Below are positions 1 through 56,636 of a DNA stretch of 56,636 nucleotides, in pieces (position 1 is the stretch's first letter; each line of letters begins with the position of its first letter). The notes beneath the pieces are model-generated. The model was not told the origin of the DNA. It saw nothing but the letters and a program-made list of their open reading frames with translations, and did not search any database. Position numbers and translations under genes: made by a program. Origin of the DNA: an uncultured Saprospiraceae bacterium (lineage in GTDB: Bacteria > Bacteroidota > Bacteroidia > Chitinophagales > Saprospiraceae); assembly GCA_905480605.1 (NCBI GenBank), contig CAJQRD010000047.1, positions 1 to 56,636 of the forward strand, read 5' to 3'.

Positions 1-291
1 TTGTATTAAAGTATTAGACTATATTAATGTTTCAACAAAATAATTGTTTGAAAAACAATGGCCAAAGTTGCGAAAAATGACTGATATACTCGCATCTGCA
101 TAATAAATAGTGTGTTTATCCAGTTAAACTAATGTTAACAAAAAAAATAAAACTGGATTTATTCAATTATTTGTCTTTACTTTGATTAATATTCTTTTCT
201 AAACTAAATTATATCTGCCTATAAGCTCATAACATTTACACTAAACAATTTTTTATTTTAACCGATTTCTATAACGCTTAAATTGTTAGTT

Positions 292-873
292 ATGAATGTG
301 CAACAGCTAAACGACAAGGAGTTAATCCATGCTTACCTTAAAGGCAACCAAAAAGCTTTCGAAGTATTATTAAACAGACACCGTAACAAGATTTACACGT
401 CTATTTACCTTTTTGTTAAGGATTCTGACCTTGCAGAGGATATTTTTCAAGATGTATTTATTAAAATTATCGATACATTAAGAAAAGGGAAGTATAACCA
501 TGAAGGTAAGTTCCTACAATGGGCGATGAGAATTTCATACAATATGTGTGTTGATCAATTCAGAAAATCAAAAAGACGCACTAAAGTATCTGCTACGGAA
601 ACTTTTGACATTTTTGACGTGTTAGAAACCAAAGACGACAACATGGAAGTTACCATGATGAAAAGTCAACTTCATACAAAGGTGAGAAGTTTAGTGGATA
701 AATTGCCTCCTGAACAAAAAGAGGTTGTGATTTTAAGACACTATGCAGATATGAGTTTCAAGGAAATTTCACAATTGACACGTGTTAGCATCAATACGGC
801 ACTTGGAAGAATGAGGTATGCTCTTATCAATATGAGAAAAATGGTTTCAGAAGCAGAATTATTGGCTTCATAA
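292..873 (+). CDS. ECF-like RNA polymerase sigma-70 family factor
   Basis: This 193-residue protein is a small sigma factor that would direct core RNA polymerase to a specific promoter set. Region 2 is visible at about residues 10-85 (helices around AFEVLLNRHRNKIY and DLAEDIFQDVFIKI). Region 4 is a helix-turn-helix at about 133-185 (LPPEQKEVVILRHYADMSF, then EISQLTRVSINTALGRMRY). No region 1.1 or 3 is present, which is the ECF layout. The ATG at 292 is preferred over an in-frame TTG three codons upstream. The gene stands alone: no anti-sigma factor is adjacent, and the next gene lies on the opposite strand behind a terminator. The 290 bp upstream are AT-rich and I see no other gene in them. 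The regulon cannot be inferred. Confidence 0.9.
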   Translation: MNVQQLNDKELIHAYLKGNQKAFEVLLNRHRNKIYTSIYLFVKDSDLAEDIFQDVFIKIIDTLRKGKYNHEGKFLQWAMRISYNMCVDQFRKSKRRTKVSATETFDIFDVLETKDDNMEVTMMKSQLHTKVRSLVDKLPPEQKEVVILRHYADMSFKEISQLTRVSINTALGRMRYALINMRKMVSEAELLAS

Positions 874-904
874 ACCTTATATTATAAAGAACTACTGTTT
901 TAGG

Positions 905-967
905 GACAGGTAACCAACATAATTAGAGATTGAGTTATAATGTAAAAGGTTGCCTGTCTTTTTTTGT
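905..967 (+). terminator. Rho-independent terminator after the sigma factor gene
   Basis: GACAGGTAACC at 905-915 can pair with GGTTGCCTGTC at 948-958 (11 bp, one G-U pair) across a 32-nt loop, followed by a run of seven T. It lies about 30 bp after the sigma factor stop codon and before the convergent glycosyltransferase gene. The loop is long for a classical terminator. Confidence 0.65.
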
Positions 968-993
968 CTATTAGTGATCTCGGAAATGATTTC

Positions 994-2139
994 TTAATAT
1001 ACTTTTCTTCCTTTCCAAGAATAACGCTGAACAAATAAACTCATCAGCCCTATTGTTCCCAAATATAGAAAATGTAAAAAGAAGGAAGAAAGAAAGTGCT
1101 TCATCACAATCGATTTCTTAAAGAATTGAGTCGCCTCTTTCATGTAAATATAATCTATCATCATTTTTATTATCAAATGAAATAAGAAAACCACTAATGC
1201 AATTATTCCAAAATTATACATACACACAAAGTGAATTGGGATCATAAGTGCATTAAAAAAAGGAATGGCCATCATCAGAATCATCTTTGGACTCATTTGT
1301 TTGTTTTTTGTAGACCACCGCAACCTTTGACTTATAAACTCACTAAGCATTACACTAGAGTTGGTTTCAATAGCAGCGTCAATTGACTTTAGAAAATGAA
1401 TATCTTTCTTATTCTTTTTTGCAATTGATTGAATTCCAAAAATATCATCACCTGATGCCCTATCACCAGTATCAAAAGTGATTTGATCTTTTTTATAAAT
1501 CATGTTTGCTCCATTCGCCATATACCAAAGTTGACTTTCAATTCCCGCTTGAGTTACCAGCATCATTCCTAAGAAATCCAATACTTGAAAATCCTGAAAC
1601 ATAGAGTTGTCAGTATCAAAGACAACTGGCGCTGCCACAAATGTGGGTTGTGTTTGCTTTATAAACGTATCAACAGTTTTGAAGTATTTTTCCGGTACCA
1701 AAACATCACCATCAAATTGAATTATATAGTCACCTTTAGCATGATGCAAGCCTAAATTAAGAGCTGCTTTTTTAAAAGCATTTGTTTTTTGAGAAGAAGG
1801 GTTTATTTTTTGGTAGTCTTTAAGGGAGAGTAATTTTATTGATAAATGATTTAGAGACTGGACAACTTCAACGGTCTTGTCATCGGAGTGATCATCAATT
1901 ACGATAATTTCTAATTTTGAAAGATCAAAATCCTTATTGGATAGGATTGAATTTAAACAATGAAGGATATTTTTTTCTTCATTTCTAACGGGTATTAAAA
2001 TACTATAAGAAATATCTGCTTTACTTTTAGGAACAGAATTTCTACTTTGGGGTTGCTGCCATTTATAAAGTATAAATAACAAAAGAAAAACGTAGGAACT
2101 TATTAAAAAAATAGAAAGTGCTATATAGAAATATACCAT
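994..2139 (-). CDS. Family 2 glycosyltransferase, membrane-anchored
   Basis: This 381-residue inverting GT-A glycosyltransferase should transfer a sugar from a nucleotide-sugar donor, probably for a surface glycan or glycolipid. The family markers are the N-terminal fold (SILIPVRNEEKNI, residues 46-58), IIVIDDHSDDKTV (78-90), a DxD-type motif DGD at 143-145, the acidic GDDIF around 230-234 and QRLRW at 271-275 (the QxxRW motif of processive or lipid-linked GT2 enzymes). There is one N-terminal membrane segment (about 3-26) and two or three more after residue 285. The start codon abuts the stop of the upstream membrane-protein gene, which suggests translational coupling. Acceptor and product cannot be read from the sequence. 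Confidence 0.85.
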   Translation of the reverse strand: MVYFYIALSIFLISSYVFLLLFILYKWQQPQSRNSVPKSKADISYSILIPVRNEEKNILHCLNSILSNKDFDLSKLEIIVIDDHSDDKTVEVVQSLNHLSIKLLSLKDYQKINPSSQKTNAFKKAALNLGLHHAKGDYIIQFDGDVLVPEKYFKTVDTFIKQTQPTFVAAPVVFDTDNSMFQDFQVLDFLGMMLVTQAGIESQLWYMANGANMIYKKDQITFDTGDRASGDDIFGIQSIAKKNKKDIHFLKSIDAAIETNSSVMLSEFISQRLRWSTKNKQMSPKMILMMAIPFFNALMIPIHFVCMYNFGIIALVVFLFHLIIKMMIDYIYMKEATQFFKKSIVMKHFLSSFFLHFLYLGTIGLMSLFVQRYSWKGRKVY

Positions 2140-2604
2140 TTAAAAAAGATCATCGTACTGGTTTGTTGGAGGTTTTTGAATTTGCTTTTCCTTGACCTTA
2201 TCTAAAACTTCCAATTCTAAAAAATCATCTTCTTCAACAGTTTCATATTTTATAAAATCTCCCTTTCCTTTTTGTTGTGCTTCATTTTTCTGCCTGACCT
2301 TTCTTGAGACGTAAGCCTTAAAAGCCAAATACGCGGAAACGACAGGATAGCCTAAAACTGAACCCACTCCATACAAAACACCTTTCAAAGGGTTTGTTTT
2401 TGTGGTCTTCCAAATCCAACCAATATAATCTGTGACCACACGATAGTTTAAAATTAAAGCAATTACAAAAAGTGGAATTGCGACCCAAGATAGCAATGTA
2501 AATATTCCCTTAACAGCAGAGATCGCCATCCAAATCATCATAGCAAGGAATAAAAATCCAATTACACCTGCTATTGGGCTCATGCCTTGTCTATTATTTG
2601 CCAT
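2140..2604 (-). CDS. Small hypothetical membrane protein
   Basis: This 154-residue protein has hydrophobic segments at about residues 8-54 (probably two helices) and 77-99. A basic stretch follows (SRKVRQKNEAQQKGK) and then an acidic C-terminal tail (ETVEEDDFLELEVLD). I recognise no family. It lies 136 bp downstream of the ABC exporter gene and directly upstream of the glycosyltransferase, all on the minus strand, so a shared envelope role is plausible but unproven. Confidence 0.7.
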   Translation of the reverse strand: MANNRQGMSPIAGVIGFLFLAMMIWMAISAVKGIFTLLSWVAIPLFVIALILNYRVVTDYIGWIWKTTKTNPLKGVLYGVGSVLGYPVVSAYLAFKAYVSRKVRQKNEAQQKGKGDFIKYETVEEDDFLELEVLDKVKEKQIQKPPTNQYDDLF

Positions 2605-2740
2605 AGTATTATTTTAAAATATGAAGTTATTTAAAATGTACATCATAATCTAATGAATGTTCTAATAGAACGGAAAATATAGGATTAGAATCAAAGATTA
2701 CTCGATTTTTAGACCAAATACAGTGAAATGCATGATTAGT

Positions 2741-4507
2741 TTATACTGTGGCCGTTTGTTCAAACTGCTTCTCGTACAATTTACGGTATTGACCTGTTGG
2801 GTTACTAATCAGATCATCATGACTACCTATTTCTACAATCCTACCCTTGTCCAACACCAAAACTTTATTGGCATGTCGTATTGTCGATAATCTATGCGCA
2901 ATAATTATTGATGTTCGCTTTTCAATAAGTTTTTCTATTGCGTATTGGATAATTGTTTCCGTTTCGGTATCTATCGAAGATGTGGCTTCATCCAAAATCA
3001 AAATGTTAGGATTGACAACTAACGCCCGCACAAAAGAAATTAACTGCCGTTGACCCATTGACAGGTTAGATCCTCTTTCTGTTACTTTAAAATCATAACC
3101 ACCGGGCATACTTTCAATAAAAGGATGGGCTCCAATTATTTTAGATGCAGAAATGACTTCTTCCCTTGAAATAGAAGGATCACGCAATGTTATATTGTTC
3201 AAAACAGATCCATTAAACAAGAAGACATCTTGCAAGACCATTGCCACTTTAGACCTAAGTGAATTTAATTTAATTTTTTTTACATCAATATCATCAACGA
3301 GTATTTTACCCTTTTGAATTTCATAAAATCTATTCAAGGTATTAATAATAGAAGATTTACCAGAACCTGTACTACCAACTATTGCCAATGTATCACCAGC
3401 CTTAATCTGAAAACTTATATCATTTAAAACAAAGTTCTTTTCATCATAGGCAAAAGATACATTATCGAATTCCACTTTGCCTAAGGTATTCTTCAATTCT
3501 ACGGTACCAAGATCTAATATATGATCTTCATTTTCTATTAACTTAAAAACTCGATCAGCTGCCACTAAGCCCATTTGCAGTGTATTAAATTTATCTGCCA
3601 ACATTCTTACGGGTCGGAACAACTTATTTAAATACAATGGAAAAGCAATAAAGGCACCTGCACTTATGGTCCCATTCCAAATTCCTTTAGAACCCCACCA
3701 AATCAACAGAGAAAGACCAACTGCAGAAATCAATTCAACAACCGGATAAAAGATAGCATAATACTCAATCGCGTTAAGATTCGCAGCAGTATAACGTTTG
3801 TTTATCGCCTTGAACTTTTTGGCTTCTTGCCTCTCTGCATTGAACATCTGAACGACTTGCATACCCGAGATTTGTTCTTGCAAAAACGAATTCATAGAAG
3901 AGATTTCATTTCGCACACGTTGAAAAGAAGCTTTTACTTTTTCCTTAAAAATATACGTTGCAATAATCATCAATGGCAAAGTTGCCAAGCAAACCAATGT
4001 CAATCTCCAACTGTGAAAAAACATAAATCCTAAAATTGCGAATATTCCCAAAACATCTGCAAACATCGTTAAGACACCTTGCGTAAAAACTTCATTTATC
4101 GCTTGGACATCACTGATTGTTCTGGTGATAATTCTCCCAATTGGCGTTTGATCAAAGTACCGCAACTTCAAGCTTTGAACATGTTTAAAAACCCTTACAC
4201 GCAAATCTTTAATTACAGACTGACCTAAAACCTGAGAATAGTAAATGAAAAGATACCTGACAATGACATTTATAAAAACAACTGCAATATAGATCAAAGC
4301 CATTTTTTTCAAGCCATCCATATCTTGTTTTTGTACAATATTGTCATCTACCATTGTACCAATTAAGAAAGGTCCAATGTTAGAGACTACAGCCATTATA
4401 ACAGCCAAAACTAGACAAAACACAAAGATACTTGTATAGGGCTTTGATAGTTTTAGCACTTTACCAAGTACTACCAAGTCCATTTCTTGTTTTTTGTCTT
4501 CTTGCAT
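2741..4507 (-). CDS. ABC exporter, fused permease-ATPase (MsbA/MdlB-like)
   Basis: This 588-residue half-transporter should dimerise in the inner membrane and export a lipid, drug or other hydrophobic substrate. The N-terminal type IV ABC transmembrane domain spans about residues 20-320 with six helices. The nucleotide-binding domain follows, with Walker A GSTGSGKSS near 377-385, signature LSMGQRQL near 483, Walker B ILILDEATSSID near 500-511 and the H-loop IIIAHRLSTI. All catalytic motifs look intact. The next two minus-strand genes encode a membrane protein and a glycosyltransferase, so a glycolipid substrate is possible. Lipid flippase and multidrug exporter cannot be told apart from motifs. 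Confidence 0.9.
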   Translation of the reverse strand: MQEDKKQEMDLVVLGKVLKLSKPYTSIFVFCLVLAVIMAVVSNIGPFLIGTMVDDNIVQKQDMDGLKKMALIYIAVVFINVIVRYLFIYYSQVLGQSVIKDLRVRVFKHVQSLKLRYFDQTPIGRIITRTISDVQAINEVFTQGVLTMFADVLGIFAILGFMFFHSWRLTLVCLATLPLMIIATYIFKEKVKASFQRVRNEISSMNSFLQEQISGMQVVQMFNAERQEAKKFKAINKRYTAANLNAIEYYAIFYPVVELISAVGLSLLIWWGSKGIWNGTISAGAFIAFPLYLNKLFRPVRMLADKFNTLQMGLVAADRVFKLIENEDHILDLGTVELKNTLGKVEFDNVSFAYDEKNFVLNDISFQIKAGDTLAIVGSTGSGKSSIINTLNRFYEIQKGKILVDDIDVKKIKLNSLRSKVAMVLQDVFLFNGSVLNNITLRDPSISREEVISASKIIGAHPFIESMPGGYDFKVTERGSNLSMGQRQLISFVRALVVNPNILILDEATSSIDTETETIIQYAIEKLIEKRTSIIIAHRLSTIRHANKVLVLDKGRIVEIGSHDDLISNPTGQYRKLYEKQFEQTATV

Positions 4508-4655
4508 TTATAAAATTTAGTATCGAGGAATAAGCCTAGGCCTACATTTAGAAAGTATAGAATAAAAGGCTAACCAATATATACAGACGAAGTTAAAAGA
4601 AGTTCACACAAAAAACGGTAAAATCAAAATTTTATTTGGTTGTGTCACTGAGGGT

Positions 4656-4694
4656 GCGGAGCTCTGTCAGAGCTAGGCTCTGACAGAGCTCCGC
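4656..4694. repeat. Perfect 18-bp-arm palindrome between divergent genes
   Basis: The left arm GCGGAGCTCTGTCAGAGC (4656-4673) is followed by the 3-nt loop TAG and the exact reverse complement GCTCTGACAGAGCTCCGC (4677-4694). Each arm contains a smaller palindrome, GCTCTGTCAGAGC. It is GC-rich in an AT-rich spacer and lies between the starts of the divergent ABC exporter and MATE genes, so it is not at a gene end and has no T-run. It looks like an inserted REP-like element rather than a terminator. Confidence 0.8.
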
Positions 4695-4703
4695 TAATTT
4701 TGA

Positions 4704-4711
4704 TACTTTTG
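4704..4711 (+). promoter_or_regulatory. Putative -7 box of the MATE gene
   Basis: TACTTTTG matches the Bacteroidota -7 consensus TAnnTTTG and lies 15 bp before the chosen ATG, giving a very short leader. The expected -33 TTG position falls inside the palindrome at 4656-4694. A TTG/TTTG lies just upstream of it (4635-4642). Confidence 0.5.
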
Positions 4712-4726
4712 CACCACCAGATATAT

Positions 4727-6034
4727 ATGACATTAAACAAAGAAATATTTAAAATATCGATCCCAAATATTATCTCTAATATTTCAATACCACTATTAGG
4801 AATCGTAGATACTGCATTGATGGGTCGAATGAATGACCCAGCTTACATTGGCGCTATTGCCATTGGAGGTATCATTTTCAATATTTTGTATTGGGGCTTT
4901 GGTTTTTTAAGACCTGGCACAACTGGTTTGACCGCACAAGCGTATGGCAGCAACAACACTAAAGAAGTATACAGTTTACTATACCGTGCACTCTCAATAG
5001 GAGTGATTTTTGGCTTCTTTTTGTTGCTTATTAAAAGTCCAGTCAGTGATCTGTTTTTTGGTATTCTTGATGGTTCAGATAAAGTCAAATCGTTTTCAAG
5101 AGAATACTTCGATATTAGAATTTGGGCAGCACCAGCAGTTTTGTGCGTCTTTGCATTTCGTGGATGGTTCTTTGGTGTTCAAAATGCGATTGCCCCAATG
5201 CTCCTAACAATAATTGCCAACCTTCTAAATATATTCCTCAGTTGGTACTTTGTAATGGTCTTAGATCAAGGTGTTAAAGGAGTTGCGTATGGAACATTGA
5301 TCGCCCAGTGGATGACCCTCTTTTTGGCTATTGCAATTTTCATTTATAGACATCGTCAAAAAGCCATTGTATATATTAACAAATCAATTTTCCAAGCCAA
5401 GGAATTTAAGCGTTTTCTTGTAGTAAACAGAGATATGTTTATTAGGAACATGGGCCTAATTTTGGTTTTTAGTTATTTTACAAACCACTCCTCAAAATTA
5501 GGAGATTCGTATTTGGCTACCAATCAAATGTTGCTAGAGTTATTTTATTTGATGTCGTATGCCGTTGATGGATTTGCATATGCATCAGAAAGCCTGGTTG
5601 GCAAATACTTAGGCGCTGGTCAAGTTGATAAGGCTATCAAGGTTATTAAAAAATGTCTTGTCTTTGGACTTGGGTTAGGTCTGCTTTTTGGAATTACATA
5701 TATCTTTTTTGGGCAGCACCTTTTAAGAGTGCTGACAACAAACAAGCAGTTGATCACTGATAGTCAACCTTATTTCATCTGGTTGTCAATTGTAGGAGTA
5801 TCTGGCGCCTTGGCATTTGTATGGGATGGTGTTTATAGTGGAGCAACAGCATCCGTTGAGTTACGTAACTCTATGTTAATATCTGTTATTGTATTTTTTG
5901 CAGTGTTTTACATTGCGGATACTAATTATCCTTTGTATTCTATCTGGGCTGGCATGGTGGCATTTATGTTGTCACGATCGATATTCCAAATTATATTTTT
6001 CAAGAAAAGTATTCTGAAAAAATGGGCACTGTAA
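4727..6034 (+). CDS. MATE-family multidrug/cation efflux transporter (DinF-like)
   Basis: This 435-residue polytopic inner-membrane protein has about twelve hydrophobic segments arranged as two halves. MATE proteins use H+ or Na+ gradients to export cationic drugs or metabolites. The N terminus (EIFKISIPNIISNISIPLLG, then VDTALMGRM) is typical of the DinF subgroup. RPGTTGLTAQAYG near residue 65 and SESLVGKYLGAGQ near 290 are the symmetry-related motifs. The ATG at 4727 is chosen because the in-frame TTG nine codons upstream overlaps the likely promoter. The gene is monocistronic, divergent from the ABC exporter and convergent with radC. Confidence 0.88.
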   Translation: MTLNKEIFKISIPNIISNISIPLLGIVDTALMGRMNDPAYIGAIAIGGIIFNILYWGFGFLRPGTTGLTAQAYGSNNTKEVYSLLYRALSIGVIFGFFLLLIKSPVSDLFFGILDGSDKVKSFSREYFDIRIWAAPAVLCVFAFRGWFFGVQNAIAPMLLTIIANLLNIFLSWYFVMVLDQGVKGVAYGTLIAQWMTLFLAIAIFIYRHRQKAIVYINKSIFQAKEFKRFLVVNRDMFIRNMGLILVFSYFTNHSSKLGDSYLATNQMLLELFYLMSYAVDGFAYASESLVGKYLGAGQVDKAIKVIKKCLVFGLGLGLLFGITYIFFGQHLLRVLTTNKQLITDSQPYFIWLSIVGVSGALAFVWDGVYSGATASVELRNSMLISVIVFFAVFYIADTNYPLYSIWAGMVAFMLSRSIFQIIFFKKSILKKWAL

Positions 6035-6134
6035 ATTATTTGTAAATTTAGACAAAACATTCGTTCTCTTGTTTAATAGAAAAATTCTATCAAGATAAAT
6101 GACAGGACAAATTCAAACATTAATGCTCAAAAAA

Positions 6135-6836
6135 TTACATTTTCCCTTCATCAGCAAAGCTGTAAAAGCCTCCTTCCGCAACTATTATATGATCAATAAC
6201 TTTTATATCCAATGACTCCCCTGCTTTCACCAATCGCTTTGTAACACTCAAATCAGCTTGAGAAGGTTTAAGGTTTCCCGATGGATGGTTGTGTGCTAAA
6301 ATAATACTCGAAGCCTGCACGGCCAATGCTTTTTTAAAAATGACTTTGGGATCGACTACCGTTCCTGAAACGCCGCCAATACTGATAACTTCAATTTTTA
6401 AAACACGGTTTGCTCTATTTAGTAAAATAATTTTAAACACTTCGTGATCAAGATCCGCCATAGTTCCCTGTATACATTCATAAGCGTCTTTACTAGAAGT
6501 AACCTTTGGTTTATCAATAATGTTTGTCAACTGTCTGCGACGGCCTAGTTCAAGAGCTGCGACGATAGAAATTGCTTTCGCCTCTCCAATTCCATTAAAT
6601 TGTTTGAGGTTTTTCACTGAAGATTTTCCTAGCTCATGTAGGTCGTTGTTATACTCACCTAAAATGTGTTTGGACAAATCTACTGCTGTCATTGTCCTCG
6701 ATCCACTGCCAATGATTATAGCTAATACTTCTGCATTGGTTAGGCTTGATCTGCCTTTTAAAATCAATTTTTCTCTTGGACGATCTTCCTCTGCCCACTT
6801 GTTGATTGGAAGGTTGTTTGTGTACACGTTGTTCAT
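6135..6836 (-). CDS. radC: RadC-family JAB-domain protein
   Basis: This 233-residue protein has the family's usual length. It has an N-terminal UPF0758/RadC segment, a helix-hairpin-helix region (about 75-90, LKQFNGIGEAKAISIVAALE) and a C-terminal JAB/MPN metalloprotease-like domain. The JAMM ligands are visible as H182 and H184 (AHNHPSGN) and D195. The family is historically tied to DNA repair, but its biochemical role is unsettled. No partner genes are adjacent. It is convergent with the MATE gene across a 100-bp spacer. Confidence 0.92.
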   Translation of the reverse strand: MNNVYTNNLPINKWAEEDRPREKLILKGRSSLTNAEVLAIIIGSGSRTMTAVDLSKHILGEYNNDLHELGKSSVKNLKQFNGIGEAKAISIVAALELGRRRQLTNIIDKPKVTSSKDAYECIQGTMADLDHEVFKIILLNRANRVLKIEVISIGGVSGTVVDPKVIFKKALAVQASSIILAHNHPSGNLKPSQADLSVTKRLVKAGESLDIKVIDHIIVAEGGFYSFADEGKM

Positions 6837-6983
6837 TTATTGGTTAATAATGATTGAAGTGTTTTAAAACGTACTTCCTTAACAAATGAAATTATTGAGA
6901 GAAAGTAAACACCTTTTTCAATAAATTTATAACATAGTTTTCTCAAATAGCTTTTCCTTAAATATTTCAATTTGTTAAAACAC

Positions 6984-7021
6984 CCTTAAAAACACAAAAA
7001 GCCTAAGCATTACGCTCAGGC
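6984..7021 (-). terminator. Rho-independent terminator, minus strand
   Basis: Read on the minus strand, GCCTGAGC and GCTTAGGC (7021-7001) form an 8-bp stem with one G-U pair and a 5-nt loop, followed by TTTTTGTGTTTTT. It lies about 280 bp downstream of the trans-sulfuration gene stop and upstream of radC, and probably ends the transcript coming from the transketolase/PLP-enzyme group. Confidence 0.7.
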
Positions 7022-7113
7022 ATGTTCTGTTTTATCTGTTCTCTTTTATTTGACTGGGTATCGATCTCGGTTATATTCTAAAAAAATAAAATTCCTCTTA
7101 TTTAATTTGTTTC

Positions 7114-7171
7114 GCCTCGCCGGCGTGGCTTTCATTTTTGTCATTGACATAAAAACGAAACAAAAAGTCTA
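7114..7171. repeat. Degenerate intergenic inverted-repeat element
   Basis: A GC-rich palindrome (GCCTCGCCGGCGTGGC, 7114-7129) is followed by a T-arm/A-arm inverted repeat (TTTTTGTCA, then TTGACATAAAAA) and AAACAAAAAGTC. It resembles the element at 46851-46936 in layout. The rest of the 463-bp spacer (6837-7299) holds the terminator listed above and nothing else that I recognise. Confidence 0.4.
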
Positions 7172-7299
7172 GGTTGTATATATTTCTTAACAACTCCAAA
7201 AGTTTAAAATTCATAATGCCGAATAAACCACATTGATAAATTATTTTTTCTAATCAAATCGATTTTTTATGGCAAACTAAATGCTCTATTTAGATCCAA

Positions 7300-8454
7300 C
7301 TACTTTAAAGCTTTTTCTAGATCTTCAATCAAGTCGGTAACATCTTCAACACCTACACTTAATCTTATAAGAGAATCTGTCAAGCCCACTTTTAATCTAT
7401 CTTCCTTTGGTATTGAAGCATGAGTCATTGTCGCAGGGTGGCCGATCAACGATTCAACGCCACCAAGAGATTCTGCCAAAGCAAATAGTTTGGTCGATTT
7501 TAATATTTTATTCGCAGCGGTTAAGGAGTTTTTCTTAAGATCAAAAGAAACCATGCCTCCAAAATTATGCATTTGCTTTTTAGCTACTTTATGATTAGGG
7601 TGGTCTTTAAATCCAGGGTAGTAAACTTTAGATACTTTTTTGTGATCTCTTAGGAACACAGCAATTTTCTTTGCGTTGGCACAAGCTCTGTCAACCCTTA
7701 AGTGTAAAGTTTTAATTCCTCTCAGCATTAAGAAACAGTCTTGAGGCCCTGGAACTGCACCCGTCGAATTTTGAATAAAATATAACTTATCTGCTATAGC
7801 TTTTGATTTCGTTACAACTGCGCCCATGACTACATCAGAGTGACCTCCTAAGTATTTGGTACAGGAATGCAAAACCATATCTGCACCAAGGTCAAGAGGG
7901 TTTTGCAAGTAAGGAGAAGCAAAGGTATTGTCTACAATTACTTTCACCTTGTGTTGTTTTGCAACTTTAACAATCGCGGCAATATCTATTATACTTAACA
8001 TTGGGTTGGTTGGTGTCTCAACCCAAATTAACTTTGTCTTTTTTGTAATGTGAGCTGCTAAAGTAGAGACATCATACATGTCAACAAACTTAGACTGGAT
8101 TCCGAACTGACTGTATACTTTTGTCAACAATCTATATGAACCTCCATATAAATCATTGGTACAAATTACTTCATCACCTGATTTCAATGTTTTAATTACA
8201 GCATCCATTGCTGCAAGTCCACTTGCAAAACAAACACCAAATTTTCCATTTTCAAGAGCCGCAAGGTTTTCCTCTAAAACTGTTCTTGTGGGGTTTTTTG
8301 TTCTGGCATATTCATAGCCCTGGTGTTTACCAGGAGCAGGTTGAACATATGTTGATGTTTGAAAAATAGGAGTCATTATTGCTCCAGTCGAAGGGTCAGG
8401 ATTAACACCTGCATGTATCGCTTTAGTACCGAATTGCATTTTATCTTTTGCCAT
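7300..8454 (-). CDS. PLP-dependent trans-sulfuration enzyme (cystathionine gamma-synthase/lyase type)
   Basis: This 384-residue fold-type I PLP enzyme of the Cys/Met metabolism family is a cytosolic homotetramer in its relatives. It either joins O-acyl-homoserine and cysteine to cystathionine or cleaves cystathionine. K200 in SCTKYLGGHSDV is the Schiff-base lysine. YEYARTKNPTR (48-58), FASGLAAMDA (76-85) and the C-terminal SLGGVESLIGHPATMTH are family signatures. Motifs do not separate synthase from lyase. It lies 47 bp downstream of the transketolase C-subunit gene on the same strand, so co-transcription is possible. Confidence 0.9.
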   Translation of the reverse strand: MAKDKMQFGTKAIHAGVNPDPSTGAIMTPIFQTSTYVQPAPGKHQGYEYARTKNPTRTVLEENLAALENGKFGVCFASGLAAMDAVIKTLKSGDEVICTNDLYGGSYRLLTKVYSQFGIQSKFVDMYDVSTLAAHITKKTKLIWVETPTNPMLSIIDIAAIVKVAKQHKVKVIVDNTFASPYLQNPLDLGADMVLHSCTKYLGGHSDVVMGAVVTKSKAIADKLYFIQNSTGAVPGPQDCFLMLRGIKTLHLRVDRACANAKKIAVFLRDHKKVSKVYYPGFKDHPNHKVAKKQMHNFGGMVSFDLKKNSLTAANKILKSTKLFALAESLGGVESLIGHPATMTHASIPKEDRLKVGLTDSLIRLSVGVEDVTDLIEDLEKALK

Positions 8455-8501
8455 TCTTTTGCGTTTAATTCAAAAAAAGATCATTTCAAATTGAAAAGTG
8501 A

Positions 8502-9449
8502 TTATGCATTTAGCTTTTGGCATGCGGCGACAATATCATCGATACTTAACCCATATTTTTCCAACAATTGAGTTGGTGTCCCACTTTCTCCGAAGCTGTC
8601 ATTAACGGCTACAAATCCCATTGGGCTAGGATGATTGGTTGCCAACAATCTCGCTACACTTTCGCCCAATCCACCATTCATTTGATGTTCTTCTGCAACC
8701 ACACATTTGCCAGTCTTGCGGACAGATTTTAATATAGCTTCTTCATCCAATGGCTTTATTGTATGAATATTGATCAACTCAACACTCATTCCTTGAGCTT
8801 CTAGTTTTTTAGCAGCTTCCACAGCATACCATAACATGTGTCCAGTTGCCACAATTGTGATATCAGTACCTTCGTTCATAAGAACTGCCTTTCCTATCTC
8901 AAACTCTCCTTCTGGCATAAATACAGGCCATCCTGGTCTTCCAAACCTCAAATAGACAGGACCATCAAAATCAGCAATTGCTTTTGTAGCTGCTTTTGTT
9001 TGATTATAATCCGCAGGATTGATAACAGTCATTCCTGGTAGCATTTTCATCATTCCAACATCTTCCAAAATTTGGTGTGTTGCTCCGTCTTCCCCTAACG
9101 TTAAACCAGCATGCGACGCACATATTTTTACGTTTTTATGTGAGTAAGCAATTGACTGTCTGATTTGGTCATATACTCTACCCGTACTAAAATTTGCAAA
9201 AGTAGTTGTAAAAGGAATCATACCTGTTGTCGCTAATCCTGCGGCAATGCCCATCATGTTTGCCTCCGCAATCCCAACTTGAAAAAAACGATCAGGGTTC
9301 TCACTAATAAATGTATTTATTTTTAATGAGCCGATAAGGTCGGCACACAAAGCAACTACTTTTTTGTTTTCTCTCCCCAGTTCTGTCATCGCTGCCCCAA
9401 AACCATCACGTGTCGCTTTCTTTTCTGTGTATGTATATTTATCTAGCAT
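8502..9449 (-). CDS. Transketolase, C-terminal subunit
   Basis: This 315-residue protein holds the pyrimidine-binding and C-terminal domains of transketolase, the pentose-phosphate enzyme that moves two-carbon ketol units. The catalytic glutamate is visible at E62 in QVGIAEANMMGIAAGLA. ASHAGLTLGEDGATHQ and VAEEHQMNGGLG are conserved landmarks. The cofactor-binding half is encoded by the gene immediately upstream (1 bp apart), so the enzyme is a two-polypeptide type as in many archaea and some Bacteroidota. Both halves have their own start and are complete, so this is not a frameshifted single gene. The 1-deoxyxylulose-5-phosphate synthase family is related but longer. Confidence 0.9.
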   Translation of the reverse strand: MLDKYTYTEKKATRDGFGAAMTELGRENKKVVALCADLIGSLKINTFISENPDRFFQVGIAEANMMGIAAGLATTGMIPFTTTFANFSTGRVYDQIRQSIAYSHKNVKICASHAGLTLGEDGATHQILEDVGMMKMLPGMTVINPADYNQTKAATKAIADFDGPVYLRFGRPGWPVFMPEGEFEIGKAVLMNEGTDITIVATGHMLWYAVEAAKKLEAQGMSVELINIHTIKPLDEEAILKSVRKTGKCVVAEEHQMNGGLGESVARLLATNHPSPMGFVAVNDSFGESGTPTQLLEKYGLSIDDIVAACQKLNA

Positions 9450-9450
9450 A

Positions 9451-10296
9451 TTAATAGTCTCTTAAAGTTTCTTCTAATTGTGATAATGCATTTTCAGTTT
9501 GTTCGGCATTCGGCGCTTTACCATGCCAATTGTGTGTGCCTTCCATGAAGTCAACGCCTTTACCCATTTCTGTCTTCATTAAAATCACAGTTGGTTTACC
9601 TGAACCTCTCTTTGATTTTGCTTGAGCTATCGTATTTTTAATACTATCAAAATCATGGCCATCCATTTCCAAAACAGTCCAACCAAAGCTTACCCACTTG
9701 CCTTTAAGGTCGCCAAGTGTCATAACGTCATCATTAGAACCATCTATTTGTTGTCCATTGTAATCTACAATAGCAGTTAGGTTGTCAACTTTATGATGAT
9801 TTGCAAACATGAGTGCTTCCCATATTTGACCTTCTTGTAACTCACCATCTCCTGTTAATACAAAAATGTGTTTGTCGTCGCCTTTTAACCTTTTAGATAA
9901 GGCAGCACCAATGGCTACAGAGATTCCTTGCCCCAGAGATCCTGATGCAATTCTAATGCCCGGTAAACCCTCATGAGTTGCGGGGTGTCCTTGTAGTCTT
10001 GAATTTAATTTTCTAAATGTTGCCAACTCAGAAACTGGAAAATATCCGCTTCTGGCTAAGACGCTATACCAAACTGGAGAAATATGACCATTTGAAAGGA
10101 AGAACATATCCTCTCCCTCTCCCTTCATATTAAATGAGGGGTCGTGGTCCAATATATCGAAGTATAGTGCGGTGAATAAATCTGCGCATCCCAATGATCC
10201 ACCAGGGTGTCCAGAATTTACAGCTGCCACTTGACGAATAATATCTCTTCGCACTTGGCTAGCAATTTGTTTTAGTTTATTGGTATCAGTACTCAT
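9451..10296 (-). CDS. Transketolase, N-terminal (TPP-binding) subunit
   Basis: This 281-residue protein is the thiamine-diphosphate pyrophosphate-binding half. The TPP motif runs from GDG (149-151) to N180. HPGGSLGCADLFTALYF (30-46), FFLSNGHISP (65-74) and GSLGQGISVAIGAA (119-132) are family hallmarks. It pairs with the C-terminal subunit encoded just downstream and should be co-translated with it. The 240 bp upstream, to the HU gene, show no other gene. Confidence 0.92.
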   Translation of the reverse strand: MSTDTNKLKQIASQVRRDIIRQVAAVNSGHPGGSLGCADLFTALYFDILDHDPSFNMKGEGEDMFFLSNGHISPVWYSVLARSGYFPVSELATFRKLNSRLQGHPATHEGLPGIRIASGSLGQGISVAIGAALSKRLKGDDKHIFVLTGDGELQEGQIWEALMFANHHKVDNLTAIVDYNGQQIDGSNDDVMTLGDLKGKWVSFGWTVLEMDGHDFDSIKNTIAQAKSKRGSGKPTVILMKTEMGKGVDFMEGTHNWHGKAPNAEQTENALSQLEETLRDY

Positions 10297-10482
10297 GGTT
10301 GTAAATATGCCTCAAAGTTGGGCTTTTTGAATCGTATTATAAAGAGAATTGAATTATTAATTCACTAAAGAGCTATTCTTAAAATCTCCATATAAATTTT
10401 CTAATATTCAAGTGACATAAAAACATCATAGCGATTTCTATATTTGTTCATTTAGCTTATCTATTGATGCTTTTAATAAAAT

Positions 10483-10515
10483 AAAAAAGGCAAGCGAATT
10501 TCGCCTGCCTTTTTG
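10483..10515 (-). terminator. Rho-independent terminator of the HU gene
   Basis: On the minus strand GGCAGGCGA pairs with TCGCTTGCC (one G-U pair, 3-nt loop) and is followed by TTTTTTATTTTA. It lies about 25 bp after the HU stop codon. A-runs on both sides could let it act in both directions. Confidence 0.85.
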
Positions 10516-10537
10516 TAATTTTTATCTATCAGTAGAT

Positions 10538-10810
10538 CTAGTTTACTGCCTCAGATAAAGCTTTACCTGGCTTAAACTTAACAACTGTTTTAGCAGGAAT
10601 TTTGATAGTTGCTCCTGTTGCAGGGTTTCTACCGTCTCTAGCTGGTCTGTCATTAGTTGAAAAAGTACCGAATCCGATAAATGCTGCTTTTTCTTTACTT
10701 TTCAACGTGCTTTCGATAGAATCAAAAACTGCTGCAACTGCATCTGATGCTTGTGTTTGGCTTAAACCTGCGCTTTCAGCTACTGCTTTTATTAAATCTC
10801 CTTTATTCAT
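10538..10810 (-). CDS. HU-family DNA-binding protein
   Basis: This 90-residue nucleoid protein binds DNA as a dimer and bends it. The whole HU/IHF fold is visible: an N-terminal helical dimerisation part (MNKGDLIKAVAESAGLSQTQ), then beta-strands containing IGFGTFSTNDRPARDGRNP and the DNA-intercalating arm with GRNPATG, then VVKFKPGKALSEAVN. It has its own promoter and terminator, as expected for an abundant monocistronic mRNA. HU and IHF subunits cannot be separated strictly, but the sequence is HU-like. Confidence 0.96.
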   Translation of the reverse strand: MNKGDLIKAVAESAGLSQTQASDAVAAVFDSIESTLKSKEKAAFIGFGTFSTNDRPARDGRNPATGATIKIPAKTVVKFKPGKALSEAVN

Positions 10811-10851
10811 GAGTTCTTTTTTTTAAATTGAATTAATTAAATAAATCAAAG

Positions 10852-10882
10852 CAAAAGTATACGAACATTACATATAAACAAA
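10852..10882 (-). promoter_or_regulatory. Bacteroidota-type promoter of the HU gene
   Basis: On the minus strand TTTG (10882-10879) is followed after 19 nt by TACTTTTG (10859-10852), an exact match to the Bacteroidota -33/-7 consensus TTTG-N19-TAnnTTTG. It lies about 41 bp before the HU start codon. Confidence 0.8.
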
Positions 10883-10917
10883 ATTTCTAATGTTTTTATC
10901 ATCAAAAAATCCTTATT

Positions 10918-10937
10918 TAACTGGGCCTAACTGGGCC
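10918..10937. repeat. Two tandem copies of a 10-bp sequence
   Basis: TAACTGGGCC occurs twice head-to-tail, so the copies are one helical turn apart. They lie in the spacer between the divergent HU and small lipoprotein genes and upstream of the HU promoter. A regulator binding site is possible; no protein can be assigned. Confidence 0.4.
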
Positions 10938-11011
10938 CAAAGGCAATTTAGGGTGATTTTCTTCAGTTAATAGAGTAAATTCACACTTTTTCTCATTTAA
11001 AATTCTGTCAA

Positions 11012-11218
11012 ATGTTCAGTAAAAGGGCTTTCAAAATGTTAATTTTTATAGTTTCTGTGGCTTTTACATCACAATTTCAAGCTTGCAAAACGGCTGAAGG
11101 CTGTGCTTTAGAGGAGAAATATCAAATCAAAACGGACAAGGATGGAAACCTTTCTTCAAAAAGAGGAAAGTCAGGTCTGTTCTCAAAAAAGACTAAAAAG
11201 AAGATGAAGGAAAAATAG
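11012..11218 (+). CDS. Small predicted lipoprotein with lysine-rich tail
   Basis: This 68-residue protein has a signal peptide (FKMLIFIVSVAFTSQFQAC) with a plausible lipobox FQAC, lipidation at C25, and a strongly basic C terminus (KSGLFSKKTKKKMKEK). It is too small for an enzymatic domain and I recognise no family. An alternative start at the methionine of residue 9 would leave the signal peptide intact. It stands alone between the divergent HU gene and a convergent ABC permease. Confidence 0.6.
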   Translation: MFSKRAFKMLIFIVSVAFTSQFQACKTAEGCALEEKYQIKTDKDGNLSSKRGKSGLFSKKTKKKMKEK

Positions 11219-11305
11219 ATCGCTACGTCAATACTAGTGATTAAATGCCAACAATTTTAATGGAAATTACCTTTGAAAACTATTAGATGTTAATGATTAA
11301 TACAC

Positions 11306-12421
11306 CTATATGTTTCTTATTTTATGGTTGATGTTGTCACCTATTGAGTTGAAAAGATAGATTAATCCATAAATCATTAGCCCAGGAAATAAAGCCAACC
11401 ACCAAGCATCAAAATGGAATCTTGCTTCCTTGATTAAGCTCCCCCAAGTTACCTCACCTAAGGGCACCCCTATTCCAAGAAATGACAAGGTTGATTCGAG
11501 CAATATAGATGTAGCAAATCCAAATGCACTTATTATTATTAATGGTGACGCTGCCATTGGCAAAACATGATATAAAAATATCTTCACATCTGTTTGCCCA
11601 ATTGATTTTGCAGAATCAATAAATTGCTCTTCTTTGATTTTTAAAATTTCTGCTCTTAAATGTCTGGCTACAATTGGCCATCTCAAAAGACCTATTATTA
11701 TTATAACATTCCATATTGAAGGTTTGCCCAATACTGTCAATATAATGAGAATCAAAAATAATCCTGGGATCGAAGAAATTATCTCAATCATTCGAAAAAT
11801 AATTGTATCGAAAGGAAAACAAAAACCACCTCGACTTATACCGGAAACATTGTTTACCAGAAAGCCCAAAACCAACAAAGGCAGAATAAAAAATATAAAT
11901 GCAACAAATCCAAAAGTATAAAAACTATAAAACCAACAAAGCAAAGTTAGGATCATCCATAATACAAATGTGGGTTTCCTTAATTGCACTCCAGTATCAC
12001 CATAGTAACCGCTTAAAAACCCAAAGAAGATACCCAAAATTAATGATATAATAACTGTAAATAATCCAACCAGCAAAGCGATATAACTCCCGTTTATTAT
12101 TCCTGCTAAAACATCACGTCCAATACTATCAGTTCCCAACCAATGACGGTAATACAATGAACTTACCTTTTGTTTTGAGAAGGGTCCTACCTTTCTATTG
12201 TATTTGTCAACGGTATTGGCAGAATATGGAATAATTGCTTTTATTCCATATTTAGCATCTTCACTCTCAACAAATAATCCAAAACCAGTCTGCGTTTTGC
12301 CAATAAGATATTTGTCGTTTGCAATAAAATTATGTGCAATTGCAAACAAACAAAATACTAGTAATCCACAAAATTGTTTTGTAGAAAGACCTATGCTTTT
12401 ATATGCTAAATTTATCTTCAA
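11306..12421 (-). CDS. Oligopeptide ABC transporter permease (DppC/OppC-like)
   Basis: This 371-residue inner-membrane subunit belongs to the peptide/nickel importer class. The binding-protein-dependent permease domain occupies the C-terminal two-thirds. Its EAA loop includes RHLRAEILKIKEEQFIDSAK followed by SIGQTDVKIFLYHVLP. A long periplasmic segment follows the first helix (about residues 35-110) and contains YRHWLGTDSIGRDVLAGII, a usual DppC signature. It is the last gene of a three-gene operon, starting 3 bp after the DppB-like gene. The matching ATPases are not in the window. Confidence 0.9.
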   Translation of the reverse strand: MKINLAYKSIGLSTKQFCGLLVFCLFAIAHNFIANDKYLIGKTQTGFGLFVESEDAKYGIKAIIPYSANTVDKYNRKVGPFSKQKVSSLYYRHWLGTDSIGRDVLAGIINGSYIALLVGLFTVIISLILGIFFGFLSGYYGDTGVQLRKPTFVLWMILTLLCWFYSFYTFGFVAFIFFILPLLVLGFLVNNVSGISRGGFCFPFDTIIFRMIEIISSIPGLFLILIILTVLGKPSIWNVIIIIGLLRWPIVARHLRAEILKIKEEQFIDSAKSIGQTDVKIFLYHVLPMAASPLIIISAFGFATSILLESTLSFLGIGVPLGEVTWGSLIKEARFHFDAWWLALFPGLMIYGLIYLFNSIGDNINHKIRNI

Positions 12422-12424
12422 ATT

Positions 12425-13729
12425 TTAAGTTTTAGCATTGAGTTCTATTTTAGGATTCACATAAGCATAAAGTATATCAGCAATGATAAATGAAACAATG
12501 GTTACAAATGACAAAAGAAGTGTAATACAAAATACAACATTCCAATCAGCACTTTCCATTGATGAAACCAAGAGCCTGCCCATTCCTGGTATATTAAAAA
12601 TCACCTCTAATACCAACGAACCCGCAAATGCATTAGCGAACGCACTTGCCATTGATGTTATTGTCGGAATCAATGCATTCTTAAGTATATGCTTTCTTAT
12701 AACTTCTGTCTTATCGAGTCCCTTGGAGAAAGCTAACAAAGCATAGGGTTTGTCAAGTTCGTCCAACACAGACCTCCTTACCAGACGTGTAATGTAAGCT
12801 AAGGAGTGCAAGGTTAATATTAATATAGGTAAAATAAATTTTTCTGCATTCATTAGAATTTGTTGAAAAGTGGATTTGCCTGGATATATATCTATAGCAA
12901 CTGAAGGAAACCAATCTGTCCACCAACCATAATCATCCGTCGTAAAGTAAACAACCATCATTGTTGCGAACCAAAATACAGGTATGGAATACAAAAAATA
13001 CAAAATTTGACTAAATGTTTTTTGCCATCGGCCCTTTTCATTTGTGGCCAAATATGTTCCTATAAATATTCCAAAAAGTAAACTTAAAAAGAAATCAATC
13101 AAGGTGATGCTCAGAGTCCAGGTCAATGCCTTTTTAACCTTTAGAATAGCTGTCATACCATCAAGAATAGAAATGCCAAATCCATTTGTAAAAATAGATT
13201 GAAGCCATTTATGGTATTGATTATTAAAACCATTCAAATAAAATGAAGGCCAAAAGAAAGATTTTGGTTTTGAGTCATTTAAATGTGCTAAACCATTGTG
13301 TTGTTCTGGAGATTCTAAGTTATATACTTTATTCAACTCAATTATATCAGCAGCATTGTTGCTTGCTTTCGCTGCATCAAGTTTTTGGGAAAAATTATTG
13401 ATAGCCTTTTCAATATCAACAAATGAATAGCCTGAATTAAGCAGTTTTAGATAAAGATCTTTCTTGTTAGTATCAAAAGTTTGATTTATTGTTTTAGGAA
13501 AATGACTGGGCTGAATGGTAAAATAGAAATTAGGAAGATCTAGGTTTAATTCTTTGTATATCTTTTCATAAACATCATCATGGTCAATGGATGTATCAAC
13601 ACCGCGTAAATCCATAAGCGACAAAACAGGATCTTGTGGTACCAGCTTGCTTAAATAAAAGACTATAACACTGATAAAAAACAGTGTTGGTATAGCAAGA
13701 AATATCCGATTTAATATAAAACGTGTCAA
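12425..13729 (-). CDS. Oligopeptide ABC transporter permease (DppB/OppB-like), with long periplasmic insert
   Basis: This 434-residue partner of the DppC-like permease is about 100 residues longer than typical DppB. The extra length lies between the first helix (about 8-28, ending in VPQDPVLSLM) and QYHKWLQSIFTNGFGISI near 175. Typical proteins have only a short link there. The C-terminal permease domain has six helices and the EAA loop ELDKPYALLAFSKGLDKTEV. It lies 9 bp after the substrate-binding protein gene and is probably translated from the same mRNA. Confidence 0.9.
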   Translation of the reverse strand: MTRFILNRIFLAIPTLFFISVIVFYLSKLVPQDPVLSLMDLRGVDTSIDHDDVYEKIYKELNLDLPNFYFTIQPSHFPKTINQTFDTNKKDLYLKLLNSGYSFVDIEKAINNFSQKLDAAKASNNAADIIELNKVYNLESPEQHNGLAHLNDSKPKSFFWPSFYLNGFNNQYHKWLQSIFTNGFGISILDGMTAILKVKKALTWTLSITLIDFFLSLLFGIFIGTYLATNEKGRWQKTFSQILYFLYSIPVFWFATMMVVYFTTDDYGWWTDWFPSVAIDIYPGKSTFQQILMNAEKFILPILILTLHSLAYITRLVRRSVLDELDKPYALLAFSKGLDKTEVIRKHILKNALIPTITSMASAFANAFAGSLVLEVIFNIPGMGRLLVSSMESADWNVVFCITLLLSFVTIVSFIIADILYAYVNPKIELNAKT

Positions 13730-13738
13730 TATCTTATT

Positions 13739-15469
13739 TTATTCAACCAACTTAAATGTATTGGCCATGTAACCAGGTCGCTTAGATGTTGTTACAGCAT
13801 CTAATTTATTGTTTACAATAAATTTTTGCAAAGGACAGTATAAGAAAATAACAGGTTGTTCCTCAACAAACACAGTTTGTAAATCTTTATATGCTTGGTA
13901 TCTCTCTTTTTTGTCTCTGGTTGTTCTTATTTTTTCAATCAACCTATCAGCAGTCACATTAGAAAAACCTGATTTGTTACGTTTCCCTGGTACAGCAGAG
14001 TCTGAATGCCATCGAGAGTAGGGATCATCATCAGCTTGATCAACTGTTACCGCCAAGGCAGCAATATCATAATCAAAAACGTCTAAATTCTCTTTGTTCA
14101 TCAAGGCCAATTTCTTTTTAACCAAGGTTATTTCCACCCCTGCCTCTTTTGCAGTTTCTTGAAAAAGCAAACCTATATTTTTAGCCAACTGACTACCTGT
14201 AAATAAGAACTCCACCTTCAGGGTTTCCTTTTTTCCATTTATAATTTTATCTCGTATTCCATCGCCATCAGTATCATTCCATCCAGCCTCTTTAAGTAAA
14301 GAAATCGCCTTCTCTACATCATAAGGAGTTGAAGGTATTGTTTTATCATAGTACGTTTTAGTGGGATGAAATGGTCCTGTTGTCCTAATACCTAATCCTC
14401 CATCAATGTTTTCCATGATATCTTCTACATCGACCAAGTGTGCAAATGCGCGACGCACAATCTTGTCAGAAAATATTGGAGATTTATTGTTTAAACATAA
14501 AAAGTAATAACGTAACACTTGTGGCACATGAAATGTCCAGACCTTATTAAAATTGTCGTCATTTTTTAAGTCTAGAAACGTATTGCTATTTCTCATTTCC
14601 ATAAAATCAAGTTGGCCATCTTTAATCATACTAGATGCAGTAATTTCATCTGGCACAATTCTTAAAATAATTTTTTTCGGATTAGCCTGCAAAGCTGGAA
14701 CATCAGGATAATTTTTGCCCCAATAGTCAGAATTAGCTTCTAGGATAAGGTATTCATCGATTTGAAAATCCGAAATAAAATATGGTCCTATTTGAAATAT
14801 TTCCTTTTTTTCATTCATTGTTTTATTAACCGCTTCGACAACATTAATTTCAGTACTATCATTTGTTGTATAGCTTTCATTAAATATATTGTCAATATTA
14901 TCCGTCAGGAAACCGTTAGGGTCGTGTTTGTGAGAAGGCATAACGTAACATGTCAAAGCAGCTTCAAGAGCTAACATATAAGATGAATCAAGAAGTATTC
15001 TAAATTTCTTTGGATTACTTTTATCCAATTCAATTTTTTTCATTGCTGTAAAATACGGTCGCCATGCTGATATTTTTGATTCCGGGTGTTTGATCATCGC
15101 AATAGTAAAAAGATAATCTTTAGCTGTCAATGGTTTTCCATCTGGCCAAACAGCATCCTCTTTCATAGTTAAGTCATAAGCCAATAATATTTGATCATTA
15201 ACTTTAACTTCTTTTGCAGAAGGAATTTCTTCAATTAAAATTGGTGAAATTTGCAGCGTTTCAGGATGAAAGTCCGCAAGAGGTAAAAATAAATATGGGA
15301 ATACATTCCTTCCTATTGATGTATATGCATAAAAGGGATTTATAAGTCCTGGATCTCTATCAATCCTTATATTGACTTCCTCTAATTGAGTTGATCTCTC
15401 ATTCTTAGAGTTATCGGATTGACAAGACAATAAAAAAATTAAACTGCAAACAATAGATAGGTAGCGCAT
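13739..15469 (-). CDS. Peptide ABC transporter substrate-binding lipoprotein (SBP_bac_5)
   Basis: This 576-residue family 5 extracytoplasmic solute-binding protein is expected to bind oligopeptides and deliver them to the two permeases encoded downstream. MRYLSIVCSLIFLLSC is a lipoprotein signal with lipidation at C16. The SBP_bac_5 core follows (for example DLTMKEDAVWPDGKPLTAKD, then RRAFAHLVDVEDIM). The ATG at 15469 is preferred to a codon nine residues upstream because the signal peptide then starts correctly. It is the first gene of an operon with two permease genes. Substrate specificity cannot be predicted. Confidence 0.9.
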   Translation of the reverse strand: MRYLSIVCSLIFLLSCQSDNSKNERSTQLEEVNIRIDRDPGLINPFYAYTSIGRNVFPYLFLPLADFHPETLQISPILIEEIPSAKEVKVNDQILLAYDLTMKEDAVWPDGKPLTAKDYLFTIAMIKHPESKISAWRPYFTAMKKIELDKSNPKKFRILLDSSYMLALEAALTCYVMPSHKHDPNGFLTDNIDNIFNESYTTNDSTEINVVEAVNKTMNEKKEIFQIGPYFISDFQIDEYLILEANSDYWGKNYPDVPALQANPKKIILRIVPDEITASSMIKDGQLDFMEMRNSNTFLDLKNDDNFNKVWTFHVPQVLRYYFLCLNNKSPIFSDKIVRRAFAHLVDVEDIMENIDGGLGIRTTGPFHPTKTYYDKTIPSTPYDVEKAISLLKEAGWNDTDGDGIRDKIINGKKETLKVEFLFTGSQLAKNIGLLFQETAKEAGVEITLVKKKLALMNKENLDVFDYDIAALAVTVDQADDDPYSRWHSDSAVPGKRNKSGFSNVTADRLIEKIRTTRDKKERYQAYKDLQTVFVEEQPVIFLYCPLQKFIVNNKLDAVTTSKRPGYMANTFKLVE

Positions 15470-15539
15470 AATTATATAATGTAAAATGATCAACAAATAG
15501 ATTATAATAAGAACTTATACACTTGTTACAGAAGTCCTA

Positions 15540-18500
15540 TTAAAAATCAGTGCCCAAACTTAAGTAAATTCTTGGTTCTTGTACAACCCCTGTCTCAATT
15601 CCCCATGCATAATCGAACTTGACAAAATACCCTAGCAGGTTTGTTCTTAATCCAAAACCATAACCCATAACCAACGGGTCTCTAAAATATCTGGCATTTA
15701 TACTAATAACTGGATTGTCGGTCGGATTTGAAACATCAATTGTATTTAATGGATTGTCTTCTGCATTTGGACCTAAGCCATACCAAGCCAAGCCAGCATC
15801 AAAGAATCCCGTAATTTGAATATTTTTTAAGAAGGAATTACCCTCAGGTTTTTTACTTAACAATCTAAAAATAGGCAGACGCAACTCAACGTTTGTAAGC
15901 GCATAAGAATTTCCATTTCTAATATTATTTTTAAAACCTCTAAGCTGTGGCGCTAAAACTTTATAAGCAAAATTATCGCCTTGTGGTAGTGGGATCGTTT
16001 GGTCAAATTTACTAAACAACCAACCCTCCATTCCTCCTAAATAGTAAACAATTCTCTTAGAGCCAATAGATGTGGCTCCAGTTGCTCTTAATGCCAATAC
16101 CGCTTGTTTAAAAATAGGTATGTAGTGTCTAGCATCAAAACCTGCTATCCCAGTTATTCCTTTTGACGCATCAATATTAATACCATCCTTGAACTCTAGA
16201 TTGAATTCATTGATACCTTCTAAGAAGATCTTATATCTGGTACCGTTCTTAACATTTGTACTGACATCGAAGGTATTGTCAAAAATATATTCCGCTTTTA
16301 GACTAATTCTCTTCTCATTAACTTTTGGCTGATTTAAAGAAACGTTGTCAACGGCTACACTGAAGTATTTGTCAAACCTCAGTGAAGTTGTAAATCTAAG
16401 GCTGTTGTAAATATCAAAAGGATACTTAATTTGATACATTCCCAAAACAGAGTGCCTCTTTTCTCTTTGAATTGGAAAAAGAGCAGAATCAACAATATTT
16501 GTTTCAGATTTCCTATAAATAGCAAATCTTTTATCCAGCAAACTCTTTTTATTATCTAAAACAAAAAAGTATTCATAACCATTAAAACTGGTAGGTAATC
16601 TCAACCCAACTTGTATGTCATAATCCTCAAATAAATCCTTTACCGTTGCTCTAAATAGAATTCCTACTGGCGCATTTTCCAATTCTCGATTATCACCTGT
16701 GTAGCTTTCCAGCCCTTCGAACAAAATGCTGTTGTCCAACTTGGTTGTAAAGTCAGCCATTCTAAACTTAACTCTTGAAGCATTGGCGCGCATTGGGCTG
16801 TATTTTATCACACGCTTACCATCTTGCAATGATTCAGAATAGTAGTCTTTAAAATACTTATTGTAAATAGCCGTACCCTCCTTCTTCTTTGTATAATTTT
16901 CAATAGGTTGCAAGTTCTCGGGGTCTTTGAATTCACTCTGAAACAATATATCTTCGGTGAGTTCATTTTTATCTTCATTCTCTGGTAAAAATGGAACCAT
17001 CGTGTCGCCTTGACCTTTCTTTTTATTTACTTCGAAATAAAAAGTCTCTCCTACTTTTAGGGTATTGTTTTGATTTCCTTCTTTTAAAAATACTTTATAC
17101 TGCCCATCATCATAGTAACTGAAAAAATACTTATCTGAGTTTTTTGTTTTATTGTGAATAATTATATTCCGCTCTAAGTTTGTCAATGGCTTTTTAATTC
17201 CAGTGTACATATCCATTGAGTAAGCATTTAATATTCCTCTCTCTGGCGTTAAGTAAGTAATCTCAGTTGGTCCTGTTTTTAAGGGTTGCGTCTCCGAGAT
17301 ATCTTTTGTATCTGTCAAGCGTATAACCGATCGCTCCTTACCGATACCCTTCATAACAAATAAGTCAAACTCTTCTAACGGTAAGATAGTATCTATCTTA
17401 CGTGTTTCTAATTCTAACCCTGTTCTGTTGGAGCTAAACAATACTGATTGTTCACCTTCAAAGATGATTGGTTGAGCATCCAGATCATCATAAAAGTCTT
17501 CAGTCAACCTTTTACTACTTCTTAGTTTTGTTTTGTAAATAAACAAGTCTGAAAAACCATCTTTAGAAGCAGACATTAAATAATCATCTGGATTCAAATA
17601 CTCTAAACTGTATATTCTTTGAAAATCCTGGGTTAATAAATCGTCTTCATATTCGCCGTCTGGTACAAATATTTTTCTTTGTTTTATGACATCTCTATGT
17701 TCATAAACAATTGACAGTTCCGGAATATTTGGATGCCAAGCAATTAATGGATAATTAAAATCTGTAGCTTGGAAAAAGTTTTTATATGAATTTTTAAACA
17801 CCAATTTTTCTTCATTGGTTTCTAGGTCTCTAACATAAACCTTTTGTTTGCCTTTAATATTTATTGAATATGCCAACAATTTTCCATTGGGACTTATTTT
17901 CATTTTACTGACAGGTACGCCTCGTTTGTTTTTTAATTTTTGTAGGTTTAAATCTGCTGTTTTTTCAAATTTGTTTTTTTCAGAAGTATAGCGTTCGTCA
18001 TAATATGAAGACCATTCTCTCTTTATTAATTCATACTCATCTCCCAGAATAAAGAGAAAGCTATTTTCAAGATTTCGATTAATCCTGGTCAAATAAATAA
18101 GGTTGGCGATTGTTGTTTCACCGTATGTGGATGAAATATAATACCAAAAACTATGGCCTGCTACTCTTGGGTGATCAGAAGCTAGTTTTTCAAAATCGTA
18201 GTATTTCGGATTATTTGCCAATAAGGATCTTAATTCATCATCAATTTCGTAATTCCAATGACTTGCTGTATATGCTATAATCCCTTGTTTAAACCATTTT
18301 GTAAGATTCAATAAAATTGCATTCTGAACCATCTCCTGAAAACTAGATCCATAAATTATTGAACTTAAGTAAACTTGAGCAATGCCCTCCCTAATGTTCT
18401 TTCTTAAATTGAGATGGTTGCCATCAAAATGTACAAACATTTTATTGCCTTGAATTTTGGTTTGCCCAGTAACGCTGGTAAAGGCCTCTTCAAGTCCTAT

Positions 18501-18803
18501 GTTACTTTGCTTGAGATCAGCAATATCGATATAAACGATTATTTCGATCTTATCACTAATTATATGTTCTAATGTTTGTTGTATTTCATCATGGTCTAAC
18601 TCAGCCATTTGAACAACTGGTTGGGCTATATTTCTTGATTTTCCATACCAATAAGTGATGAAGTTTTCAGTCTCATATTTCGTCCAATTATTAAAGTCGT
18701 TATGATATTGCACTCTATTTTTTCCAAAAGGAGTATTGATCGATTGTGAGTTACAATTGATGAAAAGCAATACGGTAAATAAAATGGTAAATATATACTT
18801 CAA
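15540..18803 (-). CDS. TolB-like propeller plus outer-membrane beta-barrel protein
   Basis: This 1087-residue exported protein starts at a TTG with a signal peptide (KYIFTILFTVLLFINCNSQ). Residues about 30-275 resemble the peptidase-MA-like region, but the position expected for HExxH reads REGIAQ, so catalysis is unlikely. Residues about 290-600 contain WD40/PD40-like strands (KMKISPNGKLLAYSIN, VLFSSNRTGLE). From about 690 to the end is a surface-antigen/BamA-like beta-barrel ending in IYLSLGTDF, with the terminal phenylalanine of outer-membrane proteins. Bacteroidota relatives are often named translocation protein TolB. Its function is unknown; an envelope assembly role is only a guess. Confidence 0.75.
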   Translation of the reverse strand: MKYIFTILFTVLLFINCNSQSINTPFGKNRVQYHNDFNNWTKYETENFITYWYGKSRNIAQPVVQMAELDHDEIQQTLEHIISDKIEIIVYIDIADLKQSNIGLEEAFTSVTGQTKIQGNKMFVHFDGNHLNLRKNIREGIAQVYLSSIIYGSSFQEMVQNAILLNLTKWFKQGIIAYTASHWNYEIDDELRSLLANNPKYYDFEKLASDHPRVAGHSFWYYISSTYGETTIANLIYLTRINRNLENSFLFILGDEYELIKREWSSYYDERYTSEKNKFEKTADLNLQKLKNKRGVPVSKMKISPNGKLLAYSINIKGKQKVYVRDLETNEEKLVFKNSYKNFFQATDFNYPLIAWHPNIPELSIVYEHRDVIKQRKIFVPDGEYEDDLLTQDFQRIYSLEYLNPDDYLMSASKDGFSDLFIYKTKLRSSKRLTEDFYDDLDAQPIIFEGEQSVLFSSNRTGLELETRKIDTILPLEEFDLFVMKGIGKERSVIRLTDTKDISETQPLKTGPTEITYLTPERGILNAYSMDMYTGIKKPLTNLERNIIIHNKTKNSDKYFFSYYDDGQYKVFLKEGNQNNTLKVGETFYFEVNKKKGQGDTMVPFLPENEDKNELTEDILFQSEFKDPENLQPIENYTKKKEGTAIYNKYFKDYYSESLQDGKRVIKYSPMRANASRVKFRMADFTTKLDNSILFEGLESYTGDNRELENAPVGILFRATVKDLFEDYDIQVGLRLPTSFNGYEYFFVLDNKKSLLDKRFAIYRKSETNIVDSALFPIQREKRHSVLGMYQIKYPFDIYNSLRFTTSLRFDKYFSVAVDNVSLNQPKVNEKRISLKAEYIFDNTFDVSTNVKNGTRYKIFLEGINEFNLEFKDGINIDASKGITGIAGFDARHYIPIFKQAVLALRATGATSIGSKRIVYYLGGMEGWLFSKFDQTIPLPQGDNFAYKVLAPQLRGFKNNIRNGNSYALTNVELRLPIFRLLSKKPEGNSFLKNIQITGFFDAGLAWYGLGPNAEDNPLNTIDVSNPTDNPVISINARYFRDPLVMGYGFGLRTNLLGYFVKFDYAWGIETGVVQEPRIYLSLGTDF

Positions 18804-19075
18804 ATTGTATTGGTATTAATAACTGTAAATTAACAGTTTTTTCCAATATTAGTTGCTTTGAAATGGCATTCTCAATGACATTAATACAAAAAGCTAGGAA
18901 ATGAATGTTTATTTTTTGGCATTTAGTATAAGAAAGTCTCTTACTTTAGCATGTATTAGATATGACAGGTCAAAAGTCCCACAATGTTCTATTTTATTAT
19001 AAACTTGAATTATACACAAGTACTTCTTTTGCTTAATTCAAATAAACAATTAGAAATTACTGTAACAATTATCAT

Positions 19076-19708
19076 ATGAATCTAGCCGTTTTTACCTTTA
19101 ACGCCTTTCAGGAAAACACTTATGTTTTATTTGACGAATCTCTTGAATGTGTAATCGTTGATCCAGGTTGCAACAGTTTTGATGAAGAAAAGACTTTGTC
19201 TTCTTTCATCGAATCTAAAGGCCTGAAACCAGTGCTTCTACTTAACACCCATTGCCATATTGATCATGTGTTAGGTAATAAATTTGTCGCCGATAAATAT
19301 GGTCTTGAACTGACTACTCACAAAGATGAAAAGGCTGTCTTAGATGCTAATGTAATGGTAGCTAACATGTACGGTGTACAATATACATTGTCACCAAATA
19401 TAACTCAGTTTTTGGACGAAGGAGATACTGCCACTTTTGGAAATACAGCTTTAGAAGTTTTGCTTACTCCAGGTCATTCCCCTGCTAGTATTTCGTTTTT
19501 TCACAAAGAAAGCAAGCAACTTATTGCTGGTGATGTATTGTTTCAAAACAGTATAGGGAGAACTGACTTACCTGGTGGTGATTTTGATACATTAATTTCA
19601 AGTATCAAAACCAAGTATTATCCATTGGGTGAGGACGTCAAAGTTTATCCAGGCCATGGACCATTTACTACAATTGGTGAGGAGAAAATGAACAATCCTT
19701 TTTTATAA
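19076..19708 (+). CDS. Metallo-beta-lactamase-fold hydrolase (glyoxalase II-like)
   Basis: This 210-residue cytosolic MBL-fold enzyme has all usual metal ligands: H59, H61, D63 and H64 (THCHIDH), H134 (TPGHS), D153 (AGDVLF) and H194 (YPGHGP). Its length and layout match YcbL-type glyoxalase-II-like thioester hydrolases; the C-terminal substrate domain of true GloB is absent. It lies 3 bp before a beta-barrel gene and is probably co-transcribed with it. The 272 bp upstream, shared with the divergent TolB-like gene, contain a short AACTGT/ACAGTT hairpin and no gene. Confidence 0.9.
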   Translation: MNLAVFTFNAFQENTYVLFDESLECVIVDPGCNSFDEEKTLSSFIESKGLKPVLLLNTHCHIDHVLGNKFVADKYGLELTTHKDEKAVLDANVMVANMYGVQYTLSPNITQFLDEGDTATFGNTALEVLLTPGHSPASISFFHKESKQLIAGDVLFQNSIGRTDLPGGDFDTLISSIKTKYYPLGEDVKVYPGHGPFTTIGEEKMNNPFL

Positions 19709-19711
19709 TTA

Positions 19712-20359
19712 ATGCGGCAAAAGATAAAATATATCAGCCTAGTTGTTTTTATTTTCTTGTCAATTGATGCCAAGACTCAAGTATATTTTGGTCTAAAAGC
19801 CAACTATGCCCTATCCTTCAACCGTTCAGCCGAAATAAAGTATGACGACAGGTTTGACTTCTTAGATTACAAAGTCAAATTTCTGGACCAAGATATTTCT
19901 CCGACTATTACAGCTTTTATTTTTTATACCAAAGACATAATTTTTTTACAAGCTGAATTGGGATACAGAACGGTTAAAACCCGTTTTTCATTTATAGATT
20001 TTAGGACCGCTGACAACCTAATGCCGCAGTTTGACAACAAGGTCAAAAGGTCAATCATGATTCCCGTTATGGCTGGCGTTAGTGTTGATAGATTCAAGTT
20101 TGGATTGGGACCTGTTTTGTCGTTTGTAATAAATGAAAATCAAATTTTTCAGTCCTTTGAAATGTTTGAGGAGCGCAGCAGGTCTTTTAATGGCGGATTT
20201 AGAATTGGTGCGAGTATGCAGCTATATCATCTATACTTTGACTTCAGTTTCGAACAACGATTTAATGGTGTGGCAGAGTCATTCTATTATCGTGGGGACA
20301 ATAAAGGATTTAGTGAGCAGAGTCAATTGATTAATTTTGGGCTGGGGTATTTGTTTTAG
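19712..20359 (+). CDS. Small outer-membrane beta-barrel protein
   Basis: This 215-residue protein has a signal peptide (KIKYISLVVFIFLSIDAKTQ) followed by alternating amphipathic strands (VYFGLKANYALSFNR, KFGLGPVLSFVIN, LYFDFSFEQRF) and ends in a glycine-rich aromatic strand (INFGLGYLF). This fits the porin/PorT-like outer-membrane beta-barrel class of Bacteroidota, probably eight strands. It follows the hydrolase gene by 3 bp. Cargo or function is not visible. Confidence 0.7.
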   Translation: MRQKIKYISLVVFIFLSIDAKTQVYFGLKANYALSFNRSAEIKYDDRFDFLDYKVKFLDQDISPTITAFIFYTKDIIFLQAELGYRTVKTRFSFIDFRTADNLMPQFDNKVKRSIMIPVMAGVSVDRFKFGLGPVLSFVINENQIFQSFEMFEERSRSFNGGFRIGASMQLYHLYFDFSFEQRFNGVAESFYYRGDNKGFSEQSQLINFGLGYLF

Positions 20360-20401
20360 ATTCTACATTAATAGAAATCGTTTTCTAGCAATTAAAAAGG
20401 T

Positions 20402-21121
20402 TTAATCAATATAAACCACCTTTCTCATAAACCTTACAACCAAACTGATTTCAAGAGACAAGTTCTTAATATTTCTTGCGCTTATCATTGTCGGTTGATT
20501 GGTAATAGGATTGGTCGCAGTAAATGCTTCTGACTGATATTGATTTGAAACATCTGGACTAATTGACAATTCAATTGCGGGTTGAATAAGATCAGAACCT
20601 AAGAACTCTATACCTCCACCAAAAGTCAATCCGTATGTGAAATTATTGACAAAATCTGGAATTGGAAACAAAAATATTGCTTGTGTTGATGCGTATCTTT
20701 CAAAAATTTCAGTAAGATTATTGGCCACGTTGTATTCTGCTCTCAAACCAACAAAATAATAAGGTGTTGACAAGGTTTTTGTAAGTAGTCTCTTCTTAAT
20801 ACCAATACCCAAGGATAAATTTCTAAAAATGAAAGATTCGCCAAATGGATTTGCAAATGAACTTGCTACATTGATTCCACTTCCTCTAGAATGATACCCC
20901 AGTTGACCATAAAAAGCACCTTTGAAGTCAGCATCTATAGACTCCATAAAAATGGCAGCATGATAATTAAACATCGGGCGTCTTTCAAAGCCGTTCCATT
21001 GTTGAAACCCAACTGATGGACCAACTTTTGGACCGAAGTAAAAACCTGAAACTTCTTCATTTTGAGCTTGAAGTACAAATGAAAAACAAAAACAAAAGAA
21101 TAGAGCAACAATATATCTCAT
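20402..21121 (-). CDS. Small outer-membrane beta-barrel protein
   Basis: This protein of about 239 residues has a signal peptide (MRYIVALFFCFCFSFVLQAQ) and beta-barrel-like strands (GFYFGPKVGPSVGFQ, FTYGLTFGGGIEFLG, LSLEISLVVRFMRK). The ATG at 21121 is preferred to a TTG five codons upstream because it gives a clean signal peptide. It lies 17 bp after the glucosaminidase gene on the same strand and convergent with another small barrel gene. No specific function is apparent. Confidence 0.68.
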   Translation of the reverse strand: MRYIVALFFCFCFSFVLQAQNEEVSGFYFGPKVGPSVGFQQWNGFERRPMFNYHAAIFMESIDADFKGAFYGQLGYHSRGSGINVASSFANPFGESFIFRNLSLGIGIKKRLLTKTLSTPYYFVGLRAEYNVANNLTEIFERYASTQAIFLFPIPDFVNNFTYGLTFGGGIEFLGSDLIQPAIELSISPDVSNQYQSEAFTATNPITNQPTMISARNIKNLSLEISLVVRFMRKVVYID

Positions 21122-21138
21122 ATAAATTTTTTTCAATC

Positions 21139-22062
21139 CTAAAATATAAATTCATCATCAGCATTGGCTAAAACACCATCTGGAATTCGCGTAAATTTAG
21201 GCCTTTTCAATAAGCTGATCTTTTTTCTAAGATATATTTTTTCACCTTTCACGGGTTCTGCATCTTTTGGCAACCTATTTCTCAACCGTATAGACGTTTC
21301 ATCTAGACCATAGATCATTGCGATTTCAGCAATTGACTGTTGGTCTTGTACAAGGTGAATTTTAGCGTCTGAATTGTATTTTTTAGAACGTCTTGACGAC
21401 CTCCCTCTTGAGGTTTTAGAATCACTACTGGCCACATCACTATTCGGTGATTTTGAAGTGTGTTTAGGTGACTTGTGTGTTGAAGACTTTTTGGTTCTTC
21501 GATTATTCTTTTGATGATCATTATAAACCAAAATTGGATCGCTTTCAAGGTCTAAATTATACAATTCATATTTTTCTATGATATCAATTAACTTTTTAGG
21601 ATACTTTTTATCCGTGGCATATCCTGCTTTTTTCAACCCTTTCGCCCAAGCTTTATAATCATCTCTTGCATATCCAAATAAAAACTCATACCGATTTTGG
21701 TCAGTCAAAAAATTACTATGAGCAGAATAAGACTCTTCAACAGAGCGAAACTTCCTAAAACAAGATTTGATCAAATCACCCTTCTTATTATAATCATCAT
21801 CTTCCCTATAATAAGTATCACCATTCCACCTTCCACCACATTTGATTCCAAAATGATTATTGGCTTCTGTGGCCAAAGAACTCTTTCCCGAGCCCGATTC
21901 CAATAAGGCCTGGGCCATCTTGATACTGGCAGGAATTCCTGTTTTATGCATTTCAGAAACAGCAATTTCTTTATATTGCAATATATAATCCACGCTTGGG
22001 TTAGAAGCATAGGTTTTTTGTTGTGCTAAGATCAAAGAAAGAACAATAAACAATCTATACAT
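21139..22062 (-). CDS. Secreted glucosaminidase-domain protein with LysM
   Basis: This 307-residue peptidoglycan hydrolase has a signal peptide (residues 1-19) and a FlgJ/LytG-type glucosaminidase domain at about 25-165. The domain carries the catalytic-glutamate region MAQALLESGSGKSSLA, then NNHFGIKC and the late motif KAGYATDKKYPKKLI. A serine/lysine-rich linker follows (about 180-230), then one LysM-like motif (about 233-280, IHLVQDQQSIAEIAMIYGL) for glycan binding. It should cleave GlcNAc bonds in the wall, and is followed by a small beta-barrel gene that may be co-transcribed. Confidence 0.87.
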   Translation of the reverse strand: MYRLFIVLSLILAQQKTYASNPSVDYILQYKEIAVSEMHKTGIPASIKMAQALLESGSGKSSLATEANNHFGIKCGGRWNGDTYYREDDDYNKKGDLIKSCFRKFRSVEESYSAHSNFLTDQNRYEFLFGYARDDYKAWAKGLKKAGYATDKKYPKKLIDIIEKYELYNLDLESDPILVYNDHQKNNRRTKKSSTHKSPKHTSKSPNSDVASSDSKTSRGRSSRRSKKYNSDAKIHLVQDQQSIAEIAMIYGLDETSIRLRNRLPKDAEPVKGEKIYLRKKISLLKRPKFTRIPDGVLANADDEFIF

Positions 22063-22148
22063 ATTAGTCTTTAGTTTAATTTATAAATTATACAAAAACA
22101 ATGCCTTAGTGTTAACTTGAGAGGCATTTACAAAAAATTACTACGATT

Positions 22149-22760
22149 ATGAACTTAATGGACCTTTTAAAATGGCAACTCTCTGATGGAGTTATTAACG
22201 GAATGAGTAACCAACTTAATATAGGAGACTCAAAAAAAACTGGTTCTGCAGCACAGGCGGCACTTTCTGTTTTGATGGGTGCGCTTTCAAAAAACTCGAC
22301 ATCTTCAGAGTCTGCATTAACAGGATTGTCAGGTGCTTTGGACAGAGATCACGATGGAAGTATACTAGATGATGTCATGGGTTTGGTGACTGGACAGTCA
22401 AACATGGGTACCAATAAAACACTAAATGGCGCAGGAATTTTGGGTCACTTATTGGGTGGAAAACAAGACAATGCAGTTAATATGTTGATGAAAATGACTG
22501 GTCTTGACACCAATCAAAGTGCAGGATTACTTGTAAAGCTGGCACCAATGGTTTTAGGCGTATTAGGTCGCTACAAAAAGCAAAATCATCTTGATCAAAA
22601 TGGATTGTCTGATTTTTTAAGAACATCACAACAGGAATACGTAAAAGAAGCTCCCGAAAGAAGCATTTTCGAAAAATTCTTAGACCAAGATGGAGATGGT
22701 TCTGTCATGGATGAAGTAGCTGAAATGGGTCTTAAAGTATTGGGAAATTTATTCAAATAA
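22149..22760 (+). CDS. DUF937 family protein with two Ca-binding-like loops
   Basis: This 203-residue protein belongs to the YidB-like DUF937 family, rich in Gly, Leu and Met helices, with no signal peptide and no membrane segment. Two aspartate-rich loops, DRDHDGSILDD (65-75) and DQDGDGSVMDE (179-189), look like EF-hand or dockerin-type calcium sites. The family's function is unknown. It ends 5 bp from the convergent epimerase gene. Confidence 0.8.
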   Translation: MNLMDLLKWQLSDGVINGMSNQLNIGDSKKTGSAAQAALSVLMGALSKNSTSSESALTGLSGALDRDHDGSILDDVMGLVTGQSNMGTNKTLNGAGILGHLLGGKQDNAVNMLMKMTGLDTNQSAGLLVKLAPMVLGVLGRYKKQNHLDQNGLSDFLRTSQQEYVKEAPERSIFEKFLDQDGDGSVMDEVAEMGLKVLGNLFK

Positions 22761-22765
22761 ATAAA

Positions 22766-23173
22766 TCACTTCAATACTTTTTCTTGCACCAATTCCACCA
22801 ACATTCCATTGGTTGATTTGGGGTGACAAAAGCAGACCAATTTATTATCTGCACCTTCAACAGGGCTTTCGTTTAATAAGCGAAACCCCTGTTTTTTTAA
22901 GCGTTCCATTTCCGATAAAATATCGCTTACTGCAAAAGCAATATGATGAAATCCTGGACCTTTTTTATCAATAAATTTCTTAATCACACTGTCATCTGAA
23001 GTAGCTTGTAAAAGTTCAATTTTATTGTTGCCTACTCTAAAAAATGAAGTCAATACTTTTTGAGCTTCAACAACTTCCCTTTTGTATGGCTGGGTATCAA
23101 AAAGAGCAGCGAATACCTTTTCACTCTCATCGACATTTTCAACAGCAATCCCTATATGTTCGATTTTCTTCAT
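22766..23173 (-). CDS. mce: Methylmalonyl-CoA epimerase (VOC superfamily)
   Basis: This 135-residue glyoxalase/VOC-fold enzyme interconverts the R and S forms of methylmalonyl-CoA in propionyl-CoA/succinyl-CoA metabolism. Metal ligands are visible in KIEHIGIAVENVD (His6), GPGFHHIAFAV and the terminal MLVELVQ glutamate. The ATG at 23173 (MKKIEHIG) is chosen over one 14 codons upstream because an AAAGGG-type ribosome binding site precedes it and the family starts there. Mutase genes are not in the window. Confidence 0.9.
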   Translation of the reverse strand: MKKIEHIGIAVENVDESEKVFAALFDTQPYKREVVEAQKVLTSFFRVGNNKIELLQATSDDSVIKKFIDKKGPGFHHIAFAVSDILSEMERLKKQGFRLLNESPVEGADNKLVCFCHPKSTNGMLVELVQEKVLK

Positions 23174-23272
23174 ATTGTCACCCTTTTGTTTAAAAAGATA
23201 AAGATATGATAACATATCGGGTTAAATAGTAGTTAAAGCTATGATTTAGGCAATTTGAATATCTCTAAGGTT

Positions 23273-23280
23273 TAATTTTG
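23273..23280 (+). promoter_or_regulatory. Putative -7 box upstream of the two-component operon
   Basis: TAATTTTG matches TAnnTTTG, 79 bp before the histidine kinase start. A TTTG at 23254-23257 is only 15 nt upstream, shorter than the usual 19-21, so the assignment is tentative. Confidence 0.35.
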
Positions 23281-23359
23281 TATTTAACTGGGTTACTATT
23301 GTGATGAAAGCTGCAAATAGAATAATTTAGTAATTCATTAATTTGAAGTCATTTTCTGT

Positions 23360-24769
23360 ATGAATAAAAAAGTGATTTGGGCAATAGTAATTATAATGAG
23401 TGCTGCACTTATTGGCACTGCTGTTACTCAGTTTTTATGGATTAAGGCTCAAGTAGACTTAGATGAAAAAAACTTCGACGATCGTGTCTTCATGGCTATG
23501 AATAACGTCAAAGAAAAATTAAAAGAAGATGCCAGTACAAATGACTTTCTAGACAAGTGGGTGAACTCAAAAAAGGAAGTCAGTTTCCTTAATACATTCA
23601 AAACGGGAAAATATGACAAACTCAAGATCGAGAGTTATATGCAAACCAGCGATCCCGACTACAAACTAACGTCAATAAATCGAAAGAAATTAGATCAATA
23701 TATTAAAGCCGAATTGGAAGATCAAGGTATCTATCTTAATCATGATTATGCTGTCTTTTCAAACAGTCAGGATCAGTATATTATACGTAATGGAGTATTC
23801 GCCGTTCCACTAGAGGGCGATGCAAGTTCACCCGATAATGAAGTGTGGCATACTCCAGGAGATAACCATAACGGTATGGACAATTCGCCATACAAAGTCA
23901 AGCTTTTTAATGAAGGTGATTCACCTGGATTTTTAAAGTTGTTTTTTCCAAACAAACAAAGTTATTTGTGGGCAAAAGAGCTGCCAACCTTATTGACAAG
24001 TTTGTTATTTACAACGCTGATTCTATGCTGTTTTATCTATACTGTTTTCGTCATCTTCAGACAAAAGAAAGTTTCAGAAATGAAAACTGATTTTATCAAC
24101 AACATGACACATGAATTTAAAACGCCTATTGCGACGATATCATTGGCTACAGATTCTATTACAAACAAAACAGTGATCAACAATGAAGATAAAATAAAGC
24201 GCTTTGCTGGCATTATTAAACAAGAAAACAAGCGGATGTTGAATCAAGTAGAGAAGGTTTTGCAAATGGCACGAATCGATAAACAAGAATTTGATTTGAA
24301 ATTGACCTCGATCAACCTAAATGATGTCGTTTTTCAAGCTTCGGAGCACAGTCGGTTGAAAGTCACAAAGAGAAATGGTATATTAGAAACCAATTTGAAA
24401 GCTGATCAGTCCATTATTGAAGGAGATTTGACGCATATTTCGAATATTGTTCATAATTTGTTAGACAATGCAGAAAAATATTCCGAGGACGAACCTAGTA
24501 TTCAAATTTCTACGGCAAATGGCCACGGCGGTGTTATCTTGTCGATAAAAGATAATGGAATCGGCATGACAAAAGAATCCCAAAAACATATTTTTGACAA
24601 GTTTTATCGCGTTCATACAGGGAATAGACATGATGTAAAGGGCTTTGGATTAGGCTTAAGTTACGTAAAAGCACTAATTGCAGCACATAATGGAACTATT
24701 AACGTGGATTCGGAATTAGGAAAGGGAAGTACATTTACTTTGTTTTTCCCTTTTAAACAAAGTAGCTAG
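23360..24769 (+). CDS. Membrane sensor histidine kinase
   Basis: This 469-residue kinase has membrane helices at about residues 5-29 and 209-233 flanking a 180-residue extracytoplasmic sensor domain of no recognised family. The HisKA domain follows with phospho-accepting H251 in NNMTHEFKTPIATI. The HATPase domain shows the N box (HNLLDNAEKYS), G1 (IKDNGIGM) and G2 (GFGLGLSYVK). It is the first gene of an operon with an OmpR-type regulator 39 bp downstream, its likely partner. The layout resembles the RprX/RprY systems of Bacteroides; the signal is unknown. Confidence 0.92.
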   Translation: MNKKVIWAIVIIMSAALIGTAVTQFLWIKAQVDLDEKNFDDRVFMAMNNVKEKLKEDASTNDFLDKWVNSKKEVSFLNTFKTGKYDKLKIESYMQTSDPDYKLTSINRKKLDQYIKAELEDQGIYLNHDYAVFSNSQDQYIIRNGVFAVPLEGDASSPDNEVWHTPGDNHNGMDNSPYKVKLFNEGDSPGFLKLFFPNKQSYLWAKELPTLLTSLLFTTLILCCFIYTVFVIFRQKKVSEMKTDFINNMTHEFKTPIATISLATDSITNKTVINNEDKIKRFAGIIKQENKRMLNQVEKVLQMARIDKQEFDLKLTSINLNDVVFQASEHSRLKVTKRNGILETNLKADQSIIEGDLTHISNIVHNLLDNAEKYSEDEPSIQISTANGHGGVILSIKDNGIGMTKESQKHIFDKFYRVHTGNRHDVKGFGLGLSYVKALIAAHNGTINVDSELGKGSTFTLFFPFKQSS

Positions 24770-24808
24770 AAACAGGTTTTATATCTAAATAGTGTAAATA
24801 TTAATATT

Positions 24809-25543
24809 ATGGCAGAAACAACTACACAAAAAATACTCTTAGTAGAAGACGACCAAAACTTTGGTGATGTATTGAGATCTTACTTAGAAATGCATGACTA
24901 CGAAGTAGATTTGGCGAAAGATGGGGAAGAAGGTTTGATCAAATACAATAAAGGTGAATTTAATCTATGTATTCTTGATGTCATGATGCCCAAGAAGGAT
25001 GGATTTACACTTGCAAAAGATATTAGAGAAAAAGATAAAGATATTCCAATCATATTCTTAACGGCTAAATCACTAAAGGAAGATGTTTTAGAGGGATTCA
25101 AAATTGGCGCTGATGATTACATTACCAAACCGTTCAATTCAGAAGAGTTGCTCTTAAGGGTACAAGCTATTCTTAGAAGATCAGGTGCAAAACAAGAAGT
25201 AGAAGAAGATGTCAAAGAATTTACGATGGGTGCTTTCCACTTTAATTATCCTTTGCGTATTCTAACACACACTGATGCAGAAGGTGCCAAAACCAAAGAT
25301 AACTTATCACCTAAAGAAGCTCATTTACTCAGAATGTTTTGCGTTCATAAAAATGATGTTTTACCTAGGTCTAAAGCTTTAACAAAAATCTGGGGAGAGG
25401 ACAATTACTTCACAGCTAGAAGTATGGATGTTTTCGTAACCAAGTTGAGAAAATACTTAAGCAAAGATGAAAATCTAGAGATTGTAAATATACATGGAAA
25501 TGGATTTAGGTTGATTGACCGCAGTATTGCGGTTGTTGAGTAA
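24809..25543 (+). CDS. OmpR/PhoB-family response regulator
   Basis: This 244-residue transcription regulator has a receiver domain at residues about 8-122 with acidic pocket EDD (13-15), phospho-acceptor D57 (CILDVMMPKKDG) and the conserved ITKPFNSEE lysine. A winged-helix DNA-binding domain follows (about 140-238, ending DVFVTKLRKYLSK, then VNIHGNGFRL). It pairs with the upstream histidine kinase. The transcript probably ends at the terminator about 60 bp downstream. Confidence 0.94.
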   Translation: MAETTTQKILLVEDDQNFGDVLRSYLEMHDYEVDLAKDGEEGLIKYNKGEFNLCILDVMMPKKDGFTLAKDIREKDKDIPIIFLTAKSLKEDVLEGFKIGADDYITKPFNSEELLLRVQAILRRSGAKQEVEEDVKEFTMGAFHFNYPLRILTHTDAEGAKTKDNLSPKEAHLLRMFCVHKNDVLPRSKALTKIWGEDNYFTARSMDVFVTKLRKYLSKDENLEIVNIHGNGFRLIDRSIAVVE

Positions 25544-25599
25544 TCTTTGAAAAAAAGTTGAGTCAGCAAGAGGCGGGACGCCTTGGCTTTGATCAGGAT

Positions 25600-25638
25600 A
25601 AAAAAAGCGGAAAGCCTTCATTGGTTTTCCGCTTTTTT
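25600..25638 (+). terminator. Rho-independent terminator of the two-component operon
   Basis: AGCGGAAAGCC and GGTTTTCCGCT form an 11-bp stem (one G-U pair) with a 6-nt loop, flanked by an A-run and followed by TTTTTTCGTTTTTTG. It begins about 60 bp after the response regulator stop. Confidence 0.88.
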
Positions 25639-25776
25639 CGTTTTTTGTTTCTGTGAAAGACTGGGTGCGTTTCAGCGAGAGGTGAAAACACCCTTCTCTC
25701 CGGCAGATTTTAACTTACAAGACAGGGTTTGTCCAGCACAAAACCTTGCTAAACCTATCTTCTCTTGTTAACCATA

Positions 25777-25812
25777 AAAGAGACCGTCCTTTTGGGACAG
25801 TCTCTTTTTTTT
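25777..25812. terminator. Bidirectional terminator between the regulator and ftsH
   Basis: AAAGAGACCGTCC and GGGACAGTCTCTTT form a long stem with a single internal mismatch and a short T-rich loop, followed on the plus strand by eight T. On the minus strand it lies about 22 bp after the ftsH stop and carries a four-T tail. About 140 bp between this and the preceding terminator hold no supportable gene but contain a GAGAGGTG-AAAA-CACC hairpin. Confidence 0.8.
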
Positions 25813-25833
25813 ATTATTTATGTTTTTATTCGA

Positions 25834-27813
25834 TTAAGCTTCAGCTGGTTCAGCTTCTCCATCAAACAATTCTTTAAACTTAGTATCAGGAGCTACTTTT
25901 GAAACAAACACTTCGTTATCATCAAATGGTCGTTTTCCAATTAGTCTTTCAACATCTGACTTTAGTAGTACTTCTTTTTCTAGCAACTGCTGTGCTAAAA
26001 TATCCAACTCAGCTCTTTTCTCAGTAAGTAACTTTTGAGCTACTACATATTGCTCATCAATTTGTTTTCTAACTTCGTCATCTATTAAAGTTGCTGTCTC
26101 ATCAGAGTATGGTTTGTTGAAATTATCTTGCGACATACCATAGAAAGAAACGTTTCCTACTTTTTCATTCATCCCAAAAACAGAGATCATTGAATAAGCC
26201 ATTTTCGTGACTTGATCCAAATCATTTTGTGCTCCAGTAGATATCTTATCGAATACAATTTTTTCTGCAGCTCTTCCTCCCAATGTCATTGTCATTCTAT
26301 CCAACAAAGCTTCAGTTCTCGTGATGTACTCTTCTTTTGGTAAATATTGTGCGTATCCTAAGGTGCCAACTCCTCTTGGTACAATTGTTACCTTAACCAA
26401 TGGAGATGCATGCTCTAAGAACCAACCACAAATAGCGTGACCGGCTTCGTGATATGCTATAATTTCTTTTTCTTTTGGTGCGATGATTTTGTTCTTTTTC
26501 TCTAGACCACCAATCACTCTATCTAGTGCATAGTTGAAATCTGACATTTCAACAGCCTTCTTGTTATTTCTTGCAGCCACCAATGCCGCTTCATTACATA
26601 CGTTTGCTATTTCTGCTCCTGCGAATCCTGGTGTCATTTCAGCCAAAGTAGCAGCATCCATTTCTTCAGATACTTTGATGTTCTTTAAATGCACTTTGAA
26701 GATAGCTTCACGACCTACCAAATCTGGTCTGTCGATTCCAATTTGTCTGTCAAAACGACCTGGTCTCATCAAGGCATTGTCAAGAATATCAGGTCTGTTC
26801 GTTGCTGCCATTAAGATAACACCCTTGTCCGTAGAGAACCCATCCATTTCAACCAACAACTGGTTCAATGTGTTTTCCCTTTCGTCGTTACCTCCTTGCA
26901 TAGCACCTTTTCCTCTTGCACGACCGATTGCATCAATCTCATCAATAAAGATGATACAAGGAGCCTTTTCTCTTGCTTGCTTAAATAAATCCCTAACTCT
27001 TGATGCTCCAACACCGACAAACATTTCTACGAAGTCAGAACCTGAAATCGAAAAGAAAGGAACACCAGCTTCACCTGCTACTGCTTTTGCCAATAAGGTT
27101 TTACCTGTTCCTGGAGGACCTACCAGTAAAACACCTTTAGGAATTTTTCCACCTAATGCTGTATATTTTTTAGGATTCTGTAAGAAGTCCACAACTTCCA
27201 TAACCTCTTCCTTCGCTTCTTCAAGACCAGCAACATCTTTGAATGTTACATTTACTTTTGAATCATTGCTATCAAACAGTGTGGCTTTAGATTTTCCAAT
27301 ATTGAAGATCTGTCCACCTGGACCACCACCGCCTGATCCAACTCGCCGCATAAAGAAAACCCACAAACCAATAATAAGCGCAAAAGGAATTATCCAGCTC
27401 AGTATCTGATTCAGATAATTTGTTTCAGTCTTATATATTGGATCAATGAAGACTTTGTCGACGTTTACATCTTTGACGACTTCATAAAAATTCGTACCTC
27501 CTATTTCAAATGCAAAATGCGGTTGGTCAAATTTGAATTTGTTGTTTTTAAGCTCTTCAAATTCATTGGCATATTTTTCAACCTTGTCTGGTTGTAAATA
27601 TACTTTTACGAAGGTTTTATTGACAACTTCAACTTTTTCTATATCCCCTTTTCTTGCAATTTCTTTAAATTTCTCAACAGAAAGTTGAGCTGATTTACCA
27701 CTAATCAGCGTTACTGCTTGTACTGCTAAAAGCATAAAGATGACTATGCCGTACAACCAATACGAATTGACTGGGAATTTTTTTGGATTCTTATCTCCTT
27801 TTTTATCGGCCAT
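25834..27813 (-). CDS. ftsH: ATP-dependent zinc metalloprotease FtsH
   Basis: This 659-residue membrane-anchored AAA+ protease degrades misfolded membrane proteins and regulatory proteins as a hexamer. Two membrane helices (about 17-36 and 137-154) flank a periplasmic FtsH_ext domain. The AAA module has Walker A GPPGTGKT (232-239), Walker B IIFIDEID (287-294) and the SRH around ATNRPDILDNALMRPGRFDR. The zinc site is HEAGH (455-459). Full length and intact. It lies 100 bp downstream of rsfS on the same strand, an arrangement known in Bacteroidota, with a hairpin in the spacer. Confidence 0.98.
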   Translation of the reverse strand: MADKKGDKNPKKFPVNSYWLYGIVIFMLLAVQAVTLISGKSAQLSVEKFKEIARKGDIEKVEVVNKTFVKVYLQPDKVEKYANEFEELKNNKFKFDQPHFAFEIGGTNFYEVVKDVNVDKVFIDPIYKTETNYLNQILSWIIPFALIIGLWVFFMRRVGSGGGGPGGQIFNIGKSKATLFDSNDSKVNVTFKDVAGLEEAKEEVMEVVDFLQNPKKYTALGGKIPKGVLLVGPPGTGKTLLAKAVAGEAGVPFFSISGSDFVEMFVGVGASRVRDLFKQAREKAPCIIFIDEIDAIGRARGKGAMQGGNDERENTLNQLLVEMDGFSTDKGVILMAATNRPDILDNALMRPGRFDRQIGIDRPDLVGREAIFKVHLKNIKVSEEMDAATLAEMTPGFAGAEIANVCNEAALVAARNNKKAVEMSDFNYALDRVIGGLEKKNKIIAPKEKEIIAYHEAGHAICGWFLEHASPLVKVTIVPRGVGTLGYAQYLPKEEYITRTEALLDRMTMTLGGRAAEKIVFDKISTGAQNDLDQVTKMAYSMISVFGMNEKVGNVSFYGMSQDNFNKPYSDETATLIDDEVRKQIDEQYVVAQKLLTEKRAELDILAQQLLEKEVLLKSDVERLIGKRPFDDNEVFVSKVAPDTKFKELFDGEAEPAEA

Positions 27814-27832
27814 TTTTCTTTTTTCTTGTTTG

Positions 27833-27855
27833 AAATACGGTTAAACCCCGTATTT
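27833..27855 (-). promoter_or_regulatory. Hairpin in the rsfS-ftsH spacer
   Basis: AAATACGG (27833-27840) and CCGTATTT (27848-27855) form a perfect 8-bp stem with a 7-nt loop, about 20 nt upstream of the ftsH start. On the ftsH mRNA it would sit just before an A-rich ribosome-binding region. It has no T-run. It could tune ftsH translation or mRNA processing. Confidence 0.4.
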
Positions 27856-27913
27856 TAATAGAACACTATCTATAGACTATAAATGAATATAAAGGATATG
27901 GTTCATTCAAAAT

Positions 27914-28300
27914 CTATATATTTTGATATTCAGTGATTTTTGCATCGCTCCAGAGATCTTCAATTTCGTAAAATTTTCTTGTCTCAGGATAGAAAACATG
28001 TACTACTATATCAAAATAATCTACCAAAACCCAGGTTGAATTTAATTTACCTTCAACACTTGAAGGATAAATACCATACTCCTGTTTTAGTCTTCGTTCA
28101 ATATTACCCGCAATTCCATTTACTTGTGTGCCGGATTCTCCTTCACATACAATAAAATAGTCAGTTGGAGCGTCGTCTAATTCGCGCAAATCCATTTTAA
28201 TAATGTTTTGACCTTTGATGTCTTGTATGCAATCAACTATAAGATCAGTTAATTCTGATTTTGATATTGATTTATTTTCTAGTACTATTTTGTTATGCAA
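27914..28300 (-). CDS. rsfS: Ribosome silencing factor RsfS
   Basis: This 128-residue member of the RsfS/Iojap family binds ribosomal protein uL14 on the 50S subunit and blocks subunit joining when nutrients are short. Family signatures are DIKGQNIIKMDLRELDDAPT, then TDYFIVCEGESGTQVNGIA, and WVLVDYFDIVVHVFYPETRKFYEIEDLWSDA split over the C-terminal half. No ATG fits the N terminus; a TTG at 28300 just downstream of an in-frame stop is the only available start. It is divergent from birA and followed by ftsH. Confidence 0.93.
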   Translation of the reverse strand: MHNKIVLENKSISKSELTDLIVDCIQDIKGQNIIKMDLRELDDAPTDYFIVCEGESGTQVNGIAGNIERRLKQEYGIYPSSVEGKLNSTWVLVDYFDIVVHVFYPETRKFYEIEDLWSDAKITEYQNI

Positions 28301-28352
28301 ATTATATTATCTATTTAGCGTTATTCAAAATTACATAAAATCGCTTTCTAAA

Positions 28353-29126
28353 GTGGATCAGTTAAACACTATATCAATCGAAAAACAAATTTATTTGGAA
28401 TCCACTCCATCTACCAATGCTTTTCTCAATGAATACATAGCAAAAAACAATCCACACCATAATATATGTGCATATACCTTCAAACAAACCGATGGAAGAG
28501 GACAAATTGGCAGAAATTGGTTCAGTGATGTAGGTAAAAATATCACTTTGTCATACCTGGTGCACTTTAAGAACCTCGATGTTCAAAACCAATTTAACCT
28601 GAACATGGCCATTTCTATTGCAGTTTCCTCATTTATAAGTGACCATATCACCCAAGGAAAGGTGCATATAAAGTGGCCAAATGATATTTATGTAAATGAT
28701 AAAAAAATCGCTGGAATCCTCATTCAAAATCAACTGAAAGGACGCTTGATCTCCAAAAGTATCATTGGAATTGGTATTAATGTAAATCAAGATAGGTTTC
28801 CCAAGGACATTCCCAATCCTACCAGCTTTTTGATAGAAAAAGACGAAGAGTATAATAAACTCGAACTGATTCAAGGTTTACATAAACATATTTGTGAAGC
28901 AGTAATGCGTTTAGAATTGAATGCCCAATCACTTTTATCTACATATTTATCCTCATTTTATCGTATAAATGCAATTCATAAATTTATAAGAAAAGAGAAG
29001 AATACAGAATTTGAGGGCTGCATAAAAGGCGTAAGTGCTGAAGGAAAATTGTTGGTCGAAGTCGGAGAAGATCTCGAAGCATTCAACTTTAGAGAGATTG
29101 GTTTTGTTATATGGCCAACGAACTAA
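28353..29126 (+). CDS. birA: Biotin--[acetyl-CoA-carboxylase] ligase
   Basis: This enzyme of about 257 residues activates biotin with ATP and attaches it to the biotin carboxyl carrier protein. Visible motifs are STPSTNAFLNEYI, the biotinyl-AMP loop GRGQIGRNWFSD and KWPNDIYVNDKKIAGILIQ. There is no N-terminal helix-turn-helix, so it is the non-regulatory class. The GTG at 28353 is chosen because the longer in-frame reading overlaps rsfS on the other strand and extends well beyond the family's N terminus; other near-cognate starts are possible. cinA follows 10 bp downstream. Confidence 0.9.
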   Translation: MDQLNTISIEKQIYLESTPSTNAFLNEYIAKNNPHHNICAYTFKQTDGRGQIGRNWFSDVGKNITLSYLVHFKNLDVQNQFNLNMAISIAVSSFISDHITQGKVHIKWPNDIYVNDKKIAGILIQNQLKGRLISKSIIGIGINVNQDRFPKDIPNPTSFLIEKDEEYNKLELIQGLHKHICEAVMRLELNAQSLLSTYLSSFYRINAIHKFIRKEKNTEFEGCIKGVSAEGKLLVEVGEDLEAFNFREIGFVIWPTN

Positions 29127-29136
29127 AAATTACAAC

Positions 29137-30375
29137 ATGAAATCAAGCATAATTACGATTGGAGATGAGATATTGATTGGTCAAATTGTAGATACAAATT
29201 CTGCTTGGTTGGGTCAGGAATTGACAGGTTTGGGCATAGAAGTGGATACTATTTATTCAATTGCAGATACTGAAAAAGCTATTGTTGACACATTAGATTT
29301 GGCGATTGAAGGCTCTGATCTTATTTTAATTACTGGGGGACTTGGACCTACAAAAGATGATGTCACTAAGCATTCGCTGAATAAGTATTTTAATTCTGAC
29401 ACCTATTTTGACGAAAGCCTTTACAATAAGATTGCTGCCTACTTTAATATGAGGGGACTACCGATTACCGACTATCTCAAGGAGCAATGCAAAATGCCTG
29501 AAAAAGCAGAAATATTAACCAATAACGTAGGGACGGCCCCAGGCATGTTGTTTAAACATAAAGGTAAAATTATTGTCTCCATGCCAGGTGTTCCACATGA
29601 AATGAAGTGGATATTTGAGAAAAGCTTAAAGCCAAATCTAGATAAATACCTTAAGTTAGAATACATCATATGCCAGCAAACTATCAAAACAGTAGGCATT
29701 GGTGAAACACTTATTGCCACTATGATTGAAGATGTATTGCATGAAATGCCGGACAATATTTCTGTGGCTTACTTGCCCGGAACAGGCCAGGTGCGTATAC
29801 GATTATTGAGTAAAACATTGGTCGACAATACTGAAGCAATTGATCATCATGCAAAAAAGATCACCGATATTCTGGAACATCGTGTCTTTGGGTATGGGAC
29901 AATAGCATTAGAAGAAGCGGTAAGAGATTTATTTATAAAAAAGGGATTGACCTTATCAACAGCTGAAAGTTGTACCGGTGGCTATTTGGCGCACAGGATA
30001 ACCTCTACTTCAGGCTCGTCAGCATATTACATGGGCAGTTTTATCACGTATGACAACAGCTTCAAACAACGTTTTCTAAATGTTTCCGAAAACACCTTGA
30101 AAGAACATGGTGCTGTAAGTGAAGCCACCGTTAAAGAAATGCTTGAAGGTTTGCTCCAACAAACAGGGACAAATATTGGTGTTTCAATCTCAGGGATTGC
30201 TGGGCCAAATGGTGGAACGGAAGATAAACCGGTGGGTACAATTTGGTTAGCTTACGGCAGTAAGTCCGATATCAGAACTAAGAAACTACAATTAGGAAAG
30301 GGCAGAGAGAAGAACATTGAATACACTGCTGTTACTGCCTTGAATATGTTGAGGTTGTTTGTAGGAGAAGGTTAA
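29137..30375 (+). CDS. cinA: CinA-family protein (nicotinamide-nucleotide amidohydrolase type)
   Basis: This 412-residue two-domain protein has an N-terminal MoCF-like COG1058 domain (about 1-170: SIITIGDEILIGQIVDTNSA, then ITGGLGPTKDDVTKHSL) linked to a C-terminal PncC amidase domain (about 250-412: STAESCTGGYLAHRITS, GISGIAGPNGGTEDKPVGT). The family recycles NMN by deamidation and/or hydrolyses ADP-ribose. The ATG at 29137 is chosen over an upstream in-frame codon because the latter lies inside birA and the family begins MKSSIITIGDE. Confidence 0.93.
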   Translation: MKSSIITIGDEILIGQIVDTNSAWLGQELTGLGIEVDTIYSIADTEKAIVDTLDLAIEGSDLILITGGLGPTKDDVTKHSLNKYFNSDTYFDESLYNKIAAYFNMRGLPITDYLKEQCKMPEKAEILTNNVGTAPGMLFKHKGKIIVSMPGVPHEMKWIFEKSLKPNLDKYLKLEYIICQQTIKTVGIGETLIATMIEDVLHEMPDNISVAYLPGTGQVRIRLLSKTLVDNTEAIDHHAKKITDILEHRVFGYGTIALEEAVRDLFIKKGLTLSTAESCTGGYLAHRITSTSGSSAYYMGSFITYDNSFKQRFLNVSENTLKEHGAVSEATVKEMLEGLLQQTGTNIGVSISGIAGPNGGTEDKPVGTIWLAYGSKSDIRTKKLQLGKGREKNIEYTAVTALNMLRLFVGEG

Positions 30376-30466
30376 TTAATAAGTAATAATCAATAATTAA
30401 TAATTTTGGAAAAAATCGAAGTAGGTTTGAGTCACTTAGAAAGCCCCATTTTTCAATAATTTCATG

Positions 30467-30474
30467 TAATTTTG
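30467..30474 (+). promoter_or_regulatory. Putative -7 box of the E2 gene
   Basis: TAATTTTG matches the Bacteroidota TAnnTTTG element and lies 21 bp before the ATG. No convincing TTTG sits at the expected -33 distance, so confidence is moderate. Confidence 0.45.
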
Positions 30475-30495
30475 CAGTCTTAAACCTTATACCAA

Positions 30496-31866
30496 ATGGC
30501 TAAAATTGACTTAGTGATGCCCAAAATGGGCGAAAGTATCATGGAAGCAACAATTCTTAAATGGACTAAGAATGTTGGTGATCGAGTTGAAGAGGACGAA
30601 ACGATACTGGAAATCGCTACCGATAAGGTAGATTCTGAGATTCCTTCACCGGTTGATGGTGTTATCTCTGAAATCTTATTTAATGTAGATGATGTGGTTG
30701 AAGTAGGGAAAGTCATAGCCGTTATCAGTACAGAAGGAGAAGAAGCATCAGATAGCGGAAATGCCAATAAAACGCAACCCGTCGAAACTGTAAAAGTCTC
30801 TGCTCCTGTTGCGGAAACACCTGATATTCCTAAGAGTCAACCAATGCCACAACCTGCATCGCAGCCAGCAGCTTATTCTGGTGGTGGATCTGTACAATCT
30901 GGCGATCGCTTTTATTCCCCTTTGGTAAAAAGTATTGCTCTTAAAGAAAACATTGGACAAGCTGAGTTAGATAATATCCCTGGATCGGGTAACAATGGTC
31001 GAGTAACCAAAAAAGATATGATATCTTATGTGGCAAACAGATCTTCAGCATCAGTTGTAAATACACCTGCATCAATATCAAATGGACATTCTGTTGCTGC
31101 ACCAACTGCCCCAGCACCTAAAACTCAAACACCTTCTCCTGCAGTAAGTGCTTCTGGAAACACGGAGATTGTTGAAATGGGTAGAATGCGTAAGTTGATC
31201 GCAGACCATATGGTGATGTCTAAAAGAGTATCTCCACACGTAACATCATTTGTTGAAGCAGATGTTACAAACTTGTATAACTGGAGATCAAAAATTAAAA
31301 ACAAATTCGCGGAGAAGTATGGTGAAAAAATCACCTTCACTCCTATTTTTATAGAAGCAGTTTCAAAGGCTCTTAAGGACTTTCCAATGGTCAATGTATC
31401 AATTGATGGAAACAACATTATTGTCAAAAAAGATGTAAACATTGGAATGGCAGCAGCACTACCTAGTGGAAACCTAATTGTACCTGTTATTAAAAATGCT
31501 GATTATTTGAATCTACCAGGATTGACTAAGACTGTAAATGACCTAGCTAACCGAGCTAGAAATAACAAATTGAAGCCAGAGGAAATTCAAGGAGGAACAT
31601 TTACAGTAACTAATGTAGGTACATTTGGTAATGTTATGGGAACACCAATAATCAATCAACCACAGGTAGCTATCTTAGCGGTAGGAGCGATAAGAAAAAA
31701 GCCCGCTGTTCTAGAAACACAATATGGTGATGTTATTGCAATAAGACAAATGATGTTTTTGTCGCTGTCTTATGATCATAGAGTTGTTGATGGTTTCTTA
31801 GGCGGCTCATTCTTAAAAAGAATAGCGACATACCTTGAGGACTTTGATCCTTCAAGAGACATATAG
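30496..31866 (+). CDS. 2-oxoacid dehydrogenase E2 acyltransferase
   Basis: This 456-residue E2 component is the core of a pyruvate, 2-oxoglutarate or branched-chain 2-oxoacid dehydrogenase complex and transfers the acyl group from lipoamide to CoA. A lipoyl domain (about 1-78) carries lipoyl-lysine K44 in EIATDKVDSEIPSP. A Pro/Gln/Ala linker follows, then the E3-binding domain (about 140-178, FYSPLVKSIALKENIG) and a second flexible linker. The catalytic domain carries H428 and D432 in SYDHRVVDG. It stands apart from E1 and E3 genes. Branched-chain-type E2 fits best by its general look, but substrate is not certain. Confidence 0.92.
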   Translation: MAKIDLVMPKMGESIMEATILKWTKNVGDRVEEDETILEIATDKVDSEIPSPVDGVISEILFNVDDVVEVGKVIAVISTEGEEASDSGNANKTQPVETVKVSAPVAETPDIPKSQPMPQPASQPAAYSGGGSVQSGDRFYSPLVKSIALKENIGQAELDNIPGSGNNGRVTKKDMISYVANRSSASVVNTPASISNGHSVAAPTAPAPKTQTPSPAVSASGNTEIVEMGRMRKLIADHMVMSKRVSPHVTSFVEADVTNLYNWRSKIKNKFAEKYGEKITFTPIFIEAVSKALKDFPMVNVSIDGNNIIVKKDVNIGMAAALPSGNLIVPVIKNADYLNLPGLTKTVNDLANRARNNKLKPEEIQGGTFTVTNVGTFGNVMGTPIINQPQVAILAVGAIRKKPAVLETQYGDVIAIRQMMFLSLSYDHRVVDGFLGGSFLKRIATYLEDFDPSRDI

Positions 31867-31885
31867 TTAGGATACTAAAATTTAC

Positions 31886-34800
31886 ATGACAGGTAGAATA
31901 TTTCTTTGTTATTTATTATTTCTGATAAGTGCGATACCCCTCGTTTCGCAAAAAGAATATTTACTGCAAGCCAATCAGGCATATGAGACAGGTCAATACC
32001 AAAAAGCGATTCGTCTTTACACACAATACAACAAGATAAATCGCGACAGTGAAGCATTGGGGAAAAGAGGCATTGCCTATTTCAATTATAATCTTGTAGA
32101 CAAGGCCGTTGAGGACTTTACAGCAGCCAAAAAATTAGGCAACAATGACCCTGTTTTATATCTTAAGATGGGCCAGAGCAAACAGTTCTTAAGATTGTTT
32201 GATGAAGCATCTTTCTTCTACCAAAAATACCTTGAGCTGGCAGACAAAAATGGCCCCTATCGAAAATTGGCCGAATTGGAAATTAAAAACTGCGTATTCA
32301 GTGCTCTGGAAACTTTTGAAACAGCTGGAACTTTGATCCAAAGTTTTGGAGATGATGTCAACAGTCGATATGATGAAGTTTATCCTATTCAAAGTCCTAA
32401 GTTTGGTAATGTTTTTTACTTTTCTTCCAATAGGAACAAATCCAATTTTGATATCTTTTCATACACATTAAGTGAAGACGGATTGTGGTCAAAAAACGAT
32501 ATGACAGAAAAACCATTTAACAATGGATATCACAATGTGGCCTTGGATGTTGATGCTGCCACTATAAATGCCCTATTGTATTCAGAAGTCAGCATGAGTG
32601 AGGAGACAATACAATTTGCAAGTTTTGATCTAAGTGGTCAAGATATTGTAGTCAAATTGCCTAAAGATATTTTTGAAGGTGCAAAAGACATCAGCATAGT
32701 CAACCATAACATGGTTGTATTTTCTTCTAAAAAACTACGTGGATTTGGTGGGTATGATATATTTACTGTTAGTTATAAAGATGGCTCATGGTCAACACCG
32801 CTAAACTTAGGTGGTGCGATTAATTCCCCATTTGATGAAATCTGCCCATTCTATTCAAACAATTTAAACCACTTTTATTTCTCATCGAATCGACCTTACT
32901 GTTTTGGAGGATACGATATATATTATTGTGATATCGCAAATGAAAAATTTCCCGTGAACATGGGCTATGGAATCAATAGTCATGGTGATGAATTGCATTT
33001 CAATATTGATGATGCTGGTCATATGGCCACTTTCAGTTCAAACAGAAAAACGGGTTTAGGTGGCTATGATTTGTACTTTGCATACTTGCAAGACATCAAA
33101 AACATGGGTGTCAGGGATTCATTAGTTTTTGAATATTTAATCAATCCAGACGAAGAATTTGTGCAGGTAAAAAACAGAGATAATTTGGTGTCTCTTGAAT
33201 CAAATAACGGTAAACTTAACAGTGCAAAAGAATCAAAATCCATAGAAATATCAAATAAGATTGAAGCAATTAAAGAAAGACCTAGTGACGAAAACGTAGA
33301 AGACAATCCTGCTTCAAGCGTCGTAGCCCAAGTAGAAAAAATCTCTACCGTTCTGGATTCAGAAAAAAAAGAAACTGGTGATGATAATGTCAGTATTAAG
33401 AAAGAAAACACAACGGTCAATACAATTGAAGGAATAAACAACAACCAACCAAAATCTGATGTTGACAATAGTTTAAATAAAGGAGATGAAACTATTGCAA
33501 ACTCTAAAACCCAAGACTCGAAAGTTCATATACAAAAGGAGATAAAGAATAGTACTGGTTCAGAAATAGAAAATAAAAAAACATCAAAAGATCTAGTAGG
33601 CACATCAAAAGAAAGAGCCGCAGAAATAGTTGAAGCAAAGAAAAACAATATTGCATCTGAAATTACAACAACCCAGCCTACGGAAATAAAACCTATTGAC
33701 TCCGCAGTTTTAGATAAAGAAATTATTATTGAGGACAAAGCCCCTAAGGTTACCTCAGCACTCGAAAAAAAAGAGACAGAAATAAATAATCCAGCAAGTT
33801 CAACGATAATTGGACCTATGGAAAAAAGAGATCCAGCAAATATTGTTATTGAAAATTCAACATCAACAGACAAGAACAGCCTTCCATCAATAGATTCTTC
33901 CACTGTCACAACGGTAATTGAAAAAGAAAAACCTTCTGATGAAAATAACAACGAGGCAAAGTCAAAACCAACAAATGACAGTAGTGACCCTCCAGCATCC
34001 TCTAAGGATGTTGTAAAAAGTAGTGATATAAACTATACGGACAAAGAGCTTACACCAATTGACGCAGGGACTAAAGAAATAAAAGGCACAGAAGTAAAGA
34101 CTGAAGAACGCCCAAAAAGAATCGAAACAAAACCTGAAAATTTAAAAGAACACAAAACTGAGACTCTTGCTAACCACAGAGACTTTAAAAAAATAGAAAA
34201 GCCTTGGACGACTTTCGTCCTGCCTCAAACTTTATACTATCGCGATAGACAGGATTTAACCAGAGGAGAAAATATGGTTAAATTAAATCAATTGGTTGTT
34301 AGTGAATTTGAAACGAGCACCACTTTTGTCTTACTTGCACATACTGACGATACAGAATTGGGCCTTCCTGAGTATGTCCAATACAACACCTTCAAACGTG
34401 CTTTAAAAGTTGCTGAATATCTAAATGAAAGCGGTATTGAAAAAAATAGAATTAGAATTGAAAGTTTAGCAAACAATTACCCTTTAATAAAAAGTGATAT
34501 TGCTGGTGAGAAGATCAATTCCCTTTATGCTCATAATAAAAGAGTTGACATCTTAATCTACGATAAAGATCAAATCAAAGAAGATAATGTTATTGAAGAC
34601 GGATCTATTCCTGATTATGCCTTTGATCGTCGCTATGAATTGTTTAGAAGTATTAGAGAGGGCACTTACTATTCAATAGAAGTTGCTTCATCAGAGCGTA
34701 TTTTTAAAAATGCTATTTTACGTTTGTACAACGACATCTATATCAGGCGAGATGACATGGATGGTCAGAATAAATATTACATTGGTATTTATACTAAGAA

Positions 34801-34897
34801 AGAGGATGCTTACAAGCTTAAGGATCAACTGCTAGAAACATCTTCGCCTTATGCTAAGGTTGTTCGGTTTGTTAATGGGAAGGTTGATAATAAATGA
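31886..34897 (+). CDS. Large TPR-PD40-OmpA envelope protein with SPOR-like tail
   Basis: This 1003-residue exported protein has a signal peptide (residues 1-22), TPR-like helices (about 25-130: AYETGQYQKAIRLYTQYNKI) and PD40/WD40-like propeller blades (about 150-405: VVFSSKKLRGFGGYDIFTVS, FYFSSNRPYCFGGYDIYYC). About 330 residues of Glu/Lys/Ser/Thr-rich low complexity follow. An OmpA-like peptidoglycan-binding domain (about 781-892: FVLLAHTDDTELGLPEYVQY) and a C-terminal SPOR-like segment (about 915-1003) complete it. TPR-PD40-OmpA recalls the T9SS anchor protein PorE, but the carboxypeptidase-regulatory domain of PorE is not seen. It starts 19 bp after the E2 gene. Confidence 0.8.
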   Translation: MTGRIFLCYLLFLISAIPLVSQKEYLLQANQAYETGQYQKAIRLYTQYNKINRDSEALGKRGIAYFNYNLVDKAVEDFTAAKKLGNNDPVLYLKMGQSKQFLRLFDEASFFYQKYLELADKNGPYRKLAELEIKNCVFSALETFETAGTLIQSFGDDVNSRYDEVYPIQSPKFGNVFYFSSNRNKSNFDIFSYTLSEDGLWSKNDMTEKPFNNGYHNVALDVDAATINALLYSEVSMSEETIQFASFDLSGQDIVVKLPKDIFEGAKDISIVNHNMVVFSSKKLRGFGGYDIFTVSYKDGSWSTPLNLGGAINSPFDEICPFYSNNLNHFYFSSNRPYCFGGYDIYYCDIANEKFPVNMGYGINSHGDELHFNIDDAGHMATFSSNRKTGLGGYDLYFAYLQDIKNMGVRDSLVFEYLINPDEEFVQVKNRDNLVSLESNNGKLNSAKESKSIEISNKIEAIKERPSDENVEDNPASSVVAQVEKISTVLDSEKKETGDDNVSIKKENTTVNTIEGINNNQPKSDVDNSLNKGDETIANSKTQDSKVHIQKEIKNSTGSEIENKKTSKDLVGTSKERAAEIVEAKKNNIASEITTTQPTEIKPIDSAVLDKEIIIEDKAPKVTSALEKKETEINNPASSTIIGPMEKRDPANIVIENSTSTDKNSLPSIDSSTVTTVIEKEKPSDENNNEAKSKPTNDSSDPPASSKDVVKSSDINYTDKELTPIDAGTKEIKGTEVKTEERPKRIETKPENLKEHKTETLANHRDFKKIEKPWTTFVLPQTLYYRDRQDLTRGENMVKLNQLVVSEFETSTTFVLLAHTDDTELGLPEYVQYNTFKRALKVAEYLNESGIEKNRIRIESLANNYPLIKSDIAGEKINSLYAHNKRVDILIYDKDQIKEDNVIEDGSIPDYAFDRRYELFRSIREGTYYSIEVASSERIFKNAILRLYNDIYIRRDDMDGQNKYYIGIYTKKEDAYKLKDQLLETSSPYAKVVRFVNGKVDNK

Positions 34898-34925
34898 TTT
34901 TCTGCCTTAACTACATAAAAATTTT

Positions 34926-35158
34926 CTACCTATACTTTGTCTTTGCAGGACCGTATGTTTTCGAATTAAATTTAATATCCCGATACGGATAAAATAGATA
35001 TAGATTATAAACAGCTCTACACCTTGATATCCCGTTAGGGATATAATTTGGGTAGAAATAATGAATACCCCTACACCCGTATCATCGGTACGAAATATTT
35101 ATTGGCTATTTTTATATGTCGTACCTACGGCACGAGGTGTTGATTAATGATTTGTTTT
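34926..35158. repeat. REP-like composite repeat, tandem unit 1
   Basis: This 233-bp unit contains in order a degenerate TGTCCT/AGGACA hairpin (near 34939), TATCCCGATACGGATA (34976-34991), a perfect ATATCCCGTTAGGGATAT hairpin (35027-35044), CCGTATCATCGGTACGA (35077-35093) and TCGTACCTACGGCACGA (35119-35135). The perfect hairpin is flanked by CTACACC and GGGTAG outer arms. The unit is about 95% identical to the next by hand count (roughly 11 differences). Confidence 0.85.
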
Positions 35159-35390
35159 CTGCCTATATTTTGTCCTTAAAGGATTGTATGTTTTCGAATT
35201 AAATTTAATATCCCGATACGGATAAAACAGATATAGATTATAAACAGCTCTACACCTTGATATCCCGTTAGGGATATAATTTGGGTAGAATAATGAATAT
35301 CCCTACACCCGTATCATCGGTACGAAATATTTATTGGCTATTTTTATATGTCGCACCTACGGCACGAGGTGTTGATTAATGATTTGTTTT
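35159..35390. repeat. REP-like composite repeat, tandem unit 2
   Basis: This 232-bp direct repeat of the preceding unit has the same five hairpins: near 35171-35185, then at 35209-35224, 35260-35277, 35309-35325 and 35351-35367. The last one carries a T-to-C change that breaks a pair (TCGCACC instead of TCGTACC). Confidence 0.85.
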
Positions 35391-35555
35391 CTACCTATAT
35401 TTTGTCCTTAAATGATCGTATGTTTTCGAATTAAATTTAATATCCCTATACGGATAAAATAGATATAGATTATAAACAGCTCTACACCTTGATATCCCGT
35501 TAGGGATATAATATGGATAGAAATAATCCCGTGCCAGCGGTACGGAATCTAATTA
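35391..35555. repeat. REP-like composite repeat, tandem unit 3 (truncated at the transposase gene)
   Basis: It matches units 1 and 2 through the ATATCCCGTTAGGGATAT hairpin (35492-35509), then diverges and ends with CCGTGCCAGCGGTACGG (35529-35545). The last bases include the stop codon of the minus-strand transposase. The 3' part of the unit (TCGTACC hairpin) resumes only on the far side of that gene. Confidence 0.8.
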
Positions 35556-36014
35556 TTCAATAGATTTAAAAATATATCGATCATCAAAATCAATTTTAAA
35601 AGCTTCTAAATATTCTGTATATTCTTGAATAAATGTTTTCTTTTTATGATGCTCTTTTTGGTTTTGAATATATCTTATCACATTAGGAACTTGTGATTTT
35701 CCATAAGAAAAAGCACCGTATCCTGCTTGCCATGAAAATTTCTGTTTTAAAAAACCACTTTCATTAATCCATTTGGAAGAATCCCCTTTTATTATTTTTA
35801 ATAACTCGGAAATGGATTGTGTTGGGCGCATTCCAAAAAACACATGGATGTGGTCAGCCATCCCATTAATTTGCAATAGTTTGTGATCATGGTTTTGAAT
35901 AATTCCAGTTATGTATTTATACAATTCATTTTCCCATTTTTTATCAATTAATGATTTTCGGTTTTGTACAGCAAAAACTGCTTGGATATGAATTTGCGTA
36001 TAGGTGTTTGCCAT
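35553..36014 (-). CDS. IS200-like Y1/HUH transposase (RAYT-type)
   Basis: This 153-residue single-strand transposase domain has the HUH pair H55 and H57 (MADHIHVFFGM) and a candidate nucleophile Y115 in NVIRYIQNQKEHH. WQAGYGAFSYGKSQVP (95-110) is a further family landmark. The protein is full length with no disruption. Members of this superfamily nick and join single-stranded DNA at hairpins. Those beside clusters of short palindromes (REP-associated tyrosine transposases) are thought to spread REPs rather than themselves. No TnpB gene is adjacent. It lies inside a large array of palindromes and antisense to the genes on both sides. Confidence 0.92.
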   Translation of the reverse strand: MANTYTQIHIQAVFAVQNRKSLIDKKWENELYKYITGIIQNHDHKLLQINGMADHIHVFFGMRPTQSISELLKIIKGDSSKWINESGFLKQKFSWQAGYGAFSYGKSQVPNVIRYIQNQKEHHKKKTFIQEYTEYLEAFKIDFDDRYIFKSIE

Positions 36015-36033
36015 TGTTGCTTATTTTTATATG

Positions 36034-36691
36034 TCGTACCTACGGTACGAAGTGTTGTTTAATGTTTTGTTGTTTACCCATTTTTTCTCCTTACAGGACA
36101 TTCTATATTTGTATAATGACTTTAGTTTCCCATTAGGAATATAGTATGAATTGCACCGGCGCCATAGGTTCGGAATATTTATTGGCTTTTATAATATATC
36201 GTACCTACGGCACGAGGTGATCATATAATTATTTCTTTTTTCCTATATTTTGTCCTTACAGGACAGGTTATATTCGAATTACTTTAATCATTAAGGAAAA
36301 TACATGGTCAGATTTTTGAATATTTCTACACATTCCTACCCCGTTAGGGATAAAATATAAATAGAAAAAAGAATTTCTAAACCTTAGTATCCTGCTAGAG
36401 ACAAAATATCGGTAGAAGAAAAAAAATGAATCGTATCCGTGCCAGCGGTACGAAAGGTTTCTTAGCTATTATTATATATCGTACCTACGGCACGAAGTGT
36501 TCATTAATTATTCGTTATTTACCCATATTCTGTCCTTACAGGACCTTTTTTTTCGAATTAAATTTAACCGTTAGGGATAAAACATAGGTAGAATCAAGAA
36601 TTTCTACACCTTAGTATCCCGTTAGGGATAAAATATGAGTAGAATACCCATAAATGAATCGCATCCGTGCTATCGGTACGGAATCTAATTA
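36034..36691. repeat. REP-like palindrome array right of the transposase
   Basis: It is made of three more diverged blocks, each opening with a TCGTACC-TAC-GGYACGA hairpin (36034-36050 perfect, 36199-36215, 36479-36495). A TCCT-TAC-AGGA hairpin follows in each (36087-36100, 36251-36265 perfect, 36531-36545). CCCGTTAGGG-type hairpins follow at 36337-36352 and 36615-36630, with degenerate ones at 36127-36140, about 36388 and 36568. Each block closes with CCGTGCC-type hairpins (36157-36173 degenerate, 36437-36453, 36665-36681). The order is the same as in the tandem units to the left. The final 17 bp repeat the sequence at the transposase 3' end. Confidence 0.82.
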
Positions 36692-36792
36692 ATACATGCA
36701 TTCGTTTTTTGTTTTGCCATTGCAAATTTTAATCAATCAAACATAATACACTATTAAGAATCTTTAATCGAAACATTAAAACCCCTCTATAA

Positions 36793-36823
36793 TTGTAACA
36801 TTGTTCTAAAGACCTTACTTTTG
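36793..36823 (+). promoter_or_regulatory. Promoter of mtaB
   Basis: TTG at 36793-36795 is followed after 20 nt by TACTTTTG at 36816-36823, an exact Bacteroidota -7 box. The ATG is only 8 bp beyond the box, so the transcript would be leaderless or nearly so. Confidence 0.65.
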
Positions 36824-36831
36824 CGCCCAAT

Positions 36832-38157
36832 ATGGCAACACCGAAGACTATAGCATTTCATACATTGGGTTGTAAACTCAACTATTCTGAGACGTCATCT
36901 ATTAAGAGACAGTTTGAAGAAGCAGGATATGGTGTACAATCATTTGATGATGGTGCTGATTATTATGTATTGAATACTTGCTCTGTTACAGACTTTGCAG
37001 ATAGGAAATGTCGGTATGAAGTGCGTCGTGCTAAGAAAAACAACCCCGATGCTAAAGTTGTAATTATCGGTTGTTATGCACAACTCAAGCCTAAGGAAAT
37101 ATCAGAAATAGAAGGAGTAGATTTAGTTCTAGGTGCGAGTGAAAAATTCAATATTCTTAAGCACATTGAAAGTCTAGATTCTCTTGAAAACCTTAGCAAA
37201 GTCAGAAGCAGTGAAATCACTGAAGTGAATTCATTTATAGACGCTTTTTCGTTTGGTGACCGTACGCGTTCATTTTTGAAAGTGCAAGATGGTTGTAATT
37301 ACAAATGCAGCTTTTGTACAATTCCATTGGCAAGAGGAAAAAGCAGAAGTGACACAATCGATAACGTAGTAGCTAACGCAAAGAAAATAGCCGACCTTGG
37401 CGTTAAAGAAGTTGTCTTGACAGGAGTGAACATTGGAGACTTCGGAAATGGCACAGAAGTCATAGAAGGTCTTAAGCCAAAGAAAGAAGCTATGTTTATC
37501 GACTTGATAAAAGAACTGGATAAAGTTGAAGGTATAAATAGATTTAGAATCTCATCAATAGAACCCAATCTCTGCAATGAAGAGATCGTTGACTTTGTGG
37601 CTTCCTCTCAAAGGTTTATGCCACACTTCCATATGCCTTTGCAAAGTGGTAACAATGAAATGCTCAAGCAAATGCGCCGCCGTTACAAAAGAGAACTTTA
37701 CAGCGATCGTGTTTCATATATCAAAAACAAAATGCCACACTGTTGTATTGGCGTTGATGTTATTGTTGGCTTTCCAGGTGAGACAGAAGAGCACTTTTTA
37801 GATACCTATAATTTCTTGAATTCTCTTGACGTATCTTACTTTCATGTTTTCACATATTCCGAACGAGCCAATACCTTTGCTGCAGAACTGCCAGGCGTCG
37901 TACCCATGAATGTCCGAAAGGAACGTAACAAAATGCTTAGAATTCTAAGCGAAAAGAAGAAGCGTGCATTTTACGAGCAATTCATTGGTACATCACGAAA
38001 TGTCTTGTTTGAAGCCAAACCTTCGGACAACATGATTACTGGATTTACTGACAATTATATTAAGGTTGAAGGTGACTGGAATAAGGATGTTATTAATACG
38101 TTAGGTGAGGTTGCGTTGGAGTCCATTAATGTTGGTGGTTCCGTTCTTGTTAAATAA
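36832..38157 (+). CDS. mtaB: tRNA t6A37 methylthiotransferase MtaB
   Basis: This 441-residue radical-SAM methylthiotransferase converts N6-threonylcarbamoyladenosine at tRNA position 37 to its 2-methylthio form. The N-terminal UPF0004 domain supplies cluster ligands C14, C50 and C81 (TLGCKLNYSE, NTCSVTDFADRKC, IIGCYAQ). The radical-SAM cluster is C155, C159, C162 in DGCNYKCSFCTIP. A C-terminal TRAM-like segment follows. NTCSVTDFADRKCRYEVRR is typical of MtaB rather than MiaB. It is monocistronic, just after the palindrome array. Confidence 0.95.
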   Translation: MATPKTIAFHTLGCKLNYSETSSIKRQFEEAGYGVQSFDDGADYYVLNTCSVTDFADRKCRYEVRRAKKNNPDAKVVIIGCYAQLKPKEISEIEGVDLVLGASEKFNILKHIESLDSLENLSKVRSSEITEVNSFIDAFSFGDRTRSFLKVQDGCNYKCSFCTIPLARGKSRSDTIDNVVANAKKIADLGVKEVVLTGVNIGDFGNGTEVIEGLKPKKEAMFIDLIKELDKVEGINRFRISSIEPNLCNEEIVDFVASSQRFMPHFHMPLQSGNNEMLKQMRRRYKRELYSDRVSYIKNKMPHCCIGVDVIVGFPGETEEHFLDTYNFLNSLDVSYFHVFTYSERANTFAAELPGVVPMNVRKERNKMLRILSEKKKRAFYEQFIGTSRNVLFEAKPSDNMITGFTDNYIKVEGDWNKDVINTLGEVALESINVGGSVLVK

Positions 38158-38243
38158 GTTCGTTTCCTTCTAACTGTTTGTACACATTTCTTATTGATTT
38201 GCTGTGCTTCGTTAAAACTAAATGCTTATGCCAAATTGACAGA

Positions 38244-40082
38244 TCACCAAATCACCATAACATCTCTTGCATGTAATGTTTGATCTCCACAAGAGTCTTC
38301 GAGAATTACCATATACGTATAGACACCCAAAACAACCTTTACATTATCGAAGTACCCAGTCCACCAAATATCATCGCTGTCATGTATTGGGAAATCTTCT
38401 GCACTATAAACCAAGTTACCCCATCGGTCATAGATGTTATAAAGCTTGACTGTGACATTATAATCTCTGGCAGTAAAGATTTGGAAACGATCATTAGGAC
38501 CAGAAATATCAGGTGCGATTACATTTGGAAAATAAATATCACAAGTTGAACAAGGAACTTCTATTGTAATTTGTTCTTCACATCCTTCAGAATCTTTAAC
38601 AACAATATTGTATGTGCCCGAAGTTATGTCTTCAAAAACAGGTGAGATTTGTGTCAACAAACTGTCGAGGATATATGTGAATTCACCATTCCCTCCTGTG
38701 GCCGAAATTGCAAACTCACCATTGGGATCAAGACAATCAGGTGAAACTATATAGTTTCTGGCTAGGGTGATTTCTTGGCCAACATCAACATTGACAACAA
38801 TCTCGTTAGCGCATCCATCTTCATCAATCGCCATAATCGTATATTCCCCTTCCGTTAAAAATTCAAAAAGACCGTTTGAAAGTAAACTTCCGCCATTGAT
38901 ATTAAACTGTACAACACCATTTCCTCCAGAGGATGCAACTTCAATTGATCCTTCCCCATTTTGACAAAAATCATCTCTAATAATAACATCAGTGATTTCT
39001 GGAGGTCCAAAACTTGGATTGATCACCAAAACAGTATCGAGCATACATCCGTTCTCATCCTCAATATTGATTTGATAAGTTCCTGCAGCTAAGTTTTCAA
39101 ACATTGAATTATCAGAAAGGGGCTGATTGTTTAAAGATATTTGAGCGCCGTTATTTGGGGTTACAATAATTTCCATTGCCCCATTATCTTCATCACAGTT
39201 GGTATGCTGGACTTCTGCTGATGAAATTATAGGATTTATATCTTCTATTTCAACAATTCTAGATTCTACGCATCCATCGCTGTCTCTAACAAATATTTCA
39301 TACATTCCAGGTGTAAGATTTTTAAAAACGTTTTCTGTTGAAAATTGTATGTTATTTAATGAAAATTCATAAACTTCTAAAGTTGTGCTAAAAGCAGAAA
39401 TTTGCCCAAATTTATTACATGAAAAAGCTTCAATTTCAAATTCAATATGAGCGCCAGTATAGCAAAATCTAAAATTATCCATCCCAAGACCAAACTCTCC
39501 AGGTACTGTGCGTACACCTGAAAACCGAATACGTGTAATTGCAGGCATGCATCCTGGTAAATTGAAACCCCAACACGTCAACGCCCCATCACCTGTACCT
39601 TCATCTCCAGCGACAATAGTCTCGGAAAGCAATATATCACCTGCAGCATTTAAAGCTTCAATTGTAAACTCTTCTCCAAAGTCAATATCCAAAATACATC
39701 CTTCAAATGTGTCAATCGGAACACTAAAATCTAAAATCAGAGGTGATGATGCCAAACCTTGTAATACTCCATCATCGGTTATGAAAAATTGCCCTATATC
39801 AACACCTGGTGCAGGAACATCAGAACCCCACTGGCTTCCAAATGCTTCAATAGGTGCCCCTACTTGAGCCAATATTGGAACATTTCCGTTTCCTAAGCTA
39901 AAGCTTAATCCAAAGGAAGATTCATATTGGTCTGATATAGGTGTTCCTGAGGCTATAGTCGTGTTGGGAATAAATTCAAAGTCAAGAAAAATGCAGCCGT
40001 TTTCTACTTGTCCTAAACACAAATTTGCAAAGAGCAAAAATGCGAATAAAAGCATAGTATGTGGAAGCATGGCTTTATTCAT
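38244..40082 (-). CDS. Secreted SprB-repeat protein with CHU_C sorting domain
   Basis: This 612-residue T9SS substrate has a signal peptide (MLLFAFLLFANLCLGQ within residues 10-25) and an N-terminal beta-sandwich region (about 30-215). Three or four SprB-type repeats of 70-80 residues follow (about 225-505), each ending like AGTYQINIEDENGC or EGEYTIMAIDEDGC. The CHU_C/gliding-motility-associated C-terminal domain is at about 510-612 (IYFPNVIAPDISGPNDRFQI, NIYDRWGNLVYSAEDF, VLGVYTYMV). It is divergent from the arylsulfotransferase-like pair. SprB repeats occur in motility adhesins; adhesion is the likely role here but is inferred. Confidence 0.85.
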   Translation of the reverse strand: MNKAMLPHTMLLFAFLLFANLCLGQVENGCIFLDFEFIPNTTIASGTPISDQYESSFGLSFSLGNGNVPILAQVGAPIEAFGSQWGSDVPAPGVDIGQFFITDDGVLQGLASSPLILDFSVPIDTFEGCILDIDFGEEFTIEALNAAGDILLSETIVAGDEGTGDGALTCWGFNLPGCMPAITRIRFSGVRTVPGEFGLGMDNFRFCYTGAHIEFEIEAFSCNKFGQISAFSTTLEVYEFSLNNIQFSTENVFKNLTPGMYEIFVRDSDGCVESRIVEIEDINPIISSAEVQHTNCDEDNGAMEIIVTPNNGAQISLNNQPLSDNSMFENLAAGTYQINIEDENGCMLDTVLVINPSFGPPEITDVIIRDDFCQNGEGSIEVASSGGNGVVQFNINGGSLLSNGLFEFLTEGEYTIMAIDEDGCANEIVVNVDVGQEITLARNYIVSPDCLDPNGEFAISATGGNGEFTYILDSLLTQISPVFEDITSGTYNIVVKDSEGCEEQITIEVPCSTCDIYFPNVIAPDISGPNDRFQIFTARDYNVTVKLYNIYDRWGNLVYSAEDFPIHDSDDIWWTGYFDNVKVVLGVYTYMVILEDSCGDQTLHARDVMVIW

Positions 40083-40281
40083 TGATTGGTTGGATTTGCG
40101 AATTATTACCCTACAATAATTGTCATAAAATGTAATAACAATGATTTATGATAAAATTGCAATATAATGTCTTAGGAAACCCTCAAAATCAAGTTAAATT
40201 GTACTAGAAAACATTAAATTAATGTCAATTTAATGAATATTGTGTACTATGTACTCTATAAAAGTCTTCAAAATTAGATTT

Positions 40282-41850
40282 ATGAAATTCAATCTTTACT
40301 TTTTATTTATATTCTTAGTGTTTTCAACAATATGTTTTGGGCAGTATGGAATTAAAAAAAACTCTGAAGAAGCACTTGAAAGTTACACCCTTTTTGAAAC
40401 CACAAACACAACATATCTTATAGATAACTGTGGAGAAATTGTCAATGAGTGGGGCGTTTCTCGCACCGATTTACACTCAAAATTACTGCCCAACGGAAAT
40501 TTACTTTATATAAAAGATAACCTTGTTTATGAAGTAGATTGGAATGATAATGTTGTACTTATAACCGATCATGGGCAACCTACCCTTGATCTAACATATG
40601 AAGTAATTGTTTTACCGAATGGCAATTATCTTTGTGTGGCAAGAAGAATTAGAACAAGCGAATTTTTTACAACTCTTGGATACAATCCCGCTTTAGGATT
40701 TCCAGGTTTAGATGATTCCGTTGTGGAAATGGTGCCGGAAACTGGGCAAATAGTTTGGGAGTGGAATATCAGTGATCATATAATTCAAGATAGAAATAAT
40801 ACAATTGCCAACTATGGCATATTATCTGAAAACCCTCAACTTTTAAGTGTAGATGCTATATCAACTTTTGACTGGGAATTTAATGAGTCTTTTATGATAA
40901 ACGGCATGGACTATAATGCTGACTTAGATCAGATAGTATTAAGTATAAGAAAGATTAGTGAGATAGTGATAATAGATCACAGCACGACTACAGCACAAGC
41001 CAAAGAAAGCGCAGGTGGAAGATATGGAAAAGGTGGAGACATTCTATACCGATGGGGCAATCCTCAAAACTACGGTCAAGGTTCTTCAGCAGATAGAATT
41101 TTATACTACCAACACAATCCTAACTGGATAGAATATGGAGAATATGAAGGTATGTTGATCATGCATAATAATGGATTAGATAGACCTGGAACTTCTTTTA
41201 ACAATCGCTATTCATCCGCTGAAATTATAGAACCTGTTTCAGATGGTAATGGAAACTATACTTTAGTTGGAGGTGTTCAGTTTTTTCCCAATAGAGCGGA
41301 CAAAAGTTACAATAGGTTTACAACTGGCACAGAATGGTATTCTGGGTATACATCTTCTACTAAGGTTCTTCCAAATGGAAATATTTATATTACTGAAGGA
41401 GCAAATGACAGATATCTAGAAATAAACCCCGCAGGGGAAGTAGTTTGGGAATATGAAAACCAATTTGGTACTTATATTTTTAGATCAGAAAAGTATTCTA
41501 CTTCCTATGCTGCATTCGATAATAAAGTTTTACAACCCAATAGCACGGTAGAGCAACCTAGCAGCACCTATAATTGCACAATCTTTACAACAAGTATAGA
41601 AGATATTCAAGAAGCAAGTTTAAACATTAATGTTCAATTTGATGGAGAAAACATACTTGTCAATAGTGGCAACGAATTTCAATTCAGTTTAATGGTATAT
41701 GATATGCTAGGACAAAATTTTGCTGTTGATTTAAAAAACAAAACAAAATTTACCATTCCGACTGAAAATTTAAATTCAGGCATATATATTGTTACGGCAA
41801 TGAGTAAAGAGCATAATGTTATAACTTCACATAAAGTTTTCGTTCCATGA
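40282..41850 (+). CDS. Secreted arylsulfotransferase-like (ASST) protein, copy 1
   Basis: This 522-residue exported protein has a signal peptide (MKFNLYFLFIFLVFSTICFG). A beta-propeller ASST domain follows with motifs YLIDNCGEIVNEWG, LLPNGNLLYI, WEWNISDHIIQD and LMIMHNN-like HNNGLDRPG near the centre. The C terminus (SLMVYDMLGQNFAVDL, NSGIYIVTAMS) is a type-A T9SS sorting domain without the usual YPNP motif. The ATG at 40282 is chosen so that the signal peptide begins the protein; a TTG 14 codons upstream is possible. Relatives move sulfate between phenols, but enzymatic activity is unproven. It overlaps copy 2 by 4 bp. Confidence 0.8.
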   Translation: MKFNLYFLFIFLVFSTICFGQYGIKKNSEEALESYTLFETTNTTYLIDNCGEIVNEWGVSRTDLHSKLLPNGNLLYIKDNLVYEVDWNDNVVLITDHGQPTLDLTYEVIVLPNGNYLCVARRIRTSEFFTTLGYNPALGFPGLDDSVVEMVPETGQIVWEWNISDHIIQDRNNTIANYGILSENPQLLSVDAISTFDWEFNESFMINGMDYNADLDQIVLSIRKISEIVIIDHSTTTAQAKESAGGRYGKGGDILYRWGNPQNYGQGSSADRILYYQHNPNWIEYGEYEGMLIMHNNGLDRPGTSFNNRYSSAEIIEPVSDGNGNYTLVGGVQFFPNRADKSYNRFTTGTEWYSGYTSSTKVLPNGNIYITEGANDRYLEINPAGEVVWEYENQFGTYIFRSEKYSTSYAAFDNKVLQPNSTVEQPSSTYNCTIFTTSIEDIQEASLNINVQFDGENILVNSGNEFQFSLMVYDMLGQNFAVDLKNKTKFTIPTENLNSGIYIVTAMSKEHNVITSHKVFVP

Positions 41851-43499
41851 TAAAGTACATCTCAGTATTCATTTTTATTCTTTTTGTAACTGTTGCTAAC
41901 AGTCAAAATTCTGTTGGGTTATTGTCTTATGATATTACACAATCTTTTCAAGGTTACTCTTTGATCTATCCACATAATCAAGCTAACGTTTACCTGATAG
42001 ACAATTGTGGAGAAATTGTACACTCTTGGGCAGATGAAGACAATTTTAGACCTGCCAACACAGCATACTTGAGAGATGATGGATCTATTGTAAAAACCAA
42101 AAGAGAATCCTCTATCGCCGGAGATGCAATATGGGCAGGCGGAGGAGGTGCCATTGTCGAAATAAGATCTTGGGACAATGACCTCATGTGGTCTTTCGAA
42201 CTTAACAACGCCGACGCAAGACTACACCATGATATTGAACCACTCCCTAATGGCAATATTTTGATGGTGGCTTGGGAGCGAATAAGCCGTGAAGATGCAA
42301 TTGCCGCAGGGAGAGATACTCTAACTTTAGCACAAGGCGATTTGTGGCCTGATTATGTGTTTGAAATCAACCCAGAAAATGACGAAATAGTTTGGGAATG
42401 GCATGCTTGGGATCATATCATTCAAGATTTAGATTCTACAAAAGCAAATTATGGCGTTATTGGTGATCATCCAGAATTAATCGATTTAAATTGGGATACA
42501 AACGGTGGAAAATCAGATTGGATGCATGTCAATTCAATTGATTACAATCGAGATCTTGATCAGATTATGATTAGTGTGCCTCAATTCAATGAAATTTGGG
42601 TAATCGATCATACAACAACAACTGCACAAGCTGCATCAAGTTTTGGTGGTCTTGTCAATAGAGGAGGAAACTTATTGTATCGGGTAGGAAACATGCAAAC
42701 TTATGACCAAGGAACAGCAGATGATCAAATATTGTTTTTTCAACATGATGCCCACTGGGTAAATGAATTTATTCCTGAATCACATCCATTTTACAATCAA
42801 ATCGTTTGTTTCAATAATCGTATAGGAGATAACTATTCTACAATAGAAATATTTCGCTCAGCCTGGGAAATGTACATTGTAGATTATGAAAAATTTCAGG
42901 GTGCTTGGCCTCCATTTGAATTTACCAATACCATAACACATCCAGATACTTTTTCAATGTATTCTACAGGTTTGTCCAGTGCACAATTACTTCCCAACGG
43001 TAACATCTTGGCTTGTTCCGGAAGACAAGGGTATCAATTTGAACTGACACCACAAAATGACATTGTTTGGGAGTATATTACCCCATTAAAAGGGGGAGCG
43101 CCAGTTGAGCAAGGCACCGAATTAGAACTGAGTGACAATTTAACATTCAGGTCATTCAGGTATCCAATTGACTACGAAGCATTTGATGGAAAAGACTTGT
43201 CTTCTAAAGGCTTTCTTGAATTGACCCCAGATGAAACATATTGTGCCAGATTGGTTGACGTAAAAGAGCCAGAGGAAGTATTCAGCATGATTTATCCCAA
43301 TCCTGCATCATCATTTGTACAGTTGTCATGGGATTCAGGTAAGCTTATTGATATTCAAATCGTGGATGCATTGGGAAGGACTCATATTACAAAAATGGGA
43401 AATGGGGGTATGACCTTTGTTGATATAGTGGACTTAATACCTGGTATCTACTATGTAGTTGTAGACGGCCTTTCTTCTGAAAAACTGATTAAGTATTAA
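41847..43499 (+). CDS. Secreted arylsulfotransferase-like (ASST) protein, copy 2
   Basis: This 550-residue paralogue of the preceding protein shares VYLIDNCGEIVHSWAD, HDIEPLPNGNILMVAWERIS, WEWHAWDHIIQDLDSTKANYG (quoted in part), HVNSIDYNRDLDQIMIS and a C-terminal type-A sorting domain with IYPNPASSFVQLSWD. Candidate active-site histidines lie in HDIEPLPNG, DHIIQD and QHDAHW. The start overlaps the previous stop as ATGA, implying translational coupling. The pair probably acts at the cell surface or in the medium; the substrate is unknown. The 183-bp spacer downstream shows no terminator. Confidence 0.82.
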   Translation: MIKYISVFIFILFVTVANSQNSVGLLSYDITQSFQGYSLIYPHNQANVYLIDNCGEIVHSWADEDNFRPANTAYLRDDGSIVKTKRESSIAGDAIWAGGGGAIVEIRSWDNDLMWSFELNNADARLHHDIEPLPNGNILMVAWERISREDAIAAGRDTLTLAQGDLWPDYVFEINPENDEIVWEWHAWDHIIQDLDSTKANYGVIGDHPELIDLNWDTNGGKSDWMHVNSIDYNRDLDQIMISVPQFNEIWVIDHTTTTAQAASSFGGLVNRGGNLLYRVGNMQTYDQGTADDQILFFQHDAHWVNEFIPESHPFYNQIVCFNNRIGDNYSTIEIFRSAWEMYIVDYEKFQGAWPPFEFTNTITHPDTFSMYSTGLSSAQLLPNGNILACSGRQGYQFELTPQNDIVWEYITPLKGGAPVEQGTELELSDNLTFRSFRYPIDYEAFDGKDLSSKGFLELTPDETYCARLVDVKEPEEVFSMIYPNPASSFVQLSWDSGKLIDIQIVDALGRTHITKMGNGGMTFVDIVDLIPGIYYVVVDGLSSEKLIKY

Positions 43500-43682
43500 G
43501 AAACAATCCACTTATTCCCCAAAAACCTACTAAAAAGTGCTTAATCTACATTGTAAAGTCTACTTTGCTTTTTAACCGAAGTAAGACAATACCCGTCTCG
43601 GTAGGTCATTATCCCTTTTCGGCGGAATTTTGTTGATAAGGTTGTATTTTAGACGCAAATTGAGGTCATAAATATAATAATC

Positions 43683-44903
43683 TTGAAATCACTTAAATTA
43701 TTTTGTTCGTTTTTACTCCTTATCACAATACTTTGCTTACAAAGTGTTGATTTGAGTGCACAAAGAGGAAATGAATTTATCTATGGTAAAATCACCACGA
43801 AATCCAATGAACAATACATCGGTTTTATGCGGTGGGGTAAACAAGAGTTGATGTGGCATGACGTGTTTAATTCTACCAAAAAAGCACAAAAGCACAAAAA
43901 AGCACAAGAAGAAAAACCAAGCAGCCTTTGGGACAATTTTAATTGGAGTTTGAGCAGTATATGGGAGGACAAATACAGACAACAAGCCCATGTTTTTTCA
44001 TGCTTTTTCGGTGATATTAAAGCCATATATCCTAAATCATCAGATTATTTAGATCTAGAATTAAAAAATGGAACAATCATCAATCTAGAAGGTGGATCAG
44101 ACGATGTCGGTACATCAGTTTATGTCTACGACTATGAACTAGGCCGGGTTAAAATCAAATGGAGTAAAATCAAAAAAGTAGAATTTTCATCCGGTCCACT
44201 TGAAACGGATGATGAATTAGGACAACCCTTGTATGGAAAACTCAAAACGCGCAGAAAGGGAACTTTAGAAGGATATATTAAATGGGACTTAGAGGAAAGA
44301 ATCACTGAGGATATTCTTGATGGCAGAGGAGATCAGCAAATCGCTTTTAAAAACATATCCTCAATAACCAAAAAAGACAATGGCGCCAAAGTCACTTTAC
44401 ATTCAGGTAGAGAAGTTTTTCTAAATGGATCAAATGATGTCAATAATTCTAATCGTGGTATCGCTATTTTTGTAGATGGTGTTGGTAATGTAGAAGTCAG
44501 CTGGAAGGACTTCAAACATTTAGAATTGTTTGAAAACCCAAATAGTTGTTTAGGGTATAATGACTTTAAAGCACCGGTTGGAATAAAAGCAAATTGCTAT
44601 ACCGTTGACGATGAAGAACTAGAGGGTCTTATTGTTTTTGATGTTGACGAAAAGTGGGAAATAGAATTTATTGATGGAAATGATGATAATGTCAAATATC
44701 AAATTCCTATAAGATACATCGAAAGAATTGTTCCTAAAAATCAAACATATTCACAACTGTATTTGAAAAATGGTGAAACAATTTTACTTGGCGAAAGTCA
44801 AGACGTTTCATATAAAAATGATGGTTTACTTTTATTTATCAATGGAGAAGAAGTACCAAAATTGATAGATTGGAAAGATATAATTGAGATTAAAATAAAA
44901 TAA
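43683..44903 (+). CDS. Exported protein of three internal repeats, unknown function
   Basis: This 406-residue protein starts at a TTG with a signal peptide (LFCSFLLLITILCLQSVDLSA). The mature part is three diverged repeats of about 100-135 residues (about 33-171, 183-283 and 295-406). Each opens with a YGK/GxK strand and a charged G-x-I/M-x-W/F strand, and each closes with a G-rich hairpin and an I-x-x-W-K/S-x-I/F-K/I-x-I/L-E pattern (VKIKWSKIKKVEF, VEVSWKDFKHLEL, KLIDWKDIIEIKI). I recognise no family. It lies 32 bp before a LytS-type kinase gene, suggesting an operon with the kinase/LytTR pair. Confidence 0.72.
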   Translation: MKSLKLFCSFLLLITILCLQSVDLSAQRGNEFIYGKITTKSNEQYIGFMRWGKQELMWHDVFNSTKKAQKHKKAQEEKPSSLWDNFNWSLSSIWEDKYRQQAHVFSCFFGDIKAIYPKSSDYLDLELKNGTIINLEGGSDDVGTSVYVYDYELGRVKIKWSKIKKVEFSSGPLETDDELGQPLYGKLKTRRKGTLEGYIKWDLEERITEDILDGRGDQQIAFKNISSITKKDNGAKVTLHSGREVFLNGSNDVNNSNRGIAIFVDGVGNVEVSWKDFKHLELFENPNSCLGYNDFKAPVGIKANCYTVDDEELEGLIVFDVDEKWEIEFIDGNDDNVKYQIPIRYIERIVPKNQTYSQLYLKNGETILLGESQDVSYKNDGLLLFINGEEVPKLIDWKDIIEIKIK

Positions 44904-44935
44904 CCCAATAAGTATTGCCCTAACCAAACCAATAC

Positions 44936-45979
44936 ATGTTTTATAAAAAACCAAAACTAAAACCTCTTTTTGCTGCCGCATTTGCGTTAGTCCTCCTTCT
45001 TATTTTAAAATTTATATTCAGCTCCTTAGAGGATTCTATTACTGAACCTAAACAATTGCGATTCCTTTCCATACAATGGCTTTGCTACACGATTGTCATT
45101 TTAACAGCATTCGTTTACTTGCTAAACGAGATGCTTAACATGGTCTTGCCGTGGAAAAAATACACAGGTTTTAGATTTGTTTTACAATTGATAACGGGGA
45201 CACTGTTATCCTTGGGTTCCATAAACCTGGCATACAGTTTTATCAAAACACAGTTTACACAAGCACCACCAGATTTCAACCAACTTCTTCTTTTAAATAT
45301 TTATGGCGCAGCCATTATTCTTCCGATTTTTTCACTCTTCTTCGGATATAAATTTATCAAGGCATGGCGTAAATCAGAGTTAGAATCAGAAAGGCTTTCA
45401 AAAGAAAACACACGTTCTCAGTTAATGTCCTTGCGAAACCATTTAGATCCACACTTTTTATTCAATAATCTTAATATTCTATCATCGTTAATGGATAAGG
45501 ATATTGGATTGTCAAAAGAATATCTAAACAAATTTGCTGAAGTCTATCGTGTTATTTTAAAAACTGAATATTCTGATCTTACAACCGTAGAAGACGAATT
45601 AAAATTGATTGAATCGTATGTATACCTTATAACGATCAGGTTTCAAAAAGCAGTATTTTTCAGTGTTGATGTCTCGAAGGAAACACTGGAAAAGGCCATG
45701 CCTCCTCTATCGATTCAGATGTTGATTGAAAATGCTATCAAGCATAATCTTGCGACAAAGGACAAGCCGATTTATATTAAGGTTTATGAACAGGACAATT
45801 TCCTAGTTGTAGAAAACAACATTCAAAAGAAAAAGTATTTACCAAAAGAAAGAGAGGCTACAGGACTTAATAATATTCAAAAAAGATATGAGTTCTTTAC
45901 TGACAAGAATGTCCTTATTGAAGAAATAAATGGGAAGTTTACAATTAAACTTCCTTTGATAGAAATAGATTATGATTGA
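44936..45979 (+). CDS. LytS/YehU-type sensor histidine kinase
   Basis: This 347-residue kinase has four predicted membrane helices (about 10-30, 46-66, 80-102, 118-142), a short coiled-coil linker and the His_kinase domain with H173 in LDPHFLFNNLNIL. An ATPase domain follows (MLIENAIKHNL, ATGLNNIQKRYEF). No large sensor domain is visible, so sensing is probably within the membrane. It pairs with the LytTR regulator 57 bp downstream. Confidence 0.9.
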   Translation: MFYKKPKLKPLFAAAFALVLLLILKFIFSSLEDSITEPKQLRFLSIQWLCYTIVILTAFVYLLNEMLNMVLPWKKYTGFRFVLQLITGTLLSLGSINLAYSFIKTQFTQAPPDFNQLLLLNIYGAAIILPIFSLFFGYKFIKAWRKSELESERLSKENTRSQLMSLRNHLDPHFLFNNLNILSSLMDKDIGLSKEYLNKFAEVYRVILKTEYSDLTTVEDELKLIESYVYLITIRFQKAVFFSVDVSKETLEKAMPPLSIQMLIENAIKHNLATKDKPIYIKVYEQDNFLVVENNIQKKKYLPKEREATGLNNIQKRYEFFTDKNVLIEEINGKFTIKLPLIEIDYD

Positions 45980-46036
45980 TACTGTTGTAAGATACTAGTT
46001 TCACAACAACTCATATAAACCACTAAATCATATAAT

Positions 46037-46801
46037 ATGAAAGTATTGATAATTGAAGATGAAGCACTGGCTGCAGAAAAGTTAGAAAAAACATTGCATG
46101 AAGTTGATGAGACAATTGAAGTATTGGCTGTGTTGACATCTGTTGATGACAGCATTGAGTGGCTCAACGCGAATGAACATCCTGACTTAATATTCAGTGA
46201 CATTCATTTGGCAGATGGTATTTGCTTTAATATATATGCAGAGGTTAGTCCTAGGTGCCCTATAGTATTTACCACAGCTTATGAAAAATATGCGATTCAA
46301 GCCTTTGAAGTAAACAGTATTGATTACTTGTTGAAACCGGTACAGCGTATACGCCTGGAAGGATCCATCAATAAATACAAGTTGCAGAAAAGAACACAAC
46401 AAGATAACAAATCAGAATTATTTAGTGAGTTTAAGTCATTGTTATCTGACACCAACAAAGAATATAAAGCCAGGTTTTTATGTAAGTTGGGTAATAAAAT
46501 AAAATCTATTCCTACCGAAAACATCAGATATTTCTACAGCCAAGATAAGATCACTTTTATCATGGACAAAAACTCACAACGACTGCCTATTAACAATACG
46601 TTAGATGAGATAGACAACTTGGTAAACCCTTCGGTGTTTTTTAGAGTCAATCGAAAGTTTATTGTTCAATTCGATGCAATAGAAGAAATACATCCTTACT
46701 TTAAAGGTCGATTAAAATTAAAACTGAATCCGCATATTGATGAGGACTTAGTTGTTAGTACTGAGAAGTCTCCTATGTTTAAGGCTTGGTTGGATAGGTA
46801 G
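46037..46801 (+). CDS. LytTR-family response regulator
   Basis: This 254-residue protein has a receiver domain (about 1-120; acidic EDE at 7-9, phospho-acceptor D55 in LIFSDIHLADG, lysine in DYLLKPVQ) and a C-terminal LytTR DNA-binding domain (about 150-250; ENIRYFYSQDKITFI, FFRVNRKFIVQFDAIEEI). It forms a two-component system with the kinase encoded just upstream. The target genes are unknown. Confidence 0.93.
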   Translation: MKVLIIEDEALAAEKLEKTLHEVDETIEVLAVLTSVDDSIEWLNANEHPDLIFSDIHLADGICFNIYAEVSPRCPIVFTTAYEKYAIQAFEVNSIDYLLKPVQRIRLEGSINKYKLQKRTQQDNKSELFSEFKSLLSDTNKEYKARFLCKLGNKIKSIPTENIRYFYSQDKITFIMDKNSQRLPINNTLDEIDNLVNPSVFFRVNRKFIVQFDAIEEIHPYFKGRLKLKLNPHIDEDLVVSTEKSPMFKAWLDR

Positions 46802-46850
46802 GTTTACTTTAATATAATATTTTATTTTATCTCACTAGTTCGTGTGGAGC

Positions 46851-46936
46851 TTTGACTTGTAATATGTTACTTTTTTAGTACAAATTTTATTCTGATACTT
46901 TTTCTTAGTCAAAAAGTATCCAAAAGACAAGTCAAA
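46851..46936. repeat. Nested inverted-repeat element in an intergenic spacer
   Basis: Outer arms TTTGACTTGT (46851-46860) and ACAAGTCAAA (46927-46936) enclose an inner perfect hairpin GATACTTTTT/AAAAAGTATC (46894-46903 and 46911-46920, 7-nt loop). A GC-rich stretch follows (GCCGCCCGCGCACCCACC near 46960). The layout resembles the element at 7114-7171. The 291-bp spacer otherwise holds no gene that I can support. Confidence 0.5.
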
Positions 46937-47092
46937 ACAATCGTTCTCCACCAGTGCCGCCCGCGCACCCACCGATTTTGACGGGCTCTACTTCTTTAGG
47001 TTCGTCGAAATAGAAACTTCTGACATAATATAATAATATATTGTTCAACTACACAACTGATGATCAACTTGGGAAAGAAAGGCCGACTCCGT

Positions 47093-47620
47093 CTATTCCT
47101 GATCGTTTCCAAATAGTTTATGAGTCAGATTAGGAATAGATTTCACCAATTCTCTTAGTTGGGATTCTTCTTTTTCACTCAATTGTGCTTTGGGAATGAT
47201 GTGACTCGATTGCTTGGTTACATAAAGTAAAAAGAAAGCATCATTTTCAGTGACTTGCACGAGTCTGTTCCATTTTAGTTTGAGTGTATAGGATAAGCCT
47301 TGTAGTTTTATGGCTTCTTTGGCGAATGTATATATTGTCTCTTCGGAAAGTTGGTTGTTGGCAAAATAGGCTTTTTTTGAAGCTCTAAAAATCAAAAGAG
47401 GTACTCCTAGTGTAAAAACGAGTCCTAAAATAAATTGTGGAAATGGAAACTTACCATTTACGAACTCAGGTTTTATTAGAAATAGAAGTATTGGAATCAC
47501 AATTAAGATTAACCCAAATATTGTGATGACTCTTCCTATAAAACTTTGGTAGAAACGTTGTAACGAAAATTTTAAAAATTCTGCCTCTGTGAGTCTTATA
47601 TTAAGATTGAAGTTTTTCAT
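47093..47620 (-). CDS. YcxB-like membrane protein
   Basis: This protein of about 175 residues has two adjacent membrane helices (near residues 34-52 and 63-80), followed by a small soluble domain (LQGLSYTLKLKWNRLVQVTE, FFLLYVTKQSSHIIPKAQLS). This order and pattern fit the YcxB-like family of unknown function. The ATG at 47620 (MKNFNLNIRLTEAEF) is chosen over one 22 codons upstream because the extra N-terminal residues are unlike the family. No functional partner is evident. Confidence 0.68.
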   Translation of the reverse strand: MKNFNLNIRLTEAEFLKFSLQRFYQSFIGRVITIFGLILIVIPILLFLIKPEFVNGKFPFPQFILGLVFTLGVPLLIFRASKKAYFANNQLSEETIYTFAKEAIKLQGLSYTLKLKWNRLVQVTENDAFFLLYVTKQSSHIIPKAQLSEKEESQLRELVKSIPNLTHKLFGNDQE

Positions 47621-47751
47621 TGCGCCAAGATAAGAAACAAAAGTCAAATAAAAGTGGGCACTAGTCTTTTCCAAACCATCTGCCATGATCTTCTACCTTT
47701 GGCAATGCTTCTCCATTTTTCAAATCCTTATGCCTCGTTGTAAATATCTTA

Positions 47752-48306
47752 TTAAAACAAGTTCTCTTTTAACAAGTGATGGAGTTTCAAGATAGCCGCT
47801 ACTGACATTGCATCTGTAATTTCACCACGTAAAGTCATTTGAAATAATTCTTCGAACGGTAGTTTTCTAACCTGAAGGTCTTCTGTATCTTCTGGTTCAG
47901 AAACTCCCATAGATAGTTTTCTAGCTACATAAATCACGGCCTTTTCATCTGACACTGAGTTAGAGGTATGAAGGGTGATCAACTCTTTCCACACAGAGGC
48001 GACCAATCCTGTTTCTTCTTTCAGCTCTCTTTGGGCACACGTCAACGCATCTTCTCCGGATGGCGCTCCACCTTCAGGAATTTCCCATGAATATATATCT
48101 AGCGGAAATCTATACTGCCCCACAATCCACGTGTTGAGTTCATCATCAAGAGGAATAACGCCAACGGCTAAGTTTTTAAAATGTACTTTTCCGTATATGC
48201 CTGGATTCCCAGAAGGATTGATAACATCCATGTGTTCCACAGAAATCCAAGCGTTATCGTATGTTACCTTTTTGTTTAATACTTTCCAAGAATTGCTATC
48301 CTTCAT
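47752..48306 (-). CDS. Nudix hydrolase (ADP-ribose pyrophosphatase-like)
   Basis: This 184-residue enzyme carries a complete Nudix box from G80 to L101 with E85, R93, E94, E97 and E98 (EDALTCAQRELKEETGL). The preceding strand VGQYRFPLDIYSWEIPEGG is typical of ADP-sugar pyrophosphatases, which split ADP-ribose or ADP-sugars into AMP and a sugar phosphate. It is cytosolic and monocistronic. The exact substrate is not determined by these motifs. Confidence 0.9.
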   Translation of the reverse strand: MKDSNSWKVLNKKVTYDNAWISVEHMDVINPSGNPGIYGKVHFKNLAVGVIPLDDELNTWIVGQYRFPLDIYSWEIPEGGAPSGEDALTCAQRELKEETGLVASVWKELITLHTSNSVSDEKAVIYVARKLSMGVSEPEDTEDLQVRKLPFEELFQMTLRGEITDAMSVAAILKLHHLLKENLF

Positions 48307-48422
48307 ATAATCTGTCTAATGCAATATAGTTCTTTTACCAATAGACACATAGCATCCCTTAATGCAATTTCTATATTTTACTGTATAGATAAGTGAACAG
48401 ACATTTATAAAAAACCATGTAT

Positions 48423-51400
48423 TTACAATTTGATAAACTTTTGGAAAGTTAGTATTTCCAAATCCGTTTGTAGTTTTATAAAATATATACCATTGGCTAA
48501 TTTGCTGACGTCAATCTTATTGTTGTTGCTTTTTACTTGGTCTACCAACAATCCATTTAAATTGTAAATATTTGCAGTATAGGCTTTATCGTAGTCGATT
48601 GTCAATAGGTCAGAAACTGGATTCGGATATATTTTAACTTGTTTTGTGATATTCTCGATTCTGCTGACAAAACACATAGGGTCCATTTCTTCTAATACTG
48701 TCAAGTTTAAAGTTGTGATAGAATCACAGCCAAATATATTGGTATCCATAAATTCATAGAACCCCGTTTGGTTAAGTCCTAAGAACATGCTGTCTGGGCA
48801 AATTTCAGCTAAAATATCAGTGAATGAATTTGGTAGTACCTCAAGTTCAATAACCAATGTAGAATCACATCCGTTTGTAGCAGTAAACAATTCAGTGTAT
48901 ATTCCTGACTCTTCATAATTTTGATAAAATTCGCCTGCACAAATTTCTGCAAAAACATAATCTTCAGCATTTGGCAAAACTGTCAGTTGAACTGTTCTAA
49001 CTGAATCACAACCATTTGCAGCTACAAAACTATTGGTATAGACCCCACTTACTGTTAAGCCTTCATAGTTTTCACCGTCACATACCTCGACACTTATTTC
49101 CTCTATTGATTCATGATTAATTAGTAAAGTTATTATTTCTGTTTCACTACAACCACAATCGTCTTCCTCAGAAATAGAAATAGTCGTTTCTTGTGGATTG
49201 CTTAGTATTAAGTTTCTCAGTTGAGCTGAAAGATCAACAGGCAGAGAAGATTCAATATCCTCTTTACATGTTATCACCTCACCATGATCAATAACATCCA
49301 TCTCACGAATTTTAATTGTTTGGCAATATTCACTGTTTATTGTTTCACATACATTGCTTACGCTTTCTAAACAAATAGTATAGAGCCCTGTACTTGTCAA
49401 TTGATCAAGAACAATGTCATTCATAATATCAGCTGAGGTATACGTTTCTGTTACGCCGTTTATATTTAAAACCGCACTAAATCCTGAAGCATCAGGATAT
49501 GACTCTAGCGTATTATTGGTTTGATTAATAAAGCCAAGGTGAACTTCTATTGGAGAAAAAATACAGTATTCTTCGTTTTCGTTTATACAGTCGCCGTTAC
49601 TTATTAGTTCAAATGCATTTTGCTCTGGGACATCAACCACATTACTAGGTAAGCATTCCAATTCTAACCCAAACGTATAAGTTGTTATTTGACCACAAAT
49701 GTCCGTTCCTGTAATCAAAACATCAATGAACGAAATGTTTTCATCTAGGACAACTTGAAATGGATGGGACTGAGTCACATTTACATCTCCGCAATTGTCG
49801 ACAAACAAGCTGCGCAGGTCAGTTGTCCAATCCAATTGGGTTTGGCAAAGCTCTTGACATGTTTGTTGATATTGCACTGAAATATCCTGAGGTGCCAAAG
49901 ATAAATTAATTTCAGGTCCTGAGTCCGCTTGAATATAATTCAAAATATAAACACTATCATATCCTGTTGGACTTGCATTTGGCACAATGACACTGTCTAA
50001 CGGATTGTTAATATCTATTATGATGTCTCTAAATTCTGCTTGTTCACAACATGATAAAAAATAAGATTGCTCAACTTCAAATTCCCTTTCTGGGAAATGT
50101 AGAAAGAGTACATCTTGTCCACTTAGTTTTTGCTTCCAATATTTAAAATCATTCATTCTACCGTTGTAGTATTGTGTTCTAGATTGATTGTTGGCAAGAG
50201 TCCCTAAATATAGGATTTCAGAATTTCCTCTTAAGTTGGCATTAACTGCAACTTTCTCATACAAGAAGCCATCCAAATACAAAGCAATAGAATCCGTTTC
50301 TACAACATATGCAACATCATACCACTTAAATACTTGAAGGCTAGGCATAATAATTCCAACACTTTCCGTTGATGTATAAAAAGTACTGACCAAATCAAAA
50401 ATAGTTTCATTTACTTTTTCAAGATTTACCTCAAACCGCAGGTTGTTTTTTCCTTTATCTCCTTTACTCACAAGAGTTTCAATGTCACCGTTTTCAAATG
50501 AATCATCCTTATTAAATTGCAAGTTAAATGAAAAAACGGAGGTGTTCAAATCATCCATATGAGGCAAAGAAACAAAGTCGCCATCACCATCAAATATCGC
50601 TTCCCACAATATATTATTTGAAGAGCCATTATCATCAAAGGCAACTCCTACGGAATTAACTATATTTCTTTTACCACTTACATCAACAGCTTCATTGTCA
50701 AATGGTATACAATATACTATCTTGCTTTTCTCTAAGGAAACTGGTAAATCACATGAACTACATCTGCCGTCCGGTTCTTCATTTATAAGTACTAAATGAA
50801 TCAGAGTATCACATTTTTCATCGTTATAGTCTCGTTGCAACGATTCTCTAAATATATTTAGATTTTCTTCTATATCAAATTGAGAATAATCAAAAGTATA
50901 ATCATCAAAATATACAAATGGGTAGTCATCAGGGCACAATTCAATTTCTACAAATTCTTGAACCTCCTCAAGTTTAATCACTTGAACCGATTGAGTAAAA
51001 CTACAATCACAATCGTTAGTGTGTTCAATTGTCATTTCTCCTGGTTCAGAAATAGGGCCACCTAACCAATCGCTGTCTGGTATCCATCTGCCGTTATTTA
51101 AGTCATGCTCACAAACATTATAAAGGCCGAAATCAACTGTTTTATCCTCGACTTGAAATTCTGTACAGAAGTTTAGATCATAAGACTCACAAGATAAATC
51201 TACACTTGTTAAGCAAACTATATAGTCCCCTGGTTGAGAAACATTAAATTGGGCTTCATTGATATTGTCCTTGACAACGTCAAACGATTCTGGACCATCA
51301 ACTACAAAATGCCATGTTGCATCTGCTTGGTTAAAATAGTCTGCTAAATTTTCTTCTTGATACATAATTGTCAAATCAATCGGAATTCCCAAACAAAGGT

Positions 51401-51920
51401 TATTAACTTCTTCACATTGAGAGGTTACAATGTTTGATATAGCATCAAATTCTCCAGCACTTCCAGGTGTAATTTCTAATTCAAAATCTATTTCATAAAC
51501 ATTACAACCATCAACATAAACTATGTATTCATGCCCAACAATTAAATCGTCTATATCTAAGGTCATAAGCTCGTCTGTCGAACATGTTGCAGCACCTACA
51601 CAAACACCATCAGGTATACAACCACTTATTACACCCATTTTTAAATTATCATCCTCTGGAGTGTCCCATGTTAATTTTAAACTTAAAATTTGACTGGTTG
51701 CCTCGAATTTATAATTCATTTGAGTAAAAGCTGCATTACCACAATTGATAACTTCAGGAATGATAATATCTACATATGGTAGATATTCTTGAATGACAAT
51801 TCCATCAAAAATACATTCTAAAGTTTCAGGACAATCTATATTTACCATGTTTTGCGTTTTAGCAAAGTGGCTACTTAAAACAAGGCAAATAACAACTAAT
51901 AGTGTACCAATGTATCTCAT
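48423..51920 (-). CDS. Giant secreted LamG-like T9SS cargo protein, copy A
   Basis: This 1165-residue protein has a signal peptide (residues 1-22). A Cys-rich N-terminal beta region covers about 23-385. A concanavalin A/LamG-like domain follows at about 390-605 (IVYCIPFDNEAVDVSGK, FNLQFNKDDSFENGD, ALYLDGFLYEKVAVN). Next comes a conserved block around SYFLSCC and NNPLDSVIVPNASPTGYDSV (about 620-670). Three tandem Cys repeats of about 45 residues lie at about 940-1075 (ANGCDSVRTVQLTVLP and similar). A type-A sorting domain (IYPNPVSDLLTIDY, LANGIYFIKL) ends it. LamG domains usually bind glycans or proteins; adhesion or matrix function is inferred. It lies 84 bp downstream of a same-strand paralogue. 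Confidence 0.85.
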   Translation of the reverse strand: MRYIGTLLVVICLVLSSHFAKTQNMVNIDCPETLECIFDGIVIQEYLPYVDIIIPEVINCGNAAFTQMNYKFEATSQILSLKLTWDTPEDDNLKMGVISGCIPDGVCVGAATCSTDELMTLDIDDLIVGHEYIVYVDGCNVYEIDFELEITPGSAGEFDAISNIVTSQCEEVNNLCLGIPIDLTIMYQEENLADYFNQADATWHFVVDGPESFDVVKDNINEAQFNVSQPGDYIVCLTSVDLSCESYDLNFCTEFQVEDKTVDFGLYNVCEHDLNNGRWIPDSDWLGGPISEPGEMTIEHTNDCDCSFTQSVQVIKLEEVQEFVEIELCPDDYPFVYFDDYTFDYSQFDIEENLNIFRESLQRDYNDEKCDTLIHLVLINEEPDGRCSSCDLPVSLEKSKIVYCIPFDNEAVDVSGKRNIVNSVGVAFDDNGSSNNILWEAIFDGDGDFVSLPHMDDLNTSVFSFNLQFNKDDSFENGDIETLVSKGDKGKNNLRFEVNLEKVNETIFDLVSTFYTSTESVGIIMPSLQVFKWYDVAYVVETDSIALYLDGFLYEKVAVNANLRGNSEILYLGTLANNQSRTQYYNGRMNDFKYWKQKLSGQDVLFLHFPEREFEVEQSYFLSCCEQAEFRDIIIDINNPLDSVIVPNASPTGYDSVYILNYIQADSGPEINLSLAPQDISVQYQQTCQELCQTQLDWTTDLRSLFVDNCGDVNVTQSHPFQVVLDENISFIDVLITGTDICGQITTYTFGLELECLPSNVVDVPEQNAFELISNGDCINENEEYCIFSPIEVHLGFINQTNNTLESYPDASGFSAVLNINGVTETYTSADIMNDIVLDQLTSTGLYTICLESVSNVCETINSEYCQTIKIREMDVIDHGEVITCKEDIESSLPVDLSAQLRNLILSNPQETTISISEEDDCGCSETEIITLLINHESIEEISVEVCDGENYEGLTVSGVYTNSFVAANGCDSVRTVQLTVLPNAEDYVFAEICAGEFYQNYEESGIYTELFTATNGCDSTLVIELEVLPNSFTDILAEICPDSMFLGLNQTGFYEFMDTNIFGCDSITTLNLTVLEEMDPMCFVSRIENITKQVKIYPNPVSDLLTIDYDKAYTANIYNLNGLLVDQVKSNNNKIDVSKLANGIYFIKLQTDLEILTFQKFIKL

Positions 51921-52004
51921 AAGTTTAGTTTATACCCAATGACAAATGTCATATAAAGAAAGTTACGCTATTGATTTATATTCACCAAGAAAAATTATTA
52001 ATTC

Positions 52005-55000
52005 TTATAATTTTACAAACTTTATAACGCTGTCAGTATTGTCATTTTGAGTAAGTTTAATAACAAACAATCCGTTTGCAATTTCACTTACATCAATTTG
52101 AGACCCTAAGTTTATACCTGACAATAAAACCCTGCCTCTAATATCTATAATTTCATACCCAATAAAATCTCTGATATCAACTTCTGATTTTACAGTAAGA
52201 TACTGTCCTACTGGGTTTGGAAAAACAGAAATTTTGTTAATATGTATTTCATCTAGGCTACTTACAAAACAATCTGGATGCATCTCGTCTAAAACAGTCA
52301 GATTAAGTGTTGTAATAGAATCACAACCAAACACATTTGTATCAATCATTTCGTAAATACCCGTTTGGTTATATCCTAAATACATGCTATCAGGACAAAT
52401 CTCTACGAATAAATCATCATATGATTTAGGTAAAAAACTAAGTTGGATAGTCAGCATCGAGTCACATCCGTATATGTTTGAATGTTCTTCAAGGTATGTG
52501 CCTGCTTCTGTATAACCCTCAAAAGAATTTCCTTCGCATATTTCTGCAACAATCTCCTCTTCACTATTAGGCAAAAATTTCAAGTCAACATGTACCAATG
52601 AATCACAACCATTAGCAGCAATAAATTGAATTGTGAATATTCCATTTTCAGTTCTGCCATCATAAATGTCGCCTTCACACAGTTCTATCATCAAATATTC
52701 TTCAACATTTTCATTTATAACAAGGCTTAATTTTTCAGTTTTTTCACAACCACATTCATCTTTCTCAGTTAAAGAAATACTTGTTTCTTGTGGGTTGCTT
52801 AAAATCAAGTTTCGCAAACCGAGAGACAACTCACTTGGCAATGCTGATTCAATATCGTCCCTACATGCGAACACTTCTCCGTAATCTATAATATTAGATT
52901 CTCGAACAATTATTGTTTGGCAATAATTATTGGCTATCGTTTCACAGGTATTGCCTACGCTTTCTAGACAAATTTCATATATACCTGCATTTGCAAAACC
53001 ATTTAGTGCAAACCCATTTAAAACATCTGAAGTGTTCAATGTTTGCGTTATACCATTAACGTTTAGTACAACACTAAATTCCGATGAATTGTCATAAGGT
53101 TGTATTGTGCCTGTCATCTGTTCCAAAAAACCCAATTGCAGTTGAAGGTCAGAAAAAATGCATATTTCATCTTCTTCGTTTATACAAACATCATCAACCA
53201 ATATTTCGAAAACGTTTTCTTCCGGGACAGCTGTTACATTGCTTGGAAGACACTCTAGCTCTATATTAAAATTATGAGAAACACTCTGTCCACAATTATC
53301 CGTTCCTGTTAAGGTAATTTCAACAAATGAAATATTCTCATTTAAAACAACATCAAAATCATGAGATTGAGATACTGTAACAATTCCACAATTATCAGTA
53401 AACAAATCGCTAAAGTCCAATTCCCAACTTACTGCCGTTTCACAAAACTCTTGACAAATTTGTTGATATTGAAAGACCATGTCTTGTGGTGCCTCCGCCA
53501 TGTTTAATTCCGGACTTGGGTCTGCCTGAATGTAGTTTAAAATATAAACACTGTCATACCCAGTTGGACTTGCATTTGGAACAATCACACTATCTAACGG
53601 ATTATTAATGTCTATTAAAACATCTCTAAATTCGACTTGGGCACAACATGAGAGAAAGTATGATTGTTCAACTTCGAATTCTTTTTCAGGTAAATGAAGA
53701 AAGAGCACATCTTGTCCGCTTAACTTTTGTTTCCAATATTTAAAGTTATCTAGACGGCCATTGTAAAATTGAATTCTTGTATTGTTGTTGATAAGCGTGC
53801 CAATATAAAAATCTTCAGTGTTGCCTCTGAGGTTTTCACTAATTACAGTCTTGCTGTAAATGTTACCATCCAAGTATAGAGAAATAGAATCTGTTTCCAC
53901 AACATAAGCAATATCATACCAACTGAAAGTTTCTAAATTTGGCAAAACCACATCGACCTGACCCGTTGCAGTATAAAAAACACCCCTTAAGTCAAAAATT
54001 GACTCACTCCCTTTTTCCAAGCTGACATCATATCTCAAGTTTCCTTGGTCTAAATCTCCCTTACTGATAAGCGTTTCAATGTTTCCATTTTCAAAAGGTT
54101 CGTCTTTATTAAATTGAAAATTAATGGAAAAAACAGAAGTATTTAGGTCATCAATATGAGGTATTGTTACATAGTCTTCGTCACCATCAAAAACAGCTTC
54201 CCAAAGATCATTTGTTGTCGAACCGTTATCATCGTAATCAATTCCCGTTTCATGTACAATTGTGTTTTTACCACTTACATCAACAGTTGAATTATCAAAA
54301 GGAAGACACAATACAATTTTACTCTTTCTCAAAGACAGAGGCAACTTGCAAGAAGAACATCTTTCTTCTGGGTCTTCATTTATAAGGATAAGATAAACAA
54401 GGCTATCACAGGGGTCATTGTCGTAATCAAAAATTATGGATCCTTCATCAATATAAAGGTTGAATTCTTCATCAAAAGGTGAATAATCAAATTCATCATA
54501 ATCCAAGAAAACAAAAGGGTAATCGTCAGGGCATAATTCGATTACAACCTCTGATTGGATTTCTGGAATTATTTCTACCGAGACAGTTTGACCAACCAGA
54601 CACCCACAGTCAGCTTCGTATTCAACATCATAAGATCCTTCCTCATTTATAAAACCTCCTTGCCAATTGTTGTCTGGAACCCAGTTTCCTATTTCTAGAT
54701 CATGTTGACATACATTAAGTATTCCATATTCCTCAGTAGGTATGTCTACAACTTCTATTTCTGTACATAAATTACTTGGAACTATTTCTGTGCAATTAAA
54801 TGTAGCAGAGTCTAAACAAACAAGATAGTTTCCAGGCTCCGAAACAGAGAATTCAAAATCACTAGGAACATCAAAGTCAAATGCTAAGTTTTCTGGACCA
54901 TTGGCAGAAATATGCCATTGGCCTTTCTTGGAATTAAAATATTCCTGAGATTGCGAATCATCATAAATTAAATCTAAAGCATAACTGGTGCTTGTACAAA

Positions 55001-55523
55001 AAACTTCTTGGTCAACACAAATTTGAGAAGGCCTTACCACAATGTCGATTGGTTCTTCAGGTAGGTCAAGTTCTCCAATTTCGATTTCTATAACAACTTC
55101 AATATCAATTCCACATGCAAAAACAGAAAGGATATATTCATGACCAACTATAAGGTCTGTAATCTCTAATTCAGGAGAAAGCCAACATCCGTCTGTGTAG
55201 AGACACTCACCTCCCTGTTCACATGGCTCTGAAATTGACATATATGTTGATCCATCAAAGCCTGGTCCTGAGCTTGAATAAAAAATGTGGAAATCAGTAC
55301 TTAATGCTTCAAATCTTAAATTATTTCTAGCACCTAAGTTTTCTCCCTGTAAACAAGGAATATCAACAGCATCAGCAACAGATATTGTCATATCTAATGT
55401 GATTGAAGTATTGCTATCAAAACACTCTACAACATCAGGGCACTCTAAATCAACAAACTGAGCCTTTGATCCAATTGGGATTAAAGCAAAACATAAAAAT
55501 GAAAGAATGAATTTCTTAATCAT
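52005..55523 (-). CDS. Giant secreted LamG-like T9SS cargo protein, copy B
   Basis: This 1172-residue paralogue of the downstream gene has identical domain order: a signal peptide (1-21), a Cys-rich N-terminal region, a LamG-like domain (about 391-611) and the conserved SYFLSCC/NNPLDSVIVPNASPTGYDSV block. Three Cys repeats follow (about 934-1078, ending VFGCDSITTLNLTVLDEM), then a type-A sorting domain (VFPNPVGQYLTVKS, EIANGLFVIKL). The LamG and following block are much more alike than the N-terminal part. Synonymous sites differ widely between copies, so the duplication is not recent. It is preceded by a decayed third copy. Confidence 0.85.
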   Translation of the reverse strand: MIKKFILSFLCFALIPIGSKAQFVDLECPDVVECFDSNTSITLDMTISVADAVDIPCLQGENLGARNNLRFEALSTDFHIFYSSSGPGFDGSTYMSISEPCEQGGECLYTDGCWLSPELEITDLIVGHEYILSVFACGIDIEVVIEIEIGELDLPEEPIDIVVRPSQICVDQEVFCTSTSYALDLIYDDSQSQEYFNSKKGQWHISANGPENLAFDFDVPSDFEFSVSEPGNYLVCLDSATFNCTEIVPSNLCTEIEVVDIPTEEYGILNVCQHDLEIGNWVPDNNWQGGFINEEGSYDVEYEADCGCLVGQTVSVEIIPEIQSEVVIELCPDDYPFVFLDYDEFDYSPFDEEFNLYIDEGSIIFDYDNDPCDSLVYLILINEDPEERCSSCKLPLSLRKSKIVLCLPFDNSTVDVSGKNTIVHETGIDYDDNGSTTNDLWEAVFDGDEDYVTIPHIDDLNTSVFSINFQFNKDEPFENGNIETLISKGDLDQGNLRYDVSLEKGSESIFDLRGVFYTATGQVDVVLPNLETFSWYDIAYVVETDSISLYLDGNIYSKTVISENLRGNTEDFYIGTLINNNTRIQFYNGRLDNFKYWKQKLSGQDVLFLHLPEKEFEVEQSYFLSCCAQVEFRDVLIDINNPLDSVIVPNASPTGYDSVYILNYIQADPSPELNMAEAPQDMVFQYQQICQEFCETAVSWELDFSDLFTDNCGIVTVSQSHDFDVVLNENISFVEITLTGTDNCGQSVSHNFNIELECLPSNVTAVPEENVFEILVDDVCINEEDEICIFSDLQLQLGFLEQMTGTIQPYDNSSEFSVVLNVNGITQTLNTSDVLNGFALNGFANAGIYEICLESVGNTCETIANNYCQTIIVRESNIIDYGEVFACRDDIESALPSELSLGLRNLILSNPQETSISLTEKDECGCEKTEKLSLVINENVEEYLMIELCEGDIYDGRTENGIFTIQFIAANGCDSLVHVDLKFLPNSEEEIVAEICEGNSFEGYTEAGTYLEEHSNIYGCDSMLTIQLSFLPKSYDDLFVEICPDSMYLGYNQTGIYEMIDTNVFGCDSITTLNLTVLDEMHPDCFVSSLDEIHINKISVFPNPVGQYLTVKSEVDIRDFIGYEIIDIRGRVLLSGINLGSQIDVSEIANGLFVIKLTQNDNTDSVIKFVKL

Positions 55524-55632
55524 AATTTAAAGCGTCAGTAACTTTAAGTTACAAACTTATATTGATAACCAACCATTTACGCTAGTTTTTAACAAATAGC
55601 ATAACTTGCGTTTTTGTATTTGCGGATTCAAC

Positions 55633-56548
55633 TTATATAATATAAACTTCTCTGCTCAAATGGCTTATATTAATATTGGTATCGTTAGCGTTTTTCTGAA
55701 CAACTTTTCCTTTATACTATAAATTATAGAGTATCTAATTGAACTATTTTCTACACCAGGTACCGTTATCATATTAGAAATTGGATTAGCAAAAGCTGTT
55801 ATTTTATAGTTTGAAACTTCATACAAACTGCTTACAAAACAAGTTGGGTCCATCTCACCTAAAACAGTCAAATCTATTGTTGTAATAGAATCACAGCCCA
55901 GTATATTCACTTCTATCAATTCATATATACCCGCCTCATTGAATCCTAAGTAAGTATTCTCTGGACAGATCTCAACAAATGTGTTTTCATATGATTTTGG
56001 TAAAACACTCAGGTGGTTTGTAATTGTCCCTTGATCAAGGGAACCCAATTGCAATTGAATTTTCGAATAAATAAAAATTGCATCCTCTGGATACAATAGT
56101 TTCGTTAAAGCTACCGGCTCAATTGAAATATTCGCATCTACTGGAATTGTGTTGCCGCAAGTGTCAATATATAAAATATAAGTTCGTCCGTGTACTAGAT
56201 TAATTATCTTATTCATACTACCTATTGAATTACATGATACATTATCTCGACAAGTCTCTTCCTGTCACAAACCGACACCAATCCCATTTATAATTGATCG
56301 TCTTTGGACTATAGAGCTTGCATTATGACGGATTCGGAGGGAGCTTTAAACATCATGTTCATTTGTAAAAAACTAACGCCATCAAAACCCTCATCTTAAG
56401 AAATTGATCCTGTCGGTACAGGAATAGCTACTAGCGTGTTGAAGTATTCATCAACACAAATAATTTGATCGGGACGTTCATTTAATATAAGTTGTGAATA
56501 GGAAATGGTAGAATACAATAGAATTATGACGAGGGTCCTATAAAGCAT
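55633..56548 (-). pseudogene. Decayed third copy of the LamG-like secreted protein family
   Basis: On the minus strand an ATG at 56548 opens a signal peptide (LVIILLYSTISYSQ) and 50 codons that stop at 56396. Beyond it, in shifted frames, lie remnants matching the intact paralogues: VSFLQMNMMFKAPS (compare AAFTQMNYKFEATS), then fragments broken by TAG, TAA and TGA, then NLVHGRTYILYIDTCGN (compare DLIVGHEYIVYVDGCN). From there a 183-codon open stretch joins N-terminal sequence directly to IQLQLGSLDQGT and then to the last Cys repeat and sorting domain, so roughly 640 and 200 residues are missing. The final TNINISHLSREVYII is again in another frame. Confidence 0.85.
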
Positions 56549-56636
56549 GACTCTGCGTTTAGTTAAAAGAATGCTTGAGTTAGGTATTTCGTTGCTTGTT
56601 ATGTTATTATAAATCCATTCGAAGTTTTCAATATAA

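Follow-up and report, generated by a model that had tools for sequence, protein, structure and literature searches.

Paired two-hairpin modules surround an IS200-like subclass 1.2 type transposase gene in a Bacteroidota repeat array

The window analyzed here is a 56.6-kb stretch of DNA, contig 47 of a 4.5-Mb source genome assembled in 125 contigs. Between about 34890 and 36700 it holds a repeat array, which surrounds an intact gene for a HUH/Y1 protein of 153 aa. This gene, tnpA (35553–36014, minus strand), encodes the motifs DHIH, WQ and YIQNQKEHH, and from these its product is assigned to the IS200-like subclass 1.2 type of Y1 HUH transposases. No other Y1 gene was detected in the source genome at E ≤ 1e-8. 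To the left of tnpA, Tandem Repeats Finder reports a 232-bp tandem repeat at 34922–35527 (score 1107, 2.6 copies, 94% matches). No Rfam family exceeded its gathering score in 34800–36830, the best being a chance-level match to Acido-Lenti-1 (17.4 bits against 37).

Five palindromes recurring around the gene had been named in the initial annotation: TCGTACC-TAC-GGCACGA, TGTCCT-TAC-AGGACA, TATCC-CGATAC-GGATA, ATATCCC-GTTA-GGGATAT and CCGTGCC-AGC-GGTACGG. When the 56.6-kb window was searched on either strand with up to three mismatches, all five were found, at 5, 5, 8, 7 and 3 sites, and every site falls inside 34890–36700; families 3 and 4 match partly at common sites. Dinucleotide-shuffled windows (n = 5) gave 0–1 sites for four of the palindromes and 0–4 for TGTCCTTACAGGACA, and the array is beyond chance by far. 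The division into five separate families was not upheld. The first and last palindromes are a single inner-hairpin type in opposite orientations, the second and fourth are the outer-hairpin type in opposite orientations, and TATCC-CGATAC-GGATA lies within three mismatches of the outer type, so that the five reduce mainly to two hairpins, each in both orientations. The accompanying idea of a composite multi-hairpin unit agrees with what we found, several hairpins standing in a fixed order. An additional outer-like hairpin was also seen in the spacer between array units, at 34976–34991, 35209–35224 and 35441–35456.

The layout was characterized in the flanks of the best 80 of 551 confirmed named homologues. 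Each module begins with an outer hairpin C (GTCCC-loop-GGGAC type); a spacer of about 9 nt separates it from GGTAG, and another of about 30 nt leads to an inner hairpin D (GTGCC-loop-GGTAC type). On the gene strand, the upstream order in most of the 80 homologues is C near -83, GGTAG about 9 nt later, D near -31 and the start codon; after the stop codon, most have an inner hairpin near +13, CTACC near +52 and an outer hairpin near +66, the downstream half being the mirror image of the upstream half. The initial annotation had pointed out, in the outer arms of one palindrome family, a GTAG similar to that of REP bases: a GGTAG-type motif is present, but its position is about 9 nt to the 3' side of the outer hairpin and not at the hairpin foot. 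Under a rule that fixes the distances between hairpin, [GA]GTA[AG] and hairpin, 44 of 81 loci had a module immediately upstream and 50 of 81 had one immediately downstream, with some contigs ending within the flanks and the window counted as a miss. A rule of this type gave 292 modules in the 80 loci against 31–41 in five shuffles. Within 500 bp of the gene these loci held 2.5 and 3.1 modules per kb, against 0.3–0.5 per kb at 500–1000 bp and 0.10–0.24 per kb beyond 1 kb. Counts of perfect-stem hairpins per locus were not informative. Two loci showed peculiarities of their own: the tnpA homologue of Marixanthomonas spongiae (L092) has an internal stop codon and adjoins tandem direct repeats of about 1 kb, and a close Bacteroidota-type tnpA with modules (L064) lies on a contig labelled as a Methylococcaceae MAG, which may reflect a binning error or transfer.

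Because the strict rule mostly missed the modules of the window (two were found), a covariance model, R1, was used in its place (77 positions, 46 sequences). Alignment A1 held 62 module sequences, 61 hand-picked from 94 primary modules and one from the window; alignment A2 kept 46 of the 62, and the 16 removed mostly had a 3-nt outer loop, with a few taken out for an unusual spacer or without a rule. The invariance of GGTA and the stem pairing in A1 and A2 are partly by construction. The stems had been selected as paired, and with this selection 96.7% of cells in the R1 alignment are paired and 51 cells changed on both sides, against 12.6 in shuffles and also above slid controls. In 41 of the 46 sequences, one position of inner hairpin D is occupied by a G-U type pair, so the two DNA strands of this hairpin differ. 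Every one of the 80 loci matches R1 at least once at E ≤ 0.05, 35 of them having supplied training sequences; at L071, among the matches listed, the sole match is about 2 kb from the gene.

With R1, the array resolves into modules standing as inverted pairs, one of which encloses tnpA. The tnpA-bearing element (35491–36102, minus strand) consists of a C-D module immediately upstream of the gene and in its orientation (36029–36102, minus; 38.8 bits), tnpA, and an inverted module immediately downstream (35491–35550, plus; 40.8 bits), and relatives share this layout. Left of it are two inverted pairs without tnpA, at 35259–35420 (35346–35420, minus, 40.3 bits; 35259–35330, plus, 46.1 bits) and 35026–35187 (35114–35187, minus, 47.0 bits; 35026–35098, plus, 49.1 bits), and the left end of the array is marked by a weak or partial module at 34892–34954 (minus; 17.4 bits, E 0.036). 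On the other side, a module in gene orientation at 36194–36267 (minus; 52.3 bits) is followed by a further pair without tnpA at 36335–36547 (36474–36547, minus, 51.6 bits; overlapping plus-strand matches at 36335–36409, 31.5 bits, and 36386–36458, 30.9 bits), and one or more inverted modules at 36564–36686 (plus; 46.5 bits for 36564–36636 and 48.1 bits for 36613–36686) form the right end. By eye, the inverted partner of 36194–36267, towards 36126, appears decayed. The inner hairpin core at 35120–35134 follows the pattern CGTRCCNNNGGYACG, and other exact copies of the pattern start at 35530, 36035, 36200, 36438 and 36480. The pair at 35259–35420 folds modestly better than shuffles (z -2.3).

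Across the source genome, R1 gave 12 sites at E ≤ 1, all within the array and without the weak left-end module, and the inner-hairpin pattern gave six sites, all in the array, against none for the backwards control pattern. Since both kinds of site occur only here, the array is one tnpA-bearing inverted pair among tnpA-less pairs and decayed pieces, and the whole cassette is not dispersed in the source genome beyond the window locus. Absence of the palindromes elsewhere in the genome had been named beforehand as an observation that would speak against the proposed amplification, and this is what the source genome gives. Cassette copies lacking a transposase, which the same annotation suggested looking for, do exist, here in the array and as dispersed copies in relatives (below).

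The transposase scored 102.3 bits against Pfam Y1_Tnp and passed NCBIfam transpos_IS200 (74.7 bits, cut-off 55), and it failed REP_Tyr_transpos, the REP-associated model (27.2 bits, cut-off 80), so its earlier description as RAYT-type was not confirmed and, by curated model, the protein is not a RAYT. Among PDB sequences, only two distinct ISHp608-type TnpA sequences were related at E ≤ 0.001 (E about 2.5e-4), and in the alignment DHIH and YIQNQ of the window protein pair with DHIH and YIENQ. An AlphaFold model built with 29 sequences (mean pLDDT 86.9) found the ISDra2 and IS608 transposases as best structural neighbours by E-value and superposed on the E. coli RAYT-REP structure 4er8 with 2.8 Å over 117 columns; E-values thus point to the IS200 structures and rmsd to the RAYT, and a monomer model cannot show inter-subunit helix exchange. 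Y115, Q119 and H123 are invariant in 29 aligned homologues, and Y...Q..HH is present in 28 of 29 relatives. According to the survey of Quentin et al. 2018 (PMC6006769), DHIH, WQ and YIQNQKEHH are marks of TnpA subclass 1.2, which is listed with 'no' for REPs, generally lacks the typical IS200 terminal structures and is set apart from IS200 for want of IS properties, and class 2 TnpA_REP (RAYT) is defined by a Y---NP motif. The window tnpA agrees with subclass 1.2 in DH[IV]H, WQ, Y---Q--HH, a length close to about 148 aa and low copy number; it departs from the published description, which has no REP or IS end structures, in that modules flank the gene.

Whether module number follows the gene had also been raised, and the answer is a partial one. 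Modules were found in 20 of 100 related genomes, the source genome included (R1, E ≤ 0.01, with strict filters that lose weak matches). Of the 31 genomes with a close tnpA, 14 carry modules, as do 6 of the 69 that lack one (Fisher p 6.6e-5, without correction for relatedness). The close-tnpA set was hand-transcribed and comprised near full-length genes of at least 41% identity, a 63-aa fragment of 57% identity in G074 being excluded. At loci outside the training set, R1 matches (E ≤ 0.1) were obtained for 10 of 29 loci with a close tnpA and for none of 15 other Y1 loci (p 0.009), 7 of these 15 also having Y...Q..HH. Under a looser rule, a module lay within 600 bp in 16 of 29 close loci against 4 of 15 control Y1 loci, and direct repeats flanked the gene in 18 of 29 close loci, 1 of 8 Y1 loci without HH and 5 of 7 divergent HH loci. 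Four genomes (G033, G063, G087 and G089; loci L144, L148, L137 and L142) have modules and no Y1 gene at E ≤ 1e-8, and these modules look as if orphaned after loss of tnpA. Thirteen genomes of the same genus gave no R1 match, including two with a tnpA of 53–55% identity. At one same-genus locus (L015 in G005, tnpA 55% identical), the layout by eye is kept and the hairpins are wholly different (GCCACAGCGTGGC, GCTCCAGAGGAGC), which suggests that the hairpins drift along with the transposase. From the 80 named loci, 38 were taken and 37 genomes searched, that of L059 being left out; all 37 carry modules, 2 to 87 each and only 2 in four of them, in a set chosen for the homologue and with many members that had supplied training sequences.

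Dispersed copies were clearest in two relatives, Aquiflexum sp. TKW24L with 46 matches and Cognataquiflexum rubidum with 27, spread across contigs and many of them as inverted pairs. Nine full copies, seven of them distinct, were parsed by pattern and measure 145–146 bp from outer hairpin to outer hairpin. The outer hairpin GTCCCTTTAGGGAC is found in 20 of 27 parsed modules in Aquiflexum (14 stretches) and 6 of 8 in Cognataquiflexum (5 stretches), and the inner hairpin GTGCCTTTAGGTAC in 19 of 27 and 6 of 8 in the same stretches. Both also occur at the local tnpA of the two genera, where the commonest outer hairpin at the Aquiflexum tnpA is, by rule, GTCCCTATAGGGAC; the match is not exclusive, as the shared hairpins, GTGCCTTTAGGTAC among them, are found at the tnpA of other genera too. 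One dispersed stretch of 148 nt folds as a single long hairpin (z -7.7). No 5-bp direct duplication at a common offset stood out in the seven copies (best 19 of 35 over 169 offset pairs), which fits the expectation for Y1 chemistry; L233 and L244 look orthologous, so the seven perhaps represent six insertions. The compared copies of the two genera also have no separate terminal repeats of the DDE type. Tandem growth is seen as well: in Aquiflexum sp. TKW24L (L063 / L243) a unit of tnpA plus modules stands in near-identical triplication with a 916-bp period. In another relative (G037, 43 matches), the dispersed hairpins are near but not identical to those at its tnpA.

Some copy sites are, by inspection, common to Aquiflexum and Cognataquiflexum. 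At two Aquiflexum sites the element is absent in Cognataquiflexum, but the right flank, the intergenic DNA or the spacing is not conserved, so neither gives a clean empty site. Nor was one obtained for the window: ten same-genus genomes have the mtaB neighbour with no tnpA in the flank examined, which is short in some, and the left neighbour of the window is not syntenic in them, being elsewhere or not found.

The core has also traveled by another route. Genomes G036 and G130, with 39 and 87 matches, have dispersed copies with the same paired-hairpin core, and in these (L159–L178, L249–L255) the inverted pair lies inside terminal repeats of about 30 bp, ATGCGAATTAGGGG. From 26 loci, 11 elements were parsed, and their 5-bp target duplications agree at 48 of 55 positions, a value reached by 0 of 10,000 shuffles; one of the 11 is probably spurious, and the ten credible copies measure 185–218 bp. 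These terminal repeats and duplications, together with dispersed hairpins unlike those of the local tnpA, show that the core was carried by a DDE-type element in G036 and G130, so other spreading routes exist. Movement was recent, as three G036 copies located on separate contigs share about 99% identity over 213 bp.

These observations bear on several explanations. An ordinary IS200/IS605 insertion sequence with subterminal hairpins, its tnpA-less copies being plain deletion derivatives (PATE-like) and its two-hairpin end nothing special, would agree with transpos_IS200 as the closest curated model and with IS608 and ISDra2 as best structural neighbours. However, IS608-type ends have one hairpin each, in the same orientation, and here each flank has two hairpins and GGTAG in a mirror arrangement. 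The tnpA gene is single copy in the source genome, and the 2018 survey separates subclass 1.2 from IS200 (PMC6006769). We regard this explanation as unlikely. Somewhat more doubtful is a domesticated tnpA in a locus where slippage or unequal crossing over alone enlarges the hairpin repeats, which act as cis regulators or terminators of the gene. The strictly local array of the source genome, the tandem 232-bp and 916-bp units, and the four of 37 homologue genomes with only two module matches would all suit it, whereas the unlinked dispersed 145-bp copies in two relatives, with hairpins also present at their tnpA, argue against it.

The G036 and G130 elements are the best case for a third account, in which the modules spread mainly by other transposases as DDE-type MITEs and tnpA is a passenger or late recruit. 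The Aquiflexum and Cognataquiflexum copies compared are without such ends and duplications, and in the 80 loci the modules are concentrated near tnpA; we hold this account to be improbable. Most improbable by far is a classical RAYT/REP system, as first proposed for the locus. Its REPIN-like inverted hairpin pairs, its GTAG and the superposition on 4er8 recall such systems, but REP_Tyr_transpos scores far under its cut-off, the GTAG stands away from the 5' foot of the hairpins, and the tyrosine motif is Y---Q--HH rather than the Y---NP given in PMC6006769. RAYT/REP membership has thus already failed on the defining features tested, namely curated model, motif and GTAG position.

Given a conserved anatomy, hairpin-matched dispersal in two relatives and local tandem growth, we lean towards reading the locus as part of a small single-strand transposon family, in which REPIN-like non-autonomous elements would be moved by a subclass 1.2 TnpA. 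The steps below are drawn from the anatomy and from known Y1 chemistry, in part as given in PMC6006769. The autonomous copy would be the C-D module, the subclass 1.2 tnpA and the inverted D'-C' module, set amid tandemly amplified tnpA-less inverted pairs. TnpA would bind the hairpins in single-stranded form, probably on the template of the lagging strand, cut with its tyrosine and rejoin. Outer hairpin C with its GTAG may be the cleavage region, and the strand-asymmetric inner hairpin D, with a conserved G-T wobble on one strand and an A-C mismatch on the other, may give polarity. The entire inverted pair would then be moved or copied by TnpA, in cis and in trans, and the number of tandem copies could rise or fall through slippage or unequal exchange involving direct repeats.

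A wider reading is offered more tentatively: subclass 1.2 TnpA may form a third Y1-transposase/palindrome system across Bacteroidota, beside IS200/IS605 and RAYT/REPIN. Its unit would be an inverted pair of two-hairpin modules with internal GTAG, acting in trans, with hairpins that drift with the transposase, and it would make both dispersed copies and local tandem arrays. The one classification that our searches found (PMC6006769) enters this subclass as free of associated palindromes, yet such palindromes are present, and their mirror layout of two hairpins is both conserved and unusual. Our full-text search of open-licence PMC papers recognized none describing palindromes with subclass 1.2, and judged from those papers they appear undescribed. 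The modules offer a likely TnpA substrate, and cultured hosts, among them Aquiflexum and Algoriphagus, would allow the function of TnpA to be tested. The system may be an independent case of IS transposases turning into REPIN-like systems, and the same layout around relatives across the phylum points to a family of miniature mobile elements that has received little notice.

Compared with known systems, the locus resembles IS200/IS605 elements (IS608, ISDra2) in transposase family, by curated model and fold, and it differs from them and their PATE derivatives in its mirror-image two-hairpin ends, single-copy gene and tandem arrays; hairpins are present, with no guide or cleavage tetranucleotides of the IS200/IS605 kind assignable from sequence. 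Like DDE-type MITEs, the units are short inverted-repeat elements, and in G036 and G130 the modules sit inside one, whereas Aquiflexum-type copies are without target duplications or separate terminal repeats. The likeness to subclass 1.2 in PMC6006769 covers the length of about 150 aa, DHIH, WQ, YIxNQxxHH, the low copy number and the occurrence in Bacteroidota; the difference is that the survey enters 'no' for REP, and here and in relatives conserved two-hairpin modules flank the gene. Inverted pairs that can fold into one long hairpin and are dispersed between genes, as in REPINs, are found among the Aquiflexum copies and not in the source genome. With the REPIN/RAYT systems of PMC3116915 and PMC3733652, the locus shares a single transposase gene, non-autonomous copies, a GTAG tag and an inverted palindromic pair that as a single strand can fold into a long hairpin. 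Unlike them, it has a transposase of another class, each of its halves contains two hairpins, and its copy number is low to moderate; its GGTAG stands between the two hairpins, about 9 nt to the 3' side of C and about 30 nt to the 5' side of D, where REPINs have GTAG/GTGG at the 5' foot of the hairpin.
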